Source: Cohnella sp. OV330 (GTDB lineage: Bacteria; Bacillota; Bacilli; Paenibacillales; Paenibacillaceae). From it: 64,000 bases of DNA. The notes below the pieces were generated by a model. The model made no database searches, had not been told where the DNA came from, and saw only the letters and a program-made list of their open reading frames with translations. Below, one piece after another: positions 1-64,000 of the stretch. The stretch covers positions 40,672 to 104,671 of the forward strand of contig NZ_FOKE01000009.1 in NCBI RefSeq assembly GCF_900112065.1, read 5' to 3'. Position numbers and translations under genes: made by a program. Positions within the stretch are counted from its first letter, which is position 1. Every line of letters starts with the position of its first letter.

Positions 1-304
1 CATGGCCGGGCTGTCCGGCGGGCAATAGCGGTCAAAAAGACCGCTATCGGCTCATGGCTGGGCGGTCTGGCGGCAAATAGCGGTCCTAATGACCGCTATC
101 GGTCCATGGCCGGGCTATCCGGCGAGCAATAGCGGTCAAAAAGACCGTTATCGGCTCATGGCTGGGCTGTCCGGCAGGCAATAGCGGTCAAAAAGACCGC
201 TATTGGCCCATGGCCGGGCTATCCGGCGAGCAATAGCGGTCAAAAAGACCGCTATCGGCTCATGGCCGGGCTGTCCGGCGAGCGATAGCGGTGCATGGTG
301 CGGC
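1..304. repeat. Tandem 52-bp hairpin repeat array (about 5.7 copies)
   Basis: Units begin with CATGGC at 1, 53, 105, 157, 209 and 261, a strict 52-bp period. Each holds a dyad with 9-bp arms ATAGCGGTC / GACCGCTAT around a 5-base loop, AAAAA in most copies and CTAAT in the second. The third copy has one change that still allows a G-T pair, and the last copy is degenerate. The array runs off the left edge, so its left neighbour is unknown. No gene is visible in it. It shares its architecture with the arrays near 18.7, 39.3, 55.5 and 61.2 kb. Confidence 0.9.
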
Positions 305-421
305 CCCACCTAGCCCCAGCACTACTCATTCCCACACAGACGTCAGTCTCGTCTCTTCGGAGACGAGGCTCTCTTTATCTCATCCGCTTCATGCGAAACC
401 GGAAAGGAGCCGTGCGTCCGC

Positions 422-1399
422 ATGACCCATGTCGTTCTCTGGTGCGTCGTCGCCGTCTGCGTCGTGCTCGCGCTGGCGCTGGCACTTGTCTGTCTATACC
501 TCTACAGGGTGGCCATCGCGCGGAACAGCAAAGCTTTCCTTGGCGCCGATCCGAGCCTCCCCGAGAACGAAGCGTCCAGCTGGCATTCGGCGGCGGCTTG
601 GTACGGCAGTCAGCCGTTCGAGCTGGTCGAGATCGCGTCGTTCGACGGCCTCAAGCTGCGCGGGCATTATCTGCCTGCGGATATGCCGTCTCATCGAGCC
701 GTCGTCCTGGCGCACGGCTACAACGGCCAAGGCGAAGACATGGCCGCCTTCGCCCGCGAGTATCATTCGGCGGGTTACCATATCCTCATGCCGGACGCCC
801 GCGGTCACGGGCACAGCGAAGGCCGTTACATCGGCTTCGGCTGGCATGAGCGCAAGGATTACGCGCGCTGGATCGACGAGCTCGTGCGCCGGATGGGCCC
901 GGACGCGCAGATCGTGCTGCACGGCATCTCCATGGGCGGCGCGACGGTCTTGATGGCGAGCGGCGAGCTGCTGCCTCCTCAGGTCCGGTGCATCGTCTCC
1001 GATTGCGCCTACAGCTCGGTGAAGGACATTCTGACCTACCAGCTGAAGCGGATGTACAAGCTGCCGCCGTTTCCCCTGCTGCCCCTGACCAGCCTCGTTT
1101 GCCGGATCAGAGCGGGCTACTTCTTCGGCGAAGCGTCCGTCGTGCGCCAGGTGTCCAAAGCGGAGAAGCCGATCCTGTTCATCCACGGGGGAAGCGACAG
1201 CTTCGTGCCGACGGCGATGGTCCACAAGCTGCACGAAGCCGCCGCGCCGGCGGACAAGCCGCTGCTCATCGTGCCGGGCGCGCAGCACGGGTCCGCTTAT
1301 ACGACGGACCCGGAGGTTTATAAGGGGGAGGTGCTGGCGTTTCTCGCGCGGCATCTGGGTCCCGATACCGTGCGCGTGATGTCCTCCCGGGAAGCCTAG
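422..1399 (+). CDS. Membrane-anchored alpha/beta hydrolase
   Basis: 325 residues. An N-terminal hydrophobic segment (about 4-28) anchors the protein and the hydrolase fold follows. Visible elements are the oxyanion-region HGYNG (99-103), the nucleophile elbow GISMGG with Ser170, an acidic residue in GGSDSF (Asp259) and the catalytic His in GAQHG (His289), a full Ser-Asp-His triad. It resembles the YqkD-type serine hydrolases of Bacillus; the substrate cannot be read from sequence. The start is chosen because GGAAAGGAG lies about 13 bases upstream and an ATG opens the hydrophobic anchor. Its 3' end overlaps the convergent ydaK-like gene by 4 bp, so no terminator separates them. Confidence 0.85.
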   Translation: MTHVVLWCVVAVCVVLALALALVCLYLYRVAIARNSKAFLGADPSLPENEASSWHSAAAWYGSQPFELVEIASFDGLKLRGHYLPADMPSHRAVVLAHGYNGQGEDMAAFAREYHSAGYHILMPDARGHGHSEGRYIGFGWHERKDYARWIDELVRRMGPDAQIVLHGISMGGATVLMASGELLPPQVRCIVSDCAYSSVKDILTYQLKRMYKLPPFPLLPLTSLVCRIRAGYFFGEASVVRQVSKAEKPILFIHGGSDSFVPTAMVHKLHEAAAPADKPLLIVPGAQHGSAYTTDPEVYKGEVLAFLARHLGPDTVRVMSSREA

Positions 1400-2250
1400 A
1401 CGTCATATTCGAGCTGTTTTCGCGCGTGAGCGATGAACTCGAGCGGGGTGGGCGTCTCTTCGGGGCTATATTCGACGGCGCCGATTTTCAGGATCAGCTC
1501 TACTTTAAAGCGAGGCCCGCCCTCCGTCTCGTTCAGTTCCCGGGCGCGCTGCCGGAGCCTGTCCACCACGACGTTCGCGCCTTCGCGATCCGTGAACAGC
1601 AGCATGCCCCAGGTCGGATTGTCGGCATTGAGCATATACAGCGAGTCGTTGGTCCGGATGCTGGTCTGGCTGAGCTGGCTCACGTTGTAGATAGTCTGGG
1701 TCATCTGCTCCCGGCTGATCATCCGTTTGATCTCGTCCCAGTATTTCACGCTGACAATCAGCAGGGTGAGCGGCATTTTATAACGTTGGGACAAGGCCAT
1801 GAACACCGTCGCGTCCTTCTGGAACGACAGATTGTTTTTCAGATCGGTGTGTTCGTCCATGGTCGCGAGCGACTGATTCAGCTTTTGGAGCCGCTCGTTG
1901 TCCTCCTGCAGCCGCCGGTTGGCTGCCGTGATCATCCAGGTGATGAGCGTGAGCAGCGGGGTCAGCACCAGCCAGACATAATTCTGCGCGCTGACCGTCG
2001 CGCCCTCGACGACCGTCCGATACAACGTGAACGTCCCGTAGCCGAAGATGAACAGAATGTTCAGGATCAATCCCGCGGTGACATTGGTGAAGTACGTGAT
2101 GATCGCGATCAAAAAAGCCGCGTTCAGGAAGATGATATTGTACATATAACGGTCCGGGTCGCCCGCCATGTAGACGATGACGACGAAGGAGAAAATAAAC
2201 AGGAGCAGGTAGGCGCCGTCCGACAAAAGGCTGCTCTGTTTGCGTCTCAT
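1396..2250 (-). CDS. ydaK: Degenerate GGDEF membrane protein, probable c-di-GMP receptor (YdaK/PssE-like)
   Basis: 284 residues: hydrophobic segments between about 12 and 108, a short coiled linker (110-132), then a GGDEF-fold domain beginning with MDEHTDLKNNLSF. The active-site GGDEF loop is replaced by NADNPTW (208-214), so diguanylate cyclase activity is not expected. The inhibitory-site motif RxxD is kept as RTND (199-202) at the right distance, which fits c-di-GMP binding, as known for YdaK of B. subtilis and PssE of Listeria. The start is fixed by the ATGA overlap with the upstream ydaN-like stop; longer in-frame extensions would run through ydaN. It is the last gene of the operon, whereas ydaK is second in B. 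subtilis. Confidence 0.88.
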   Translation of the reverse strand: MRRKQSSLLSDGAYLLLFIFSFVVIVYMAGDPDRYMYNIIFLNAAFLIAIITYFTNVTAGLILNILFIFGYGTFTLYRTVVEGATVSAQNYVWLVLTPLLTLITWMITAANRRLQEDNERLQKLNQSLATMDEHTDLKNNLSFQKDATVFMALSQRYKMPLTLLIVSVKYWDEIKRMISREQMTQTIYNVSQLSQTSIRTNDSLYMLNADNPTWGMLLFTDREGANVVVDRLRQRARELNETEGGPRFKVELILKIGAVEYSPEETPTPLEFIAHARKQLEYDV

Positions 2251-4343
2251 CGCTCTCCTCTCCTTTTCCCGCGGTGCTTGCGGATCAATAGAATCAGGGA
2301 CAGGAGGACGAGCAGGATGACGGAGACCGCGGCTGCCGTGAAGACGAGTACGTCCCTGCGATCCATTATGCTCTGCACCGCCGAGGGATGATCCGGCGTC
2401 GCCTCCAGCTTGAAGCGGTAAGCATGGATATTCCCGTCTGTGTCCGTCACGGCGCCGTCTCCGTAAACCTTCCACATCGTCGATTCATTGGCGATGAGCT
2501 TGGAGGCCAGATAGACGTACTGGGAGTCTGCGCCGGTGACCGCCAGCAGCCCGTGGCCGGACTCATAAGGAGAGACGATCAGCTGCAGCGAGCCGATTCG
2601 CTTGCCGTAATCTTCGTCGATGCTCATCTTCTCGTTCGATTCGAATCCGCTGCCCGCGACGTTGTACTTAAAATATAGGCTGTCGTTCGCGCTCCGGATA
2701 ACCGGATTGTCCGCATAGGAACCGATCGCGATGACGTTGCGATCCTTCAGCGCGTCGGCGGAAGCGTCCGGACCGAAGAAGCGGACTTCGCCGGCATTGC
2801 CCTCCGCGTATTGTCCCAGCAGGTTGAACAGGTTGCCGATCGTCCGATACGTATTGCCGTCGCGCGTCTCCGGCAGAACGACGCCGACCTGATTGTAAAT
2901 GCCGTCCCGCAGGAACGGATACGGATAGTTGTTGAACAGCAGTTCTGTGCGGTCCTTCGTATTCAGCTGCAGGACCGAATCGGTATCGATAAACGCCCAG
3001 GGCATCTGATCCTGCGGAAGCACGCAGGAGGCGTTTTTTACTTCAAGATCGAACGCCGCCGTAATCGTGAAGTTGCCCGACAGATTCATGTTTTTCGGAA
3101 TCGTCAGGTTCAGGCTGTCCCCGTCCGCCAGCGCATCGGTGAGCTTTTTGCTCCCGATCGGCTTGTCGTTGACGAGAACGGTGACTAGCGACCTGTCGAA
3201 GTCCAGGTTTTTGGCATAGCGGAACTGCAGGCTCAGCTTGCTCGCCTCGGCGACAGACCGGTTGGCAGGCAGCGTAACGTAGTAATCCTTGGTCCGGTGG
3301 AAAGCGCCCGTGATCTGATCGCCGACATCGGTCAGATTCACGATTTTCGTGACGTCGGGGACGGGCGAGACGATCTCCGTGTTCTCCGTCACTTCTTTGA
3401 CGGGGCCGGAGAGTTGCGCGAGGAGGTCGGCATTGCCGATCAGCCTGCCTGCCTTGACGAGTAATTCGGCATTGTCCGAGGTCACGACGAGCGTCGGCCG
3501 ACCGTTCGCGTCTACCAGGCGGATCACGGCTTTATTGTCGAGCGGGGCATCAGCGACGAGTTTTTGGAGGGAAGCCGGGAGCCGATCGCGCTTGGCGACG
3601 GCTACGACCAGCTTCTTGTCCGCGATGTCGTCTTCATCGATTCCGTAGGCCATCAGGGGAACGCCCTTAGAGTCGGCGCCGCCGGATTTTGCGAGCCCCG
3701 ACAGCGCGTAGACGGCTGCCTCGAGTTCCGACGCATCGGCGTCCTTGGGGACGGCGATCGCGTTATCCTGCCGGGCGAACGTGTCCAGCCCCGTGAACCT
3801 GGCGGCGAAGTCGGCGATGGAATTTGCGAGCGGGAGCGGCGAATAGCCCACGATGATGCTGGAGCTTTTGTAAATCTGGAACCATTTATCCGCGTAATAG
3901 GCCGGCGTACAAATCTGCACTTGCCCGTCCTCCGCTACGATATGGCCCTGAATCGTGAGCGTGTTGGTACCCTTGATCAATGCCGAGACGGGGACTTCGA
4001 CGACCATTCGTTGTCTGGCGCTCTCGCTCGCGACCGGACGGAACGACGTAATCATCGTTCCGTTGACGCTGATCGTGACGCTGGACAGCTTGTTCTGCGC
4101 AAGCGGAGAGGCTTTGTAGTCCAAGGCGACCTTGACTTGCCCGACCTTCCAATAGGCGGGGACCTGGAAAAATTGTTGCTTGTACGACACGTTGCCGTCC
4201 AGCGTCGTGTCCGTGTCGGAGATCGGCGTCGCGTAAGACGTGGCGCCGGAATTGGCGCCCGGCTCAGCGGCGATGGCCGCATAGGGGACGGTGGCGGCAG
4301 CGGCGAGGCACAGCAGCATGAACAGCATGAGGCATTTTTTCAC
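2247..4343 (-). CDS. ydaN: BcsB-like polysaccharide synthesis subunit (YdaN)
   Basis: 698 residues with a signal peptide (hydrophobic core about 3-22, AIAA end), a long extracellular region built like the BcsB cellulose-synthase regulatory subunit, and one C-terminal transmembrane helix (about 670-690) followed by a basic tail. BcsB-type proteins sit outside the membrane and guide the nascent glucan leaving the synthase, here the adjacent GT2 enzyme. The start is GTG with AGGAGG 8-10 bases upstream; an ATG five codons in is less well placed. It lies 16 bp after the ydaM-like gene and overlaps the ydaK-like gene by 4 bp, so the three should be made in fixed proportion. Confidence 0.87.
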   Translation of the reverse strand: MKKCLMLFMLLCLAAAATVPYAAIAAEPGANSGATSYATPISDTDTTLDGNVSYKQQFFQVPAYWKVGQVKVALDYKASPLAQNKLSSVTISVNGTMITSFRPVASESARQRMVVEVPVSALIKGTNTLTIQGHIVAEDGQVQICTPAYYADKWFQIYKSSSIIVGYSPLPLANSIADFAARFTGLDTFARQDNAIAVPKDADASELEAAVYALSGLAKSGGADSKGVPLMAYGIDEDDIADKKLVVAVAKRDRLPASLQKLVADAPLDNKAVIRLVDANGRPTLVVTSDNAELLVKAGRLIGNADLLAQLSGPVKEVTENTEIVSPVPDVTKIVNLTDVGDQITGAFHRTKDYYVTLPANRSVAEASKLSLQFRYAKNLDFDRSLVTVLVNDKPIGSKKLTDALADGDSLNLTIPKNMNLSGNFTITAAFDLEVKNASCVLPQDQMPWAFIDTDSVLQLNTKDRTELLFNNYPYPFLRDGIYNQVGVVLPETRDGNTYRTIGNLFNLLGQYAEGNAGEVRFFGPDASADALKDRNVIAIGSYADNPVIRSANDSLYFKYNVAGSGFESNEKMSIDEDYGKRIGSLQLIVSPYESGHGLLAVTGADSQYVYLASKLIANESTMWKVYGDGAVTDTDGNIHAYRFKLEATPDHPSAVQSIMDRRDVLVFTAAAVSVILLVLLSLILLIRKHRGKRRGER

Positions 4344-4359
4344 ACGGCTTCCTCCTCGC

Positions 4360-5610
4360 TTAGAATCTTTCGGTTTTGTACCATTTAACCTCGCGCTTAA
4401 AGATCTGGTCCTTGAAGTAGTTGTAGAGCCCGTACGCGGCGACGACCATCCACAGCTGGCAGTACGTGACGTACATCAGCATGATGAGCCACAGATTCGA
4501 CAGCTTCATCTCGCCCTTCTCCGTGGTGAGCGTGATGTAAGTGCCGACGACGAAAAGCGTGATCGCCAGCAGCCACAGAAACGAGCTGAAGCCGGCGATG
4601 GTCGTCTTGACGTAGCCGAGCGCGTGCAGGACCAGCAGCAGATCGGATACGATTAGCGAGCTGACCAGCAGAAAATAGATGGCGACGAAGTACAGAATAT
4701 CGAAACGAATGCGGGCCGCCTTGCGGTTGAAAAGCAGCGGGAAATTTTTGACGATGACGTACACGTTGCCCTTGGCCCAACGAGACCGCTGCTTGAACCA
4801 TACCTTGACCGTCTGCGGTTCCTGCTCCCAGGTCACCGATTTGGGCTGGAACTTGATCCGGTAGCCCATCATGTAGATCCGGAAGCTGATCTCCGTGTCC
4901 TCGGCGATCGCCTTGACGTCCCAGCCGCCGATGTCCTCGACAATATGCCTTCGCATAATGAAGTTTGTACCCGGTATCGTGCACAGCTTGAACAGCTTCC
5001 ACCTGCCGGCCTGAGCCATCCACTGAAACGAGAGCGTCTCGATGTTGATGAAGCGCGTGAGCAGGCTCGCGTTCCGGTTGCGGGTGCGGAACTTGCCGAT
5101 GACCGCGCCAAGTTTGGCATCGGCCATGATCTCGGCGACGAGGTAGGTCAGCGCAGTCTTCTCGGGCGTGTTGTCGGCATCGTAGATGGCGATCAGCTCG
5201 CCCTTGCTTTGCGCGAAGCCGATGTTCAGCGCGTTTGATTTTCCCTTGCCGCCGGTCGCTTTGTCGGTATTGATGACGATCAAGTTCCTGCCTGCATACC
5301 GGCGCTGAAGGCCGGACAGCAGCTCGCTGCTGTTGTCCGAGGAATTGTCGTTGATGACGATGATCTCGTACCGGTCGTGCGGGTAGTTCAAGGCGAGCAG
5401 AGATTCCACCGTTTTGACGATGACCACGCCCTCGTTGTGGGCCGGTACCATGATCGAGACGAACGGCGGCGTATCCGGGAGCGCCGGGACGGGCTGGCGG
5501 TCCGTCTGCAAATAGAAGAGATAGCCGGCGACGATCAGCGCGACGTTCACGAGCAGCAGCGACCAGATGCAGATGACCGATATGAGCATGAGGATGTCAA
5601 AAGGTGTCAT
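4360..5610 (-). CDS. ydaM: Processive GT2 glycosyltransferase (YdaM, polysaccharide synthase)
   Basis: 416 residues. One N-terminal membrane helix (about 8-33), a cytoplasmic GT-A domain, then four or so C-terminal helices, the layout of cellulose/hyaluronan-type synthases. The catalytic signature is complete: Asp88 in IND, DAD at 144-146, the AEDTE base loop at 236-240, and QRSRW at 274-278. It should polymerise a sugar nucleotide and extrude the chain; the sugar is unknown. Its start overlaps the ydaL-like stop (ATGA, 5607-5610). Confidence 0.92.
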   Translation of the reverse strand: MTPFDILMLISVICIWSLLLVNVALIVAGYLFYLQTDRQPVPALPDTPPFVSIMVPAHNEGVVIVKTVESLLALNYPHDRYEIIVINDNSSDNSSELLSGLQRRYAGRNLIVINTDKATGGKGKSNALNIGFAQSKGELIAIYDADNTPEKTALTYLVAEIMADAKLGAVIGKFRTRNRNASLLTRFINIETLSFQWMAQAGRWKLFKLCTIPGTNFIMRRHIVEDIGGWDVKAIAEDTEISFRIYMMGYRIKFQPKSVTWEQEPQTVKVWFKQRSRWAKGNVYVIVKNFPLLFNRKAARIRFDILYFVAIYFLLVSSLIVSDLLLVLHALGYVKTTIAGFSSFLWLLAITLFVVGTYITLTTEKGEMKLSNLWLIMLMYVTYCQLWMVVAAYGLYNYFKDQIFKREVKWYKTERF

Positions 5611-7199
5611 TGGCTGCCTCCAGGATATTGGAATTTTCGTCGATAGCGGCGATAGCCAATGAACAGGAAGAGGCCGAACACGGCCAGGGAGGCGCCGATG
5701 ATCACCATCAGAATCCGGTTCTGGATGCCGAACAGCTTGGCAAAACTGGTTTTTGCGGCTGCGGTGTAAGCATAATGCTCGTCTACCGCCCGCTCGTGCT
5801 TGCCGATATCCAGCGGCTTGCCGTCGATTAGGAGGCTGCCGCCGGAAGACAGAACGGTCAGCCGATCCGTTCGTACAGCGTGCGTCCCGTTTTTCAGATC
5901 CGCAAAGGGAATCCAGCTGCGGGAGATCGCGTCGACGGCGTCATCCATCGACGCCGCATCCGGGAACAGGTCGAAGGAGAGGGCGAGATTCAGCGGCAGC
6001 GGCGTCCGCGGCGCGACGCTAAGACGCTCGAAGTCCTGGAATTGCGCAAACGGCATGACGTAGGGTGAGAAGGCGAAGGCTGCGGACGTGCTCGTGGACT
6101 GGACGTGCTGCCCGTCCGCGTTCGGCGAAAGGAAGACCGAATCGAAAAAGGTCATGCCCTGCGAGGCATAGACCTTGTCGTAGGTCCAGAACAGGCTGGC
6201 GCTCATGCCGAGCGGCGCGATGCCGTTCGCCGCCAGCAGCTCGATAAAGCCGCTCATCTTGCCGCGAAGCGAGCCGTCGCCGACCGTCGAAGTGGCGGCG
6301 ACGGCCGGCGCGTCGACGAGGATGCTGCCGTTGCGGGCTTGCACGTACTGCAGCGCCTGAAGGTAACGCTGCATCGCAGGGTAGTTCGTATTGTAAAATA
6401 CGGGCTTCACGCTGGCCGTGAAGGGCACGCCGGCATCATAGAGCTTGTCGGCGAGCGTCTTCAGCAGCTCGAGATCGGAGAAGGGATAGATCTCCTTGAT
6501 CAGGACGTATGCGCCGAAGTCTCCGGCGGCGCTTAGCCAATCCTTTAAAACGTAGGCTAGCGCGAGCTCGGTCAGGCTGTCTGCGGACAGGCAACAGGCG
6601 TAGGCGAATCCTTTGGCGGATACGGCGTACGGCGTGCGCCTTCCGTCGCTCATCGACGTCAGCGTGCCGTACTTCTTCGCATCGAACGAAGTCCCGGCGA
6701 TCAAGTCCAGGTCGGCGACCGTCGACAGCGTCTGGCCGTAGTCCCCTGCTTCGAGACGGATCGTGTCCATCGGCGCGGGGGCCAGCTTCAGACCCAGGCC
6801 GGCTCGCACGCGGTCCGGGAGCTCCTGGCCGCCGATCTGCAGGTAGTCTCCATCGTAAGCCGCCAATTCCGATGCAAGCGCGCCGTTAGCGGAGAGGTCC
6901 GGCGCATTGCGTACGATCGCGACGCGCCGGTAGGACTTCAGCGTCCCTTCGGCATAACGGTCGAAGGCCATAACGGCGACAGGGACGCCATAAGCGGCAA
7001 GCAGCCGTTCGAGCGTCTCGACATTGCCTTTCCGCGAAGTCGATAAAGCCAAGCTGTCGTAGAGGAGCAGCACCGGGTCGGCAGTCGAAGCGGGCGAATT
7101 CGCGGCGGAAGCGGGTCCGGTGGTTACGATCGTGCATGCGAGCGCGAAAGCCAACACGATCAGCATCGTAGTCCGGGGGATACCGAAGCTTTTTCGCAT
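5607..7199 (-). CDS. ydaL: Exported DUF2334 / deacetylase-fold protein (YdaL)
   Basis: 530 residues. A Sec signal peptide (MRKSFG start, hydrophobic core, cleavage near ASAANS) leads to an extracellular domain, with one C-terminal membrane helix (about 500-522) and a basic cytoplasmic tail. The middle carries the DUF2334 pattern YVLIKEIYPFSD followed by a GVPFTASVKPVF strand, a divergent polysaccharide-deacetylase fold as in YdaL of B. subtilis; the usual metal-binding Asp of this motif appears to be replaced, so activity is uncertain. I start at 7199 because AGGAGGAAGG precedes that ATG; the 110-codon upstream extension would overlap the previous gene. Role: probable polymer modification or export partner. 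Confidence 0.85.
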   Translation of the reverse strand: MRKSFGIPRTTMLIVLAFALACTIVTTGPASAANSPASTADPVLLLYDSLALSTSRKGNVETLERLLAAYGVPVAVMAFDRYAEGTLKSYRRVAIVRNAPDLSANGALASELAAYDGDYLQIGGQELPDRVRAGLGLKLAPAPMDTIRLEAGDYGQTLSTVADLDLIAGTSFDAKKYGTLTSMSDGRRTPYAVSAKGFAYACCLSADSLTELALAYVLKDWLSAAGDFGAYVLIKEIYPFSDLELLKTLADKLYDAGVPFTASVKPVFYNTNYPAMQRYLQALQYVQARNGSILVDAPAVAATSTVGDGSLRGKMSGFIELLAANGIAPLGMSASLFWTYDKVYASQGMTFFDSVFLSPNADGQHVQSTSTSAAFAFSPYVMPFAQFQDFERLSVAPRTPLPLNLALSFDLFPDAASMDDAVDAISRSWIPFADLKNGTHAVRTDRLTVLSSGGSLLIDGKPLDIGKHERAVDEHYAYTAAAKTSFAKLFGIQNRILMVIIGASLAVFGLFLFIGYRRYRRKFQYPGGSQ

Positions 7200-7228
7200 G
7201 AGCCTTCCTCCTCGCTTGGTTGATCGGG

Positions 7229-8767
7229 TTAGGCGGCGGTAGTCGCCGCAGGAGCCGTGTCCGGACGCAGCGGAACGTTGCGCCAGAGACGTCCCAGCAG
7301 GGCGTCGGATACCGTCATGAAGGTCACGAGGTCGAAGACGATCGTGAACATGAACTCGTGCTTGGCCAAGTCCGCATCCCCCGCGCCTACGATCGAGATC
7401 GCGATCCCCGCAAGACCGAGAAGGATCATCGTGAGCAGCAGAGGCAGCCTGACCGCTTGCCGGCGATTTTTGGTCCTGACGGCGGAGACGAACGAAGGCA
7501 TGTACAATCCGATGACGACGATCGTCCACAGGAAGATGAAGCCGAAGGTTTTGGGCGTCAGCGCCTTCTTGAGCACGCTGTATAAGGAAAAGAAATGCGT
7601 CTGCGCGCCGAAAGCCAGACCTTCCGATTTCTCGTAATTGCCCATCGTCTCCGGCCGCGTCGTGAACGCGCCTTTAGCGGCGAGGTTCAGCATCCGTATC
7701 GCCTGATCGGGATGTGTCGCATAGTAGGCGAGCACCTTGCCGAAACCAAATTTACCGTAGAACTCGGTCAGCATCTTATTGGAGTTCACGTCGATCGTCG
7801 TATACGGCTCGTAATAGATCGAGCCGCTGAGCAAGGAATATTGGCGGTCGATTCCCATGCTCTCGAGCGATTGTTCGGGGTCGCCCGAATCCGGCAGCAC
7901 GCCTCGGGTCATGGCGTGGTATTTGTTGATGTTGACGAATTCCTGCGGAATCAGCACGTAGGAAGCGATGCTGACGGCGAGCAGCAGCGTCAAGCCGCCG
8001 GCTGCGCTGATCCTATAGCGTCGGTCGCTGCGCGCCAGCAGTACGAAGATGCCGAACAGCGCGATCAAAATGCCAAGCGGCGCGTTCTGCTGCTTGCTCG
8101 TGACGAGCAGCAGCGAGCTGATCACGAACACGGCAAGCATCGCATAATCGTTGAATCTTCGACGATAGATGAGCAGGCCGGAGGCCAGCACGAACAGCGA
8201 CATAATCAGCATCAAGGCTTCGCTGTAAAAAGAGTTGAAATATGCCGTGTAGGCCGTGTCGCCGAAAATAAAGACCGCGATCGCGGCGATCGCGTATCCT
8301 CGCTTCGCGGGTGCCTTCCAGGTTAGGGCCTCTACCAGCATATAGACGGCGACAGTGTAAAGAATTAAATAAATCGCGGCTTGGATGCGGATATCGAACG
8401 TCCGGGCGTCCAAAAACCAGATGTTAAGCCGGAGCGCCAGACGCACGAACAGCGATTGGGACGAAGATAGCGTCGCGCCGTTCTCATTGAAATACTGAAA
8501 GATGCCGTAGTGCTTGATGAAGTAGCCGAAATATTGGCCCGCGTAATCAGTCGCATTAAAATAAATGCCGTTGCTATAGAGGATGCGGAAGTAGTCGCCG
8601 TTATCGGCCATGCCGACGTAAGGCTTCACGAACAAGGCGGCTGCAGAGATGGCGAGCACGGCGGCGGCCGCGATCAGCGCGGGAGAAGCATAGTGGGTCG
8701 CCGCCTTGAAGATTCGCTTCCAGTAGGCGGCGATTCCGCCGGCGCCCGGCGCGTCCGATCGACTCAT
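7229..8767 (-). CDS. Polytopic membrane protein, WsfD-like putative glycosyltransferase
   Basis: 512 residues with about ten hydrophobic helices. An extracellular loop after the first helix carries DNGDY, the type of acidic motif seen in GT-C lipid-linked-sugar transferases, and a large loop near 280-370 also lies outside. The closest type I know is the WsfD membrane hexose transferase group of S-layer glycosylation loci, but the match is by general pattern only. It lies inside the yda-like operon, between the ydaJ-like and ydaL-like genes, with 29 bp to the next start. The B. subtilis operon has no such gene, so a priming, branching or decorating role in polymer assembly is an inference. Confidence 0.6.
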   Translation of the reverse strand: MSRSDAPGAGGIAAYWKRIFKAATHYASPALIAAAAVLAISAAALFVKPYVGMADNGDYFRILYSNGIYFNATDYAGQYFGYFIKHYGIFQYFNENGATLSSSQSLFVRLALRLNIWFLDARTFDIRIQAAIYLILYTVAVYMLVEALTWKAPAKRGYAIAAIAVFIFGDTAYTAYFNSFYSEALMLIMSLFVLASGLLIYRRRFNDYAMLAVFVISSLLLVTSKQQNAPLGILIALFGIFVLLARSDRRYRISAAGGLTLLLAVSIASYVLIPQEFVNINKYHAMTRGVLPDSGDPEQSLESMGIDRQYSLLSGSIYYEPYTTIDVNSNKMLTEFYGKFGFGKVLAYYATHPDQAIRMLNLAAKGAFTTRPETMGNYEKSEGLAFGAQTHFFSLYSVLKKALTPKTFGFIFLWTIVVIGLYMPSFVSAVRTKNRRQAVRLPLLLTMILLGLAGIAISIVGAGDADLAKHEFMFTIVFDLVTFMTVSDALLGRLWRNVPLRPDTAPAATTAA

Positions 8768-8799
8768 ATGATCCTCTCCTTCCCGTCCGCTGGTTGAAG

Positions 8800-9924
8800 C
8801 TAATAAGCGTAAGCCAGCAGTGCCGTCAAATTGTCGAACGAGTAGGCCTGGCCCGTGGCAGGATCGCCGAAGCCGCCGTCCAGCGGTCCTCCGGTTCCCG
8901 TCGTTCGCAGCTCGTTCATTCGCGCGATCGCCTGTTCATACATCTCCTTGTCGCCCGCGACTGAACCGATCATCGCGGCGAGCGCATAGATGGCGGTCGA
9001 GCGGACATCGTCCTTCGGCTCCCCGTTCCGGCTGTAGGTGCCGTACAGCTTGCCGGCTTCAACTTGCTTTTTGATGTACGCGACGCTCTCCGGATGCGCA
9101 AGTCCGGCCTCGGACAAGTGCAGGATCGTCACTAGCGATTCTACGGTCCGGATGTCCTGGGGAGACGCGTATTCCCCCTTGCCGTAATCGTAGCGCGTCT
9201 CGTAAAAAGGAAACGCGTCGCCGAGGTAGCCGCCTTCAGCCGTGCGACGGGCGTTTTCGAGCAGCCGCCCCTTGTCGCCTTCCGGAAGGTTCAGCATCCC
9301 GAGCGTCTTGAGATCGATATAACACAAGGTCAGAAAATCGTTGGTCGTCTTGTACGTCTCGTCGTAAAAGTCGTAGAGCCGTCCCTCTTTGACGTTGTAG
9401 GCGTAGAAACGCTGTCCGTAACGGTCGGCCTCGGACGTATAAGCGGCGTCCTTGAATGCGGCGCCGGCCTCGTAGAGTGCGCGAATGATGCGCAGGTCGT
9501 CGACGGCTGCATTGACGGGATAGCGCCGATCCGACAGCGGGCTGTAGCGGTAACTGAACGAAGCGTTCATGTCGAATGCGGCGCGGGCCCGGTTCCACGT
9601 CGCTTCGAAGGACGCGCGCCGTCCACTCAGCGCGTAGTACCGCATCAAGAGCCCGGACGACTCGCTCAGGATCTCGTGGCCGCTTGCGGCTGTGCCGTCT
9701 TGCGCCGTATCGATGAGGTTCGTGTAGATGCCGTCCCTGCCTGTCATGCGGTTCGCGATGAATGCTTCGAGCGCGGCGCGCCCTTCGTCGTGAGCCGCCG
9801 AGGCGCCGTACCGGTTGGGCGGCAGCGCTTTTTTGGCCGCGTCTTCCGATGGTGTCGCGCTCTGTCCGCATGCAACGAGTATAGCTGCGCATGCGCCGAG
9901 GATGGCGATGAGTCGAATCATCAT
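8800..9924 (-). CDS. ydaJ: GH8-like lipoprotein (YdaJ)
   Basis: 374 residues. A short signal peptide ends in the lipobox LVAC, so the protein is lipid-anchored outside the cell. The rest is an all-helical (alpha/alpha)6 type domain; the segment SESSGLLMRYYAL matches the SEGxGYGM motif of glycoside hydrolase family 8, whose Glu is the general acid. YdaJ of B. subtilis is assigned to this family and BcsZ is the analogous hydrolase of cellulose operons. It should trim or release the polymer made by the operon. The start ATG at 9924 is preceded by GGAG at 13 bases, longer than usual; a second ATG follows directly. First gene of the operon. Confidence 0.82.
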   Translation of the reverse strand: MMIRLIAILGACAAILVACGQSATPSEDAAKKALPPNRYGASAAHDEGRAALEAFIANRMTGRDGIYTNLIDTAQDGTAASGHEILSESSGLLMRYYALSGRRASFEATWNRARAAFDMNASFSYRYSPLSDRRYPVNAAVDDLRIIRALYEAGAAFKDAAYTSEADRYGQRFYAYNVKEGRLYDFYDETYKTTNDFLTLCYIDLKTLGMLNLPEGDKGRLLENARRTAEGGYLGDAFPFYETRYDYGKGEYASPQDIRTVESLVTILHLSEAGLAHPESVAYIKKQVEAGKLYGTYSRNGEPKDDVRSTAIYALAAMIGSVAGDKEMYEQAIARMNELRTTGTGGPLDGGFGDPATGQAYSFDNLTALLAYAY

Positions 9925-10262
9925 TTTCGTGGCATCGCTCCTGTCTTGACACGATTGGTCGCAAGGCTTTGTACAATAATTACCATGCACTCCCCGCCTG
10001 TGCGACGGCATTCGGAATCATCTTTTCAAGATTCGACAAATATAAACTTAGAAATCATAAATAACCGTGAATATAGTCTTATTATGTATAAAAATGTCGA
10101 ATGAATAGTTATAAGAGATTATGTGTGCAGAAAATAGATTTAAAAATAATCCGTTATACCTACTCGGTTATCATAAAGATTATTTTAGATGAAACCTTGG
10201 ATTCCGTAACGTTAAACAATTTGGTAATTCGGTCGTAAAGGCGGAACGTCGTGAATGCGGAA
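9925..10262. other. AT-rich intergenic region between ydaJ-like and marR genes
   Basis: About 340 bp between divergent genes, strongly AT-rich from about 10020, unlike the GC-rich coding DNA around it. No open frame with a ribosome-binding site is visible. It should carry the minus-strand promoter of the polysaccharide operon, but I could not pick one box pair with confidence; several TATA-like sixmers lie between 10030 and 10100. Confidence 0.5.
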
Positions 10263-10319
10263 TTGACGATGTGTAAGGCAAGTGATATAGTTCGATAATA
10301 AAACAATTCAACGATCGAA
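10263..10319 (+). promoter_or_regulatory. Sigma-A promoter with overlapping MarR operator
   Basis: TTGACG (10263-10268), 17-base spacer, TATAGT (10286-10291). Immediately after lies an inverted repeat TTCGAT (10291-10296) / ATCGAA (10314-10319) covering the expected start of transcription. This placement suits autorepression by the MarR protein encoded next. Confidence 0.7.
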
Positions 10320-10338
10320 TGATTAGAGGGTGATACTA

Positions 10339-10821
10339 TTGCTGGCAGGACCGAAGCTTAACGGTCTGATCGAACGTTACAAGACTGCCATGTTCACCGT
10401 GAACCGGCGAATGACCGCGCTGCTGCGGGACGAGATGCCCGGCGATCTGACGCTGGACCAGTTCGCGATCATTCAATACGTCGGGACGCGAGACAACTGT
10501 ACGTCGACCGAGCTGGCCGACGTATTTTGCGTGGGCAAGAGCTCGATCACGGCGATCGTGTCGCGTCTGGTGGACAAAAGCCTGATCGTGCGCAGCCCCG
10601 ACGACAAGGATCGGCGGGTTATGTACCTGCGGCTGACGGAGGCGGGCGAGCGGATGGCGGCCGACCTGAACGAGCGGATCGGATCGCTGCTCGGCGCGTA
10701 CGTGTCGGCGTTCGACGAGGCCGAGGCCGATCAATTCATAGAGACCTACGAGAAGCTGGCGCGCGCCGTCATGGAGAGCGGCGGCCAGGCTTCCGGGGAG
10801 AGGAGCGGCGGGGATTCATGA
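10339..10821 (+). CDS. MarR-family repressor of the MMPL exporter
   Basis: 160 residues from the TTG at 10339, chosen because AGAGGGTGA lies 5-6 bases upstream; a GTG three codons earlier has no ribosome-binding site. The winged helix spans roughly residues 30-110, with recognition helix GKSSITAIVSRLVDKSLI and wing SPDDKDRRVMYLRLT, typical of MarR. The stop overlaps the start of the exporter gene (ATGA, 10818-10821). The pairing matches ydgG-ydgH of B. subtilis, where the MarR protein represses its partner. Inducer unknown. The dyad at 10291-10319 is the likely operator. Confidence 0.9.
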   Translation: MLAGPKLNGLIERYKTAMFTVNRRMTALLRDEMPGDLTLDQFAIIQYVGTRDNCTSTELADVFCVGKSSITAIVSRLVDKSLIVRSPDDKDRRVMYLRLTEAGERMAADLNERIGSLLGAYVSAFDEAEADQFIETYEKLARAVMESGGQASGERSGGDS

Positions 10822-13800
10822 GAAGCATCGTAAAATTCAGGTGGGCGGTACTCGCGCTCTGGCTCGTCGTCGTGGCCGGGCTGGTGCTCACGGCGCCGAA
10901 CATGGCGGATCTGGTTCGGGAGAAAGGGCAAATCACCGTGCCGGACGGCTACACGTCGACCCATGCGGGCGAGCTGCTCCACGAGCGGGACGCGCAGCGC
11001 GCGGGCGACGGGGAAGGCGGCGGCAGCGGCAGCTCGACCGTGCTCGTCTTCCATGGCGAAGCCGCGCTGACCGACGCGCAGATGTCGGAGATCAAGGCGG
11101 GCATCGACAAGCTGAAGGCCGAGAAGGAGAAGCTTGGCATCGTCTCGGTCACGACCCACTTCGACACGGCGGAGCTCAAGGACCAGATGGTGTCCAAGGA
11201 CGGCAAGACCGTGCTGGCGCTGCTCTCGGTGGATGCGAGCGGCCGCGAGCTTTCCGACGTTCGCAAGGATCTTGCGGACGCGATCTCGGACGTCAAGGTC
11301 GACCACTACTATACCGGTAACTGGATCATCCAAGAGGACGTCGTCCAGAGTTCCCAGGAAGGACTGCACAAGACGGAGTACATCACCGTCGCCTTCATTC
11401 TGGCGATTCTGTTCCTCGTGTTCAGGTCCGCGATCGCGCCGTTCATCCCGCTGCTCACCGTCGGGATCAGCTACGTCGCGGCGCAGTCGGTCGTGTCCTA
11501 TTTGGTCAAATATCTCGATTTTCCGTTGTCGAACTTCACGCAGATCTTCATGGTCGCGGTCATGTTCGGCATCGGCACGGACTACTGCATCCTGCTGATC
11601 AGCCGGTTCAAGGAAGAGCTGGCGCACAACGGCGGCGACAAGGTCGGGGCCATTCTGGCGACCTACAGGACCGCGGGGAAAACCGTCATGTATGCCGGCC
11701 TCGCCGTGCTCGTCGGCTTCGCCTGCATCGGATTTTCCACGTTCAGCCTGTACCAATCGGCGGTCGCGGTCGCGGTCGGCGTCGCGGTGCTGCTGATCGC
11801 GCTGGTGACGCTCGTGCCGTTTTTTATGGCGGTGCTGGGCAAAGCCATCTTCTGGCCGACGCGCGGATCGCTGGAGCATAAGCCGAGCGGGTTCTGGGGC
11901 GCCATGGGCAGCTTTTCCCTGAAACGGCCGCTCTGGTCGCTGCTCGTGCTGGCGGTCGTGCTGGCGCCGTTCCTTTCCATCTATAAGGGCTCGATCTCCT
12001 TCAACTCGCTCGACGAGATCGGCGACCGCTACGAATCGGTCAAGGGTTTTAACGTGATCGCGGACAGCTTCGGGCCGGGCGAATCGCTGACGACGACGGT
12101 CGTGCTCAAGACCGACAAGGCGATCGACACGTCCGAAGGGCTCGCGATGATCGAGCGCGTGAGCCGCGAGCTGGCCGGCGTCGACGGCGTCAAGGCGGTT
12201 CGAAGCGCGACGCGTCCGACGGGCGAGGCGCCGAAGGATTTTCAGGTGACGTCGCAGGTCGACACGCTCGGCAGCGGACTGGACCAAGGCGCCGAAGGCA
12301 TCGGTCAGGTGTCGAAAGGGCTGGCCGACGCGAGCAAGTCGCTTAGCGCCAACGCATCCAAGCTCAGCGGGGCGGCCGAAGGCGCCGACGAGCTCGTGGC
12401 GGGCACGCAGTCGCTGAAGAGCGGGATCGCGCAGCTGGAGAGCGGCCTCAAGGCGGTGCAGAAGGGACTTCAAAGCGGCACGTCGGGCGCCGGCGAGCTT
12501 CGGCAGGGCGCGGCGCAAGCGAAGAAGAGCGCCGATCAGCTGCTGGCCGCGAGCCGCAAGCTGGAGGCGAGCTATAAGCAATTGGCGGGGGGGCTCGATC
12601 AGCTCGGCGCGGGCTACGATGACATCGCCGCCAAGCAGAAGGCGCTGGCGGACGGCCTCGCCGACCTGGGCACGGGCATCGGGGGCCTCGGCGACAAGTA
12701 TCCGGAGCTGGCGTCCGACGCGGATTACCAGCGCGCCGTGGCCTCGCTCGGCCAACTGCAGTCGAATGCTTCGCAGCTGGCGGGCGGGCTGTCGCAGCTC
12801 AGCGCCAAGCTGGACGGCGCGACGGCGGGGCTGAAGCAGGCGAACGCGGGCCTAGCGCAAGCGGCGGACGGCCAGGCGCAGCTATCGGCCGGACTGGCCA
12901 AGCTGGCTTCCGGCATCGCGCAGCTAGAGAGCGGGTTGGATCAGGCTGCCGACGGGCAGGGCCAGATCATCGGGCAGCTGCCGAGCGTGACCGGCAGGCT
13001 CGACAAGCTGGCGGACGGCCAGCAACAGCTGGGCGATGGTTTTGCGCAGCTGAACGACCAGTTGGGCCAGCTCACGAGCGGGCTGAATAAAAGCGTAAAC
13101 GGCCTTGACCAGGTGTCGGGCGGCCTGAAGTCTGCCCAAGACTACATCGGCGAGCTGTCCTCGGCATCGGACAGCGATCTGAGCGGCTGGTTCATCCCGG
13201 CCGACGCCATTCAGCGGGCGGACTTCCAGCAAGCGCTGGACGTATACGCCTCGAAGGATCGCAAGATCACGACGTTCGACGTCATTTTCTCCGGCAACCC
13301 TTACGAGCTCGAAACGATGAAGCTCATCGATCCGCTGCAGGAAGCGATCGACCGCGGTTTGAAGGGCACGGCGTACGACACGGGCTCGACGCATGAGATC
13401 GGCGGCGTCACCAGCGCCAACAACGACCTGCACGAGATCTCCTCCGCGGACTACTCGCGGACGGTCATGCTCATGCTGATCGGCATCGGCCTGATTCTGA
13501 TCTTCATGTTCCGGTCGATCGTAATCCCGATCTACTTGGTCATCTCGCTGCTCGGGACGTACTACACGTCGCTCGCGATCACGGAGCTCATCTTCGTGCG
13601 CATACTCGGGCATTCGGGCACGAGTTGGACCGTTCCGTTCTTCGGCTTCGTGCTGCTGATCGCGCTCGGCGTCGACTACAGCATCTTCCTGATGGACCGG
13701 TTCCGCGAATACCGGAACCTGCCGCCGCAGGAGGCGATCCTCAAGGCAATGCGGAACATGGGCACCGTCATTCTGTCCGCCGCGCTCATCCTGGGCGGCA

Positions 13801-14018
13801 CGTTCGCGGCGATGCTGCCGTCGGGCGTCATGTCGCTGCTCCAGATCGCGACGATGGTGCTGTGCGGACTGTTCCTGTACGCGGTCATCGTGCTGCCGCT
13901 GTTCGTGCCGGTCATGGTGCGCACGTTCGGCGAGGCGAACTGGTGGCCGTTCATGGGGCGGCGTTCGGCCTCGGCCGGCGGCGACAGCGCCCTCGGGCGG
14001 GTATCGCACGACGCATAA
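10818..14018 (+). CDS. MMPL/RND-type membrane exporter (YdgH-like)
   Basis: 1066 residues. Two halves, each with one helix, a large external domain and a block of five helices (about 190-370 and 890-1050), the MMPL layout. The external domain of the second half contains a long Ala/Gly/Leu/Gln-rich region (about 490-780) made of irregular heptads such as GLxQLxxG, predicted to form long helical hairpins as in YhgE/Pip-type proteins. The intramembrane Asp-Tyr pairs (GTDYCI, GVDYSI) expected for proton coupling are present. Cargo is unknown; lipids, surfactants or drugs are typical for the family. B. subtilis YdgH is shorter, about 885 residues. Coupled to the marR gene by a 4-base overlap. Confidence 0.9.
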   Translation: MRSIVKFRWAVLALWLVVVAGLVLTAPNMADLVREKGQITVPDGYTSTHAGELLHERDAQRAGDGEGGGSGSSTVLVFHGEAALTDAQMSEIKAGIDKLKAEKEKLGIVSVTTHFDTAELKDQMVSKDGKTVLALLSVDASGRELSDVRKDLADAISDVKVDHYYTGNWIIQEDVVQSSQEGLHKTEYITVAFILAILFLVFRSAIAPFIPLLTVGISYVAAQSVVSYLVKYLDFPLSNFTQIFMVAVMFGIGTDYCILLISRFKEELAHNGGDKVGAILATYRTAGKTVMYAGLAVLVGFACIGFSTFSLYQSAVAVAVGVAVLLIALVTLVPFFMAVLGKAIFWPTRGSLEHKPSGFWGAMGSFSLKRPLWSLLVLAVVLAPFLSIYKGSISFNSLDEIGDRYESVKGFNVIADSFGPGESLTTTVVLKTDKAIDTSEGLAMIERVSRELAGVDGVKAVRSATRPTGEAPKDFQVTSQVDTLGSGLDQGAEGIGQVSKGLADASKSLSANASKLSGAAEGADELVAGTQSLKSGIAQLESGLKAVQKGLQSGTSGAGELRQGAAQAKKSADQLLAASRKLEASYKQLAGGLDQLGAGYDDIAAKQKALADGLADLGTGIGGLGDKYPELASDADYQRAVASLGQLQSNASQLAGGLSQLSAKLDGATAGLKQANAGLAQAADGQAQLSAGLAKLASGIAQLESGLDQAADGQGQIIGQLPSVTGRLDKLADGQQQLGDGFAQLNDQLGQLTSGLNKSVNGLDQVSGGLKSAQDYIGELSSASDSDLSGWFIPADAIQRADFQQALDVYASKDRKITTFDVIFSGNPYELETMKLIDPLQEAIDRGLKGTAYDTGSTHEIGGVTSANNDLHEISSADYSRTVMLMLIGIGLILIFMFRSIVIPIYLVISLLGTYYTSLAITELIFVRILGHSGTSWTVPFFGFVLLIALGVDYSIFLMDRFREYRNLPPQEAILKAMRNMGTVILSAALILGGTFAAMLPSGVMSLLQIATMVLCGLFLYAVIVLPLFVPVMVRTFGEANWWPFMGRRSASAGGDSALGRVSHDA

Positions 14019-14057
14019 AGCGGCGAGCGCTGCGAAGCGTGCAGTTAAGTATAGGAA

Positions 14058-14087
14058 AAGAAGCTCCGGCGACGGGGCTTCTTTTTT
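14058..14087 (+). terminator. Rho-independent terminator after the MMPL gene
   Basis: Ten-base arms AAGAAGCTCC / GGGGCTTCTT with one G-T pair, followed by a T run; 40 bp after the stop codon. Confidence 0.85.
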
Positions 14088-14396
14088 CGTATGTGGAGGA
14101 GCGGGCCATGCGCACGATTTGTTCGCTTGACGCTCGTTTCCGGACAGGAGATCCGCTATTCTCGCCGAAAGGGTGTGGTTACACATGGTTGCGGACTACA
14201 GTTCCGTTATTCAACCATGCTGCCGAGTTCATCGCGGGTTTTGGAGCAAATAAGAGATCCTCAGTCCGCGAACCGACTACATGCCGCCAATGAGAGAGAA
14301 ATAACGGATGCGGTGTCCGCAGCGGTCGACGAGACGGCTGCGCGAGGGCGGAGAGTTCAAGGGAAATGTGCTTGAAGGGCGAGCGAGGTTCGGTTG

Positions 14397-14505
14397 CTTG
14401 CGGTCACGGCCCTCCATGCACAGAAAATGTGCATGGAGGGCACGAGCAGCCCAACTGCGTGCGGCTAAGGCGCGATGATGCATAGAAAAGGTGCATGAAG
14501 CCATC
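14397..14505. repeat. Two degenerate hairpin units between convergent genes
   Basis: The first unit has perfect 13-bp arms (14410-14422 and 14428-14440, CCCTCCATGCACA and its complement) around the loop GAAAA. About 62 bp further on is a decayed copy, ATGCATAG then AAAAGGTGCAT. The rest of 14088-14514 shows no gene with a ribosome-binding site. The location between the MMPL and fumC 3' ends matches the other hairpin arrays of this window. Confidence 0.7.
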
Positions 14506-14514
14506 CGGCGGCAC

Positions 14515-14551
14515 CAAAAAAGCTCCCGGCCGTCAAATGACGACCGAGAGC
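14515..14551 (-). terminator. Terminator of fumC
   Basis: On the minus strand, 13-base arms (14522-14534 with 14539-14551, two G-T pairs) followed by a run of T (A run at 14515-14521 on the plus strand), 24 bp after the fumC stop. Confidence 0.88.
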
Positions 14552-14574
14552 GGCTTGTTCCAATCTAGTCCGTC

Positions 14575-15966
14575 CTATTCCTTGGGATGAATCATGTCTT
14601 CCGGCTTCACGTACTCGGTGAACTGCTCGTCCGTCAGCAGGCCGGTCTTGAGGGCGGCTTCGCGGAGCGTGAGGCCTTCCTTGTGCGCCAGCTTGGCGAT
14701 CTTGGCGGCGTTCTCGTAGCCGATGTACGGGTTGAGCGCCGTGACGAGCATGAGCGACTGCTCCAGATTGCGGCTCAGCACCTCGCGGTTCGGCTCGATA
14801 CCGACGGCGCAGTGCTCGTTGAAGGAGCGCATGCCGTCCGCGAGCAGGCGGACCGACTGGAGGAACGCGTTCAGGATGACCGGCTTGAACACGTTCAGCT
14901 CGAAGTTGCCTTGGGAAGCCGCGAAGCCGATCGTCGCGTCGTTGCCCATGACCTGGCAGGCGATCATCGTGATCGCTTCGGCTTGGGTCGGGTTGACCTT
15001 GCCGGGCATGATGGAGCTGCCGGGCTCGTTCTCGGGAATCGTGATCTCGCCGATGCCGCTGCGGGGACCGCTCGCGAGCCAGCGCACGTCGTTGGCGATC
15101 TTCATCAGGTCGGCCGCGAGCGCCTTCAGCGCGCCGTGGGCGAAGACGGATTGGTCATGGCTGGTCAGCGCGTGGAACTTGTTGGGCGCGCTCACGAAGC
15201 CTTTGCCGCCGGTCGCTTCGCTCAAAGCCTGGGCGACGCCGTCGCCGAACGCCGGGTGCGCGTTGATGCCGGTGCCGACCGCCGTGCCGCCGATCGCCAG
15301 CTCCTTCAGCGTCTGCGCGCTGCTGCGGATCATTTGCTCGGTCTTTTCCAGCATCGCGTGCCAGCCGCTGATCTCTTGGCCGAGCGTGATCGGCGTCGCG
15401 TCCTGCAGGTGGGTACGACCGATTTTGACGATATCCATGAACGCTTCGGACTTCGCCTTCAGCGTCTCCTTGAGTTCGCCGAGCGCCGGGATGAGCACTT
15501 CGTCAACCGCAACGACGCTCGCGACGTGCATCGCGGTCGGGAACGTGTCGTTGGAGCTCTGCGACTTGTTCACGTCGTCGTTCGGATGGACGCGCTTATC
15601 CGAGCCCTTCGCTTCGAGCAGCTGATTGGCGCGCCGCGCGATAACTTCGTTGACGTTCATGTTGGACTGCGTGCCGCTGCCCGTCTGCCAGACGACGAGC
15701 GGGAATTCGGCATCCCATTCGCCGGCGACGATCTCGTCCGCTGCGGCGACGATCGCGTCCTTTTTGTCGGCATCGAGCTTGCCCAGCTTGTGGTTGACCT
15801 GCGCGGCCGCCTTCTTCAGTTGGGCGAACGCCGTGATCAATTCCTTTGGCATCCGCTCCGTGCCGATCTTGAAGTGCTGGCGGCTGCGCTCGGTCTGCGC
15901 GCCCCACATAGCGGTAGAGGGCACCTGAATCTCGCCCATCGTATCGCGTTCAATCCGGAATTCCAT
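14575..15966 (-). CDS. fumC: Class II fumarate hydratase
   Basis: 463 residues, the usual length of FumC. It interconverts fumarate and L-malate in the citric acid cycle. The family signature [10 protein letters not shown] lies at 316-325, with catalytic Ser at 317-318, and the THLQDA motif with the second catalytic His at 186. The SSNDTFPTA segment (137-145) contributes to the substrate site. The start has GGAGGAG eight bases upstream. Single-gene unit with its own promoter and terminator; it needs no iron-sulfur cluster, unlike class I enzymes. Confidence 0.97.
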
Positions 15967-16112
15967 TGCTGATTCTCCTCCTGCACCCTTATGAGTTATG
16001 CGGTCCGTCCGGGCGGGACAACCTCCGCGGCTTTGGGCCGAACCGTCTTCCGATAAAAGCGGCCGCGTTCGCCGGAGCGCACCGCGAGGCCGTTTTTAAC
16101 ATCACGTCTTCC

Positions 16113-16141
16113 ATTATAATGGCTTGCCCGCGAGGTTCCAA
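16113..16141 (-). promoter_or_regulatory. Probable fumC promoter
   Basis: On the minus strand TTGGAA (16141-16136), 17-base spacer, TATAAT (16118-16113), giving a leader of about 140 bases. The -10 box sits in a perfect 12-bp palindrome CCATTATAATGG (16111-16122), so a TATAAT is also offered to the plus strand, where the -35 region is poor. Confidence 0.6.
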
Positions 16142-16268
16142 ATGGAATTGCCAGGCCGCGCCCCGAAGTTCGAAGCAGAACGCGCATTCAAGTCGTGCCG
16201 TCTGCGGCCGGGATGAATACGATATGGCAATCATTTTTGAAAATACAATGCATGGGGGCTTGGGAGAT

Positions 16269-17387
16269 ATGAAGAAGTCATACAACGTAACCTGGAAGGG
16301 TCCGATACGGCGCGGCAGCGGTCTTGGCATCGCGAGCAGGCATTATGTCGACGCCTTGAGGAAGCAGGGCGTGCGGGTATCGATCGGCGGGGATAGCAGA
16401 TCACGAGATTCGGCGAGCCGCGTGCTCATTTTCCATTATCCGCCCGACCGAATCCGGTTGAGCGAAGAGAAACGGCGCTATGATCGCGTGATCCTGAACG
16501 CGGTCTGGGAAACGACCCGAATTCCCCGGCGTTGGCTGAACAACATCAACCGGTTCGACGCGATTTTCGTGCCGTCAAGGCAGAACAAAGCAGCCTTCCG
16601 GGCAAGCGGCGTGACGGCGCCCATCTATATCGTGCCGCACGGCGTGAATGCCTCCTTCTATCGCCCTGGCAACCCGCCTTTGCGCATACCGGGTACGGCC
16701 GGCAGGTTCGTATTCGTGTCCGTGTTCGGCTTCCAGCATCGCAAAAATCCGGAAGCGCTGCTCAGGGCGTATTGGAAGGCGTTCTCGGCTCGCGACAAGG
16801 TTCATCTGGTTATCAAGACCAACGGATACGCGCCTTATGAAAGCAAGCAGTGGATCGAATCGCGGATTCGCGGTTTGAAGCGGAGGCTCGGTCTGCGCAA
16901 AAGCACGGCGCCCCTCACGGTGCTCGCGCATGGGATGGACGAACGCAGGCTGCGGGGAATCTATACGCTGGGAGACGCATTCGTGCTGCCGACAAGGGGA
17001 GAGGGCGTAGGATTGCCCTTCCTGGAGTCTCTCGCCAGCGGCACGCCAGTGATCGCGACCGGCTGGGGCGGCCATATGGACTTTGTGACGGATCGGAACG
17101 GGTTCAAGGTCGGTTACCGATTGCGCCCGCCCGCCGAGGGCATGAACAGGCCGACCGCGATTGCCCGCCGGTTCCGGCAACTGTTCAACGGTCCCGGACA
17201 ACGGTGGGCCGAGGCGGACGAGGGAAGCCTGATGAGGCAGATGCGCAGGGCTTATCTGAATCCGGGGCTGTGCCGGCAAAAGGGACGCCGGGCCCGCCTG
17301 GATGCCGCCCGTCTCAGTTGGGGCAGGTCGGGAGCTATTATGAAAAGAGCCATCGGGCACGTCGCGGGGCGGCGGAAAAGAAGATAG
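16269..17387 (+). CDS. GT4-family glycosyltransferase, orphan
   Basis: 372 residues from the ATG at 16269. GT-B fold: N-terminal half with the glycine-rich SGLGIASRHY loop, an interdomain stretch FVPSRQNKAAF and VPHGVN, and a C-terminal GT4 domain with the donor-binding EGVGLPFLE (E-x7-E) motif and GTPVIATGWGG. Such enzymes move a sugar from a nucleotide donor to a glycan or lipid in the cytoplasm. The start is uncertain: ATGs at 16224 and 16248 are in frame but lack a ribosome-binding site; a G-rich stretch lies before 16269. No partner glycan genes lie beside it, so the acceptor cannot be guessed. Confidence 0.8.
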   Translation: MKKSYNVTWKGPIRRGSGLGIASRHYVDALRKQGVRVSIGGDSRSRDSASRVLIFHYPPDRIRLSEEKRRYDRVILNAVWETTRIPRRWLNNINRFDAIFVPSRQNKAAFRASGVTAPIYIVPHGVNASFYRPGNPPLRIPGTAGRFVFVSVFGFQHRKNPEALLRAYWKAFSARDKVHLVIKTNGYAPYESKQWIESRIRGLKRRLGLRKSTAPLTVLAHGMDERRLRGIYTLGDAFVLPTRGEGVGLPFLESLASGTPVIATGWGGHMDFVTDRNGFKVGYRLRPPAEGMNRPTAIARRFRQLFNGPGQRWAEADEGSLMRQMRRAYLNPGLCRQKGRRARLDAARLSWGRSGAIMKRAIGHVAGRRKRR

Positions 17388-17623
17388 TCCTGCAGCGACC
17401 GGCTTGCTCTGCGGCGGCTCCTGCTCGCGTGCGGACGGCACAGTCGCGGCAGGGTAGTCATAAAGGTTATGGTTGCGCTGGCGTTCGTCGGTAATCCGGG
17501 CGGGCGCTTTTGGCGTTTGCCGAGACGACTCGTTCCATTCTTGCCGCTGTTCCCCGCTGCGAGGTGTATGATATGCTAGGATAAATGTACGTACAAGTCA
17601 TGATGGATGCCTAGGAGGATACG

Positions 17624-18637
17624 ATGACAGCGAACGCGCAAGCTTATGAAGGTCAGTACCAGGGTTTGAAGGCAGTATGGCTGAAAGCGGGTCCGTACGA
17701 GGCGGCGGTGCTGCCGGAGATCGGCGCGAACCTGATCGCGTTCCGGGACACGGAGCGGGGATACGCCTTCTTGCGGGAGCCGGCCACGGATGAACTGCAG
17801 GGGTTCACGGAACGCCCGATGGTGCACGGCATTCCGGTGCTTTTCCCGCCGAACCGCTTCGAGGACGGCAAGTTCCCTTGGGAAGGCCGCGTGCTCGAGC
17901 TGCCCGTCAACGAGACCGATCGCAACAACCATCTGCACGGCTTCCTGTATAACATTCCCTGGCAGGTCGACGGCTTCAGCGCCGATGCGCTCGGCGCCCG
18001 TGCGGTATTCAGCGTGAAGGTGGCAAAAGGAGACGGGGTGTACGCGCGGTTTCCGTTCGCGTTTACCGTCCGGCTTGAGTATACGCTTGGCAGCGACGGC
18101 CTCCATCAGCGCGTCAGCGTGCGCAATGACGGCGAAGGCGCGATGCCTTGCCTGCTGGCCTTCCATACGGCCGTTAATGCGCCGTTCGTGCCGGGCAGCG
18201 CGCCGGACGATTATACGTTCAAGCTGACGGTCGGCGAACGCTGGGAAATGGGCGCGGACGGCCGGATGCTGCCAACCAAGCGCAGGCTGCCGCTCACGGA
18301 AGCCGAGGCGCGCATGCGCGACGGGACGCAGTCGCCGTTTTTCGAGTCGCTGGACAACCACTATACCGCAGTGCCGCAGAACGGCCGCAACCGCATGGAG
18401 CTGACCGATACGCGCACGGGCGTCAAGCTCGTCTATGACGTCGGCACTGGCTACAAGCAGTGGATGATCTGGAACGAAGGCGCCAAGGGCGGCTACTTCT
18501 GCCCGGAGCCGCAGGTCAACCTCGTGAATGCGCCGAACATCGAGCTGACGGCGGAGGAGAAGGAGCAGGCGGGACTGTTCGCCCTGTCGCCCGGCGAGAT
18601 CTGGGAAGAGACGAGCCGGCTGTATACGATCGGCTGA
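17624..18637 (+). CDS. Aldose 1-epimerase (mutarotase) family protein
   Basis: 337 residues. Galactose-mutarotase-like beta-sandwich: NNHLHGF (around 104-110) and FHTAVN (around 185) supply the two histidines of the active site, and CPEPQVNLVNAPN near 291 the acidic region. Members interconvert alpha and beta anomers of hexoses or act on hexose-6-phosphates. GGAGG lies 8 bases before the ATG. Upstream (17388-17623) I see no gene, only a TATGAT-like box near 17568 and the small palindrome TGTACGTACA at 17586-17595. Nothing nearby indicates which sugar is used. Confidence 0.87.
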   Translation: MTANAQAYEGQYQGLKAVWLKAGPYEAAVLPEIGANLIAFRDTERGYAFLREPATDELQGFTERPMVHGIPVLFPPNRFEDGKFPWEGRVLELPVNETDRNNHLHGFLYNIPWQVDGFSADALGARAVFSVKVAKGDGVYARFPFAFTVRLEYTLGSDGLHQRVSVRNDGEGAMPCLLAFHTAVNAPFVPGSAPDDYTFKLTVGERWEMGADGRMLPTKRRLPLTEAEARMRDGTQSPFFESLDNHYTAVPQNGRNRMELTDTRTGVKLVYDVGTGYKQWMIWNEGAKGGYFCPEPQVNLVNAPNIELTAEEKEQAGLFALSPGEIWEETSRLYTIG

Positions 18638-18689
18638 GGAGACAAGGCGCTGCGTTGAGAAACGTGCGCGTGGCACGCGTTCGGGCGGC

Positions 18690-19062
18690 TACCGTAGCCG
18701 CGGAATTTGCGCTTGCGGAGCAGTAAGGTGCGGTAGAACTGCTGTAGGCGCAGAATTTGCATGTGCAGAGCAGCAATTCGCGGCGGAACTGCTGTTGGCG
18801 CAGAATTTGCGCTTGCGGAGCTGCAAAGTGCATTTGGAGAGGCTGTAGGCGCAGAATCTGCGTCTGCAGCCTTCTTCAGCTTATGGCGGCCGCTGTAAGC
18901 GCGGATTGTGCGGTTGCTGAATGACGCAGCGAGCGAAGAGAGCCAGCAGCCGCGAAAAGCGCGGCTGCAGCGACGCGCAGCTTATGCAGCCGCGGAAACC
19001 GCGCTTGCAGCGTATCTTATCTTGCAGAAGTTGGCTGTAGGCGCGGTTTCCGCGGCTCTAGC
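18690..19062. repeat. Array of about eight 50-bp hairpin units between convergent genes
   Basis: The motif CAGAATTTGC or a close form recurs at 18701, 18751, 18801, 18852 and 18902, a 50-51 bp period, then in weaker copies to about 19060. The better copies form short dyads such as GCGCA / TGCGC around GAATT, with a second short dyad GAACTGCTG between them. The array fills the whole gap between the epimerase gene (plus) and the XRE regulator (minus). No other feature is visible in this gap. Confidence 0.82.
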
Positions 19063-19090
19063 GCGGGGCGGATGAATAGGGCGATCGCCG

Positions 19091-19933
19091 CTAGGCATCC
19101 AGCAGCTTTCGCAGCTTCTCCTCGGTGCGCGAGTCGGCGGCGGGCGTGTAGACACTCAAGCGAAGATCGGCGCTGCCGTGCGCCTGAAGCGAGGTGAGAT
19201 GGAAGAGCATCTTGCCCGCTTTGGCGTGCCTGAATTCGAGGGCGACCTCGGGCGCGCTGCTCACGCGGCCGTCGTTCCAGAGGCGCTCGAAGTCGGGATG
19301 GGCGCCTTTCATTTCCGCCAGGAACGCCTCGTACCACGCGTCCTCCACGTACTGCCCGTAGTACGCCCGGAAGATCGCGAGGAAGCCGCTCGCGAACGAC
19401 TCCCAATTGACGGCCAGCCTTCTGAACTCCTTGCGCGTGAACACGAGCCGGATCATATTGCGATCCTCGGGCGCGATCCGGCCGAAGTCGGCGAAGACGC
19501 GGGCGGCCGCTTCGTTCCAGCCGACGATCTGGCATCGCCTGTCCGACACGATCGTCGGGCACTGCCGCAGCTCGTCCACGACGCGCGACAGCGAGGGCGT
19601 CATGACCGGCGGGGCTTCCCGCTCGTAGTCGACAGCGCCCGACGCGCCGCCGCTCTCGGCCAGCGAATAGAAGTATTTGCGCTCGTCGGCCGTCAGCCGC
19701 AGCGCCTCGGCCACGCACTCCAGCACGGCGTGCGAAGCTTGGATGTCGCGTCCCTGCTCCAACCAGGTATACCACGTGCTGCTCACGCCCGCCAGCTGCG
19801 CCACCTCTTCCCGACGCAGTCCCGGCGTCCGCCGTCTGCCGATGTCCGGCAGCCCCACTTCCCCCGGGGAGAGCTTCGCCCGCCGCGCCTTCAAAAACGC
19901 GGACAGCGCCTGCAATCGTGTTTGCTTGTTCAT
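19091..19933 (-). CDS. XRE-family regulator with MmyB-type ligand domain
   Basis: 280 residues. An N-terminal helix-turn-helix (about 10-80) includes TPGLRREEVAQLAGVSSTWYTWLEQGRD, broken here only for naming: LRREEVAQLAGVS is the core. The C-terminal domain (about 105-270) has the PAS-like MmyB/MLTR pattern, with VVGWN-type strand IVGWNEAAA and the RNMIRLVFT helix, thought to bind a fatty acid-like ligand. Start at 19933 is supported by GGAAGG upstream; the ATG 21 bases earlier has none. It is divergent from a fabF paralogue with about 130 bp between starts, so it may control that lipid-synthesis gene; this is inference. Confidence 0.85.
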   Translation of the reverse strand: MNKQTRLQALSAFLKARRAKLSPGEVGLPDIGRRRTPGLRREEVAQLAGVSSTWYTWLEQGRDIQASHAVLECVAEALRLTADERKYFYSLAESGGASGAVDYEREAPPVMTPSLSRVVDELRQCPTIVSDRRCQIVGWNEAAARVFADFGRIAPEDRNMIRLVFTRKEFRRLAVNWESFASGFLAIFRAYYGQYVEDAWYEAFLAEMKGAHPDFERLWNDGRVSSAPEVALEFRHAKAGKMLFHLTSLQAHGSADLRLSVYTPAADSRTEEKLRKLLDA

Positions 19934-20010
19934 GCTCCCCGTCCTTCCCTGCATAGCCTGTTATTCAGGTGTTCTTTATACCAGTATAACCTATAACTTG
20001 TACTAGGATA

Positions 20011-20038
20011 TTGGCATGTGAAATGATAGGACTATAGC
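20011..20038 (+). promoter_or_regulatory. Possible fabF promoter
   Basis: TTGGCA (20011-20016), 16-base spacer, TATAGC (20033-20038), about 28 bases before the start codon. The shared divergent region also holds repeated TATAAC-type sequence at 19984-19998 that could serve the regulator gene. Confidence 0.45.
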
Positions 20039-20065
20039 AAGGTACACAGGATGGAGGAGATCGGC

Positions 20066-21310
20066 ATGGCAAGAGCGGTCATCACAGGTATGGGCGTCGT
20101 GTCGCCGCTGGGCACGGACGTGGCTTCGTTTTGGGAAGGGCTCGTCGAGGGACGCTCCGGCGTTCGGACGATCGAACATATGGATGTGTCGGGGTACAAG
20201 ACGCGGATCGCGGGACTGGTGCAGGACTTCGATGCGGAGGCGATGTTCGGTCGCAAGGAAGCGAGGCGCATGGACCGCTTCACCCAGTTCGCGATCGCGG
20301 CGGCGGATCAGGCGATCGCCCAATCGGGACTGGATATGGAAAAAACGGACCGCGAGCGGGTCGCGGTATACGTCGGCTCGGGTACCGGCGGCTTGAGGAC
20401 GCTGAGCGACAACGAGTCGCTGCTGCGCGAGCGCGGTCCCGAGCGGGTCAGCCCGCTGCTCGTGCCGATGATGATCGCTAACATGGCCGCGGCGCAGATC
20501 AGCATCCGCTACGGCACGTACGGGCCGACGATGTCGCCGGTGACGGCCTGCTCGATCGGCAACACGGCGATCGGCGAGGCGTTCCGGCTCATCCGCGACG
20601 GCGAGGCCGACGTCGTCATCGCCGGGGGCGCCGAAGCGGCCGTGACGGAGCTGTCGCTCGCGAGCTTCGGCAACGCGACGGCGCTGTCCCGCCGCAACGA
20701 CGAGCCCGGGCGGGCGAGCCGCCCGTTCGACGCGGACCGCGACGGGTTCGTGCTCGGCGAGGGCGCGGGCATCGTCGTGCTCGAGTCGCTCGAGCACGCG
20801 CTGGCGCGCGGCGCGCAACCGCTCGCCGAGGTGATCGGCTACGGCGCGAGCTCCGACGCCTATCACCAGGTCGCCACCCATCCCGAGGGACGGGGGGCGG
20901 TGCTGGCAATGCGCGCGGCGCTCCGCAGCGCGGGCATCTCGCCGGCGGACGTGGACGTCGTCAGCGCGCATGCCACGAGCACGGAGCTCGGCGACGCGAC
21001 GGAGACGCTCGCGATCAAGCAGGTATTCGGCGAACGCGCGGGGGAAGTGCCCGTGACGGCCAACAAGTCGATGACCGGGCACATGCTGGGCGCCTCCGGC
21101 GGCGCGCAGGCGATCGCGCTCGTCCAGACGCTGCGCGAGGGGATCATCCCGCCGACGATCAATCTCGAACGGGCGGATCCCGCCTGCGACCTGGACTACG
21201 TGCCGAACGAGGCGCGCCGGGGCCAGAACCTGAAGGTGGGCCTGTCGAACTCCTTCGGCTTCGGCGGTCACAACGCGGTCATCGTGCTGCGCAGGTTCGA
21301 CGAGGCGTGA
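20066..21310 (+). CDS. fabF: Beta-ketoacyl-ACP synthase II (FabF) paralogue
   Basis: 414 residues from the ATG at 20066, selected because GGAGGAGA lies six bases upstream. Thiolase fold with the complete Cys-His-His set: Cys162 in TACSIGN, His302 in SAHATSTELGD, Lys334 and His339 in NKSMTGH. It condenses malonyl-ACP with acyl-ACP in the cytoplasm. No acpP, fabH or fabD lies nearby, unlike the usual fab cluster, so this is probably a second, separately regulated copy. AHATST replaces the more common AHGTST. The divergent MmyB-domain regulator is a candidate controller. Confidence 0.92.
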   Translation: MARAVITGMGVVSPLGTDVASFWEGLVEGRSGVRTIEHMDVSGYKTRIAGLVQDFDAEAMFGRKEARRMDRFTQFAIAAADQAIAQSGLDMEKTDRERVAVYVGSGTGGLRTLSDNESLLRERGPERVSPLLVPMMIANMAAAQISIRYGTYGPTMSPVTACSIGNTAIGEAFRLIRDGEADVVIAGGAEAAVTELSLASFGNATALSRRNDEPGRASRPFDADRDGFVLGEGAGIVVLESLEHALARGAQPLAEVIGYGASSDAYHQVATHPEGRGAVLAMRAALRSAGISPADVDVVSAHATSTELGDATETLAIKQVFGERAGEVPVTANKSMTGHMLGASGGAQAIALVQTLREGIIPPTINLERADPACDLDYVPNEARRGQNLKVGLSNSFGFGGHNAVIVLRRFDEA

Positions 21311-21362
21311 GGCTTGCGCCGCGAATGTGGCACGAGGCTGCCTGACGGTGGCCGGTGGCCGG

Positions 21363-21410
21363 CAGCCTGCATCACAGCCTGCATCACAGCCTGCACCACA
21401 ATCTGCACCC
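21363..21410. repeat. Four tandem 12-bp repeats
   Basis: CAGCCTGCATCA twice, then CAGCCTGCACCA and CAATCTGCACCC, in the 176-bp gap between fabF and purT. No function seen. Confidence 0.75.
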
Positions 21411-21428
21411 TGCGCTGCAGCCAGTGCG

Positions 21429-21458
21429 TTCAACCCGCCCTTCATTTTGTTGTATAAT
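21429..21458 (+). promoter_or_regulatory. purT: Probable purT promoter
   Basis: TTCAAC (21429-21434), 18-base spacer, perfect TATAAT (21453-21458), 29 bp before the start codon. Confidence 0.6.
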
Positions 21459-21486
21459 GGGCACATCTGAGGGTGCGAGGAGCTGG

Positions 21487-22656
21487 ATGAAGAAGATGTT
21501 CCATACGAAAAAGGTGCTGCTGCTCGGTTCGGGCGAGCTGGGCAAAGAGGTCATACTGGAGGCGCAGCGCCTCGGCGCCGAGACGGTCGCCGTCGATCGG
21601 TACGAGGGCGCGCCCGCCATGCACGTGGCCGACCGCAGCTATGTCATCGACATGCTGGACAGGCAGGCGCTGCGCGAGTTGATCCTGCGCGAGCGGCCCG
21701 ATCTGATCGTGCCGGAGATCGAAGCGATCGCGACGGCCGAGCTCGTGAAGCTGGAGGAGGAAGGCTTCACGGTCATCCCGACCGCGCGAGCCGCCCAACT
21801 GACGATGGACCGCGAGGGCATCCGCCGGCTGGCCGCGGAGACGCTGGGCCTGCCGACGGCGAAGTACCGCTTCGCGGATACCTACGACGAATTCGCCGAA
21901 GCCGCGCGCGCGATGGGCTTCCCCTGCGTGGTCAAGCCGCTCATGAGCTCCTCGGGCAAAGGCCAGAGCGTCTGCCGCTCCGAGGCGGAGCTGGCGGAGA
22001 GCTGGCGGATCGCCATGGAGGGCGGCCGGGTTCAGCATGGACGGGTCATCGTAGAGGAATTCATCCGGTTCGAATCGGAGATCACGCTGCTGACCGTCCG
22101 CACCGCCCAAGGGACGCAGTTCTGCCCGCCGATCGGCCACGTCCAACAGGGCGGCGACTATATCGAGTCTTGGCAGCCGCATGAGATGACCGCAGCGCAG
22201 CTCGAAGACTCGCGGCGCATCGCGCTCGCGATCACGGACGCGCTCGGCGGCGTCGGCCTGTTCGGCGTCGAGCTGTTCCTGGCCGAGGACAAAGTCTACT
22301 TCAGCGAAGTGTCCCCGCGTCCGCACGACACGGGACTCGTCACGCTTGTCAGCCAGAATCTGTCGGAGTTCGCGCTGCACGTGCGGGCGATCCTCGGCCT
22401 GCCGATCCCCGAGATCAAGCTGGCGTCGCCTGGCGCAAGCCGGCCGCTCAAGGCGCTGGAGGCATGGGACGGATATCGTCTCACGGGCGCCGCAGAGGCG
22501 CTCGCCGTGCCGGACACGCAGCTGCGCGTCTTCGGCAAGCCCGTGACCAAGCCCGGCCGCCGCATGGCCGTGGCGCTGGCCGCCGCGGACACCGTGCTCG
22601 AGGCGCGTTCGCGGGCGACCGAGGCGCTCGGCAAACTCGGGCTCGAGAGCGTCTAA
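21487..22656 (+). CDS. purT: Formate-dependent phosphoribosylglycinamide formyltransferase
   Basis: 389 residues. ATP-grasp enzyme that makes formyl-GAR from GAR, formate and ATP, the folate-independent third step of purine synthesis. N-terminal nucleotide-binding GSGELGKEV (about 13-21), central ATP-grasp with [11 protein letters not shown] loop and [13 protein letters not shown], and the C-terminal [15 protein letters not shown] motif that carries metal-binding residues and is typical of PurT and PurK; the GELGKE start separates it from PurK. GAGGAG lies five bases before the ATG; the longer in-frame extension has no ribosome-binding site. It stands alone, away from a pur operon. Confidence 0.95.
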
Positions 22657-22693
22657 CCCGCTTTAACCATTCCGACCGCCCGAGCCGCCCGAC

Positions 22694-22738
22694 AAAGCCC
22701 CTGCCAAGCCGCAAGTCAGCGGCCGGCAGGGGCTTTTT
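22694..22738. terminator. Bidirectional terminator between purT and the ger operon
   Basis: Perfect 12-bp arms AAAGCCCCTGCC (22694-22705) and complement (22725-22736) with a smaller hairpin in the loop, T run on the plus strand and A run on the other side, serving both convergent genes. Confidence 0.9.
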
Positions 22739-23895
22739 CACCCGTCAGCGTCCCTGCTCGGCCGTCCGTCCTCGCGCCGCCCTCCGCCAGTCCCGCTCCC
22801 CGCCGTTCGTCCCGCGCGGAGCATCCCTCTGAGCTTGGCGACCGTCCAATAGATCGCTGGCGTCAGAAAGACGAGCCAGGTGAAGATCACGAACGACGGC
22901 ACCATCGTCAACTCCCGGAATTCCGCCGGGAAGCGGGAAAACTGGTAGGCGCAAGCGAATACGAAAGCCGTCAAGGCGAACGTCAGCGGCCGATGGGACT
23001 GGATGCCCGCGTACCGCATGGCGATACGGCTCGCCATGAACAGCAGGACGGCCGTCTTGATGAGGAGAGTCGCGGACCAGATGCCGATCAGGAGCGGATC
23101 GAGATTTTCCAAGACCTCGCCGAAGGAGATGAAGCGGACGGCCTCGAGCAAGGGATAGGACATGTTCCCTGCGAGTTCAGGACCGAACAGCAGTAGGCTG
23201 GATAGCCAGTAGGCGACCAAGACGACGACGATGAGCGTCTGCATGGAAGCGAGCTTGCGAAGGGGATTGGGCGCGGATTCGAAGAAGGGCGCCAGCAGGA
23301 ACAGCAGGGACAAATCGTTCAGCCAGCCGACCGCAAAAAACGTTGAAGCTGCCAGCTTGGATGCCGACCAATGCGTAATAAGCGCGATCGTCATGTTGTA
23401 TTTCATTTTAAACAGAAGCACGAACAGGACGGGTAACATCGTCGCGAATACGGAAAGGAAAAAGCCGTCGCTGAGCAGCGCGATCGAGCGGATGCCGGAG
23501 CGGGCGGCAAGCGCGGCGCACAGCAGGAAGCAGCCTAGCATCATCGGCGTGGGCGTCCCCTCCAGATAGACCGAGATGAACAGGTCGGAATAGGCGGACG
23601 CGCAGATCGAAGCGACCATCAGGCAATACAGGAGCACGATCGCGGAAAAGAAGAGGTGAGGCAAGCGGCCGACGATGCCGCCGCCGTATTCGGCCCACTC
23701 CCGTCCCTTGAAGGCGTAGGCGATGCGGATGGAGAAGAAGGCGAAGATCATGCTCGCGAGGCCGGCGCAGGGAATGGCGAGCAAGCCCAAGTACCCGCCC
23801 AGCGCATACATGGGGCTTAGCATGAAAACGATCGGCGCAGCGATCAGATGCAGCGCGAATATCCGCCATAGATGAACGAATTTAAGAGGTTTCAT
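22738..23895 (-). CDS. gerB: Spore germination receptor B subunit (GerAB-type permease)
   Basis: 385 residues with ten hydrophobic helices and a basic, glycine-rich cytoplasmic tail, the amino-acid-permease-like fold of GerAB proteins in the spore inner membrane. In the family this subunit binds the germinant. Start at 23895: GGGAG lies about ten bases upstream, and the longer in-frame extension runs into the preceding small gene. Last gene of the A-C-D-B operon, 28 bp after the D-type gene. The specific germinant cannot be told from sequence. Confidence 0.88.
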   Translation of the reverse strand: MKPLKFVHLWRIFALHLIAAPIVFMLSPMYALGGYLGLLAIPCAGLASMIFAFFSIRIAYAFKGREWAEYGGGIVGRLPHLFFSAIVLLYCLMVASICASAYSDLFISVYLEGTPTPMMLGCFLLCAALAARSGIRSIALLSDGFFLSVFATMLPVLFVLLFKMKYNMTIALITHWSASKLAASTFFAVGWLNDLSLLFLLAPFFESAPNPLRKLASMQTLIVVVLVAYWLSSLLLFGPELAGNMSYPLLEAVRFISFGEVLENLDPLLIGIWSATLLIKTAVLLFMASRIAMRYAGIQSHRPLTFALTAFVFACAYQFSRFPAEFRELTMVPSFVIFTWLVFLTPAIYWTVAKLRGMLRAGRTAGSGTGGGRREDGRPSRDADG

Positions 23896-23923
23896 GCTTC
23901 GTTCAACTCCCAACTCCTCAGCT

Positions 23924-24133
23924 TTACCGCAAGATAGCGTCGGCCCACCCGAACAGTCCCCGAATGATCCAGACCGGCAGCGGGAGCCAATCGGCGAATA
24001 CCGCGGTTCCCGCATAGCCGATACTCAGCAGCCATGCGGCCATCGTCGTAAAGCGAGCCCGTCTGCTCCCCGAGCGAAGCCGGTACAGCTCGAAGACTGC
24101 GACCCCTGCCATGATCAGCCATGCCGCCTTCAT
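23924..24133 (-). CDS. Small two-helix protein of the ger operon (D-type subunit)
   Basis: 69 residues, two predicted membrane helices (about 3-15 and 30-62) joined by a basic stretch RLRSGSRRARF. The start ATG overlaps the gerC stop (ATGA, 24130-24133), so it is translated together with the receptor. Small two-helix D proteins of about this size occur in some Bacillus ger operons, where they modulate receptor activity; the assignment rests on size, topology and position, not on sequence identity. A competing frame (23892-24122) overlaps it but gives no membrane protein. Confidence 0.72.
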   Translation of the reverse strand: MKAAWLIMAGVAVFELYRLRSGSRRARFTTMAAWLLSIGYAGTAVFADWLPLPVWIIRGLFGWADAILR

Positions 24134-25320
24134 TTGGATATTGCCTTCTGGATTGTCCATAGCGGCTTGTGTTCCGAGTCCAAATGGGTCACGCGTATGC
24201 GGGTCTCCACCTTAAACCGAACTTCCTCGGCGTATACTTGCGTCCATTTATCCTTCACGCGCGTCCACAAGCGGGGATGGCGCCACTCCAGGCGCCGGCC
24301 AAGCTCCAGAATATCCGCGCCTGCCGCTTGAGACTTTTCCAGCGCGCTTTGCAGATCGGAGGAGATTGCCTCGTTCATTTGCCGCTCCAGCTTGTGGAGC
24401 GTGCCGGAAGAGGAGACGTCCTCGCCGCTTAGCGCGGATTCAAGCGAGGCCTCCGCGCTGAGCCGGACCCGGCACACGATATCGCCTGCCGGAGAGACGA
24501 TAGGGTAAATTTTGGATTTTAGATGGTTCAGCCTATAGTCGAATTTCCCTTTGCCCGACAGCACGTCATACATCGGTTCGGAGAGATTGCCCTCCGCCCA
24601 GCTGGCCGCTTTGGCTTCCTCGATATTGAGCCTGCCCTTCATGCGCATGTCCTGGATCATCGCGGTGCCCGCGATGCCGGTCCAGGGGCTGACCTTGTTG
24701 CCTTCGCTGATCAGCGGTTTATGTCCGGTCCGCAGCAGCGGAACGGACGTGCCGACGCCGGCCGCGCTGGCGACGGCCAAGTCTTTGATCGTCGCTTGCC
24801 CGACGAACTTGCGGCTGCCGAACTTGCGCAGCACTTCGCCCGGGGCTCTCTCGTAGACGGGCGTCAGCTCCACGACTTCCTTGGCGAGCCCATCGGACAC
24901 GAACACGAACGTCCGTAGCGGGAAGAAAGGGTTGCGCGCGGTCCATTCCAGCACTTCCTTAAGGCCCCTTTGCGCGGCGAAGTCCGCGCTGACGACGACG
25001 GCGCGTGTCTGCCCCCAGGTGAGCTTGCGCGTCAGGTCGTTCTGGATCTTGTCAAGCGCCTCCGGAATCGTGGATCCGGACGCGGTGTTGGAAGTGTAGG
25101 ACTTGCCCTGCTGGGGAGCCGAGTCGGCATTGCCGATCGCTCCCATCCGGTTAGGCAGCGGCGAACCGACCGTCAGCATGACCTCGCCGGGATTTTCGCC
25201 CAGGTCGATGTATGCGCTCGTGATGAAACTGCGGTCATTCAGCTCTAACTTCGACCAGCAGCCGGAGAGCGGCAGGACGAGCGACGCGGCGACGAGCGTC
25301 GTTCGAGAAAATCTATTCAT
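24130..25320 (-). CDS. gerC: Spore germination receptor C subunit lipoprotein (GerC)
   Basis: 396 residues. Signal peptide with lipobox LSGC (Cys21), then the three-domain GerC fold: CWSKLELNDRSF at the mature N terminus is the typical xxELNDR motif, and ETRIRVTH near the end marks the third domain. GerC subunits lie on the outer face of the spore inner membrane and are needed for receptor assembly. It overlaps gerA by 8 bp and the D-type gene by 4 bp. Confidence 0.93.
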   Translation of the reverse strand: MNRFSRTTLVAASLVLPLSGCWSKLELNDRSFITSAYIDLGENPGEVMLTVGSPLPNRMGAIGNADSAPQQGKSYTSNTASGSTIPEALDKIQNDLTRKLTWGQTRAVVVSADFAAQRGLKEVLEWTARNPFFPLRTFVFVSDGLAKEVVELTPVYERAPGEVLRKFGSRKFVGQATIKDLAVASAAGVGTSVPLLRTGHKPLISEGNKVSPWTGIAGTAMIQDMRMKGRLNIEEAKAASWAEGNLSEPMYDVLSGKGKFDYRLNHLKSKIYPIVSPAGDIVCRVRLSAEASLESALSGEDVSSSGTLHKLERQMNEAISSDLQSALEKSQAAGADILELGRRLEWRHPRLWTRVKDKWTQVYAEEVRFKVETRIRVTHLDSEHKPLWTIQKAISK

Positions 25321-26875
25321 GGCCGGGCAGCCTTTCCGCGGGATCCAACTTGCGGTAAGCTTCTGGGCGCGAGTTCATCCGCGTCCAATTGATGCGGATG
25401 AACGTATCCTTCCAATCCCGCACGGACAGCGGCGCGAGGGGATGCATATATGGCACGCCGAACGAGGAAAGCGATACCAGATGCCAGAAAAGGATGAACA
25501 GCCCGGTCACGAGACCGGCCATGCCGAGCAGTCCGCCCAGGAGCAGCAACGGAAACCGCAGCAGGCGGAACGCGAGGCCCAGCTCGAAGTGCGGAATGAC
25601 GAAGGAAGCGATGCCCGTGATCGACACGACGATGACGGTCGGCGCGGATACGATGCCGGCCTGCACGGTGGCTTGTCCGATGACGATCGCGCCGATGATC
25701 GATACGGTTTGCCCGAGGGGTCTCGGAATACGGATGCCGGCCTCCCGGAGACCTTCGAAGATCAGCTCCATGATGAGCACTTCCGCCAGCGCGGGGAACG
25801 GAATGTTTTCTCTGGCGGCCGTGATCGTCTGCAGCAGGTTGGCGGGAACGATCTCCGGATGGAAGGTCGTGACCGCCACGTACACCGAAGGCACGAGAAA
25901 GGACATGGCGACGAAAAACAGGCGGATCCACCGGATCCAGGTCGATGCCATGAAGTTCTGGTAGTAGTCTTCCGCCGACTGCATGAGCGAGAAAAAGGTG
26001 ACAGGCACGATCAACGATTGCGGCGTGCCGTCCATCATCATGCCGATGCGTCCCTCCATCAGCGCGGCGGCCAGCGTGTCCGGGCGCTCGGAATACTGAA
26101 CCGTAGGAAAGGGGGAGAACGGCATATCTTGCATCCGCTCCGCGATATAGCTGGCGCCGAGCACGCTGCTCACGTCCGTGGCGGCGAGTTTTTTCTTTAC
26201 CTCGCCCAGCACGTCCTCGTTGCAGACGCCTTGGATGTAGACGAGGTAAGTTTCCGTCTTGGTGAACCGTCCGAACGTATACTTCTCGACTTTGAAATCG
26301 GGATGCTTCAGCTTATGGCGAACGAGGGCGAGATTGGTGCGGATGTTCTCCACGAACGCTTCCTGCGGTCCGACGATGACGGTCTCGTGCTGGGATTCCG
26401 TGACGGCGCGGTCGTTGTATTGCGTGACGGGGAACAGGCAAATGCCTTTCCCGCCTGCTTCGATGAGCAGTGCGGCCTGTCCCTCCAAGATCGACGATAC
26501 GGCCTGATCGACGTCCCGTACGCGGGTGGCCGGAATGGAGACGAGCGCGCCTTCAAGCAGACCGTCCAGCAGCTCCTTCGCTTCGAGGGACGGCTGCTCG
26601 CGGAGCGGCCGGATCAAATGCGCGAACAGCGTGGTTTTGTCCACGATCGTCTCGAAGTACACGAGCGTGCAGGCTACCCCGCCTGCGGAGATCGGTTGGC
26701 ATACCAGGTCCTCGGTATGTTGGAATGCTCTCAAGATGGCGGACTGCGGGTCTCCCGAAGCGGGGCGCGAACCGCCCTTCGCGGCGAACCGCGCGCCGAA
26801 GCCGCCCGACGCGGGCCCGGACGGACGTCCCTGGAGCGAATGCCGGAGCCAAGCCCGAATCAGACGTTTGAGCAT
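25313..26875 (-). CDS. gerA: Spore germination receptor A subunit (GerA)
   Basis: 520 residues. A hydrophilic N-terminal region of about 250 residues, which in known GerA proteins holds two domains, precedes five to six helices (about 270-450) with the conserved stretch IPFPALAEVLIMELIFEGLREAG and GIRIPRPLGQ. GerA subunits form the oligomeric ion channel of the germinant receptor. I start at 26875 (MLKRLIRAW) because AGGAGG lies ten bases upstream; a longer frame would begin inside the promoter region. First gene of the operon, with a sigma-G-like promoter. Confidence 0.93.
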   Translation of the reverse strand: MLKRLIRAWLRHSLQGRPSGPASGGFGARFAAKGGSRPASGDPQSAILRAFQHTEDLVCQPISAGGVACTLVYFETIVDKTTLFAHLIRPLREQPSLEAKELLDGLLEGALVSIPATRVRDVDQAVSSILEGQAALLIEAGGKGICLFPVTQYNDRAVTESQHETVIVGPQEAFVENIRTNLALVRHKLKHPDFKVEKYTFGRFTKTETYLVYIQGVCNEDVLGEVKKKLAATDVSSVLGASYIAERMQDMPFSPFPTVQYSERPDTLAAALMEGRIGMMMDGTPQSLIVPVTFFSLMQSAEDYYQNFMASTWIRWIRLFFVAMSFLVPSVYVAVTTFHPEIVPANLLQTITAARENIPFPALAEVLIMELIFEGLREAGIRIPRPLGQTVSIIGAIVIGQATVQAGIVSAPTVIVVSITGIASFVIPHFELGLAFRLLRFPLLLLGGLLGMAGLVTGLFILFWHLVSLSSFGVPYMHPLAPLSVRDWKDTFIRINWTRMNSRPEAYRKLDPAERLPGHE

Positions 26876-26913
26876 GCCGGTGTCGCCTCCTCCTTGTCCG
26901 CGGTCGTTGACAA

Positions 26914-26943
26914 TAGTATGCAACAAACCCAATCTTCGCATCC
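26914..26943 (-). promoter_or_regulatory. Sigma-G-like forespore promoter of the ger operon
   Basis: Minus strand GGATG (26943-26939), exactly 18 bases, CATACTA (26920-26914). This fits the CATNNTA -10 and a near-match of the GHATR -35 box of sigma-G, and its start would lie about 30 bp before gerA. Confidence 0.65.
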
Positions 26944-26960
26944 GCCCGCTTTTTCAGAAT

Positions 26961-26974
26961 TTGTTCAGTAACAA
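26961..26974. promoter_or_regulatory. Dyad upstream of hxlR-type gene
   Basis: TTGTT-CAGT-AACAA inverted repeat, 55 bp before the HxlR start, followed by a TATAAA sequence. It may be the operator for the regulator itself. Confidence 0.4.
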
Positions 26975-27028
26975 GTGATATAAAAAGAGTATGTAAACGG
27001 CCGAGCACCAAAACAAGGAGGCACCATC

Positions 27029-27370
27029 ATGCTGCAAACGATCAAATTCGAAGCGAACGAAACGGCAACCAATCCCGTCGGTACGGCAATGAGCGTCATC
27101 GGAGGCAAGTGGAAGGGCGTCATTCTCTATCAGCTCATCCAGCAGGAAGCCCGCTTCAATCAGCTTCGCCGGATGATTCCCGGCATTACGCAGCGCATGC
27201 TGGTGCTGCAGCTGCGCGATCTTGAGCGCGAAGGCCTCGTGCAGCGCATCGTCTACCAGGAGACGCCGCCGAAGATCGGCTATCGGCTCACCGATTACGG
27301 CCGTACGCTGGTACCCGTCATCCTGATGCTGAAGGAATGGGGCGAGAGCCACCAGTCAACCATGCATTGA
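27029..27370 (+). CDS. HxlR-family transcriptional regulator
   Basis: 113 residues, one winged-helix domain. The family pattern is clear: TAMSVIGGKWKGVILYQL, then FNQLRRMIPGITQRMLVLQLRDLEREGLV (recognition helix) and the wing YQETPPKIGYRLTDYG. HxlR proteins bind as dimers and often respond to electrophiles or oxidants through cysteines, but this one contains no cysteine. AGGAGG lies seven bases before the ATG. It is divergent from the ger operon, which is more likely forespore-controlled; no obvious target gene adjoins it. Confidence 0.92.
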   Translation: MLQTIKFEANETATNPVGTAMSVIGGKWKGVILYQLIQQEARFNQLRRMIPGITQRMLVLQLRDLEREGLVQRIVYQETPPKIGYRLTDYGRTLVPVILMLKEWGESHQSTMH

Positions 27371-27430
27371 CATAAAGAGCGTGTCTCCCGTCCCGTTGAC
27401 GGGGGCGACACCCCATGACCGACCATGCTT

Positions 27431-27464
27431 ACCGCGAATGCGATGCCGCAGCGCGGTTTTTTTT
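27431..27464 (+). terminator. Terminator-like hairpin after the hxlR-type gene
   Basis: ACCGCG (27431-27436) pairs with CGCGGT (27452-27457), followed by an eight-base T run. A second hairpin without T run lies just upstream (about 27383-27412). Confidence 0.7.
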
Positions 27465-27623
27465 GTTTTTCGGCAAGCGCAGCGCATCCCGCGCCTATAA
27501 ACGAGCCGGTGTTTTAATACTCCGATAATTCCGGCTTTACAACGTCCGGCTACAATAGAGTTGCGGCCCGACATCATTTTACGCAAAGCTTGACAATCGC
27601 CGGTCAAAAAAGGAGAACCCGCC

Positions 27624-28277
27624 ATGGGAATTCATGCCTACTTCAGATCGCTGGACGTGCTCGACCGGATCATTCGCTGCCCGGGCAAATTCAAGTTCGA
27701 GGAGCATAGCGTCGCCGCGCACTCTTGGAAGGTCGTTCAGTATGCCAAGACCTTCGCGGATATCGAAGAGCAGCAGGGCGCGGTCATCGACTGGAAAAAG
27801 CTTTACCGGATCACGAGCAGCCATGATTACGGAGAAATTTTTATCGGGGATATCAAGACGCCCGTCAAGCATTCCTCCATGCAGCTGCGCACGCTTCTTC
27901 AGCGCGTCGAGGAGGGCATGATCCATAATTTTATCGAGGAGCATATCCCGCGCGAGTTCAAGGCGATTTTCCAAGAGCAACTGCGCGAGGGGAAGGACCA
28001 GTCGATCGAGGGGCTGATCCTCGAAGCGGCCGACAAGCTCGACCAAGTATACGAGGCGTTCTCCGAGCTTCAGCGGGGCAACACGGAAAAAGAATTCGTC
28101 TCGATGTACCGGCACGCGCTCCTCAAGATTCGCAGCATACCGCTCAAGTGCGTGGATTACTTCTTCGACAGCATCTTGCCGGATCTCGTGAGCGAGGAGT
28201 CGATGTCGCCCGTCGACATCCGCAAGATTACCGAGGAAGCGCTGGCGTCCGCGCCGTCGCAGCCGTATCCGGCATGA
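27624..28277 (+). CDS. HD-domain phosphohydrolase, YfbR-like
   Basis: 217 residues. The HD metal-binding set is visible: EEHSVAAHSWKV (first His), ITSSHDYGEIFIGD (His-Asp pair), and the distal Asp in AADKLDQVYEA. This arrangement matches YfbR-type 5'-deoxynucleotidases, which act on deoxynucleoside monophosphates, although other HD hydrolases share it. AAGGAG lies seven to eight bases before the ATG. A TTGAC / GTCAA dyad at 27590-27607 lies just before the ribosome-binding site. Single gene, ending at a bidirectional terminator. Confidence 0.8.
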   Translation: MGIHAYFRSLDVLDRIIRCPGKFKFEEHSVAAHSWKVVQYAKTFADIEEQQGAVIDWKKLYRITSSHDYGEIFIGDIKTPVKHSSMQLRTLLQRVEEGMIHNFIEEHIPREFKAIFQEQLREGKDQSIEGLILEAADKLDQVYEAFSELQRGNTEKEFVSMYRHALLKIRSIPLKCVDYFFDSILPDLVSEESMSPVDIRKITEEALASAPSQPYPA

Positions 28278-28330
28278 TGGCGCGCATCCGCTTTTCGCGC
28301 GATCGCCCAAACCAAACCCTTATACGCATA

Positions 28331-28385
28331 AAAAGAGGCTGTTCTTCCCGTCATCTTCATGACCGGAGAACAGCCCTTCTTATTT
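28331..28385. terminator. Bidirectional terminator
   Basis: GGCTGTTCT (28337-28345) with AGAACAGCC (28367-28375) and a T-rich tail, with an A run on the other side, between the convergent HD and DUF4097 genes. Confidence 0.8.
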
Positions 28386-28392
28386 TAGTGCT

Positions 28393-29304
28393 TTATTCCG
28401 CCGTCGATACCCGTATGCTGCCGCTGTCCGTACGCACTTTAATCGTGTCGTTCGTCTGACCCGGCGAATCCGGCGAGTGGATCGAGCCGGAGTCCGAGCG
28501 GAGGTCATAGTGACCGGCGAAGGCCGCCGGCACTTCGACGCGTACGCTGCCGGAGTCGCTGGAGACGTCGGCGGAGGACGTGTCGGTCTTGGACAGCCGT
28601 ACGCTGCCGGAATCGGTCTTGATCGAAGCCGTGCCGGTCAAAGACGAGATCCGGACCGAGCCGGAGTCCGACGAGGCCGTCGCGTCGGCCGTCACGCCGT
28701 CTGCCTCGATGCTGCCGGAGTCCGTCTTCACCTTGAGTTGTTCTGCGCGAACGGCGCCGAGCTTGACCGAACCGGAGTCGGATTTGAATTCGACCGTTCC
28801 CGCATCGATATTCGAAGCCCGCAGCGAGCCGGAATCAGAGCCGATCGCCACTTGCTGCGCTCTGGGGCCGTCCACGGTCACGGAGCCGGAGTCCGACTTG
28901 ATCGTGACGTCGTCCAGCCGACCGGTCCCGCTCAGCGCGACGACGATCGTCTGCTTGTGGCTGCCGAAGTCGAAGTCCATGTTGAACCATCTGTCCTTGG
29001 CATCCAGATCGAGCTTCAGCTTGCCGTCCTGCACGGTCACGTCCGACAGCCGGTCGATGACCTCTTGCTCTTCTTCGCCGTTCAGCGTGACGGTGTTCTT
29101 GCCGTCCGCGCTCGCGACGAAGCGTACATCCAGGCTCTTCGCTTCACCGTCGATCTCGAGTGACCGAAGCGTTCCCTCGTCGAACGTCCACGCCTGCGAA
29201 TGCGCCGTTAGCGGTTCCGCAAAGTGGAATTTGTAATATGCTGCGCCCCCCAAGCCGATGAGAATGAGGCCGATCGCGATCGTTACCCAGGATACTTTTT
29301 TCAT
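28393..29304 (-). CDS. DUF4097 beta-helix protein with SDSGS repeats
   Basis: 303 residues. One N-terminal membrane helix (about 5-25), then an extracytoplasmic domain. From about residue 145 on it consists of some nine imperfect repeats of roughly 20 residues, each centred on the motif SDSGSV or TDSGSI, as expected for the rungs of a beta-helix in the DUF4097 (putative adhesin) family. Function is unknown; such genes often follow a PadR regulator and a DUF1700 protein. The start shares one base with the stop of the upstream small membrane gene (TAATG), so the two are coupled. Confidence 0.85.
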   Translation of the reverse strand: MKKVSWVTIAIGLILIGLGGAAYYKFHFAEPLTAHSQAWTFDEGTLRSLEIDGEAKSLDVRFVASADGKNTVTLNGEEEQEVIDRLSDVTVQDGKLKLDLDAKDRWFNMDFDFGSHKQTIVVALSGTGRLDDVTIKSDSGSVTVDGPRAQQVAIGSDSGSLRASNIDAGTVEFKSDSGSVKLGAVRAEQLKVKTDSGSIEADGVTADATASSDSGSVRISSLTGTASIKTDSGSVRLSKTDTSSADVSSDSGSVRVEVPAAFAGHYDLRSDSGSIHSPDSPGQTNDTIKVRTDSGSIRVSTAE

Positions 29305-29633
29305 TATAATGCCCTTCCTTTCCGAATGCGGGCCGATAAGGCGAGTCCGCCGGCCGTACAACGAATGCCGGCTTTGAATGCTGCGATCGTGCCGAGCGCG
29401 GCGAGCATGCCGAAGCCTGTTACCGCGAAGCTGACGAACAGGGCTGCCGGGTAGCGTTCTCCGCTCAGCGTCCAGTCCAGCAGTACCGCAACCGGAGCGG
29501 CGATGAGCGCGATATTGGCTGCGGCCAGGGCGGATAATACGGCCCACAGCGCGAGCCCCAGCGGGATGGCGAAGATGCCGAGTAGCCAGAGCAGCGCGAC
29601 GGCCGCCGGACTAGCCGATCTGTTGTCGTTCAC
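29304..29633 (-). CDS. Small membrane protein, possibly the membrane part of a DUF1700-type protein
   Basis: 109 residues from a GTG at 29633, preceded by GGGGA six to seven bases upstream. Three hydrophobic helices (about 10-50 and 65-90). In related genomes the gene before a DUF4097 gene encodes a DUF1700 protein with a soluble N-terminal domain; here that domain and the padR gene are missing, and 29634-29921 on this strand does not encode them. It may be a shortened relative or an unrelated membrane protein. Coupled by TAATG to the next gene. A TATAAT box lies on this strand at 29696-29691. Confidence 0.6.
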   Translation of the reverse strand: MNDNRSASPAAVALLWLLGIFAIPLGLALWAVLSALAAANIALIAAPVAVLLDWTLSGERYPAALFVSFAVTGFGMLAALGTIAAFKAGIRCTAGGLALSARIRKGRAL

Positions 29634-29975
29634 GTTTGTTCCCCATTTCTGTACGTTAGGCGGCCTGCATAATTCCAAGCCTGCCGCTTCATTATAGAAT
29701 GAACGCATGCTTCCGGGGAACAGACGCCGGTTGGACCGCCGCTCCGCCTCAGGTCCAGGGAAGGGACGGCATCCGCGGGTTATATGAAGGGCGTTTCGTT
29801 TGGAAGCCTTTTCGGCCGGGTAAGAGGAAATGCGAGCGTGACGCAGCTTGAAAGTTGAATCGAAGCCGTCCTGCGCAGGTGAAATTTCGAATCTAGGCCG
29901 ATTTAGACTATATTTTGTCACATTTCTGTGATAGAATGTTCACAGATAGCGTTTCCACTGAAGGGAGCTGTTCAC
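29634..29975. other. Divergent intergenic region with a TCACA/TGTGA dyad
   Basis: About 340 bp between divergent small membrane genes. On the minus side a TATAAT box (29696-29691) with a poor -35. On the plus side an inverted repeat TCACA-TTTC-TGTGA (29918-29931) ends 44 bp before the start codon. No gene is visible between. Confidence 0.5.
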
Positions 29976-30215
29976 ATGAGAAAAGACATGACGATCGCGT
30001 TGAAATGGACGGCGGCGGTTATTATTGCATTCGGCGTCATTTGCAGCGCATTGAATATGAACGAATTCAACGACGGCAACCTCGGACTGATGATCGGCAT
30101 CGGCTTCCTCGTAGGCGGCCTGCAGATTCTGCTGTTCGGCGTAGCCGCGCCATTGATGATGAAGAAGTCGGATCTCGAGCCCGAAGGTCTCGACAAGGTC
30201 GAAGACCTCGCCTGA
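29976..30215 (+). CDS. Small two-helix membrane protein, unknown
   Basis: 79 residues. Two membrane helices (about 8-27 and 37-60) with short polar ends and a charged tail rich in Asp and Glu. GGGAG lies eight to nine bases before the ATG. It has its own terminator and is followed by the quinol oxidase operon, but nothing shows that they work together. I do not recognise the family. Confidence 0.7.
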   Translation: MRKDMTIALKWTAAVIIAFGVICSALNMNEFNDGNLGLMIGIGFLVGGLQILLFGVAAPLMMKKSDLEPEGLDKVEDLA

Positions 30216-30250
30216 TCCGGCGCCCGCCGGAAGGATCCATTCAGCCAAAG

Positions 30251-30291
30251 ACTGCCTGCGCAGAGAGACTTCTCCGCGCAAGGCAGTTTTT
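30251..30291 (+). terminator. Terminator
   Basis: ACTGCCT / AGGCAGT arms with an inner GCGC pairing and a seven-base T run, 35 bp after the small membrane gene. Confidence 0.88.
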
Positions 30292-30480
30292 TTGTTGCGT
30301 TTGTTTGAACAAAGGTCGAATTGGTGAACAATTTATTGCTAAATATCAAACAAACATTGACGCATTTGTTAACAGCAGCGCCGCGGCCTTCGGTTTTTGA
30401 TATGTTAATGACATAGCGCGGAGTTCTGACGAGAGCAGCCGCGGGCCCGGCGCCAAGCCGCAATCAAGGAGTGTGAGCAA

Positions 30481-31488
30481 ATGAAGTACAAAGGGTGGTT
30501 CATGCGGGCGGCGGCGTTCCTGCCGCTGGCGCTGATGACGTTCCTGCTGTCGGGATGCGCGGACGTAGTCGTCCTTAATCCCAAAGGGGAGATCGCCAAG
30601 CATCAGCTTGATCTCATCTATATCACGACGGGACTGTGTCTCATCATTATCGTGCCCGTCCTCATATTGACGTTCTGGATCGCTTGGAAGTATCGGGCGA
30701 AGAGCAAAAAGAAAGAAGCGTACCAGCCCGAGTGGGATCACAGTACGAAGCTGGAAGCCGTCTGGTGGGGCATTCCGATCCTGATCATTCTGCTGATCGC
30801 GATCGTCACGGTGCAATACAGCTATAAGCTGGAGCCTTCCAAGGCGCTCGCTTCCGACGAGAAGCCGATCACGATCCAGGTCGTAGCGTTGGACTGGAAG
30901 TGGCTGTTCCTCTATCCGGAGCAAGGCATCGCTACGGTTAACTACGTACAGTTCCCTGAGAAGGTTCCCGTTCAGTTTCAACTGACCGCGGACGCGCCGA
31001 TGAACTCGTTCTGGATCCCGCAGCTCGGCGGCCAGATCTACACGATGTCCGGCATGGCGATGAAGCTCCATCTGATCGCCGACGAGCCGGGCGATTACTT
31101 CGGCACGGGCGCGAACTTCAGCGGCGAATACTTCGGCAAGATGACCTTTAACGCCAAGGCGACGTCGCGGGCCGACTTCGACAAGTGGGTGCAAGACGTC
31201 AAGCAATCGTATCCGGCGATGAGCCAGGAAGGCTATAACGAGCTCGCGCAGCCGGCGACTTCGCTGGTGCGTTCGTTCTCCGCATTCCCGAACGGGATGT
31301 TCGACAATATCGTCAACAAGTACGTCGTGGCAGGCCAATCCGGCCATCATCACGGCGGAGATGCGGCTTCGTCCAACGAAGGCGCGGACGTCGCGGACGG
31401 TCAAGCCGGCCACGATATGAGCGAGATGGACATGAGCGAAATGGACATGTCCGACGCGGGCGATAGCGGCGCCGCGCATCAACATTAA
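30481..31488 (+). CDS. qoxA: Quinol oxidase subunit II
   Basis: 335 residues. Lipoprotein signal ending in LSGC (Cys26), two membrane helices (about 40-62 and 92-112), then the cupredoxin domain. The Cys and Met ligands of a CuA centre are absent, so the enzyme should oxidise quinol, not cytochrome c. The conserved DWKW segment (134-137) and SFWIPQLGGQIYTM are present. The last 50 residues form an unusual tail with HHHGGD, repeated MSEMDMSEMD and a final HQH. First gene of qoxABCD; AGGAG lies before the ATG. A TTTGTT-TG-AACAAA dyad (30300-30313) lies upstream; the promoter is not clear. Confidence 0.93.
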   Translation: MKYKGWFMRAAAFLPLALMTFLLSGCADVVVLNPKGEIAKHQLDLIYITTGLCLIIIVPVLILTFWIAWKYRAKSKKKEAYQPEWDHSTKLEAVWWGIPILIILLIAIVTVQYSYKLEPSKALASDEKPITIQVVALDWKWLFLYPEQGIATVNYVQFPEKVPVQFQLTADAPMNSFWIPQLGGQIYTMSGMAMKLHLIADEPGDYFGTGANFSGEYFGKMTFNAKATSRADFDKWVQDVKQSYPAMSQEGYNELAQPATSLVRSFSAFPNGMFDNIVNKYVVAGQSGHHHGGDAASSNEGADVADGQAGHDMSEMDMSEMDMSDAGDSGAAHQH

Positions 31489-31501
31489 GGAGGGGACCCG
31501 A

Positions 31502-33460
31502 TTGAAGATTACCAAGCTATCCGATTTCTTCGTGACTGGGGACCCGCTCATCTACGGCGCCGACGTCGCGATCGGACTGACGATGGTCGCCATCGTTGTC
31601 GCGCTCACCGCGTTCAAGCGCTGGGGTTGGCTGTGGCGCGAGTGGCTGACGACCGTCGATCACAAGCGGATCGGCATCATGTACGTCATCGCTTCGCTGC
31701 TCATGCTGTTCCGCGGGGGCGTCGATGCCTTGCTCATGCGGACCCAACTGGCGCTGCCAGACAGCATGGAGTTCCTGAAGCCCGATCACTATAACGATAT
31801 TTTCACGACGCACGGCGTCATCATGATTTTGTTCATGGCGATGCCGCTCATGTTCGGTTTGTTTAACCTAACCGTACCGCTGCAGATCGGCGCGCGCGAC
31901 GTCGCGTTCCCGCTGCTGAACTCCCTGAGCTTCTGGCTGTTCTTCATGGGCGCGATGCTGTTCAACGTCTCGTTCGTCATCGGCGGTTCGCCGGAGGCGG
32001 GATGGCTCGCTTATCCGCCGCTCTCCGAGAAGATGTTCAGTCCGGGCGTGGGGCAGGACTTCTATATCTGGGGCATTCAAATCTCGGGTATCGGCTCCTT
32101 GATGACCGGTATCAACTTTATCGTCACGATTCTGAAGATGCGCGCGCCGGGAATGAAGCTCATGAAGATGCCGATGTTCACCTGGTCGGTGCTCTCGAGC
32201 TGCTTGACGATCATCCTGGCGTTTCCGATTCTGACGGTGACGTTGGCGCTGCTCTTCATCGACCGTTACTTCGGCGCCCACTTCTTCACGCTCGATATGG
32301 GCGGCAATCCGATGATGTATATCAACCTCATCTGGATGTGGGGTCACCCTGAAGTGTATATCGTCGTACTGCCGGCGTTCGGCATATTCTCGGAGATCGT
32401 GGCCACCTTCTCCAAGAAGAGGCTGTTCGGCTACGGCTCCATGGTGTTCGCGCTGATGAGCATCAGCATATTTTCGTTCTTCACATGGGCCCACCACTTC
32501 TTCACGATGGGTTCGGGCGCGAACGTCAACGCCTTTTTCGCCGTCACTACGATGATCATCGCGATCCCGACAGGGGTCAAAATATTCAACTGGCTGTTTA
32601 CGATGTACAAGGGGAAAATTACGTTCGAGCTGCCGATGCTCTGGACGATGGCATTTATTCCATGCTTCATCGTCGGCGGCATGACCGGCGTTATGCTGTC
32701 CGTCGCGCCGGCCGACTTCCAGTTCCACAACAGCTACTTCCTGATCGCTCACTTCCACCAAGTGCTCATCGGGGGCGTCGTGTTCGGTTACTTCGCAGGT
32801 CTGTACTACTGGTGGCCGAAGGTGTTCGGCTTCAAGCTCAACGAGAAGCTCGGCCGCTGGGCGTTCTGGCTGTGGAACATCGGCTTCTACGTCTGCTTCA
32901 TGCCGCAATACGTGCTCGGCCTCATGGGCATGACGCGCCGCGTCAGCTCGTACAGCTGGGACACCGGCTGGTGGAGCTGGAACTTCGTCTCCACGATCGG
33001 CGGCTTCCTGATGGGGATCGGCTTCCTGTTCCAAGTGTGGCAGATTCTGCACAGCATCAAGTTCATGGAGCGCGTCAAGGGCGATCCATGGGGCGGACGC
33101 ACGCTGGAGTGGTCGATTCCTTCGCCTGCGCCGTTCTACAACTTCACGATCACGCCGAAGGTCGAAGGCAGAGACGACTGGTGGCGCCGCAAGGAGCTGG
33201 CCGCACAGGGCGTCCAGGATCCGCCGCCCAAGTACGAACCGATCCACATGCCGAAAAACTCGGGGACGCCAATCGTCATGTCCGTGTTCTGGTTCATCCT
33301 CGGCTTCGGCTTCGTATTCGACTGGCTGTGGCTGATCGTACCGGGCGCGATCGGGATCGCGGCCACCATGCTGTATCACTCGTTTAACTACGACACGGAT
33401 TACTACGTAACGGCTGAAGAGGTTAGAAAGACCGAAGCTAAAGCGGGGAGGGTTGTCTAA
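31502..33460 (+). CDS. qoxB: Quinol oxidase subunit I (heme-copper oxidase)
   Basis: 652 residues, about 14-15 helices. Catalytic core that reduces oxygen and pumps protons. Quinone-site residues of the bo3/aa3 quinol oxidases are kept: Arg71 and Asp75 in FRGGVD and His96. Heme ligand His104 (TTHG), the CuB/cross-link motif GHPEVYI, the HH pair in WAHHFFT and the HFHQVLIGG heme ligands are all visible. The start is TTG, supported by AAGGAGGGG at six to seven bases; no ATG is near. Its stop shares one base with the qoxC start (TAATG). Confidence 0.95.
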   Translation: MKITKLSDFFVTGDPLIYGADVAIGLTMVAIVVALTAFKRWGWLWREWLTTVDHKRIGIMYVIASLLMLFRGGVDALLMRTQLALPDSMEFLKPDHYNDIFTTHGVIMILFMAMPLMFGLFNLTVPLQIGARDVAFPLLNSLSFWLFFMGAMLFNVSFVIGGSPEAGWLAYPPLSEKMFSPGVGQDFYIWGIQISGIGSLMTGINFIVTILKMRAPGMKLMKMPMFTWSVLSSCLTIILAFPILTVTLALLFIDRYFGAHFFTLDMGGNPMMYINLIWMWGHPEVYIVVLPAFGIFSEIVATFSKKRLFGYGSMVFALMSISIFSFFTWAHHFFTMGSGANVNAFFAVTTMIIAIPTGVKIFNWLFTMYKGKITFELPMLWTMAFIPCFIVGGMTGVMLSVAPADFQFHNSYFLIAHFHQVLIGGVVFGYFAGLYYWWPKVFGFKLNEKLGRWAFWLWNIGFYVCFMPQYVLGLMGMTRRVSSYSWDTGWWSWNFVSTIGGFLMGIGFLFQVWQILHSIKFMERVKGDPWGGRTLEWSIPSPAPFYNFTITPKVEGRDDWWRRKELAAQGVQDPPPKYEPIHMPKNSGTPIVMSVFWFILGFGFVFDWLWLIVPGAIGIAATMLYHSFNYDTDYYVTAEEVRKTEAKAGRVV

Positions 33461-34080
33461 TGGCGCATGTCGCGGCTAACCAATCATCGCACGACCACGA
33501 TCACGGCCATGACGGCCATCACGACCTCGAAGCGCTTCGGACGATGGGCTTCTGGATTTTCATCATTACCGACTGTATTATATTCGGCACGTTGTTCGCC
33601 ACGTATGCCGTCCTCATGAACAGCACGGCGGGCGGGCCTACCGCCTCCGAGCTGTTCGAGATGCCGGGCGTCATCGCAGAGACGTTTATCCTGTTGACCA
33701 GCAGCTTCACCAGCGGTCTGGCCGTATTGTCCATGAACCGGGGCGACAAGAAGGGCCTGATCGGCTGGCTCATCGTTACGGCGTTGCTGGGCGCGTCCTT
33801 TATCACGCTCGAAGTGACCGAGTTCCTGAAGATGGTCGACGAGGGCGCCAAGATCTCGACCAGCGCTTTCCTGTCCGCCTTCTACACGCTCGTCGGCACG
33901 CACGGTCTTCACGTCTCCATCGGTCTCATCTGGATGGTCGCGCTGATGCTGCAGGTGGCGAAGCGCGGCATCACGCCGGTGACCAAGCGCAAGATCGGCA
34001 ACATCAGCTTGTACTGGCACTTTCTCGACGTCGTCTGGATCTTCGTCTTCACGATCGTGTACATGATGGGGGTGAGGTAA
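33460..34080 (+). CDS. qoxC: Quinol oxidase subunit III
   Basis: 206 residues, five membrane helices, CyoC/QoxC type. The N terminus (about residues 8-22) is a cluster of His and Asp (HDHDHGHDGHHD) not common in the family. GTHGLHVSIGLIWM and the final YWHFLDVVWIFVF are subunit III hallmarks. Coupled to qoxB by TAATG and to qoxD by one spacer base. Confidence 0.94.
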   Translation: MAHVAANQSSHDHDHGHDGHHDLEALRTMGFWIFIITDCIIFGTLFATYAVLMNSTAGGPTASELFEMPGVIAETFILLTSSFTSGLAVLSMNRGDKKGLIGWLIVTALLGASFITLEVTEFLKMVDEGAKISTSAFLSAFYTLVGTHGLHVSIGLIWMVALMLQVAKRGITPVTKRKIGNISLYWHFLDVVWIFVFTIVYMMGVR

Positions 34081-34081
34081 G

Positions 34082-34423
34082 ATGGCGCAGCATCATGACA
34101 CGCACGCCTCGCACGGCGCCGACGCGCACGAGTCCCACGGCTCGCTCAAGTCCTACGTGCTCGGCTTCGTCCTGTCGCTCATTCTGACGGCGATCCCGCT
34201 GATCCTCGTGCTGAACGACATCGTCACCGGCAACGCCGCCGACGTCGTCCTGCTCGCGACGGCCGTCCTGCAATTCGTCGTGCAGCTGTTCTTCTTCATG
34301 CACTTGAAGGAAGAGAAGAAGCCGCGCTACAACCTGATGGTGCTCCTGCTCGGCCTCGTCATCGTCCTGACGATCGTCGCCGGCTCCATCTGGATCATGA
34401 AGTACAACATGGTGGCGCATTGA
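34082..34423 (+). CDS. qoxD: Quinol oxidase subunit IV
   Basis: 113 residues. Three helices (about 25-45, 53-75, 85-108) with the HLKEEKKPRYN loop of QoxD/CyoD. Like subunits II and III it has a His-rich end (MAQHHDTHASHGADAHESHG). Aids assembly of the oxidase. Followed directly by a strong terminator, so the operon ends here. Confidence 0.93.
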   Translation: MAQHHDTHASHGADAHESHGSLKSYVLGFVLSLILTAIPLILVLNDIVTGNAADVVLLATAVLQFVVQLFFFMHLKEEKKPRYNLMVLLLGLVIVLTIVAGSIWIMKYNMVAH

Positions 34424-34444
34424 GGAATTAAGGTTCTATATAAG

Positions 34445-34488
34445 AAGGCGACCCTTAGCGGATGATCCGGCTAAGGGTCGCCTTTTTT
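34445..34488 (+). terminator. Terminator of qoxABCD
   Basis: Perfect 15-bp arms (34445-34459 with 34470-34484, AAGGCGACCCTTAGC and complement) and a T run. Confidence 0.95.
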
Positions 34489-34551
34489 GTATGCTCGGGC
34501 GCGAGTCGCATACGGAGCATGCGTATCCTGCAAACGTGCGCGATAGCTTGG

Positions 34552-35445
34552 CTATTCTCCCTCGTTCCACGGGTTCATATGGACGAGCACCTCGACCACG
34601 TCCGGATCGCTGTCCATGATGCAGCGTTTGAGCGCGCGGCCGATATCGTGGCCTTGCTGGATCGTATAGTGGCTCGGAATGCCGACGCGCACGTCTACGA
34701 TGATATAGTGGCCGTGCTCGCGGGCGCGGACGCGGTCGATGCGCTTGATCTCGGGTTCGCTGGCGATCAACTTTTCGTACTGCGCGAGCTTGGCCGGCGA
34801 TACGTTGCGCTCCATCAGGATGTCGATGGCGTCGGTGCCCATCTCGTGGGCGAGCTTGAGCACGAGCAGCGACACGACGATGCCGGCTACGGGATCGCCG
34901 TATGCGGCCCAAGACCAATCGAGCCGTTCGCCGATATAGGCCAGACCGATCCCGATCACGGCCGCCAGCGAGGCATACACGTCGGCGAGGTGGTCGTAAG
35001 CGGTGGCGAGCACGCTCTTGCTGTTGACGGCGCGTCCGACCCGGATTGTGTACAGGTACAGGGCTTGCTTCCAGACAAGAGAAACGACGGCTGCGGCGAG
35101 CGGCAGCAGGCTCTCGCTCTCCGGCGGCTCGCGAAGGGTCAGGATGGCATGATAGCCAATCCAGAGCGCGGCGATCGCCAGAATGATGGCGACGAGCGCG
35201 GAGGCGACGACTTCCGCCTTGCCATGGCCGTATGGGTGTTCTTCGTCCGCGGGTTTCTTAGACACCATGGAGGACGTCAATGCCGCCACGGTCGCAATGA
35301 TGTCGCCGGCGTTGTGAATGCCGTCGGCCACGAGCACGGGACTCGCGAAGAGCAGGCCGACGACGATCTTGAGGATGGTGAGCGCGATGTTGCTCACAAG
35401 GCTGATCCAGATGGACAGCAGCCCTGCGTTTGCTTTTGAGGTCAA
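34552..35445 (-). CDS. Cation diffusion facilitator transporter
   Basis: 297 residues from a TTG at 35445, chosen because AAAAGGAG lies nine bases upstream and the length then matches the family; the ATG at 35490 has no ribosome-binding site. Six membrane helices, then the cytoplasmic domain with HYIIVDVRVGIPSHYTIQQGH. The transport site reads HNAGD in helix 2 and DHLAD in helix 5, giving His/Asp plus Asp/Asp ligands, closer to the Mn/Fe branch than to the Zn branch. It should export a divalent metal by proton exchange; manganese efflux (MneP/MneS-like) is plausible. Confidence 0.88.
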   Translation of the reverse strand: MTSKANAGLLSIWISLVSNIALTILKIVVGLLFASPVLVADGIHNAGDIIATVAALTSSMVSKKPADEEHPYGHGKAEVVASALVAIILAIAALWIGYHAILTLREPPESESLLPLAAAVVSLVWKQALYLYTIRVGRAVNSKSVLATAYDHLADVYASLAAVIGIGLAYIGERLDWSWAAYGDPVAGIVVSLLVLKLAHEMGTDAIDILMERNVSPAKLAQYEKLIASEPEIKRIDRVRAREHGHYIIVDVRVGIPSHYTIQQGHDIGRALKRCIMDSDPDVVEVLVHMNPWNEGE

Positions 35446-35842
35446 CGGCGGTGGCTCCTTTTGCCAATCATTGTTTCGATATTTTATCATAGCGCCGCGC
35501 GGGATGCCTAATTCGGAGGCGGTCGGAGGGAAGGGGCGAATGGTTGGATGCTGCGTGCCGGTTATCCTCGGCATGATGAGCGTCGATGGTCGCTTGCCGA
35601 GTAGTAAAGATGACGAGATTTGTTGAAATTCTCTTCATTTCTGACGCGTGAAGTTATGATTGGGTGATATACGTCGTTAAAATTGTTTATTATATGTAAA
35701 ATTTATTGACATGTAATTCACGGGAGAATATGATTCATTTAACAAACGGTTGCCGTCAGGCAGACGCCTATCGCCGGATCCCCGCCCGAAGGGAGGAATG
35801 GCTCTTGTCCTCCGAGTATCGGATCGGAGAGGAGCCGCAGTC
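35446..35842. other. Divergent intergenic region
   Basis: About 400 bp between the CDF gene and the ATP-grasp operon. AT-rich from about 35620. It holds the promoter at 35706-35734 and a leader of about 100 bases; no gene or riboswitch fold is recognised. Confidence 0.6.
35706..35734 (+). promoter_or_regulatory. Sigma-A promoter of the ATP-grasp/alpha-E/transglutaminase operon
   Basis: Perfect TTGACA (35706-35711), 17-base spacer, TATGAT (35729-35734). It suggests strong, constitutive-type expression. Confidence 0.82.
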
Positions 35843-37297
35843 ATGGAATTATGGAACGCAATCACCTCGCTGTCGCCTCCTGCCTCGAAGTTTTACGACG
35901 AGATGTTCGAAGGGACGCAGGTCAGGGGTCATTACGAAAAGGTGCAAGCCATCCTCTCGCGTCTCAGCATCGACGAGCGCGCAGCCAGGCAGCGTCAGAT
36001 GAACCGCCGGCTGATGGAGGAGGGCATCACCTTCACCTTGTCGCAGCCCGGCCAATCCGAGGCGCTTGAGCGTACGATTCCGTTCGACTTGGTACCCCGC
36101 ATCATTCCAGGCGCCGAATGGGAGAAGATCGAGCGCGGCGTCTCGCAGCGCGTGCGCGCTTTGAACGCATTTCTAAAGGACGTCTACCACGAGCAGCATA
36201 TTTTCCAGGATGGGCTAATCCCCAGGCGCATGGTGCTTGGCAACCGCTACTTCAGAGGCGAGATGATGCGTCTCTCCGTGCCGGGCGGCGCTTACGTGAC
36301 GGCATCGGGCATCGACCTGATCCGCGACGAGAAGGGCGACTACTTCGTGCTGGAGGACAATTTGCGCTCTCCTTCGGGGTTCTCGTACATTTTCAAAAGC
36401 AGGTCCACCATGACCCACGATTTTCCGGAATTATACTTCTCCCACGCCATCCGCGGCATCGACCGTACGCTGGATGCTTTTCGATCCTCCCTGCGCGCCA
36501 TGGCCCAGACGGACAAGAGCGATCCCGTCATCGCGCTGCTGACGCCCGGCAGCTTCAACTCGGCGTATTTCGAGCATGCGTTTCTGGCGCAGCAGATGGG
36601 CATCGAGTTGGTAGAAGGACGCGATCTCGTCTGCGAGGACCACAAGATCTACATGCGCGGCACCCGCGGCAAACGGCGGGTCGACGTGCTGTACAGGCGG
36701 ATCGACGACGACTTCCTCGACCCGCTCGCCTTCCGGCCGGATTCGATGCTCGGCGTCGCCGGGCTGATGAACGCTTACCGCTTCGGCAATATCGCGATCG
36801 CGAATGCGCCGGGCACGGGCGTGGCCGACGACAAAGCGATATACACCTTCGTACCGGACATGATCCGCTACTATCTGAACGAAACGCCGATTCTTTCCAA
36901 TGTGCCCACTTATCTGATGAGTCGTCCGGAAGAAAGGGAATACGTGCTGCAGCGGCTGGATGAGATGGTCGTCAAGGAAACGTCGCTGTCGGGCGGCTAC
37001 GGCATGCTGATCGGTCCTTCGTCGACCGAGGGAGAGCGCGCGGCCTTCGCTCAGAAGATCATGGCCGATCCCGACAATTATATCGCGCAGCCGACGATCA
37101 AGCTGTCCACCGCCCCCGTCTGCATGGACGGACGGCTCGTATCGCGGCATATCGATCTTCGCGTGTTCGCGCTCATGAACGGCAGTCGGGTGCATGTGCT
37201 GCCCGGCGGGCTCACGCGCGTCGCCATGAAGGAAGGTTCGCTGGTCGTCAATTCGTCCCAAGGGGGCGGCTGCAAGGATACATGGGTATTAGCATGA
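35843..37297 (+). CDS. Circularly permuted ATP-grasp protein (COG2308)
   Basis: 484 residues from the ATG at 35843, with GGAG eight bases upstream. Characteristic stretches: RIIPGAEWEKIERGVSQRVRAL, YFVLEDNLRSPSGFSY and VVKETSLSGGYGMLIGP, the last being the nucleotide-binding segment of the permuted ATP-grasp domain. Proteins of this family are predicted amide-bond or peptide ligases; no reaction has been shown to my knowledge. It forms an operon with an alpha-E protein (21 bp on) and a transglutaminase-fold protein, a gene trio conserved in many bacteria and described from comparative genomics as an amidoligase/peptidase system. Confidence 0.9.
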   Translation: MELWNAITSLSPPASKFYDEMFEGTQVRGHYEKVQAILSRLSIDERAARQRQMNRRLMEEGITFTLSQPGQSEALERTIPFDLVPRIIPGAEWEKIERGVSQRVRALNAFLKDVYHEQHIFQDGLIPRRMVLGNRYFRGEMMRLSVPGGAYVTASGIDLIRDEKGDYFVLEDNLRSPSGFSYIFKSRSTMTHDFPELYFSHAIRGIDRTLDAFRSSLRAMAQTDKSDPVIALLTPGSFNSAYFEHAFLAQQMGIELVEGRDLVCEDHKIYMRGTRGKRRVDVLYRRIDDDFLDPLAFRPDSMLGVAGLMNAYRFGNIAIANAPGTGVADDKAIYTFVPDMIRYYLNETPILSNVPTYLMSRPEEREYVLQRLDEMVVKETSLSGGYGMLIGPSSTEGERAAFAQKIMADPDNYIAQPTIKLSTAPVCMDGRLVSRHIDLRVFALMNGSRVHVLPGGLTRVAMKEGSLVVNSSQGGGCKDTWVLA

Positions 37298-37318
37298 TCG
37301 TGACGAGGAGGAGACGCT

Positions 37319-38272
37319 ATGCTGGACCGCATCGCGGAATCGTTGTTCTGGATCGGACGCTATACGGAGAGGGCGGAAAACCACGCGCGGCTCATTGACG
37401 TGTACTACCACCTCCGGGAGGATGAGCAGGGGCCGGATGAACAGGTGTGGCGCCGCATCGTAGGCGCGATCGGCGATCTCTCGGCTTACGAGGAGAAGCA
37501 TGCCGCCTACGGCGAACGCGAGGTCATCCACTTTCTGACGCTGGACGCGACGCAGGCCAACTCGCTGGTCGTCTGCGTCTCCCAGGCGCGGGATAATCTG
37601 AGGAAGATTCGGGATCGGCTCCCTTCCGAGCTATGGAATCTGCTGAACGGCTTCTATCTATGGCTGAAAAGCTGCGATACGGCCGAGGTGCTCGGAGACT
37701 CGCCTCATCGGTTTTATCAGCGTATCAAGGAAGGCCTGGCGGCGTTCCAAGGGACGGCGGTGTCGATCGCGCTGCGCGACGATGCGTACAGCATGATGGA
37801 GAGCGGACGGTATCTCGAGCGTTCCGAAAATATCGTGCGGCTGCTTCAATCCGTGCTGCGATATACGGCGGAGACGGGAAGCTCTTCCTACGCCTACCTG
37901 ATGGCCGTGCTCAAGTCGGTCGGCGGGTACGAGGCCTTTCGCAGGCTCGGCATCGAGGAGCTGAGCACGGAGGAGGTGTCGTCGTTTCTGCTGGCGCAAG
38001 AGCAATTCCCGCGGTCCGTCCACTATGCGCTCGCGAGCTTCTCGGACCACCTCAAGGCGCTGCGAGCCGGGGCGAGCCGGTCGGGCTCGGGGCTCGACCG
38101 GATCATTCGGACCGCCGACAAAGCCCGCTCCGAACTGGGGTGGCTGGAGCGCCCGGACATCAACGCCGATTCGCTGGACGCCGTCCTGCAGCAACTGCTC
38201 GCGACGAACAGTCAGCTCGGCGAGGCGATGGCGAAGGCTTTTTTTTCCCCCGGACGGGAGGTCACGGCATGA
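37319..38272 (+). CDS. Alpha-E domain protein (COG2307)
   Basis: 317 residues, almost entirely alpha-helical. It opens with the family signature MLDRIAESLFWIGRYTERAENHARLID (first 20 residues are enough to recognise it) and ends with repeated helices rich in Leu and Arg. Function unknown; it always travels with the permuted ATP-grasp partner and is thought to form a complex with it. GAGGAG lies seven bases upstream. The stop overlaps the next start (ATGA, 38269-38272). Confidence 0.9.
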   Translation: MLDRIAESLFWIGRYTERAENHARLIDVYYHLREDEQGPDEQVWRRIVGAIGDLSAYEEKHAAYGEREVIHFLTLDATQANSLVVCVSQARDNLRKIRDRLPSELWNLLNGFYLWLKSCDTAEVLGDSPHRFYQRIKEGLAAFQGTAVSIALRDDAYSMMESGRYLERSENIVRLLQSVLRYTAETGSSSYAYLMAVLKSVGGYEAFRRLGIEELSTEEVSSFLLAQEQFPRSVHYALASFSDHLKALRAGASRSGSGLDRIIRTADKARSELGWLERPDINADSLDAVLQQLLATNSQLGEAMAKAFFSPGREVTA

Positions 38273-39135
38273 AGCTGGATATTACCCACGTCACGACCTA
38301 CAGGTACGGCGCGCCGGTGACGGACAGTGTCAATGAGCTGCGGCTCGCCCCTCGGACTGACGAGCGCCAAGCCTGCTACCAGCACCGTCTGATCATCGAG
38401 CCCAACGTTTCCTTGATGTCTTACGAAGATTACTTCGGCAATCGCGTGCATGCCTTTACGGCCAACCATCCGCATCGGGAGCTCGTCATCACTTCCCGGT
38501 CGACGGTCGTCACCCGCGACTCGGAGATGAAGCGCAAGTCCGAGACCGAGCCGTTCGAGTCGTGGTCGCGGCTGCGCACCGACGCGTTTCGCGACGCCAA
38601 TGCGGAGTATCTGCTGCCGACGCCCTTCGCGACCTTTCATCCGACGGTTGCGGGGTACGCCGAGGATGCGGCATGCGGAGCCGAGCGGGTAGGCGTATTC
38701 GACTTTGTCCAATGCGCGTCCGGCCGCATCTTCGGCGACTTCGAGTACAAGCCGCTGTCGACGGCGGTCCACACGACGGCCGACGAGATGATCGCCATCG
38801 GCTCGGGCGTCTGCCAGGACTTCGCGCATCTGCTGCTCGCGATCTGCCGCATGCGCGGCGTGCCCGCGCGGTACGTGAGCGGGTACCACTTCGTCGGCGA
38901 CCTGCAGGGGCGGAATGCGGACTTCGAGCAGGCTTCCCACGCATGGGTCGAGGTGTACGTGCCCGGCATGGGCTGGCAGGGCTTCGATCCCACTAACAAC
39001 GGGCTCGTGGACTGGCGGTACGTCAAGCTGGCGCATGGCCGGGACTACCTGGACATCGTGCCGGTCAAGGGCGTGTATCGGGGGACCGGCGAGCAGACGC
39101 TGACGGTGAACGTGGATGTGCAGCTGGCGGGATAA
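38269..39135 (+). CDS. Transglutaminase-like cysteine peptidase (COG1305)
   Basis: 288 residues. N-terminal beta-rich domain, then the transglutaminase core with Cys182 in GSGVCQDFAHLL, His224 in ASHAWVEVY and Asp240 in FDPTNN, the complete triad. No signal peptide is seen, so it acts in the cytoplasm. In this operon type it is expected to cut or remodel the peptide made by the ATP-grasp ligase. Coupled to the alpha-E gene by a 4-bp overlap. Last gene of the trio; the hairpin array follows about 120 bp later. Confidence 0.92.
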   Translation: MKLDITHVTTYRYGAPVTDSVNELRLAPRTDERQACYQHRLIIEPNVSLMSYEDYFGNRVHAFTANHPHRELVITSRSTVVTRDSEMKRKSETEPFESWSRLRTDAFRDANAEYLLPTPFATFHPTVAGYAEDAACGAERVGVFDFVQCASGRIFGDFEYKPLSTAVHTTADEMIAIGSGVCQDFAHLLLAICRMRGVPARYVSGYHFVGDLQGRNADFEQASHAWVEVYVPGMGWQGFDPTNNGLVDWRYVKLAHGRDYLDIVPVKGVYRGTGEQTLTVNVDVQLAG

Positions 39136-39254
39136 CGCGGGCGAGGTTGGATGCAGGTAGCGGGAGAATTATATATTTGCTGCCGGCAGGGTGCGTATGA
39201 AAAGTTGTCCGGGAGTCGCGGAAATGCGGCGGCGGGCGGCTTTTTTTGTTGCGG

Positions 39255-39540
39255 GAGGCGAAGCCTGCTGACTAGTAAGCGATGGAGCCGGAAGCGGGCT
39301 GGGGAGTCGGATCGCATGCTGAATAGCAGGGGATGAGGCCGGAAGCGAGCTGGGGAGCCGGATCGCCTGCTGAATAGTAGGCGATGGGGCCAAGAACGAG
39401 CTGTGGGGTCGGATCGCATGCTGAATAGCAGGGGATGAGGCCGGAAGCGAGCTGGGGAGCCGGATCGCCTGCTGAATAGTAGGCGATGAGGCCAAGAACG
39501 AGCTGTGGGGTCGGATCGCCTGCTGAATAGCAGGGGATGG
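39255..39540. repeat. Array of six 51-bp hairpin units
   Basis: The core GCTGAATAG (GCTGACTAG in the first copy) recurs at 39267, 39318, 39369, 39420, 39471 and 39522, an exact 51-bp period. The best copies have 10-base arms ATCGCCTGCT / AGTAGGCGAT around GAAT, with one G-T pair. Alternate units have two variants, so a 102-bp higher order is visible. It lies between the transglutaminase gene and the riboswitch-controlled gene, in tandem orientation. The stretch 39546-39800 after it is AT-rich and holds no gene that I can see; a promoter for the riboswitch transcript should lie there. Confidence 0.88.
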
Positions 39541-39800
39541 ATCAGAGACACCTCGTTTTCAATGATGAATGTTCGGATTCTGGTCTAAGTAAAACGTGCT
39601 TCTTATTGATAATGTTAAAAATCGTCGCCTTTTACGTACGATTCGCGCAATTATCATTGACACGTACGCCTGACGCGCGTAAACTAACTGTCGGGAAGCA
39701 GTGAACACAACATTTGAGCGGCTAACCCAGCTGCAGCTGCTTTACCGTATCGCAAGACAACAATTTACCTAACCGCCATCAGGCATCGACTATACGCGCA

Positions 39801-39910
39801 TTCGTATATCTCCGGCGATAAGGGCCGGTGGTCTCTACCGGGAACCGTGAATTCCCGACTACGAAGGAGCGGAGGGCATCTCCGTATCTTTTGGCGGTCG
39901 GGAATTTTTC
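39801..39910 (+). promoter_or_regulatory. Purine riboswitch, guanine type
   Basis: The aptamer spans 39801-39865. P1 is TTCGTA / TACGAA (39801-39806, 39860-39865). P2 is formed by CCGGC and GCCGG around the loop GATAAGG. The junction GTCTCTACC, P3 arms CGGGA / TCCCG and the loop ACCGTGAAT follow the xpt aptamer closely. The L2 GG and L3 CC needed for loop-loop pairing are present. The ligand-specifying base, C74 of xpt, is C at 39859, so guanine (or hypoxanthine) is expected, not adenine. An expression platform follows directly. It lies upstream of a FAD-dependent dehydrogenase gene, not of a purine uptake gene. Confidence 0.9.
39850..39910 (+). terminator. Riboswitch terminator overlapping the aptamer
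   Basis: AATTCCCGAC (39850-39859) pairs perfectly with GTCGGGAATT (39897-39906), followed by T-rich sequence. The 5' arm is the P3 3' strand and the J3/1 ligand-binding bases, so aptamer and terminator exclude each other; the loop holds a small CGGAG/CTCCG hairpin. Confidence 0.8.
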
Positions 39911-39931
39911 ATTTTCGGGAGGCAGAACAAA

Positions 39932-41416
39932 ATGACGAATGCTTATGACGTCATCGTCGTCGGCGCCGGGCCGGCGGGTATTTTCGCGTGCTACGAGCTC
40001 TATCGCAAGTCCCCGCGTCTTAAGGTGCTGCTGCTGGACAAGGGCCATGAGATCCACCGCCGCCGGTGCCCGATCCTCGAAGAGAAGATTCAGCTCTGTC
40101 CCCCGGCTGCCGGGAAAAAAGAATTCGCCGGCTGCCTGCCGGCCTGCTCGATCACGGCGGGCTTCGGCGGGGCGGGCGCGTACAGCGACGGGAAGTTCAA
40201 CATTACGACCGAGTTCGGCGGTTGGCTGACGGATTATCTGCCGGCCTCGCAGGTGCTGGGCCTCATTAAGTACGTAGACGAGGTCAACCTCTCCCACGGC
40301 GCGACGCATACCATTACCGACCCGACGACCGACGTCGTCAAGAGCATCGAACAGCGTGCTTATGCCGCCGGTCTGAAGCTGCTGCGCGCGCAGGTGCGGC
40401 ACCTCGGCACGGAGCAGAACCTGGAGATTCTGAAGTCGATCGCCGCCTACCTGGCGGACAAGATCGAGATGCGGTTCAAGACGGAGGTCGCGGACCTGCT
40501 GACCGTAAAGGAAGGCGGCGGGCACCGGGCGACGGGCGTCGTCCTGAAGGGCGGCGAGGAGCTGTTCGCGGACACGGTCGTGGTCGCGCCGGGACGGGAC
40601 GGATCGGCTTGGCTGACGGAGGTGCTGAAGAAGCGCCGCATCAAAATGCACAGCAACCAGGTCGATATCGGCGTACGGGTCGAGACGTCGGATGTGGTCA
40701 TGCGCGAGATCAACGAGCATTTATACGAGGGAAAGTTCGTGTTCAACACGTCGGTGGGCACGCGCGTCCGCACGTTTTGCAGCAATCCGTCCGGACACGT
40801 GGTCGTCGAAAACCACAGCGGCGTCATGGCCGCGAACGGCCATGCGTTCAAGGATCCGGCGCTCGGCTCGTCCAATACGAACTTCGCGCTGCTCGTGTCG
40901 CACAAGTTCACCGAGCCGTTCGACAAGCCGAACGAATACGCGCGGGAAATTTGCGAGCGCGCGAACGACCTGTCCGGCGGCGGCGTCATCGTGCAGAAGT
41001 ACGGCGATATCCTGCGGGGACGCCGTTCGACCGCAGCGCGGATCAAGGAAGGTTTCCTGGAGCCGACGTTAAAAGAAGCCGTGCCTGGAGATCTGGGCCT
41101 GGTCCTGCCGTACAACACGATGAAGAGCCTGATCGAGATGGTCGAAGCGCTGGACAAGGTAACGCCAGGCCTTGCGTCCGAGCATACGCTGTTTTACGGC
41201 GTCGAGGCGAAGTTCTACTCCGCGCGTCCGCAGCTGACGGACCGGCTTGAGACCGAGATCGCCGGATTGTACTGCGGCGGCGACGGCGCGGGCATCACGC
41301 GGGGACTCGCGCAAGCCGGCGCGGCAGGGGTATGGATCGCGCGCGCCGTCGCAGAGCGCATGAAGGGGAAGACCGACAGCTTGGGCGCGGCATCATCGGA
41401 TATCGTCTCCGTATAA
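39932..41416 (+). CDS. FAD-dependent dehydrogenase (COG2509-type)
   Basis: 494 residues. N-terminal dinucleotide-binding loop VVGAGPAGIFACYEL (about 8-22), cysteine-containing stretch RRRCPILEEK, CPPAAGKKEFAGCLPACS, SITAGFGGAGAYSDGKFN, and a C-terminal FAD motif GLYCGGDGAGITRGLAQAGAAG. The pattern fits the uncharacterised FAD-dependent dehydrogenases of COG2509; a substrate is not known. Cys residues around 50-75 could be redox-active or bind metal, which is inference. No signal peptide. GGGAGG lies ten bases before the ATG. It is the only gene behind the guanine-type riboswitch, so its activity should be linked to purine status. Confidence 0.85.
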   Translation: MTNAYDVIVVGAGPAGIFACYELYRKSPRLKVLLLDKGHEIHRRRCPILEEKIQLCPPAAGKKEFAGCLPACSITAGFGGAGAYSDGKFNITTEFGGWLTDYLPASQVLGLIKYVDEVNLSHGATHTITDPTTDVVKSIEQRAYAAGLKLLRAQVRHLGTEQNLEILKSIAAYLADKIEMRFKTEVADLLTVKEGGGHRATGVVLKGGEELFADTVVVAPGRDGSAWLTEVLKKRRIKMHSNQVDIGVRVETSDVVMREINEHLYEGKFVFNTSVGTRVRTFCSNPSGHVVVENHSGVMAANGHAFKDPALGSSNTNFALLVSHKFTEPFDKPNEYAREICERANDLSGGGVIVQKYGDILRGRRSTAARIKEGFLEPTLKEAVPGDLGLVLPYNTMKSLIEMVEALDKVTPGLASEHTLFYGVEAKFYSARPQLTDRLETEIAGLYCGGDGAGITRGLAQAGAAGVWIARAVAERMKGKTDSLGAASSDIVSV

Positions 41417-41460
41417 ACCACGGTCAACAGTTTGTCTGTCCGGCGCTTCTCGAAGCTATA

Positions 41461-41506
41461 AAAATAAGGGGAGGCAGCGTATCGCGCTGCCTCCCTTTAT
41501 TTTTAT
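41461..41506. terminator. Bidirectional terminator
   Basis: GGGAGGCAGCG (41469-41479) with CGCTGCCTCCC (41485-41495), flanked by A-rich and T-rich tails; it serves the convergent dehydrogenase and DsbA-like genes and overlaps the latter's stop codon. Confidence 0.92.
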
Positions 41507-42144
41507 GCGCCGCCCTGCTCCGCGATCTTCCCGAACGCCTTGACGAATTCGGCGGCCGGATAGGCGCCGGACAAGCCGTACTTGCCGTTCAGCACGAAAA
41601 AGGGAACGCCCGAGATGCCCATGGCCGAAGCGCGCTCCAGATCCTCCTGCACCTCCTCGGCTCCGCGGCCTTCGTCCAGCGCCGTCTCGAGCGGGAAGGT
41701 CTCAAGGCCAAGGTCCGCCGCGATCTCGAGCAGCACGTCGCGCTTCGCGATATCTCTGCCGTACTCAAAATATGCCATCATGACGGCGTCGATCCAAGCC
41801 TCCTGCCGATCTGCGGGCAGGATCGCGGTCAGGCGATGCGCCAGCACCGTATTCGGCATCCGCGTCACGCGGTCGAACCGGAACGGCACGCCGACGGCCG
41901 CGCCGGCATCGGTCACGCGCTGCAGCATCTCCTCGATGCGGTGTTCGCCGCCCATTTTGTGCGCCATCGAAGCGCGGAAGGGCAACCCTTCGGGGGGCAG
42001 CGAATGATCCAGCAGAAAGGCATGATAGCTCACGGTGACGTCCTCTCCGGATTCCGAAACCCATTGTTCGATCGCGTCGATCACGTTCTTTTTGCCGATT
42101 CTGCACCAAGGGCAGACCATGTCGGAGTAAATGTCGATATGCAT
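41503..42144 (-). CDS. DsbA-family oxidoreductase (FrnE-like)
   Basis: 213 residues, thioredoxin fold with helical insertion. The active site CPWC is at 11-14 in DIYSDMVCPWCRIGK, and the cis-Pro loop ISGVPFFVLNG near 175-185, both typical of FrnE / HCCA-isomerase-like DsbA proteins. There is no signal peptide, so it works in the cytoplasm. Members catalyse thiol-disulfide exchange or isomerisation. Start at 42144 follows GAGGAG at seven to eight bases; the longer frame upstream is not supported. Divergent from the aldo/keto reductase gene with about 155 bp between. Confidence 0.9.
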   Translation of the reverse strand: MHIDIYSDMVCPWCRIGKKNVIDAIEQWVSESGEDVTVSYHAFLLDHSLPPEGLPFRASMAHKMGGEHRIEEMLQRVTDAGAAVGVPFRFDRVTRMPNTVLAHRLTAILPADRQEAWIDAVMMAYFEYGRDIAKRDVLLEIAADLGLETFPLETALDEGRGAEEVQEDLERASAMGISGVPFFVLNGKYGLSGAYPAAEFVKAFGKIAEQGGA

Positions 42145-42300
42145 GAGCGTTAGCTCCTCGTCTTTTTGAAGTTGGGGCGGCGGGGCGCTAGGCTTCGCCG
42201 ACACCTTGAGTATGCCAGAACGAGCGGTCGCGATCAACGTGCGGACCTTGCGTATCCGTGGTAACATGGCCTAAGATCGTCGCGAAAAGGAGTGGACGGG

Positions 42301-43131
42301 ATGCGGTGGACGAAGGCATCGGCCGTGGAACTGCTGAACGGCGAATGGATGCCCCGGCTAGGGCTGGGCGTATGGCGGGCCAAGTCGGGCGCGGAAACGG
42401 AGAATGCGGTGAGGGCCGCGCTGGCGGCGGGTTACCGCGCGATCGATACCGCGTCGCTGTACGGCAACGAAGCGGACGTAGGCCGGGCGATCCGCGATTC
42501 CGGCATCGCGAGAGACAAGCTGTTCGTCACGTCCAAGGTATGGAACGACGAGCAGGGCTACGACGAGACGCTGCGCGCCTTTTACAGGAGCAAGGAGCGG
42601 CTCGGCATCGGCGCGGTCGATCTTTATTTGGTGCACTGGCCCGTGCCGGGCAAGTACAAGGATACATACCGGGCGCTGGAACGCCTGTACGACGAAGGCG
42701 AAGTGCGCGCCATCGGCGTCAGCAACTTCAAGATCCATCACTTGGAGGACTTGATGGGCGTCTGCCGAATCAAGCCGATGGTCAATCAGGTGGAGCTGCA
42801 TCCGCTGCTGACGCAGAAGCCCTTGCTTGAATTCCTGCGGCGCGAAGGCATCCAGCCGGAGGCGTGGCGCCCGCTCATGCAGGGACGGCTGGACCTGCCG
42901 CTGCTGGCCGAGCTGGCGGACAAATACGGCAAGACGCCGGCGCAGGTCGTGCTCCGTTGGCATCTGCAACAGGAGATCGTCGTCATTCCCAAATCAGTGC
43001 AAGCGCGGCGCATCGAGGAGAACGCGGACGTGTTCGACTTCGCGCTCTCCGATGCGGACATGGCCCGGATCGACGGGCTGAACGAGGATCGCCGCTTCGG
43101 CATGGATCCGGATCTGGTCCGGGGCGATTGA
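42301..43131 (+). CDS. Aldo/keto reductase
   Basis: 276 residues, (beta/alpha)8 NADPH-dependent carbonyl reductase. Catalytic tetrad Asp49, Tyr54, Lys79 and His112 is complete (GYRAIDTASLYGNE, FVTSKVWND, DLYLVHWP). The C-terminal QEIVVIPKSVQARRIEENADVFDF binds the cofactor phosphate. Start at 42301 is chosen because AAGGAG lies eight bases upstream; a GTG nine bases earlier overlaps the ribosome-binding site. Related Bacillus proteins (YvgN, YtbE) reduce methylglyoxal and other aldehydes. Residue 145-150 reads QPEAWRPL where most relatives have a shorter AYSPL loop. Confidence 0.93.
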   Translation: MRWTKASAVELLNGEWMPRLGLGVWRAKSGAETENAVRAALAAGYRAIDTASLYGNEADVGRAIRDSGIARDKLFVTSKVWNDEQGYDETLRAFYRSKERLGIGAVDLYLVHWPVPGKYKDTYRALERLYDEGEVRAIGVSNFKIHHLEDLMGVCRIKPMVNQVELHPLLTQKPLLEFLRREGIQPEAWRPLMQGRLDLPLLAELADKYGKTPAQVVLRWHLQQEIVVIPKSVQARRIEENADVFDFALSDADMARIDGLNEDRRFGMDPDLVRGD

Positions 43132-43200
43132 GCGTGCGCGCCTTGGAATAGGGCGGGAGCGCGGGCGGCATGCTAAGCTTTAACCGTGTCGTATCTCCCC

Positions 43201-43235
43201 TTGACAGCTGCAACTGTAACTGTTAATATTACAGT
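43201..43235 (+). promoter_or_regulatory. Promoter with overlapping dyad, probable Rrf2 operator
   Basis: TTGACA (43201-43206), 17-base spacer, TAATAT (43224-43229). The -10 box lies inside the inverted repeat ACTGT (43219-43223) - TAATATT - ACAGT (43231-43235), so a bound repressor would block polymerase. Autoregulation by the next gene is likely. Confidence 0.78.
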
Positions 43236-43262
43236 AACCCGCCGGGAAAGGGGGCGCCGCAT

Positions 43263-43688
43263 ATGAACAGCGAATTTATTATTGCCGTACACAGTCTGGT
43301 CCTGCTCGCGCACAAGCCGGACGGCATGGCGTCGAGCGAAGAGATCGCGGCCAATGTCTGCACGCATCCGGCGCGGGTGCGGAAGGTACTCGGTTTCTTG
43401 CGAAAAAACGGCTACGTGACGACGCGCGAAGGCTCGGGCGGCGGATACAGGCTCTGCATCGATCCTTCGGACATGACGCTGGCGGATATTTACCGGACGA
43501 TGGCGGCCGGCGCGATCACGCCGAACTGGTGCAGCGGCAATCCGGATATGGACTGCATGGTCGGTTCCAATATGCAGGAAGTGATGAATTCCGTGTTCTG
43601 CGGCGCCGAGAAGCAGCTCGAGAGCTATTTCCAGGGGATTACGATCGGTCAGATGCTGTCGCGCATCAAAGCGTGTCAGAAGACTTAG
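43263..43688 (+). CDS. Rrf2-family transcriptional regulator
   Basis: 141 residues. Winged helix with NSEFIIAVHSLVLLA at the N terminus, recognition helix THPARVRKVLGFLRKNGYV and the family's GSGGGYRL wing. Four cysteines are present (about 36, 97, 105 and 120 from the start, with a WCSGNPDMDC pair); their spacing is not that of the IscR or NsrR cluster, so it is closer to YwnA-type regulators with thiol or unknown sensing. GAAAGGGG lies before the ATG. It precedes a thioredoxin gene by 146 bp, in the same direction. Confidence 0.88.
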   Translation: MNSEFIIAVHSLVLLAHKPDGMASSEEIAANVCTHPARVRKVLGFLRKNGYVTTREGSGGGYRLCIDPSDMTLADIYRTMAAGAITPNWCSGNPDMDCMVGSNMQEVMNSVFCGAEKQLESYFQGITIGQMLSRIKACQKT

Positions 43689-43834
43689 CCGCGGGTAAGG
43701 TTCGTTGTGCGCTCCGCGCGCGGGATGGCAGCAGTCGCAGGATGGAGCGGACCGGAGCCATGGCGCTTCGTCGTCCGATCATCATATAGGAACGATATAC
43801 AGAATTCATTAAACCTCTGAAGGAGTGGATTACG

Positions 43835-44146
43835 ATGGCCGTAGTCGTAACGAAGGACAACTTTAACGAGACCGTTAGCGAAGGCGTGTCTCTGCTTGAT
43901 TTCTGGGCGCCGTGGTGCGGACCTTGCAAAATGCAGCTCCCGATCGTCGAAGAACTGTCGTCCGAGCTTCAAGGCACGGCGACGATCGCCAAGGTGAACG
44001 TCGACGAGCAGCCTGAGCTGGCTTCCCAATTCGGCGTCATGAGCATCCCGACGCTGATCCTGTTCAAGGATGGCCAACCGGTCGACAAGCTGGTCGGTCT
44101 GCAAAGCAAGGATTCCCTGAAGGCCAAGATTCAAAACCAGCTCTAA
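43835..44146 (+). CDS. trxA: Thioredoxin
   Basis: 103 residues with the active site WCGPC (Cys28, Cys31), the Lys after it (CKMQ) and the cis-Pro in SIPTL. Cytoplasmic disulfide reductase. The residue after the active site motif is KMQ where most TrxA proteins have KMI or RMI. GAAGGAG lies ten bases before the ATG. It may be controlled with the rrf2-type gene upstream, or be a second thioredoxin copy; the sequence does not decide. Confidence 0.95.
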   Translation: MAVVVTKDNFNETVSEGVSLLDFWAPWCGPCKMQLPIVEELSSELQGTATIAKVNVDEQPELASQFGVMSIPTLILFKDGQPVDKLVGLQSKDSLKAKIQNQL

Positions 44147-44163
44147 TCGAGCCTGCTACGCGA

Positions 44164-44201
44164 ACAAGCACCCCGTCCAAGGACGCGGTGCTTGTTTTTT
44201 T
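44164..44201 (+). terminator. Terminator of trxA
   Basis: ACAAGCACC and GGTGCTTGT arms with an inner CGTCC/GGACG pairing, then a seven-base T run. Confidence 0.95.
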
Positions 44202-44254
44202 GAGCGGATCAGAGCATATGCGTTAGAAGGGCTGGAGCTTCCCGGATGATGTTG

Positions 44255-44450
44255 CGGGTCGAATAACTGCGTTTTTACACTTATTTTTTTACCGTATAGC
44301 GACGCTTTATGAAATAAATGCAAAAGTGCAGTTAAATTCAAAGAATGCACGATAATCAGGCTTAATTGGGGATTTAGATGCGTTTTTGCATCTATCCCTT
44401 CTAAAAGGGTCGAGTTCGGTTAAATTAGGTGCATTTTTGCATTTATTACG
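44255..44450. repeat. Four AT-rich hairpin units between convergent genes
   Basis: Related dyads of the form TAxxTGC-GTTTTT-GCAxxTA are centred near 44273, 44325, 44384 and 44434; the second is inverted and reads ATGCAAAAGTGCA. Spacing is about 50-60 bp, less strict than in the other arrays. The sequence is far more AT-rich than its neighbours. It fills the gap between trxA and the convergent lipoprotein gene. No open frame of note. Confidence 0.65.
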
Positions 44451-44499
44451 GCGAAGGATCAACGGGGGCGAGGCATAAGAATACGCCCATGCTGCCGTA

Positions 44500-45201
44500 C
44501 TAAATTGTCCACTGCGCATGCGTCAGGGCGACCAGCCGCCAATCGCTGCCGTTCTGCACGAACGTAAGGATCAAGCTCTCCCAATCCATGCCGTCGGCGG
44601 AGTCGTCGAAGCCCGGGAAGTGGAATTCCACGAAGGCCGAGCCGGGATACGTATCTTGTCCGTTGTAGACGGAATTGCCTTTGCCGACGAGCTTGTTCGC
44701 GGAGATCGACGGGGCGGTATCGAAGTCCTTGTCGTACACGAACTTGTCGAAGTAATCGCGGAAGGACAGCTCGATCGGATCGCCGCTGCCGTCCGCCGTG
44801 CCCCATTTGATCTTGTCCTGGCTCTTGAAGGAAGGCAGCGCTTCGGGCTTGAATATTCGATCCGTCTCCGTCATCGCGGCGTAGGGCGAAAAGCGAAGCC
44901 CGAGCTTCGGATCGATCCACGAGGAAAGGCGCTTCAAATCGCGGTCGCGGAGCGCCTCCACGACATCCTTGGCCGCGGCGGACAGCGCCTTTTGGGAATC
45001 GGACGGAGCGGCGGAAGCCGAGGATGAGGATGAGGCCGTCGCGGCGGAGCCTTCGGATGGCGTTGAATCGGTTTGCGAAGCGACGGGAGTGCCCGAAGTC
45101 GCCGACGGAGCGGCATTGCGATCGTCGTTGCCTCCGCCGCATCCGGCCAGCAGCGCCACGGCGAGCAGCATGGCGAAGTATGGGAGCATCCTGGGTTTCA
45201 T
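44500..45201 (-). CDS. Lipoprotein of unknown function
   Basis: 233 residues. Lipobox LAGC (Cys21), then a low-complexity Ser/Ala/Thr linker (about 22-70), then a compact domain from about 72 on with SWIDPKLGLRFSPYAAM and a C-terminal WRLVALTHAQWTI strand. The domain pattern resembles small extracellular NTF2-like or sensor domains, but I do not recognise the family. AGGAGG lies nine to ten bases before the ATG. It is divergent from the Met-rich lipoprotein gene across 271 bp and convergent with trxA. Confidence 0.8.
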   Translation of the reverse strand: MKPRMLPYFAMLLAVALLAGCGGGNDDRNAAPSATSGTPVASQTDSTPSEGSAATASSSSSASAAPSDSQKALSAAAKDVVEALRDRDLKRLSSWIDPKLGLRFSPYAAMTETDRIFKPEALPSFKSQDKIKWGTADGSGDPIELSFRDYFDKFVYDKDFDTAPSISANKLVGKGNSVYNGQDTYPGSAFVEFHFPGFDDSADGMDWESLILTFVQNGSDWRLVALTHAQWTI

Positions 45202-45375
45202 GATGTATAACCTCCTAGAAGAGATACGGAATTTAGCTCTTTTTTAAATTCGTATATCTTAGACGCAAAATGTCGCCGGATGTTCCGGTGCGGGGGCACG
45301 AATATTGGGATAAATAAAGCGCGCGAGGCGTTGGGAATCCTAGGTAACCACGGCTTTTCCGGTCGTAATGCTTTC

Positions 45376-45424
45376 GTAAGATTCTTTTAAGCCTTTCGTT
45401 GAAAATCGGTTAGCGGTTCGTTAG
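45376..45424 (+). promoter_or_regulatory. Five 11-bp-phased direct repeats, probable OmpR-family regulator site
   Basis: GTAAG (45376), TTAAG (45387), GTTGA (45398), GTTAG (45409) and GTTAG (45420) are spaced exactly 11 bp apart, one helical turn, 49 bp before the Met-rich lipoprotein start. OmpR/PhoP-type response regulators bind such tandem sites as head-to-tail dimers. The regulator is probably the two-component system encoded downstream. Confidence 0.65.
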
Positions 45425-45472
45425 GCCTAAGCGGTACCCTGAGATCATAACGGATCGGGGAGGAGCATCATC

Positions 45473-45886
45473 ATGAACAGAACAAGGGTGGAAAAATCGG
45501 GCAAGCCGCTCTGCCTGCTGCTGGCGACCGCTGCGCTGGCGGCTGCGCTGGCGGGATGCGGAACGGACAAGGCGAATGACAATCCGCCGATGCCGTCGGC
45601 AAGCATGAAGAATGACGGCATGATGTCGCCGGAAGCGAGCATGAAGGACGACGGCATGATGTCGCCGGAAGCGAGCATGAAGGACGACGGCATGATGTCG
45701 CCGGAAGCGAGCATGAAGGACGACGGCATGATGTCGCCGGAGGCGAGCAAGAAGAGTGACGGCATGATGTCGCCGGAGGCGAGCAAGAAGAGTGACGGCA
45801 TGATGTCGCTGGAGGCGAGCATGAAGGACGACGGCATGATGTCGCCGCAGGCGAGCATGAAAGAAGGCGGCATGGGCGAAAAGTAA
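45473..45886 (+). CDS. Met-rich repetitive lipoprotein
   Basis: 137 residues. Signal peptide ends in LAGC (Cys29). The mature part is seven near-identical 12-residue repeats, consensus DGMMSPEASMKD, and contains 22 Met in about 109 residues, with no Cys after the anchor. Copies 4 and 5 have KKS in place of MKD. Met-rich exported proteins can bind copper or act as methionine sinks for hypochlorite-type oxidants; the next genes encode a two-component system and a YedY/MsrP-type enzyme, which makes the oxidant-sink idea attractive but unproven. The repeats recall the Met-Lys-Asp pentapeptide repeat proteins of Proteobacteria. GGGGAGGAG lies eight bases before the ATG. Confidence 0.85.
   Translation: MNRTRVEKSGKPLCLLLATAALAAALAGCGTDKANDNPPMPSASMKNDGMMSPEASMKDDGMMSPEASMKDDGMMSPEASMKDDGMMSPEASKKSDGMMSPEASKKSDGMMSLEASMKDDGMMSPQASMKEGGMGEK
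45614..45865 (+). repeat. Seven 36-bp coding repeats
   Basis: In-frame tandem repeat inside the Met-rich lipoprotein gene. Copies differ by few bases, so copy number may vary between strains by slippage or recombination. Confidence 0.9.
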
Positions 45887-45949
45887 GCGTAACAATTCGC
45901 GCTGGCGGCTGTGCTATAATCTGGTTAATCGAATGAAGGAGAGATCTGG

Positions 45950-46671
45950 ATGGCAGCAACGGTGCTGGTCGCGGACGACGAGCGGGATATTACCGACGTC
46001 TGCCGCAGATATCTGGAACGCGAAGGGTTCGAGGTGCTCGTCGCGGACGACGGCGATCAGGCGCTGCGGCTCTGGCGGTCGAGACGCCCGGATCTGCTCG
46101 TGCTCGACCTCATGATGCCGGGCATGTCTGGTTGGGACGTCTGCACCGCCGTTCGCGACGAAGAGGACGTGCCGATCATCATGCTGACCGCAAGGGGAGA
46201 GGAGAGCGATCGGCTGCTCGGCTGCTCGGCTTGACGCTTGGCGCGGACGATTACTTGACCAAGCCGTTCAGTCCACGGGAGCTTGTGCTGCGCGTACGCA
46301 ACATTTTGCGCCGCGCGGCGCCTCCCGCGGAACCCGCCGACAAGCCGGCGCCAAGGGAAGAAGGCCTTCACTTCGAAGGCCTTTCCCTTTATCCGGCACA
46401 GCGCAAGGTGAAGGCGGGCGACCGGGTCGTGGAGCTCACGGCTATCGAGTTCGATCTCCTCGAATGGTTCGCGCGCCATCCGGGACAGGTCTTTTCAAGA
46501 AGTCAGCTGCTGAGCCGGGTGTGGGACATCGCGTTCGAAGGCGATTCGACCACGGTCACCGTGCACATGCGCAGGCTGAGGGAGAAGATCGAGCCGAACC
46601 CGTCCAAGCCGGCATGGCTGAAAACGGTATGGGGCATCGGCTACCGGTTCGAAGGGCAGCCCGCCGAATGA
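45950..46671 (+). pseudogene. OmpR-family response regulator, frameshifted by an 8-bp duplication
   Basis: The first part (45950-46234) encodes a receiver domain with Asp9-Asp10 and phospho-acceptor Asp53 in VLDLMMPGMS, then stops early after RLLGCSA. The second part continues in another frame from LLGLTLGADDYLTKPFSPREL to a complete winged-helix domain ending GYRFEGQPAE. The break is a tandem CTGCTCGG (46214-46221 and 46222-46229). Removing one copy restores a 237-residue regulator with normal spacing between the receiver Thr/Lys motifs. This may be a natural loss, phase variation or a sequence error. The end overlaps the kinase start (ATGA). GGAGAG precedes the ATG. Confidence 0.88.
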
Positions 46672-47771
46672 AGGGCCGGACGGTAAGGCTGCGCACCTAT
46701 CTTCTGATATCCAATGCCGTCAGTTTGGGCGCTATTTTAGCCGTATTGTTCTATTGCTACAGCCGCATGCTGCTCAGCGCGCCGACGTTCATCTGGCTGG
46801 GCGGGGCCACGCTGCTGGCCGGAGGCTTGTCGTTCATCCTCCACTTCGTGCTGGTCATGCCGCTTGCCCGCGCGGCGAACCGGATCGGCGAAGCGTCCGG
46901 CAGAATCGCTTCCGGCGAGCTCGGCACGGAGGTGCCGATCGTAGGACCAGCCGAATTCCGACTGCTGGCGGAACGGTTCAACGCGATGAGCCGGCAGCTT
47001 AAAGCCAGCTTCGACCGGCTGACTAAGTCCGAGGCATCGCGCAGGGAGCTCGTGGCGAACGTCGCGCACGATCTGCGCACGCCGCTCGCGCTGCTGCAGT
47101 CCCACTCCGAGGCGCTGCTGGACGGCGTCGTCGACGACGAGGACGCGCGTGGCGATTACCTTCAGGTGATCCGAAAAGAATCGGTACGGCTCGGGCGTCT
47201 CGTCCAGGATCTGTTCGATCTGTCGAAGCTGGACGCCGGCGCAGACCCTTTTGAGCCTCGGCCCGCGGCGCTCGAAGACGTGCTGATCGATACGTTGAAC
47301 GTCTACAGGCCCAAGCTGGAGGAGAAAAATCTGGAGGTCGTCGTAAGGCTCCCCGAACCGTCTCCGGTCGTGTGGGGCGTCGAGAGCGAGCTGCGTCGGA
47401 TCGCGGCCAATCTGCTCGACAACGCGATTCGGCATTCCCCGAACGGAGGATGCATCGAATGGCGGGCGACGATCGGGGACAGCGGCATGGTCGCGGTCGC
47501 ACTCAGGGACGAAGGGGACGGCGTGCCGGAGGAGGAGCGGGAGCGAATCTTCGAGCGCTTTTACCGTTCGGATCGAAGCAGGCGACGCGAGAGCGGGGGC
47601 GCCGGTCTCGGTCTCTCGATCGCCAGGTCGCTGACGGAGCGGCACGGCGGCGAGATCGGCGTGGCGCCTGCGGGCGACGGAGGAAGCGAATTTCGATTTA
47701 CGCTGAAGCTGGCCGACGCCGGAAGCGGTGCGGCCCTCGGACGGAGGAGGGACGAAGATGAAGGAGCGTAA
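46668..47771 (+). CDS. Sensor histidine kinase with minimal extracellular loop
   Basis: 367 residues. Two membrane helices (about 12-32 and 41-63) joined by only some eight residues, so it probably senses within the membrane or through a partner. HAMP (about 64-116), dimerisation/phospho-acceptor His134 in NVAHDLRTPL, and ATPase motifs NLLDNAIRHSP, DEGDGVPEE and GAGLGLSIA. Partner of the regulator just upstream (4-bp overlap) and 14 bp overlapping the molybdoenzyme gene. If the regulator is really broken, the kinase has no dedicated output here. Confidence 0.92.
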   Translation: MKGRTVRLRTYLLISNAVSLGAILAVLFYCYSRMLLSAPTFIWLGGATLLAGGLSFILHFVLVMPLARAANRIGEASGRIASGELGTEVPIVGPAEFRLLAERFNAMSRQLKASFDRLTKSEASRRELVANVAHDLRTPLALLQSHSEALLDGVVDDEDARGDYLQVIRKESVRLGRLVQDLFDLSKLDAGADPFEPRPAALEDVLIDTLNVYRPKLEEKNLEVVVRLPEPSPVVWGVESELRRIAANLLDNAIRHSPNGGCIEWRATIGDSGMVAVALRDEGDGVPEEERERIFERFYRSDRSRRRESGGAGLGLSIARSLTERHGGEIGVAPAGDGGSEFRFTLKLADAGSGAALGRRRDEDEGA

Positions 47772-49029
47772 ACGGGCGGGCTTCGGCAAGCAGCTGGCGG
47801 AGCTGCACCGCTGGAATGCATGGCTGGTCGTCGTGCTGGCGATCAGCGGATTGATCCTGTCGTGGGGCGCGGCGAGGGGATGGCTGGGCGAGGGGCGCGT
47901 CTGGATCAAGCAGCTCCACATCTACATCGGTCTCATCACGGGCATCGTGCTCGTCCTTTACGCGCCGCTGCTCAAGCGACATCTGAAGCAGCTTCGGGGC
48001 AGGCAAGGGCAGCGAGGCAATCTGGCGTTCGTCGTCTTCCTGCTGCTCGGCTGGCTGGCGTCGGGCATCGTGCTCTGGCAGCTGCGCCACCTGCCGCCCC
48101 GCTGGGCGACGAACGCGCTTGTCGTCCACGATCTGTTGACGTGGGTGGGCTTGCCGTACGCGGCGTATCACTCGATCACCCGAATGCGTTGGGCGAAAAA
48201 GCCGCAGCGGCGCGCCGTTCGAACGGATGAGGGGGCTGCGGCAGCGGCAGGCTCGGACACGAAGCGTCCGTATGCCGGCGGTCTGCATCCGGCCGCGAGC
48301 CCGCAGCCGTGGATGACGCGCCGCCAGTTCATCCGGAGCGCGGTCGGCGTGGCGCTGGCCGCCGCGGTGCTGCCGTCCTTTTTCCGCTGGATGGGCGGCA
48401 GCCTGAGTCTGACCTCCGGCTCGGGCAGCATCGCCGCGGACGAGACGGATGCGAACCGTATGCTTCCTGCGCCGCAGCCGCTGCCGGACTCGGCGAACGT
48501 CATCGGCGGCGGCGCGAAGGGCAGCTTCCGCCTCTACACGGTGACGCCGCTCCCGCATTTCGACTCGGATACTTGGCGCTTCACGGTCGACGGCCTGGTC
48601 GACAAGCCCGCGACGTGGACATGGGAACAATTTCTTGCGATCAAGCGCAAGGTACAGGTCAGCGACTTTCACTGCGTCACCGGCTGGTCGGTGTACGGCA
48701 ATACTTGGGAAGGCATCCCGCTCTCGCAGATCCTGGACGCGGCAGGCGTGCAAGCGAGCGCGCAGTACGTGAAGTTCTACTCCGGAGACGGCGAATATAC
48801 GGACGCCCTTTCCCTCGAGCAAGCGCGAATGAAGGACGTCCTGGTCGCCGTGCTCCACGACGGCAAGCCGATTCACCGGGATTACGGCGGTCCCGTCCGC
48901 CTTATCGTGCCGGGCATGTACGCGTACAAATCGGTGAAGTGGCTGGACCGCATCGAGCTGATCGACCGGCCCCATATCGGATATTGGGAAGAACGGGGCT
49001 ACGACAACGACGCATGGGTGAAGGCCTAA
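47758..49029 (+). CDS. Cytochrome b-like / YedY (MsrP)-type molybdopterin oxidoreductase fusion
   Basis: 423 residues in two parts. Residues 1-145 form four membrane helices with histidines at 17, 54, 124 and 138 placed to bind hemes. After a linker comes an internal Tat-like signal MTRRQFIRSAVGVAL (186-200), a fifth helix and a sulfite-oxidase-fold domain (about 255-423) with the Mo-ligand Cys306 in FHCVTGW and GGPVRLIVPGMYAYKSVKW. In E. coli MsrP (YedY) this domain reduces methionine sulfoxide in exported proteins with electrons from the separate membrane protein MsrQ; here a membrane electron carrier appears fused. GGAGGAGG lies seven bases before the ATG. The substrate is not proven; sulfite or other S/N-oxides are alternatives. 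Confidence 0.87.
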   Translation: MKERKRAGFGKQLAELHRWNAWLVVVLAISGLILSWGAARGWLGEGRVWIKQLHIYIGLITGIVLVLYAPLLKRHLKQLRGRQGQRGNLAFVVFLLLGWLASGIVLWQLRHLPPRWATNALVVHDLLTWVGLPYAAYHSITRMRWAKKPQRRAVRTDEGAAAAAGSDTKRPYAGGLHPAASPQPWMTRRQFIRSAVGVALAAAVLPSFFRWMGGSLSLTSGSGSIAADETDANRMLPAPQPLPDSANVIGGGAKGSFRLYTVTPLPHFDSDTWRFTVDGLVDKPATWTWEQFLAIKRKVQVSDFHCVTGWSVYGNTWEGIPLSQILDAAGVQASAQYVKFYSGDGEYTDALSLEQARMKDVLVAVLHDGKPIHRDYGGPVRLIVPGMYAYKSVKWLDRIELIDRPHIGYWEERGYDNDAWVKA

Positions 49030-49058
49030 TCGCCTTCACCCTTTCGCTCCCGCTCCGT

Positions 49059-50468
49059 TTATTCGGATTTGCCTGCCTTGTCCGTCTCGTCCGCGCCGTC
49101 GGCTTGAACCTCCGACAGCGCTTTTTTCATGAGCGCCTCCGCCCCGGACTGGATCGCCCCGAACGCCTTGTCTTCCGTTTCCTTGTTCTCCACCACGTTT
49201 CGGATATGCCCGTTCACGAGCTCGGCGAACGAGGTGTCGAAGCTGCCGGGCCCTTGCGGCTCGCCATAATAATAACGATCGATCGTATTCGTCGGCCGCA
49301 GCGCGTAGAACGGCTTGTAGTCCGGGTCTTGCTTCCACTCGGGATAGTCTGCCTGAACGGACAAGTCCATGCCGCCGAGCGTGCCGCCGAGCGCGGCTTT
49401 GGCTTGACCGACGTGCGCCGACATGAAATAGGAGAGTACCTCCCAAGCTTCCTCGGCGTGCGACGCGGAGACGGGGATGGCGAACACCTCGTACATCTGC
49501 AGCTCTCCGCCGAAGGCGGGGTCGGAGCTGCGGGCGGGCGCCGTGACGACGCCCCAATCGAACTTCGGCTTGCCTGACTTGAGATTCGTCATCAGATTGT
49601 CGTCGTCGATCGTAATCGCCGCTTTGCCTTGCTTGAAGAGATCGACCGCCTCCATCGCCGCCTGATCATAGTAGGTCCGGCCGTCCGACTCCCTCGCCTC
49701 GGGCCAAGTGGCGACGAACGTGCCGCGCTTGTAGGCGGCGGCGACCTGCTTGAACAGACGCTCCCAGCCCTGCGAATCAAAGGTGACCGCGCCGGTCTTG
49801 GCGTTCGCGTAGGTCAACCCTTCGTTGCCGGCGATACGCTGCAGCAGGTCGAACGGGCCGCGGAGCCAAGGGATATGCAGTCCGACCTCGCCTTTTTCAA
49901 GCCGCTTGTCCTGCATGACGCGGTCGGCCAGCGCGATCGTCTGCTCCCAGTTCATGCCGTCCGTCGGGTAGGGAATGCCGAGGCGATCGAATATATTCTT
50001 GTTGTAATACATCGCGCTGGCGTGGAAGCCCGGGCCGATCCCGTAGAGCGGGCCGCCTTCCTCGCCGCGAAGGAAATCCAGCACGCCCGGCGTCACGGCA
50101 TCGTTCAGCTTCGTTTTCTTCTGCGCGGCCCATTCCTCCAGGTTCTGGAGTTTATCCGCTTTGCGCATCAGGCTGTAGTCCGGGACGTTCAAAATGAGCA
50201 GGTCCGGCTTTTCTTTGTCCATAAAGGCGGCCAGCGTCTTTTCGTCGTAGGCTTTATAATCGTTGTCCGCCTGCATCGGTACGAAGCGGACGTCCCAGTC
50301 GGGGAAGCCGGCTTCGATAAAGTCCCTGAATTGCATGTCGTACGTGTAGTTCTGGCAGCAGGCGACGGTGAGCGTCTTCGGCAGGTCTTGGGTTTGCGCG
50401 CTCTTCGTGCACCCTGCGGCGATTGCAAGCAGGACGGAGAGCGCCATCAGCGCGGCAAGCCGCCTCAT
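49059..50468 (-). CDS. Extracellular solute-binding lipoprotein
   Basis: 469 residues. Lipobox AAGC (Cys20), then a family 1 solute-binding fold: ADLLIL-type strand PDLLILNVPDYSL, GIGPGFHASAMYYNKNIFDRLGIPYPTDGMNWEQTI (core YYNKNIFDRLG) and C-terminal EEAWEVLSYFMS. Such proteins deliver sugars or oligosaccharides to ABC importers, but no permease or ATPase is nearby. Its start overlaps the stop of the sensor-like gene (50465-50468), so it is the third gene of the sigma factor operon. A role as co-sensor or ligand donor is inference. Confidence 0.88.
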   Translation of the reverse strand: MRRLAALMALSVLLAIAAGCTKSAQTQDLPKTLTVACCQNYTYDMQFRDFIEAGFPDWDVRFVPMQADNDYKAYDEKTLAAFMDKEKPDLLILNVPDYSLMRKADKLQNLEEWAAQKKTKLNDAVTPGVLDFLRGEEGGPLYGIGPGFHASAMYYNKNIFDRLGIPYPTDGMNWEQTIALADRVMQDKRLEKGEVGLHIPWLRGPFDLLQRIAGNEGLTYANAKTGAVTFDSQGWERLFKQVAAAYKRGTFVATWPEARESDGRTYYDQAAMEAVDLFKQGKAAITIDDDNLMTNLKSGKPKFDWGVVTAPARSSDPAFGGELQMYEVFAIPVSASHAEEAWEVLSYFMSAHVGQAKAALGGTLGGMDLSVQADYPEWKQDPDYKPFYALRPTNTIDRYYYGEPQGPGSFDTSFAELVNGHIRNVVENKETEDKAFGAIQSGAEALMKKALSEVQADGADETDKAGKSE

Positions 50469-52024
50469 GGCGTTGCCTCCGTCTTGGCTTGACCGCCCGC
50501 GGAGGCGGCGCGGATCGCCTGCTCGGCTTTGGCCTGCAGCGCCTTGAGCAGCGCGGGCACGTCGAGCTCGCCGTCGTCCAGGTTCTGCGTCCTGTCGTTG
50601 GCCTCGGTCCAGACGACGCCGGCAACGCTTTTGTATGCCGGATCCGAATTCCGCGCGGCGGCGTCAAGCGCGCGCGAAGGATCGACGGCGGCGCGGTAGA
50701 ATACGGAGGACCGCGCGTCGTCTGCCGCCGCGTCCGCCGCTACGGTCGGCAGGGAGTCCCCGTGCGGGAACCGAACCAACCGGTTCGCCTGCGACGGACT
50801 CATGATATATTTCAGCAGCTCCCAAGCGGCGTCCGCATGCGGGGATTTTTCTGGAATGGCGAACACGAACGGGACCTCGAAAGCGCCGTCCGTTCCGCGC
50901 GCCCCTTCGTCAGTGGGCGGGGACAAGACGCCCCAGTCTTGCTCGCCGAGGCCCATAGCGGATCCGGCTTGGGAGATGTTGTTGAGATAGGAACTCGAGG
51001 CGTAGGTCATCGCCGAACGGCCGTTCAGAAACGGATCGTGCGCGTACAGCTCCTTCATCTCGACGCTGCCCTCCCACTTGAGCGCCGGCTCGTTGCTGAT
51101 CCAGCCCTCCCGATGGCCCGCCGCCAGCTTCGTCCACAGCGTCGTCCACGCGGGCGTGTCGACCGTTGCCTCCTTGAGTTTGGCGTCGGCGAGGCGCAGC
51201 CCCTGGCTGCTTCCGATCAGATTGGCTTCGAACCAGATCGCCGAATTGTAGCCGAAGCTGACGCCGTAGACCGGCTTCTCGTTTTTTTTCAAGCCCTCGA
51301 ACCTCGCCGCCAAGTTCATGACTTCTGCCCACGTCATGCCGTCCGTCGGCTCGGGTACGCCGTTTTCCCGGAACAGCTTGCGGTTGTAGTACAGCGCGAA
51401 TCCCGTGAATTCGGGGGCGAACCCGTACAGTCCGCCGCCGCCGGCTTCGCGCACGGTATTCTTGACGGCAGTCTGCCAGCTGTCATCCGATACGTTATCC
51501 CGCTTCATCCATGTATCCAGCGGCTTCAGCAGACCCGCGGCCGACAACTCCGGCAAGTAGGCGAGCGGGACCTGCACCAGGTCGGCCTGGCTCTTTTGCA
51601 GCTGCGCCTTGAATGTGTCGATGCCCGGCGTCAGGTTGAGCAGATTGGCGCTCTTGCCCGGGTATTCGGAATATTCGAATCTGACCGACGGATGCCGGAT
51701 AATAAAGGGCTGACCGTACAAAGACATGAAGCCGCCGTTGTCCCAATACATAATGTTCAGCGTCGTCGTCTCCGCGTCGCTGATGACCGGCTTTGCCGCT
51801 TCTTCGTGCGTAAATAGCTCTGTCAGCTCGCCCCGGAAGACTACGGCTCCCGCGATCAGCAGCGCGACGACGGAGGCCGCGGCGGCGCGTCGTCTACGCC
51901 TGGCGCGTCGTTCCAGCATCTTGATGCGCTCCTTCACTTTTTTTATCGTCGGGGTGCCGAAGCCCCCGGAGCCGAGCGGCAGGTCCGACAGCGTGCGTTC
52001 CCAGCGGTCGCGATCGTCCTTCAT
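50465..52024 (-). CDS. Probable anti-sigma factor fused to an extracellular solute-binding domain
   Basis: 519 residues. Residues 1-45 are cytoplasmic and highly charged (TIKKVKERIKMLERRARRR), about 47-66 form one membrane helix, and the remaining 450 residues are an extracellular family 1 solute-binding domain with YYNRKLFRENGVPEPTDGM, AMTYASSSYLNN and AAWELLKYIMSPSQ. There is no lipobox or signal cleavage site. It begins inside the stop of the ECF sigma gene (ATGA, 52021-52024), the usual place of an anti-sigma gene. The simplest reading is that the outer domain senses a ligand and the short inner part holds the sigma factor. No known anti-sigma motif such as HxxxCxxC is visible, so this is inference. 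Confidence 0.8.
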   Translation of the reverse strand: MKDDRDRWERTLSDLPLGSGGFGTPTIKKVKERIKMLERRARRRRRAAAASVVALLIAGAVVFRGELTELFTHEEAAKPVISDAETTTLNIMYWDNGGFMSLYGQPFIIRHPSVRFEYSEYPGKSANLLNLTPGIDTFKAQLQKSQADLVQVPLAYLPELSAAGLLKPLDTWMKRDNVSDDSWQTAVKNTVREAGGGGLYGFAPEFTGFALYYNRKLFRENGVPEPTDGMTWAEVMNLAARFEGLKKNEKPVYGVSFGYNSAIWFEANLIGSSQGLRLADAKLKEATVDTPAWTTLWTKLAAGHREGWISNEPALKWEGSVEMKELYAHDPFLNGRSAMTYASSSYLNNISQAGSAMGLGEQDWGVLSPPTDEGARGTDGAFEVPFVFAIPEKSPHADAAWELLKYIMSPSQANRLVRFPHGDSLPTVAADAAADDARSSVFYRAAVDPSRALDAAARNSDPAYKSVAGVVWTEANDRTQNLDDGELDVPALLKALQAKAEQAIRAASAGGQAKTEATP

Positions 52025-52596
52025 GCTCGCCCGCTCCCTTCTTCGTCGTCTTCGCGCCCGTGTTCGAACTTCTTGTTCATCGCGGCCCGCGCCCTGTGAA
52101 TGCGCGACTTGACCGTTCCTTCCGACACCTGGAGCAGCTCGGCGATCTCGGCCATGCTCAGGCCGTGGTGCGCCTGGAGCAGCAGGCTCTCCCGCAGCTT
52201 GCGCGGCAACTCCATGACCGTTCGCCAGATTTCCCGCTGTCGATAGGAGCCGAGCCATTCGTTCTCCGCGGACATCTGCGACTCGCGCACCGGCATGACC
52301 GCCGGCAGGCGAATGCGGCGATACCAGGCCGACTTGAAGTGATCCAGCGCCGTGTTGCGCGTGATCTTCAGCAGCCAGGCGCGGGCGCCCGATTCGCCGC
52401 GTAGCGTATGCAAGCTCTGATACGCCTTGATAAATACGTCCTGCGCGATATCTTCGGCCGTCTCCCGTTTGCCGGTCATGAAAAAGGCGTAATTCCACAC
52501 GTCGCGGCCGTAAGTGAGCATGAGCTCCTCCAGCACGGCGTCGCGGTCGACGCCTCCGGTCATATGCTTCAAATAATCGTGATCCAACGCATCCAC
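52021..52596 (-). CDS. ECF-type RNA polymerase sigma factor
   Basis: 191 residues. Region 2 has AYQSLHTLRGESGARAWLLKITRNTALDHFKS with the DVFIKAYQ core; region 4 has LPRKLRESLLLQAHHGLSMAEIAELL and GTVKSRIHRARAAM, the promoter-binding helix-turn-helix. The start is GTG with GAGGAG five bases upstream; the next in-frame ATG is 12 codons in. First gene of a three-gene operon with the anti-sigma-like sensor and a solute-binding lipoprotein. It has a possible self-recognised promoter about 140 bp upstream. Confidence 0.92.
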   Translation of the reverse strand: MDALDHDYLKHMTGGVDRDAVLEELMLTYGRDVWNYAFFMTGKRETAEDIAQDVFIKAYQSLHTLRGESGARAWLLKITRNTALDHFKSAWYRRIRLPAVMPVRESQMSAENEWLGSYRQREIWRTVMELPRKLRESLLLQAHHGLSMAEIAELLQVSEGTVKSRIHRARAAMNKKFEHGREDDEEGSGRA

Positions 52597-52732
52597 CTCT
52601 TCTCCTCGACGGCCGCAGCCGTTCCGGAGCCCCTGTGCATTCTATTTTTCATAGTAGCCTTCCGGCGCCGTCCGGGGAAGACCGCTTCGCATTCTCCTTT
52701 GCCCGATGATCGTGCGGCCGGCACATCTAAGG

Positions 52733-52757
52733 AACGACGGGCGCCGGTAAAAGTTCC
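52733..52757 (-). promoter_or_regulatory. Possible ECF-type promoter of the sigma operon
   Basis: Minus strand GGAAC (52757-52753), 16 bases, CGTT (52736-52733), close to the GGAAC/CGT pattern of extracytoplasmic-function sigma factors. The leader to the GTG would be about 130 bases. On the plus strand a small ATTCGAC/GTCGAAT hairpin with a T run (52760-52781) lies beside it. No gene is visible in 52597-52904. Confidence 0.45.
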
Positions 52758-52904
52758 CTATTCGACTTGTCGAATTTTTTTGTCGGTTTGATCGTTGTGG
52801 AGGAGGCGGGGGTATGGTAGGGTAGAGAGACTTTTGGCGGGAACGGCAAACAGAGCGGCATAGAAGCCGCTCTGCGGGATTCGTATCGAATGGACCGGGC
52901 AGCG

Positions 52905-53048
52905 TCAGTCGGTCTTTTTCTTCTTCTGCGGCGTCGGGGCCACGGACTTCGTGTTCTCCAGCGTGTCGTTTACGAACGCCATGTCTTGATTTTTGGCCGC
53001 CATCGCCTTCGTTCCCTTGTAATTGCCTTTATGGCTGTCGTTCTCCAT
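52905..53048 (-). CDS. Small basic hypothetical protein, 47 residues
   Basis: Too short for usual cut-offs. ATG at 53048, GGAGGG ribosome-binding site six bases upstream. The product starts MENDSHKGNYKGTKAM, continues with NQDMAFVNDTLENTKS and ends with a lysine cluster PQKKKKTD. It is hydrophilic, without Cys or Trp. Composition and size recall minor spore proteins, but no known SASP motif is seen and no forespore promoter was found. An AGAGCGGC/GCCGCTCT hairpin (52852-52873) follows the gene. Confidence 0.68.
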   Translation of the reverse strand: MENDSHKGNYKGTKAMAAKNQDMAFVNDTLENTKSVAPTPQKKKKTD

Positions 53049-53161
53049 GCGAATCCCTCCTTGGGCTCGTTCGAAAATGTAGGCGAAGCGGCGACCGCCG
53101 GCAAAGGCCGCAGCGCCTCGCGCAGCATAGGTTAACCGAATTAAAGGGGCTGTTATCCATC

Positions 53162-54139
53162 ATGTCACGCCGATCCAAGCGACTGTCGTTCGTCGTAGTT
53201 ATCATCGTCTTCGCGGCGGCGCTCGCGCTGACTGCCTGCGGCGGCGCGGGGCCCGCCGAGCCGGTCGCCGCTCCATCTGGGGTCGCGGAGCAAAGGGAAA
53301 ACGGAGATGCGCCATTATCGGGCACGACTGTCGCCGGCGACGCTGCGGCTTTGATCGAGCAAGCCCGCGCGGCTATGTCGGACGTCGGGCGCTATGCATT
53401 TACGCTTCATCTCGTTCAAAAGCTGGGCGGAGGAGCCGCGGCCGACTCGGTGTTCGAGGTGACCAATGCGGGCAAGGTCGAGCGTTCCCCGCTCAAGCTC
53501 GACCAGACGATCGACAGCGTCCAGGACGGGGATAAGTCCACGCTGCGCGCGATCCTCGTGCCGAACGCCTACTATGTGTACGACCCTTCTTTGGAAGAAT
53601 GGGGCAAGCTGTCCAGCGAGCAGGCCGCGGATATCGCGCGGACGCTGTCCGATTATCAGTCCGATCCCGCGGCGGCGTTAGCTTCCGCCTCTTCGCTCGG
53701 CGCCGGTCTTTCTTCCGTTAGCGAGGCGGGGCGCGACGTTGTCCGATATGAAGGGAAAGGGCCGGAGGCGCTGGCGTTTCTCAAGCACATTTTGGAGGGG
53801 ACGCTCGACCTGGACAGTTTGGACGAAGAGGTGCAGCGCAGCATTCGGCTGAAGTCGCTGTCCGCCAGTTTTACGTTAGACGCCGCCACGCACTTGCCGC
53901 TCGCCTACCGCGTCGAATCGGAGATGACGATCGAATACGAGCCGGGCTTGCCGTCCGAGCTGAGCCAATTATTTGAAGGCACCTATGCGAAACACGGGGC
54001 GACCGAGGCGATCGCGGTGCCGAAGGCGGCGCTCGAGGCGCCGGAGCTCGATCCGCCGATCGACGATCCGGCGGCAACGGAGGGGGATCTGGGGACGCTG
54101 GACGATTTGGACGGGCTGGAGGGACTGGACTCGTATTGA
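53162..54139 (+). CDS. Lipoprotein, LppX/DUF6612-like
   Basis: 325 residues. Signal peptide with lipobox LTAC (Cys26), a short linker, then a beta-rich domain starting ALIEQARAAMSDVGRYAFTLHLVQK and containing FEVTNAGKVERSPLKL, NAYYVYDPSLEEWGKL and THLPLAYRVESEMTIEY, the pattern of LolA/LppX-fold lipoproteins that hold lipids or test signals at the surface. The C terminus is acidic with repeated LDDLDGLEGL. Function unknown. The ribosome-binding site (AAAGGGG) is rather far, about 13 bases. Divergent from the 47-residue gene. Confidence 0.82.
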   Translation: MSRRSKRLSFVVVIIVFAAALALTACGGAGPAEPVAAPSGVAEQRENGDAPLSGTTVAGDAAALIEQARAAMSDVGRYAFTLHLVQKLGGGAAADSVFEVTNAGKVERSPLKLDQTIDSVQDGDKSTLRAILVPNAYYVYDPSLEEWGKLSSEQAADIARTLSDYQSDPAAALASASSLGAGLSSVSEAGRDVVRYEGKGPEALAFLKHILEGTLDLDSLDEEVQRSIRLKSLSASFTLDAATHLPLAYRVESEMTIEYEPGLPSELSQLFEGTYAKHGATEAIAVPKAALEAPELDPPIDDPAATEGDLGTLDDLDGLEGLDSY

Positions 54140-54185
54140 GAATCGGCGGAGGACGTTGGTTTGAAGGCCGAGGTTGCCGGTTAGG

Positions 54186-54215
54186 TGGACGCAGGTCCCG
54201 GCCTTCCGTTATAAT
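54186..54215 (+). promoter_or_regulatory. ychF: Probable ychF promoter
   Basis: TGGACG (54186-54191), 18-base spacer, TATAAT (54210-54215). A second TATAAT lies at 54224-54229. Confidence 0.5.
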
Positions 54216-54294
54216 GTCTGAAGTATAATTGAACCGTGAACGGCCGTCCGGCGCTACTCCGCGAGGGCCGCGCGAAGTCAGGAGTGTATAGCGA

Positions 54295-55395
54295 ATGCCA
54301 CTGTCCTGTGGTATCGTCGGCCTGCCCAACGTCGGCAAGTCGACTTTATTCAATGCCATCACCCAAGCGGGTGCCGAGATGGCCAACTATCCGTTCTGTA
54401 CGATCGACCCGAACGTCGGCGTCGTCGAAGTTCCGGACGAGCGCCTGCAGAAGCTCGCCGATATCGTTACGCCTAACCGGATCGTGCCGACCGCGTTCGA
54501 ATTCGTCGATATCGCCGGCCTGGTCAAGGGCGCGAGCCGCGGCGAGGGCCTTGGCAACAAGTTCTTGGCCAACATCCGCGAAGTCGACGCCATCGTGCAC
54601 GTCGTGCGCTGCTTCGTCGACGAGAATATCACCCACGTATCGGGCAAGATCGATCCGATCAACGATATCGAGGTCATCAACCTGGAGCTGATCCTGGCGG
54701 ACATCGACTCCGTCGAGAAGCGCATGGATCGCTCCCGCAAGAACATGAAGGGCGGCGACAAGAAGTACGCCCAAGAGGTCGAGGTGCTCGAGCGCATCCA
54801 CGCCGCGCTGCTCGAAGAGAAGCCCGTCCGCAGCGTCGAGCTGTCGGACGAAGAGCGCCTGCTCGTGCGCGACCTGCACTTGTTGACGATCAAGCCGGTA
54901 CTGTACGCGGCCAACGTGAGCGAGGGAGAAGCGGCGAACGCCGACGGCAACGAGTACGTGCAGCGCGTACGCGAATTCGCGGCGGCCGAGGGCTCCGAGG
55001 TCGTGCCGATCAGCGCGCGCGTCGAGTCCGAGATCGCCGAGCTCGAGGGCGAGGACCGCGAGATGTTCCTCGAGGAGCTCGGCTTGAGCGAGTCCGGCCT
55101 CGATCGTCTCATTCGGGCGGCCTACAAGCTGCTCGGCCTGTACACGTACTTCACGGCCGGCGTGCAGGAAGTGCGCGCCTGGACGATCCGCAAGGGCACC
55201 AAGGCGCCGCAGGCGGCCGCCGTTATACACACCGACTTCGAACGCGGCTTCATCCGCGCCGAGGTCGTGTCGTACGAAGACCTGGTAGGCGCGGGCTCCA
55301 TGAACGCCGCCAAGGAAAAGGGCCAGCTTCGCCTCGAAGGCAAGGAATACGTCGTCGCCGACGGCGACGTCATGCATTTCCGGTTTAACGTATAG
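54295..55395 (+). CDS. ychF: YchF/OLA1-type ribosome-associated ATPase
   Basis: 366 residues, standard length. P-loop GLPNVGKST (9-17), switch regions [10 protein letters not shown] and [17 protein letters not shown], and the altered specificity motif NVSE (207-210) in place of NKxD, which lets the protein use ATP. A coiled-coil insertion (about 130-180) and a C-terminal TGS domain ([23 protein letters not shown] to the end) complete the family architecture. It associates with ribosomes and affects translation and stress responses. The N terminus MPLSCGIVG is typical. Own promoter and terminator. Confidence 0.96.
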
Positions 55396-55421
55396 TAGTT
55401 GGCGCTGCACAGCGCATGAAG

Positions 55422-55448
55422 AAGCCCGGGCGGGATGCCCGGGCTTTT
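55422..55448 (+). terminator. Terminator of ychF
   Basis: AAGCCCGGGC / GCCCGGGCTT arms and a T run. Confidence 0.93.
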
Positions 55449-55494
55449 TCGCGTAAAGAGGATGGGGCGGTTGATGCTGCAGGCAGTGCGGGAG

Positions 55495-55635
55495 GGAAAG
55501 CGAGTTACGCGGTTTTGCCGCGCAACTGCGCCCTTGGACCGGCAACCGCTGAGAGTTACACGGTTTTGCCGCGCAACTCCCCCTCAGGATCGGCAACCGC
55601 CGCGAGTTACGCGGTTTTACCGCACAACTAAGCCT
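55495..55635. repeat. Three 51-bp hairpin units between convergent genes
   Basis: GAGTTAC recurs at 55502, 55553 and 55604, exactly 51 bp apart. Each unit folds with 10-base arms AGTTACGCGG / CCGCGCAACT (nine pairs) around TTTTG. The third copy has an A in the 3' arm. Located between ychF and the minus-strand MarR gene. Confidence 0.85.
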
Positions 55636-55733
55636 CGCAAACTCGCCAACCGAGCATCCTCTCGGCTACGCCGCCCCGTATCGGGCATGCCGCCCAATAA
55701 CTTGCGAAGCTTTTGAATACAATAGGAGCAGCG

Positions 55734-56162
55734 CTAATCGTCCAGATAGGTCCGATTGAACTTGGCGAGCAGCTCGCCGAAGCGGGTTCGCTCGTCCTCG
55801 GACCAGTCCTTCAGCAGCTCGTCGATTCGCTCGGTGCGCTGCTGGCGCGTCTCCTCCAGCATGCGGCGTCCTTCGTCCGTGAGCTGGTAAAAGTAGGCCC
55901 TGCCGTCTTCCGGATCGGGCATTTTGTAGACGTAGCCTTTTTGCTCGAGCGCGGACGTCTGCCTGCTGACGGTGGAGATGTCGAGGCGGAATTCCTCCGC
56001 GAGCGCCTTGACGCCGGCGGAGCCGTGCGATTCGATCTGGCCGAGCAGCAAATAGGCGGAACGATCGAGCGTTCCGAACTTACGGCTGGTCGAGATCGAA
56101 GTGAGACGGCGAATCAGAAGGGCGATCTCTAGCTCGATGCTGGTATTCGTTTCGTGACTCAC
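55734..56162 (-). CDS. MarR-family regulator of the CBS/MFS genes
   Basis: 142 residues from a GTG at 56162, with GGTGAG four bases upstream; a GTG four codons earlier is possible. Winged helix with AYLLLGQIESHGSAGVKALAEEF, recognition helix DISTVSRQTSALEQKGYV and wing MPDPEDGRAYFYQLT. It is divergent from a CBS-domain gene and an MFS exporter gene. A perfect inverted repeat in the leader of those genes is the likely operator, and exporter repression is the usual role of such a pair. Confidence 0.9.
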   Translation of the reverse strand: MSHETNTSIELEIALLIRRLTSISTSRKFGTLDRSAYLLLGQIESHGSAGVKALAEEFRLDISTVSRQTSALEQKGYVYKMPDPEDGRAYFYQLTDEGRRMLEETRQQRTERIDELLKDWSEDERTRFGELLAKFNRTYLDD

Positions 56163-56244
56163 GGATCTCACCACCTTGCTGCTTTTCTGTTCCTCATCGT
56201 ACCATAAGCCGCGCGCATTTCAAGCTCGAGCCGTGGCATAGGGA

Positions 56245-56306
56245 TTGACTTTTCGCAAAGTAGTTGTATAATACACTTAAATGTTTAGTTTTGCAATACA
56301 ACTAAA
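56245..56306 (+). promoter_or_regulatory. Promoter and MarR operator for the CBS-MFS operon
   Basis: TTGACT (56245-56250), 16-base spacer, TATAAT (56267-56272), followed by the 7-bp inverted repeat TTTAGTT (56284-56290) - N9 - AACTAAA (56300-56306) just downstream of the expected start. A second, imperfect dyad TGTATAATACA covers the -10 box. Confidence 0.8.
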
Positions 56307-56320
56307 TGGAGGGGCTTCGC

Positions 56321-56776
56321 ATGCTAGCTCAAGACATTATGATCAAGCAAGTGTACAAGGTCAAAGAGAGCGACACCGTACGCCGCGTGATCGAAAGGTT
56401 CATCGAGCACGGGATCAGCGGGCTGCCCGTCGTCAACGATCGCAACGAGATCGTCGGCTATGTCAGCGACGGCGACGTCATGCGGTACATCGGCAAGCAC
56501 GAGGACCGGTACGTCGACTTTTTTTACGCATCCATCCTGATCCAAGGGGATAACGAGCAGTTCGAAGAACGCGCTCGCAGGCTGCTGGACCTGAACGTCA
56601 TGTCCATCGCCAAGACCAAGGTGGTCAAGGCCATGTGGGACGACGAGGTCGAGAATATCGCGGCCATGCTGGGCAAAAAACAGATCAAAAAGGTGCCGGT
56701 GGAACGGGACGGCGTGCTGGTCGGCATCATCAGCCGCGGCAACGTCGTTCGCCATGCGTTCGAGAACTTGCTGTAA
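56321..56776 (+). CDS. CBS-domain pair protein
   Basis: 151 residues, two CBS motifs: MLAQDIMIKQVYKVKESDTV with GISGLPVVNDRNEIVGYVSDGD, and LNVMSIAKTKVVKAMWDDEV with IKKVPVERDGVLVGIISRGNVVRH. CBS pairs bind adenosine nucleotides or S-adenosylmethionine and act as energy sensors. No other domain is attached, so it may regulate a partner protein. Start at 56321 is set by GGAGGGG six bases upstream; the ATG at 56306 lies in the operator. 50 bp before the MFS gene, probably co-transcribed. Confidence 0.92.
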   Translation: MLAQDIMIKQVYKVKESDTVRRVIERFIEHGISGLPVVNDRNEIVGYVSDGDVMRYIGKHEDRYVDFFYASILIQGDNEQFEERARRLLDLNVMSIAKTKVVKAMWDDEVENIAAMLGKKQIKKVPVERDGVLVGIISRGNVVRHAFENLL

Positions 56777-56826
56777 GACGAATCGCCGCACTGTTCACAC
56801 TTCATATCTAAAGGAGCTATCGCCTC

Positions 56827-58071
56827 ATGTCATCCACATCAAAAGCTGCCCCTGCCGCGTCCCCGTTGGCGCCGGAGGGAAGCTTGCTCAAGCAGCCGCG
56901 CGCCGTATGGGCGGTCGGCTTCGCCTGCGTTATCGCGTTCATGGGCATCGGTCTCGTCGACCCGATCCTGCCCGCCATCGCCAAACAACTGGAAGCTTCG
57001 CCGAGCGAGGTTTCGTTGCTGTTCACCAGCTATAATGCCGTCATGGCCGTCATGATGCTCATCACCGGCGTCATTCAATCCCGTCTCGGCATGAAAGGGA
57101 CGCTGTTGGCCGGTATCGTCATTATCGCGATATTCGCCGCTTTGGGCGGCGCTTCCAACGGAATCTGGGCGCTGATCGGTTTGCGCGGCGGCTGGGGTCT
57201 CGGCAACTCGCTGTTCGTCGCGACCTCGTTGACCGCCATCGTCACGCTGTCGACGGGCAGCGTCGCCCGGGCGATCATTCTGTACGAAGCGGCCATCGGC
57301 CTCGGCATCTCGGTCGGGCCGCTCATCGGCGGCGAGCTCGGATCGATCTCCTGGCGGGGCCCGTTCTTCGGAGTCGCCGTGCTCATGGTCGTCGCCTTCG
57401 TCTCGCTTGCGCTTACGATGCCTAAGGCGAAGAAGCCTGCGGCTGCGGCTGGTCGTCCCAAGGCGTCCCTAGCCGATCCGTTTCGCGCGCTGAAGCATCG
57501 CTCGCTGCTCGTGTTCGGCCTGGGCGCATGTCTCTACAACTTCGGCTTCTTCACCTTGCTGGCCTATGCGCCGCTCGTGCTGGATCACTACTTCGGCTAT
57601 GACGCGCACGGTCTCGGTTATATCTTCCTCGGCTGGGGCGTCCTGCTTGCCGTTACTTCGGTATTCATGGCACCGGTGCTCCAGCGCAAGTTCGGCACGC
57701 TCAAGTCGATGTACGCCATGCTGACGCTGTTCGGCCTCGTGCTGTTCGCGATGGGCATCTGGACGACGACCGAGTGGGTCGTCGTAGGCGCGATCGTGTT
57801 CGCCGGCGCGCTGCTGGGCAACAACAACACGCTCATCACGACGGCGGTCATGAACGCCGCGCCCGTCGAACGTCCGACGGCTTCCGCCGCGTACAGCTTC
57901 CTGCGCTTCATCGGCGGCGCGATCGCGCCTTACTTCGCCGGCAAGCTCGCCGAATGGTACGACCCGCACGTGCCGTTCGTCGTCGGAGGCGCCTTCGTGC
58001 TGGCAGCCGTCGTCGTCATCATGCTGAACCAACGCCACTTGCAGCACGTCGACAGAGCCGGCGCGCACTGA
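56827..58071 (+). CDS. MFS exporter
   Basis: 414 residues, 12 membrane helices with a central cytoplasmic loop rich in Lys and Ala (about 199-215). Helix 1 carries GLVDPILPAIAKQL, the motif typical of drug:proton antiporters of the 12-TM group; LGISVGPLIGGELG in helix 5 is the antiporter motif C. It probably exports toxic small molecules under control of the divergent MarR protein. AAAGGAG lies eight to nine bases before the ATG. A strong terminator follows. Confidence 0.92.
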   Translation: MSSTSKAAPAASPLAPEGSLLKQPRAVWAVGFACVIAFMGIGLVDPILPAIAKQLEASPSEVSLLFTSYNAVMAVMMLITGVIQSRLGMKGTLLAGIVIIAIFAALGGASNGIWALIGLRGGWGLGNSLFVATSLTAIVTLSTGSVARAIILYEAAIGLGISVGPLIGGELGSISWRGPFFGVAVLMVVAFVSLALTMPKAKKPAAAAGRPKASLADPFRALKHRSLLVFGLGACLYNFGFFTLLAYAPLVLDHYFGYDAHGLGYIFLGWGVLLAVTSVFMAPVLQRKFGTLKSMYAMLTLFGLVLFAMGIWTTTEWVVVGAIVFAGALLGNNNTLITTAVMNAAPVERPTASAAYSFLRFIGGAIAPYFAGKLAEWYDPHVPFVVGGAFVLAAVVVIMLNQRHLQHVDRAGAH

Positions 58072-58085
58072 CCCGTCGTCGATCT

Positions 58086-58125
58086 CGGCCGTTTCCCCGC
58101 TATTCGGGAAACGGCCGTTTTTTGC
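58086..58125 (+). terminator. Terminator of the MFS gene
   Basis: CGGCCGTTTCCC / GGGAAACGGCCG perfect arms and a T run. Confidence 0.95.
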
Positions 58126-58254
58126 TTCCGTGCAACCTTTCGTGTAGGGGGCTCGTCTTGGGGAATGTGCGGATTTGCATAACTTGCCTTTATCGCCGCC
58201 GCGAATGGAGCAGCATAGCGTTAAGGCAACGCAACCTAGAGAGGAGCATCACTC

Positions 58255-59094
58255 ATGAATCTTAAAAAGAAATCCGTTATCGTTCTGACCGCCGCCGGCA
58301 TTCTCGGCGCTGCCGCGGTCGCCGGCGCTTCAGGCCTTACGCAGAAGGTCAGCGGCCTCCTGCGCGCCGACATTCACGTATCCGTCAACGGAGCCGCGTA
58401 CGGCTCTATCCAGCCGGTCTACATCGACGGCAAAGCCTACGTGCCGCTGCGCGATACCGCAGGCGCTCTGGGCTACGAGCTTACCTGGAATCAACAAGCC
58501 AAGCAGTTCGACTTGACGCCGAAGAAGGAGGAGCAGGCGCCCGTGGACTACATCCTGAATACCGGCGTAGTGACGGACGCGCAGACGGCTGACGGCCTGA
58601 CGAGCTTGAGCGTCATGGGCAAAGGCTCCGCGGGTACCTTCGACTGGATCATCGCCAAGGTTGACAAGGACACGGTCATCGTGGACGAGTCCGGCGCCGC
58701 CAAGACGGCCGCCGACATCAAGGCGGGCTCGCGCGTCGCGGTCCAATACGGTCCGATGGTCGCCTTGAGCTTCCCGGGCCAATCGCATGCGGCCAAGGTC
58801 ACGCTGCTCGGCGAACGGTCGATCAAGGAAGATAAAGTCGGCGCCGTGAACAAGACGGACAGCGGCTGGCAGATTCAGCTCGGCTCGGGTACGGGCGATG
58901 CCGCCGTCTCTAATCTGGTGCTGAACGTCGGCGCCGACACGTTGATCGTGACTTCGATGGGCGAGCCGGTCAAGGCCGAGGATATCAAGGTCGGCGACAA
59001 GGTGCGGGCATACTACGGCCCGGCGACGACGCGCAGCATTCCGCCGCAAAGCGCAGCGGACACGATCGTCGTGCTGCCGGCGGACGCGAATTAA
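58255..59094 (+). CDS. Exported stalk-domain (copper amine oxidase N-terminal-like) protein
   Basis: 279 residues. Signal peptide (basic MNLKKK, hydrophobic core to about 27), then a stalk domain with ADIHVSVNG, QPVYIDGKAYVPLRD and LGYELTWNQQ, the fold named after the N terminus of copper amine oxidase and very common in exported proteins of Paenibacillaceae. The rest (about 95-279) consists of two beta-rich segments of similar layout, each ending with a VAVQYGP or VRAYYGP strand (about 160 and 255), suggesting an internal duplication. No catalytic motif. GAGAGGAG lies eight bases upstream. Surface role unknown. Confidence 0.85.
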   Translation: MNLKKKSVIVLTAAGILGAAAVAGASGLTQKVSGLLRADIHVSVNGAAYGSIQPVYIDGKAYVPLRDTAGALGYELTWNQQAKQFDLTPKKEEQAPVDYILNTGVVTDAQTADGLTSLSVMGKGSAGTFDWIIAKVDKDTVIVDESGAAKTAADIKAGSRVAVQYGPMVALSFPGQSHAAKVTLLGERSIKEDKVGAVNKTDSGWQIQLGSGTGDAAVSNLVLNVGADTLIVTSMGEPVKAEDIKVGDKVRAYYGPATTRSIPPQSAADTIVVLPADAN

Positions 59095-59116
59095 TTTCAG
59101 CGGAATAGGTTAAGCG

Positions 59117-59146
59117 GAACGGTCCCGACGGGGGCCGTTCTTTTTT
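59117..59146 (+). terminator. Terminator
   Basis: GAACGGTCCC / GGGGCCGTTC arms with one G-T pair and a T run. Confidence 0.9.
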
Positions 59147-59269
59147 CGGGCGAGTGTTTACGGCAGTCGAATATCCTGTCGGGGCAAGCGGATGTGAGGC
59201 CGCGCCGATCTTGCTATAATCGAGCTACAAGGCAATTATCATGGATGATCGGAAAGAAGCTATGCGACC

Positions 59270-61066
59270 ATGCGAAGATTAAGCGAAAATCACCAGGCAG
59301 GCGCAAAACTGTCGGACGTCAAGCTGTCCCGGGTTCTCATGTTGTTCAGGCCGTACGTCGGCCAGTTGACGTTTATCCTGCTGCTCTCACTTGCGGCGAC
59401 CCTGGCTGGGCTGGCGGCTCCGCTCGCGACTAAAGAGCTCGTCGACCAAGCGATTCCGCAAAAGGACGCGGGACTTCTGCTGTTATTCGCAGGTCTCATG
59501 GCCGCGAGTCCGCTGGCCAAGGGCGTCTTGAACGTCTGGCAGACCCACCTGAACAATAAAGTCGGCCAGAGCGTCATGCGGGATCTGAACGATCGGCTCT
59601 TCCGCAACTTGCAGCGGCAGTCGATGTCGTTTTTCACGAGGTCGCGGACGGGCGAGATCGTCCAGCGCATCTCGGGCGACGTGCAGGCCGTACAGGGCGC
59701 CATCACGGGCACGATCGTCACGGCGATCACGCAGGCCGTCACGCTAGTCGCGACCGTCGTCATCCTGCTTCGGCTCGATTGGCGGCTCGCGCTCGTGTCG
59801 ATGGTCGTTATTCCGGTGCTGTTGCTGCCTGCCAGAAGAATCGGGGCATTGCGCAAGTCGCTCCGGCTGCGCGTCCAAACGCTGCGAGGCGAGATGTCCT
59901 CCCATCTCTCGGAAACGTTCGGCGTATCGGGCGCGCTGCTGACCCGCATCTACGGCCGGGAAGAGGCGCAGGTCCGCAAGTTCGGCGAGATGAACGACAC
60001 GGTGAAAAGCATGGAACTGCGGCTCGGCCTCATCGGCCGATGGTACGGGATGGCGGCGGGCGTGTCCAATCCGGTGGCGACGGCGATCGTCTATTTGTAC
60101 GGCGGCTGGCTCGTGATCCATGGCGGCTTGTCCATCGGCTCGGTCATCGCGTTCGCCGCGTTGACCGGTCGCATGTACGAGCCGGTGTCCGGCCTGCTCG
60201 GCATGCATCTCGACTTGTCCGCCGCGATGGGGATTTTCCAGCGCATCTTCGAATATCTCGATCTGAAACCGGAGGTCGCGGACGAGCCGGATGCCCAGCC
60301 GCTTCAGCGGGGAAGCGGACTGGTGTCGTTCGAAGGCGTATCGTTCGCGTACGCGTCGGGCGGAGCGGCCGTGCTGAAGGAGATCGACCTGACCGCGCGG
60401 CCGGGGCAATTGCTTGCATTGGTAGGGCCGAGCGGCGCGGGCAAGACGACGCTGGCTGGCCTCGTCGGCCGGCTGTACGATCCGACGCGGGGGACCGTGC
60501 GTATCGACGGGCGGGACGTTCGCGGCGTGACGCTAGCGTCGCTGCGCGAGCAGATCGGTTACGTGACGCAGGAGCCCTTTTTATTTTACGGCACGATCGC
60601 AGACAATCTTCGGTTCGCCAAAGAAGACGCTACGATTGAGGAAATGGAGTCTGCCTGCCGGCAGGCCTATATTCACGACGTGATCGCGGGACTGCCGCAA
60701 GGCTACGACACGAAGGTGGGGGAGCGGGGCCACCGGCTCTCGGGCGGCGAACGTCAACGCATCGCGATCGCGCGGGCGATTCTGAAAAATCCGCGCATTC
60801 TCGTGCTGGACGAGGCGACCTCGCATTTGGACTCCAGATCGGAGGCGTACGTGCAGGAGGCGCTCGACAGCCTGATGGCCGGCCGCACGACGATCGCCAT
60901 CGCGCATCGCCTGTCCACCGTCCGCGCCGCCGATACCATCGCGGTGATGGACCGCGGCCGCATCGTCGAGCTGGGCACGCACGAGGAACTGCTGGAGCGG
61001 GATGGTCTCTATGCCAAGCTGTATCGCACGCAGTTCGCGGAGACGCCGGCGGGGGCTGCGGAGTAA
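59270..61066 (+). CDS. ABC exporter, fused membrane and ATPase domains
   Basis: 598 residues. Six membrane helices (about 30-310), then the ATPase with Walker A GPSGAGKTT, Q-loop YVTQEPFLF, signature LSGGERQR, Walker B ILVLDEATS and H-loop AHRLS. The half-transporter must dimerise; only one gene is present, so a homodimer is likely, as in LmrA or YfiB-type multidrug exporters. A weak GGAAAGAAG sequence precedes the ATG and a TATAAT box lies at 59215-59220. Confidence 0.94.
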   Translation: MRRLSENHQAGAKLSDVKLSRVLMLFRPYVGQLTFILLLSLAATLAGLAAPLATKELVDQAIPQKDAGLLLLFAGLMAASPLAKGVLNVWQTHLNNKVGQSVMRDLNDRLFRNLQRQSMSFFTRSRTGEIVQRISGDVQAVQGAITGTIVTAITQAVTLVATVVILLRLDWRLALVSMVVIPVLLLPARRIGALRKSLRLRVQTLRGEMSSHLSETFGVSGALLTRIYGREEAQVRKFGEMNDTVKSMELRLGLIGRWYGMAAGVSNPVATAIVYLYGGWLVIHGGLSIGSVIAFAALTGRMYEPVSGLLGMHLDLSAAMGIFQRIFEYLDLKPEVADEPDAQPLQRGSGLVSFEGVSFAYASGGAAVLKEIDLTARPGQLLALVGPSGAGKTTLAGLVGRLYDPTRGTVRIDGRDVRGVTLASLREQIGYVTQEPFLFYGTIADNLRFAKEDATIEEMESACRQAYIHDVIAGLPQGYDTKVGERGHRLSGGERQRIAIARAILKNPRILVLDEATSHLDSRSEAYVQEALDSLMAGRTTIAIAHRLSTVRAADTIAVMDRGRIVELGTHEELLERDGLYAKLYRTQFAETPAGAAE

Positions 61067-61112
61067 GTAGGTTAAAGGGGAGGAGCGGGAGTGAAGCGGG
61101 AATGGGGTGCGG

Positions 61113-61223
61113 GCGAGATAGCCGGGTACGAGGTTGGCGGGGCTGAAATAGCCGGAAAAATCGGCTAACGGAGCCGGAAACGAGGTTAGTGGGGACGAGA
61201 TAGCCGAAAAAATCGGCTATCTC
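61113..61223. repeat. Hairpin repeat units between convergent genes
   Basis: ATAGCCG recurs at 61118, 61148 and 61200. The last two, 52 bp apart, form dyads; the final one has perfect 11-base arms GAGATAGCCGA / TCGGCTATCTC (61197-61207, 61213-61223) around AAAAA. It lies between the ABC exporter and the DinB-type gene and ends 12 bp before the latter's stop. Confidence 0.8.
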
Positions 61224-61234
61224 GTCTCTCCTCT

Positions 61235-61738
61235 TCAGACGACAGGCGGCTCCATGCCTATGTCGGCCCATTCCTCTCGCGAGGGTCCGTAAAGACCCGG
61301 TACTTGCAAGCCCGCCTGGCGCATCAGCACGGTCATCTGCCCCCGGTGGTGCACCTCGTGCTGGATGACGACGCGCAGCGTCAGGCCGTTCGGCCACTGC
61401 TCGCCGTACATGTCGTTCATCTCCGTCAGATTGGCGTCCGTCCACTGCCCGCGCACGGCCTCGGCGACCTCGCCCGCGGTCCGCGCATAGGCGGCCGCGA
61501 TCTCCGCGGCCGACGCCGGCACGACATGCTCGTCGCCAGGCGCCGGCAGCGTAAGGCCAGTGCGCACCAGCATCTCGTACGGACTGTAGGTCAAGTGCCA
61601 GGCAAGCCGGCCCAGCGTCCGGAAGCCTTCGCCCACGCTTTGGGACAACGACTCGTCGGTCAACGCCTCCAGCAGCCGGCGCGTGCCGGCGGATACGCTT
61701 TCCCACTCCTGATTGAAGCTTTCGATACTCGTAAACAT
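61235..61738 (-). CDS. DinB-family metal-binding protein
   Basis: 167 residues, four-helix bundle. Three histidines expected to bind a divalent metal are in LAWHLTYSPYEM and VIQHEVHHRGQMTVLMRQAG. Members include thiol transferases and proteins of unknown function. Start at 61738 because GGGAGG lies nine bases upstream; two earlier ATGs touch the ribosome-binding site. Followed upstream by the WYL regulator gene in the same direction. Confidence 0.9.
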   Translation of the reverse strand: MFTSIESFNQEWESVSAGTRRLLEALTDESLSQSVGEGFRTLGRLAWHLTYSPYEMLVRTGLTLPAPGDEHVVPASAAEIAAAYARTAGEVAEAVRGQWTDANLTEMNDMYGEQWPNGLTLRVVIQHEVHHRGQMTVLMRQAGLQVPGLYGPSREEWADIGMEPPVV

Positions 61739-61816
61739 AACCATCATCCTCCCTGGGATCAACGGCTGCCGCCTGTCCGTGAAGACGGTCGCGCTGTACG
61801 TTGCTCGTCCAGCATA

Positions 61817-62800
61817 TCACCTTGCTGCTGACAACAGCGTGTCAGCGGCAGGATAGAGCCGCAGCACTTCCTCGGCGCGTTCGCGAACGGCGGCGGCCAA
61901 TTCCGGAGGCGATACGACGTAAGCGCTCGTGCCGAATCCCAGCAGCCACAAGTGCAGCCAAGGCTCGTCGGGTTGCGCCGCGCGCACGAGCAGGGAGCCG
62001 TCCGGCAGATCCTCCATGACCTGCATGCCGTCGATCGATCCGAAGTAATCCTCCGCCCGCGTCCGCGCGGCCGGCGCGAACCGAACGACGATTTCCTTAA
62101 CGTTGGCGCACGTCTCGTTCGACATGCTGCTCCATGTGAGCGGCCGCGACTCCGGCTCCTCCCGGCGCTCGAACGTCTCGTCCGTCCGCGTCAGTTCCCT
62201 TACGCGCGACAGCCGAAACAACCGGAAGTCCTCCCGAATCAGACAATACCCGTACACATACCAGACCAGTCCCTTTAGCACCAAACGAACCGGCTCGCAG
62301 CGGCGCTCCGAGCGCTCGCCGGACATATCCGTGTAGGCGAAGCGTACGATGTGGCGGTCTCTGATCGCCTCCCGGAGCAGAGCGACCTTCGCCTTGTCCT
62401 GCGTGCCGCCGCCCCAAGGGTTAATATCGATGACCATCTGCTCCGACGCGTCCGTCAGACGGTCATGCTCCGTCCCGGACAGCATCGCGCCGACTTTGTC
62501 CAGCAGCCTGCCGATCTCCCTTTCTTCCAGCGTCGGCCGGATGCCCTTCAACGCGATGACCATCGCCTGCAGCTCCTCGAGCGTGAGGAACTGTCGCTCC
62601 AGCCGGTAACGCTCCATGATCTCGTAGCCGCCGCCTTCGCCCGCGTACGAGACGATGGGAATGCCCGCTTGGCAGAGCGTCTCCATATCGCGGTAGACGG
62701 TCCGAAGCGACACTTCGAATCGGTCGGCCAGCTCCTTGGCGCCGATTCGCCGCCTGCCCAGCATCAGCATCGTGATGGCCAGCAATCGGTCCAGCTTCAT
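61817..62800 (-). CDS. WYL-domain transcriptional regulator (YafY type)
   Basis: 327 residues. N-terminal winged helix with ADRFEVSLRTVYRDMETLCQAGIPI, middle WYL domain with RFAYTDMSGERSERRCEPVRLV and WYVYGYCLIREDFRLFRLSR, and a C-terminal WCX-like extension. WYL domains bind ligands such as nucleotides or single-stranded DNA. The start overlaps the stop of the LysR gene (62797-62800), so both regulators are made from one transcript. It may control the DinB-type gene that follows. Confidence 0.92.
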   Translation of the reverse strand: MKLDRLLAITMLMLGRRRIGAKELADRFEVSLRTVYRDMETLCQAGIPIVSYAGEGGGYEIMERYRLERQFLTLEELQAMVIALKGIRPTLEEREIGRLLDKVGAMLSGTEHDRLTDASEQMVIDINPWGGGTQDKAKVALLREAIRDRHIVRFAYTDMSGERSERRCEPVRLVLKGLVWYVYGYCLIREDFRLFRLSRVRELTRTDETFERREEPESRPLTWSSMSNETCANVKEIVVRFAPAARTRAEDYFGSIDGMQVMEDLPDGSLLVRAAQPDEPWLHLWLLGFGTSAYVVSPPELAAAVRERAEEVLRLYPAADTLLSAAR

Positions 62801-63903
62801 GCGGTAATCTCTCCTTTGCGCTTGCCTCGGCGCGCCGCCTTGGCTTGCCCGGCTTCCTGGGTCTGCCCGAGCTCTTGCATCCAGCTTCGATCCGAATCCC
62901 GATCCGGTACGCCTGCCGGTTCCCCGTCTGCGCCCGTGCCCGTGCAGCCTTCCGCCGCCGGACCGCCTTCTATGCCGCCCGACATACCGCCTTCGACCCG
63001 GCCCGCTGGACCGCCTGCGTACTCGCCCGCCGAACCGTCGGCGGCTTCCCGCGCGCCCGCCAGCTCCTCCATAAACAACGCGAGCGGCCGGCTTACATAC
63101 GCATCCCTGCGCACGACGAAGTACGTCCGGATCCGGTTGTACGGCTCCGGCAGCGGGTGAACGCGCAACGCGCCCTCCGCGGCCGCTTTGGAGACGACGC
63201 TAAGAGGGAGCAGCGAGATGCCGAGGCCTGCGGATACGCCGCCGACGATCGCTTCCAGCGTGCCGAATTCCATGATCCGAGGCTGCGACCAGGCGCGATC
63301 CCTGGTCCAGCGTTCCAGCACGGACCGGTAGTAGCAGCCGTCCGTGAACACGAGCATAGGCGCGCCGGCCAGCGTGTCCGTCTCGATATGCTCCGCCGCG
63401 GACACCAGGACGATCTCCTCGTCGAACGCGGGCACGGCATTGATCTCGTCCTCCGGCCAAGGTCCCGCCAGAAATCCGCCGTCCGCTTCATACCGCAGCA
63501 CTTTTTCCAGCACGGCGGACGAATGTCCCGTCGAGAGCGACAGCTCGACATCCGGGTACTGGCGATGATAACCGGCGAGCAGCGTCGGCAGCCGCACGGC
63601 CGCGCAGCTTTGCGTGGAGGCGATCGCGAGCGGTCCGAGCGGTCCTTCCAGCGACGATACGGCCTTGGCCGCCTCGTCCAGCAGGCCGACGATCCGTCCG
63701 GCATAATCCAGCAGCAGCTTGCCGTCGGCAGTCAGCGTCATGCCCCGGTTGTGGCGGTGGAACAAAGGCTTGCCCAGATCGGTCTCCAGCTGGCGGATGC
63801 GCGCGGTCACGTTCGATTGCACATAACCGAGCTTGGCCGCGGCGGCCGTCACCGTCCCTTCAAGCGCCACTGCCCGAAATACGCGCAAGTCCCCGCTCTC
63901 CAT
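62797..63903 (-). CDS. LysR-family regulator with glycine-rich tail
   Basis: 368 residues from the ATG at 63903, with AAGGAGG nine bases upstream; an ATG three codons upstream touches the ribosome-binding site. N-terminal helix-turn-helix TVTAAAAKLGYVQSNVTARI and the typical LETDLGKPLFHRHNRG, then the two-lobed effector domain (about 85-285). After ALFMEELAG the protein continues for some 75 residues rich in Gly, Glu, Ala and ending in a Lys/Arg cluster; LysR proteins usually stop near 300. Target gene is probably beyond the right edge. Confidence 0.9.
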   Translation of the reverse strand: MESGDLRVFRAVALEGTVTAAAAKLGYVQSNVTARIRQLETDLGKPLFHRHNRGMTLTADGKLLLDYAGRIVGLLDEAAKAVSSLEGPLGPLAIASTQSCAAVRLPTLLAGYHRQYPDVELSLSTGHSSAVLEKVLRYEADGGFLAGPWPEDEINAVPAFDEEIVLVSAAEHIETDTLAGAPMLVFTDGCYYRSVLERWTRDRAWSQPRIMEFGTLEAIVGGVSAGLGISLLPLSVVSKAAAEGALRVHPLPEPYNRIRTYFVVRRDAYVSRPLALFMEELAGAREAADGSAGEYAGGPAGRVEGGMSGGIEGGPAAEGCTGTGADGEPAGVPDRDSDRSWMQELGQTQEAGQAKAARRGKRKGEITA

Positions 63904-63925
63904 TACGGACATCCTCCTTTTAGCT

Positions 63926-63940
63926 ATCACTATAGGTGAT
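63926..63940. promoter_or_regulatory. LysR-type binding dyad
   Basis: ATCAC-TATAG-GTGAT, with the T-N11-A (ATC-N9-GAT) form of LysR boxes, 23 bp before the LysR start. It probably serves autoregulation and a divergent gene outside the window. Confidence 0.65.
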
Positions 63941-64000
63941 GGCGACCATGATTTATTTCTATTTTATTTGAACGCGAGCGACGATTACAATCATTTTTAT

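Follow-up and report, generated by a model that had tools for sequence, protein, structure and literature searches.

The window analysed here, a 64,000-nucleotide stretch of the genome of the soil bacterium Cohnella sp. OV330, contains a set of genes spanning positions 45473-49029 and comprising a Met-rich lipoprotein, a two-component pair (response regulator and histidine kinase) and an enzyme in which haem b and molybdenum parts are fused (Table 1). All of the parts named in an earlier sequence-only reading of this DNA (lipoprotein, kinase and regulator, fused enzyme) were found at the place claimed for them, with the intactness of the regulator being the one point corrected below.

Table 1. 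Features of the Met-rich lipoprotein locus, with positions given in the 64-kb window.
Feature	Position	Strand	Basis or remark
Six 11-bp direct repeats in one register (TCGTAATGCTT TCGTAAGATTC TTTTAAGCCTT TCGTTGAAAAT CGGTTAGCGGT TCGTTAGGCCT)	45363..45428	+	Presumed array for OmpR-type regulator
Met-rich lipoprotein, 137 aa; 12-residue repeats (ASMKDDGMMSPE)	45473..45886	+	Same-place counterparts in relatives
Response regulator, receiver part	45950..46234	+	PF00072 to residue 88; alignment with four relatives
Response regulator, rest (receiver end and DNA-binding domain), other frame	46235..46671	+	PF00486 in ORF 46132-46671
Histidine kinase, 367 aa	46668..47771	+	PF00672, PF00512, PF02518
Fused haem b/molybdenum-cofactor enzyme, 423 aa	47758..49029	+	PF00174; family alignment A1; model m5cee2010aaea
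Four-helix membrane part, enzyme residues 8-146	47779..48195	+	Alignment and model
Internal twin-arginine motif R188-R189-Q-F, before fifth helix	48319..48330	+	Family alignment
Molybdopterin-binding domain of enzyme	48547..48987	+	PF00174, alignments; Cys306 codon 48673-48675

The lipoprotein possesses a lipobox (LAGC, assigned by eye), and its mature part, beginning at Cys29, consists of 109 residues including 22 Met, one Cys and no His, in agreement with the composition previously noted (22 Met in about 109 residues). Its gene is built from 7.7 tandem copies of a 36-bp unit. From a survey of the 363 window ORFs of at least 50 aa, in which the exported class extended up to 270 aa and Met-rich was defined as at least 8 Met per 50 residues, the lipoprotein emerged as the sole exported Met-rich ORF, the one other Met-rich ORF being the antisense of the lipoprotein gene itself; chance or mis-annotation was rejected on this basis. 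The window lipoprotein did not match the NCBIfam MXKDX model TIGR02953 (cut-off 41 bits) at E 0.1, and four of eight relatives matched it weakly, the best being a Paenibacillus counterpart at 37.9 bits, just under the cut-off. Given the low complexity of these sequences, such resemblance is likely to reflect convergence.

Closer inspection of the regulator gene revealed that its first frame ends after 94 aa, within the receiver domain, owing to an additional tandem copy of 8 bp (near 46210-46231) which is absent from the four near relatives aligned; the DNA-binding domain is encoded in a different frame. The sequence-only reading had rightly identified a sensor kinase and had missed this duplication, which breaks its regulator. 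The second piece shares 91% identity over 158 aa with the regulator at a related locus (L033), itself intact with both PF00072 and PF00486, and the break in the window genome may represent an assembly error or a true mutation. The kinase comprises HAMP, HisKA and HATPase_c domains and, as read from the alignment, two membrane helices with only a few external residues between them; Met34, at the outer end of helix 1, is invariant in 61/61 kinases compared. This make-up, a HAMP/HisKA/HATPase kinase with an OmpR-type regulator (intact in L033), is of the HprSR type. A periplasmic sensing part, which HprS possesses, is absent from the window kinase, and the kinase profile aligned with HprS from helix 2 onward only.

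Within the fused enzyme, PF00174 corresponds to residues 264-410, preceded by an RRxF motif and by four helices in the structural model (m5cee2010aaea; mean pLDDT 78, pTM 0.65). This is the architecture of the Sco3746 family of dual Sec-Tat heme-molybdenum membrane proteins, which has homologues in firmicutes (Tooke et al. 2017, PMC5449189): when compared with the description in the available portions of that paper, the window enzyme shared the four His-bearing helices, the internal twin-arginine motif before a fifth helix, and the C-terminal Moco domain, and both Tat-dependent insertion and haem b are predicted for it. His17, His54, His124 and His138, invariant in the four-helix membrane part, are presumed to be haem b ligands by analogy with the haem binding described for Sco3746 (PMC5449189, available text). 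Also conserved were R188 (70/70 aligned enzymes) and F191 (at least 90%).

Statements on the active site are based on sequence alignment, in which Cys306 (FHCVTGWS) corresponds to the Mo-ligand cysteine of MsrP (RCVEAWS) and is kept in 70/70 aligned enzymes. Identity to E. coli MsrP amounts to 31% over 143 columns, PVRLIVP..Y..K included, and the residue following the motif Cys-Val is Glu in MsrP and Thr in the fused-enzyme family. With a score of 74.3 bits against a cut-off of 207 for the MsrP model, the enzyme was not classed as MsrP; the form of MsrP, a separate soluble protein with an N-terminal Tat signal and an MsrQ partner, is also not matched, the twin-arginine motif being internal and placed after four helices. 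A comparison of the membrane part with MsrQ detected no kinship (probability 0.4%), so homology was dropped and the suggested replacement of MsrQ by the fused enzyme can involve an analogue at most.

To assess conservation of the set we considered 121 Paenibacillaceae enzyme loci, setting aside 17 with short flanks and retaining 104 with at least 2.6 kb upstream. An exported Met-rich ORF was identified upstream of the enzyme at 24 of the 32 loci with a two-component system (TCS) and at none of the 72 without one; the eight TCS loci lacking such an ORF by threshold comprised three with a shorter Met-containing lipoprotein and five with none. Given that 72/104 enzymes lack both TCS and Met-rich ORF at the scored place, the enzyme mostly lives without them. 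One of these loci, L148 (same genome as L214), has both downstream of the enzyme and was for this reason scored as lacking a TCS in the locus counts and the tree; L096, likewise without a TCS, possesses an exported ORF rich in Met that lies beyond the scored place, about 4.5-4.9 kb upstream. On the enzyme tree, from which L184 was omitted because of its short reading frame, the TCS label requires 16 changes, 8 of them forced by starred branches, and among independent pairs the Met-rich label never ran in the opposite direction to the TCS label. Furthermore, at two loci from one genus of another family (L247 and L248) the parts occur in the order regulator, enzyme, kinase, Met-rich protein. The parts therefore co-occur far beyond the window genome, and the proposal of a module does not founder on genes that fail to travel together.

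A kinase profile search at 1e-75 yielded a match in 62 of 197 family genomes, one each, with 35 adjoining the fused enzyme, 23 located elsewhere, and 4 distant. Beside the 23 sister TCSs we found a Met-rich exported ORF in 22 cases, MsrAB in 16 (the other 7 having no MsrAB nearby) and the fused molybdenum enzyme in none; MsrA, MsrB, DsbD_TM and Redoxin domains were confirmed on example loci. Among the four group C genomes, one possessed CcdA-Trx-MsrAB and none a Met-rich ORF; their kinases were left out of the kinase tree, in which the position of the kinases from the other family is unsure owing to long branches and open forks. That the same sensor and presumed sink occur with either of two unrelated reductases suggests, as a prediction from genomic context, that reduction of methionine sulfoxide outside the cytoplasm is the most likely activity of the fused enzyme, and gives strong indirect support to the methionine sulfoxide link originally proposed.

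The 11-bp repeats upstream of the lipoprotein gene represent a putative binding array, presumably for the OmpR-type regulator. An 11-bp periodicity before the Met-rich gene was also detected in Paenibacillus fused-enzyme (type A) operons and in sister-TCS, MsrAB-type (type B) operons. The autocorrelation, with letter shuffles as control and related sequences among its rows, is less biased than the pattern search described below; its lag-11 excess was smallest in the MsrAB type (0.40 against 0.35), where lags 22 and 23 were higher (0.44 and 0.41). Unguided motif models of width 44 recovered a direct-repeat motif in the MsrAB type, but for the other two sets they converged on adjacent conserved sequence, and for this reason an 18-bp two-unit pattern was adopted; as it was composed with the upstream sequences of both operon types, window included, already in view, the enrichments are descriptive. 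At up to 3 mismatches, the pattern preceded the Met-rich gene at 19/26 type A and 17/22 type B loci, compared to a background of 2 sites across the roughly 0.69 Mb of strand lying outside them. In the window, the array provided a zero-mismatch match, with none elsewhere at up to 2 mismatches (chance 0.04), and it is the sole exact match in the 7.47-Mb genome. Genome-wide the pattern is unspecific at 1-2 mismatches: the window genome contains 2 sites at up to 1 mismatch and 10 at up to 2, versus 6 for the reversed control, while 15 relatives contain 10 matches at up to 1 mismatch versus 16 for the control, 4 of the 10 lying at the operon by coordinates (G184, G178, G104 and G049). A wider regulon is accordingly not claimed. 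A simple scan of positions 44100-49400 for sigma-70-like promoters found 0 (chance 1.4).

Met-rich peptides of the MrpX and BcrX type are periplasmic and are not known to be lipid-anchored, and MrpX-YedY1 of Azospira is under ECF sigma/anti-sigma control; Melnyk et al. reportedly covered MrpX-YedY1/BcrXQP-type systems in 2015. In the available text of PMC8315932, Azospira MrpX-YedY1 and Brucella BcrXQP resemble the present set in that an MsrPQ pair is accompanied by a Met-rich peptide proposed to act as a sink for HOCl, with the Brucella peptide carrying an MXKDX repeat and BcrXQP differing through ECF sigma/anti-sigma control and the lack of a TCS. Similarly, E. coli HprSR-MsrPQ places a TCS beside a Tat-exported, membrane-fed molybdenum methionine sulfoxide reductase (available portions of PMC9302797 and PMC13367049), although this consists of two polypeptides, and the E. 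coli locus (L260) has no annotated Met-rich protein in the hchA-zinT interval. OrhKR with C3566-C3568 of uropathogenic E. coli combines the same three functions (TCS, MsrPQ-like pair, small Met-rich peptide; PMC8550376), but in a Gram-negative organism, as separate polypeptides with a periplasmic peptide, and with a reported response to H2O2. The MsrAB type found beside sister TCSs is that of pneumococcal CcdA-Etrx-MsrAB (PMC3914529, in part) and of Fusobacterium ModRS-MsrAB-Trx-CcdA, in which a TCS adjoining MsrAB governs methionine-oxidation defence; the accessible main text on ModRS does not contain the term methionine-rich and presents a five-gene locus without a molybdenum enzyme (PMC9239216). 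The available portions of the Sco3746 paper give no substrate, Met-rich partner or TCS, and call MsrP/MsrQ distant homologues (PMC5449189). The fused architecture and similar proteobacterial sets are thus known already, and the earlier statement that such a set had not been seen in Firmicutes does not extend to the one-polypeptide enzyme (PMC5449189, as above); it stands for the regulated Gram-positive set, for which, as for the reductase swap, we found no published description.

Taken together, the gene make-up, the conserved linkage, its retention despite rearrangement in another family, the exchange with MsrAB and the common repeats make it probable (roughly 70%) that the set forms a defence against methionine oxidation on the outer side of the membrane, under two-component control, for which we infer a sink role, substrate, electron source, inducer and regulator binding as follows. 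The lipid-anchored Met-rich protein would act as a sacrificial oxidant sink, its Met residues becoming sulfoxides, and by soaking up oxidants would shield envelope proteins. The fused enzyme would draw membrane electrons, probably from quinol, via haem b to the extracytoplasmic molybdenum site, thereby reducing methionine sulfoxide of the sink, and possibly also that of further envelope proteins. The kinase, almost without an external domain, may sense how far the membrane or the sink is oxidised and drive the regulator onto the repeats before the Met-rich gene. More speculatively, and with considerable doubt, regulator, sensor-domain-free kinase and Met-rich protein might constitute a portable cassette, moving as a unit and recruiting either a quinol-driven molybdenum enzyme or a thiol-driven MsrAB, with the Met-rich protein both sponge and signal, its oxidation being read by the kinase through the invariant Met at the outer end of helix 1.

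An unlikely alternative to this defence is one directed at copper, with the lipoprotein binding Cu(I), the TCS sensing copper and the enzyme holding Met in the reduced form, comparable to the role of MsrPQ towards E. coli CusF. Met-rich proteins do bind Cu(I), and E. coli msrPQ is copper-induced via CusSR and repairs CusF (available text of PMC9302797); a second type of Met-rich protein in these loci also carries a Cu_amine_oxidN1 domain, a Pfam name that by itself is no proof of copper binding. Conversely, the mature window lipoprotein has no His. Usual Cu(I) motifs are short, MxM or MxxM, unlike the spacing of 5, 1 and 6 residues read from the lipoprotein repeat. Furthermore, no copper ATPase, oxidase or chaperone was noticed by eye among the ORFs of the loci listed, and the NCBIfam scores of the kinase were best for WalK (218 bits) and PnpS (215 bits), above the heavy-metal sensor subfamily (161).

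Comparably unlikely is an enzyme acting as sulfite dehydrogenase, or on other sulfoxides or N-oxides, with the Met-rich protein and TCS attached to it only as a general stress cassette. Its best solved relatives by sequence are sulfite dehydrogenases and not MsrP, SoxC and MsrP scores are practically tied (75.5 and 74.3 bits, both far below cut-off), and many enzymes stand without the cassette. However, PF00174 was the only domain found at E 0.001, with no Mo-co dimerisation domain; at the basic position preceding S/G-V/I-K the enzyme shares Lys (K391) with MsrP, compared to Arg in plant sulfite oxidase and Tyr in SorA in our alignments; and the cassette's other partner is MsrAB. Variation among the Met-rich proteins adjoining the TCS, in repeat number and Met content (59-207 aa) and, in L033, through Lys replacing Met in some copies, might instead be expected of a low-complexity surface filler or Met store, co-inherited and with no redox role; this appears very improbable, since linkage survives altered gene order and enzyme exchange, and richness in Met recurs in two unlike exported scaffolds, lipoprotein and Cu_amine_oxidN1 type, that adjoin one and the same TCS family, fused-enzyme loci included (L060, L081 and L248 for the latter type).

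The Sco3746 family spans several phyla and is given no substrate in the available portions of the literature; for these enzymes, the MsrAB exchange points to extracytoplasmic methionine sulfoxide. If the methionine-oxidation reading is true, Gram-positive bacteria would share the proteobacterial strategy of sink and repair, using a sink that is lipid-anchored, and a kinase almost without an external domain would offer a simple case for oxidant sensing at the membrane. The exchange would also amount to a natural experiment, a single regulatory cassette having been paired with two repair chemistries that are unrelated to each other.

Searching 197 genomes of the family with the fused heme b/molybdenum membrane protein of the window, we identified matches at the 1e-10 threshold in 147, a count that includes short PF00174 paralogues. 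We read the surroundings of 121 family enzyme loci (the window and L065-L184) and of 29 named GTDB loci (L033-L061), the two sets overlapping. Among the 104 of the 121 loci with at least 2.6 kb of upstream sequence, a response regulator and histidine kinase (two-component system, TCS) lie upstream of the enzyme in 32. An exported Met-rich ORF (8 Met in 50 residues, same strand, at most 3.3 kb upstream) was found at 24 of these 32 loci versus 0 of the 72 without the TCS (Fisher 4.5e-17, kinship ignored). The gene set picked out in the sequence-only reading is real and conserved. TCS loci L076, L106 and L152 carry a shorter Met-containing lipoprotein below this threshold, while neither such a lipoprotein nor a Met-rich ORF was found at L070, L083, L090, L151 and L158. 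Two of the loci counted as lacking the TCS stand out: at L148 (same genome as L214) both the TCS and the Met-rich gene follow the enzyme, and at L096, which has no TCS, a Met-rich ORF for an exported protein precedes the enzyme by 4.5-4.9 kb.

When presence of the TCS is mapped onto a tree of 103 enzymes, it requires 16 changes, 8 of them forced by well supported branches. Across 8 independent pairs drawn from this tree, the Met-rich label follows the TCS in 4.8 on average, is unchanged in 3.2 and moves oppositely in 0; a sign test on so few pairs is weak (median p 0.06). Among Cohnella relatives, the cassette of Met-rich gene, regulator and kinase separates the enzyme from a divergent lipoprotein gene, and at L035/L066, where the enzyme is 85% identical, the cassette is absent and the divergent gene starts 133 bp before the enzyme. 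The three cassette genes have thus mostly been gained or lost jointly. The divergent gene, which has no Pfam match in the window, keeps adjoining either cassette or enzyme in these relatives.

Within the window, the ends of the regulator, kinase and enzyme frames overlap one another, and the three genes hence look like a single operon. The mature lipoprotein comprises 109 residues, including 22 Met and no His, and the closest named enzyme is that of Cohnella ginsengisoli (95% identity). In the assembled sequence, an extra 8-bp tandem copy breaks the regulator frame; from alignment of the regulator region, this copy is absent from L033, L034, L065 and L056, and the regulator is intact in the first three. 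Cohnella ginsengisoli DSM 18997 is an example of a relative whose regulator is intact. At L056 (Cohnella rhizosphaerae) the normal regulator frame was nevertheless not found, and the enzyme frame is shortened to 353 aa. Also observed, 3.6-4.5 kb upstream of the enzyme, were a thioredoxin gene and a gene for an Rrf2-type regulator, which scores 82 bits with the HypR model (cut-off 180). In 32 of the 121 family loci both genes precede the enzyme, in some at a short distance and without the TCS (e.g. L107, L118); they represent a second, alternative redox neighbour.

Features of the window and of compared loci (L060, L081, L248)
Stretch	Position	Strand	Feature
Window	43263-44146		Rrf2-type regulator and thioredoxin gene
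Window	44500-45201		Divergent lipoprotein gene
Window	45363-45428	+	Six 11-bp direct repeats
Window	45473-45886	+	Met-rich lipoprotein gene
Window	from 45950	+	Response regulator, frame broken
Window	~46210-46231		Extra 8-bp tandem copy
Window	46668-47771	+	Histidine kinase
Window	47758-49029	+	Fused enzyme
L060	5263-5841		PF07833-type Met-rich protein beside fused enzyme
L060	8132-11135		MobA-like (PF12804), MoaA-like (PF04055 and PF06463) and MoeA (PF03453) genes
L081	5233-5706		PF07833-type Met-rich protein beside fused enzyme
L248	8379-8966		PF07833-type Met-rich protein beside fused enzyme

Four helices bearing invariant His come first in the enzyme, followed by an internal twin-arginine motif, a fifth helix and, last, a PF00174 domain in which Cys306 is invariant. 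Its architecture places it with the Sco3746 family of heme-molybdenum proteins, which use both Sec and Tat for insertion; homologues are reported from firmicutes, and the family is compared with MsrP/MsrQ, in the same paper (PMC5449189). Assignment to MsrP itself was rejected: the NCBIfam MsrP model yields 74 bits (cut-off 207) and is practically tied with SoxC, the best-scoring solved structures are sulfite dehydrogenases, and sequence comparison detected no kinship between the membrane part and MsrQ, with which the sequence-only reading had compared it. In favour of a methionine sulfoxide reductase are the aligned Cys, Lys391 as in MsrP, and the fact that no dimerisation domain was found. 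Downstream of the enzyme at L060 are molybdenum-cofactor synthesis genes, which fits a molybdenum enzyme.

Related kinases provided a further line of evidence. With a profile of 29 kinases of this kind (A2), scoring the best ten candidates in each of the 197 family genomes, we identified one match each at 1e-75 in 62. By coordinates, 35 of these kinases (at least 536 bits) map no more than 2 kb from the fused enzyme and 23 (418 to 484 bits) map elsewhere. Reading ~3 kb either side of all 23 revealed an exported Met-rich ORF adjoining 22 of these sister TCS, either before the regulator or after the kinase, and MsrAB, an established methionine sulfoxide reductase, beside 16; within the same stretches the fused enzyme was found in none, and neither reductase in 7. 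The MsrAB loci also encode a redoxin lipoprotein (16/16) and a CcdA-like protein (15/16); MsrA and MsrB domains (PF01625, PF01641) were confirmed in two example loci, and CcdA (PF02683) and redoxin domains in one. Since MsrAB reduces methionine sulfoxide and here takes the place of the fused enzyme, again next to a Met-rich protein and a sensor of the same kind, this exchange is the best evidence for methionine sulfoxide as the substrate of the fused enzyme. The function inferred in the sequence-only reading is better supported than that reading could show, by evidence from outside the block it described; hypochlorite as inducer, the comparison with MsrQ and the working state of the window copy are not supported.

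A tree of 61 kinases has a branch (100) that sets the 35 fused-enzyme kinases apart from the rest. Three kinases from other families that accompany the fused enzyme fall, with weak placing, on the MsrAB side, such that exchange may have occurred more than once. The remaining 4 of the 62 kinases are more distant (273 to 289 bits); a Met-rich ORF was found beside none, and CcdA-Trx-MsrAB beside one. At L210, a more distant kinase adjoins genes for CcdA, a thioredoxin-like protein, MsrAB and a small membrane protein that looks DoxX-like by eye. This locus has no Met-rich ORF and may reflect an earlier stage of the MsrAB operon.

The Met-rich protein beside the fused enzyme is mostly a lipoprotein in the family, and that beside the sister TCS is Sec-exported with a Cu_amine_oxidN1 domain (PF07833 in 5/5 tested: L185, L188, L192, L193, L200). 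The latter type also occurs beside the fused enzyme at three loci (Table), so that Met-rich proteins, like the reductases, are interchangeable. In both operon types the region before the Met-rich gene displays ~TCGTAAG repeated every 11 bp. At lag 11, the best-window identity was 0.49 for the upstream regions of 15 Paenibacillus fused-enzyme loci, 0.47 for those of 5 Cohnella and 0.40 for those of 12 MsrAB-type loci; letter shuffles gave 0.35, 0.33 and 0.35, respectively (sd 0.01 to 0.02). A two-unit pattern, written after reading upstream sequences of both types, window included, occurs with at most 3 mismatches in 19/26 fused-enzyme and 17/22 MsrAB-type loci (at most 2: 14/26 and 6/22), compared with 2 sites over ~0.69 Mb of outside strand and 3/88 regions upstream of enzymes without the TCS. 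The exact pattern occurs once in the 7.47-Mb window genome; genome-wide, looser matches were not clearly commoner than control. The kinase has two helices and almost nothing external; all 61 kinases compared have Met34, which marks the outer end of helix 1. According to a review (PMC13367049), methionine oxidation activates E. coli HprS; Met34 is our guess, by analogy, for a candidate sensing residue.

Across the class (398 genomes including family members), the enzyme was matched at 1e-45 in 49. Among 16 stretches from the 15 matching genomes outside the family, some shortened by contig ends, the order is regulator, enzyme, kinase, Met-rich protein at L247 and L248 (one genus), and kinase then enzyme at L245; no kinase of this TCS family was found in the other 13.

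Comparable sets are described elsewhere: a Met-rich peptide with an MsrPQ pair under ECF sigma control in Brucella (PMC8315932) and, as cited therein, Azospira; such a pair and peptide with a TCS in uropathogenic E. coli (PMC8550376); and a TCS with MsrAB, Trx and CcdA in Fusobacterium (PMC9239216). For Bacillus cereus, recycling of exoprotein Met by MsrAB has been proposed as an antioxidant strategy (PMC5526929). In open-licence literature on Gram-positive bacteria, we found no description of a Met-rich protein together with a TCS of the window type and either the fused enzyme or MsrAB. The unusual feature of these systems is one putative sensor-and-sink cassette common to two unrelated reductases.
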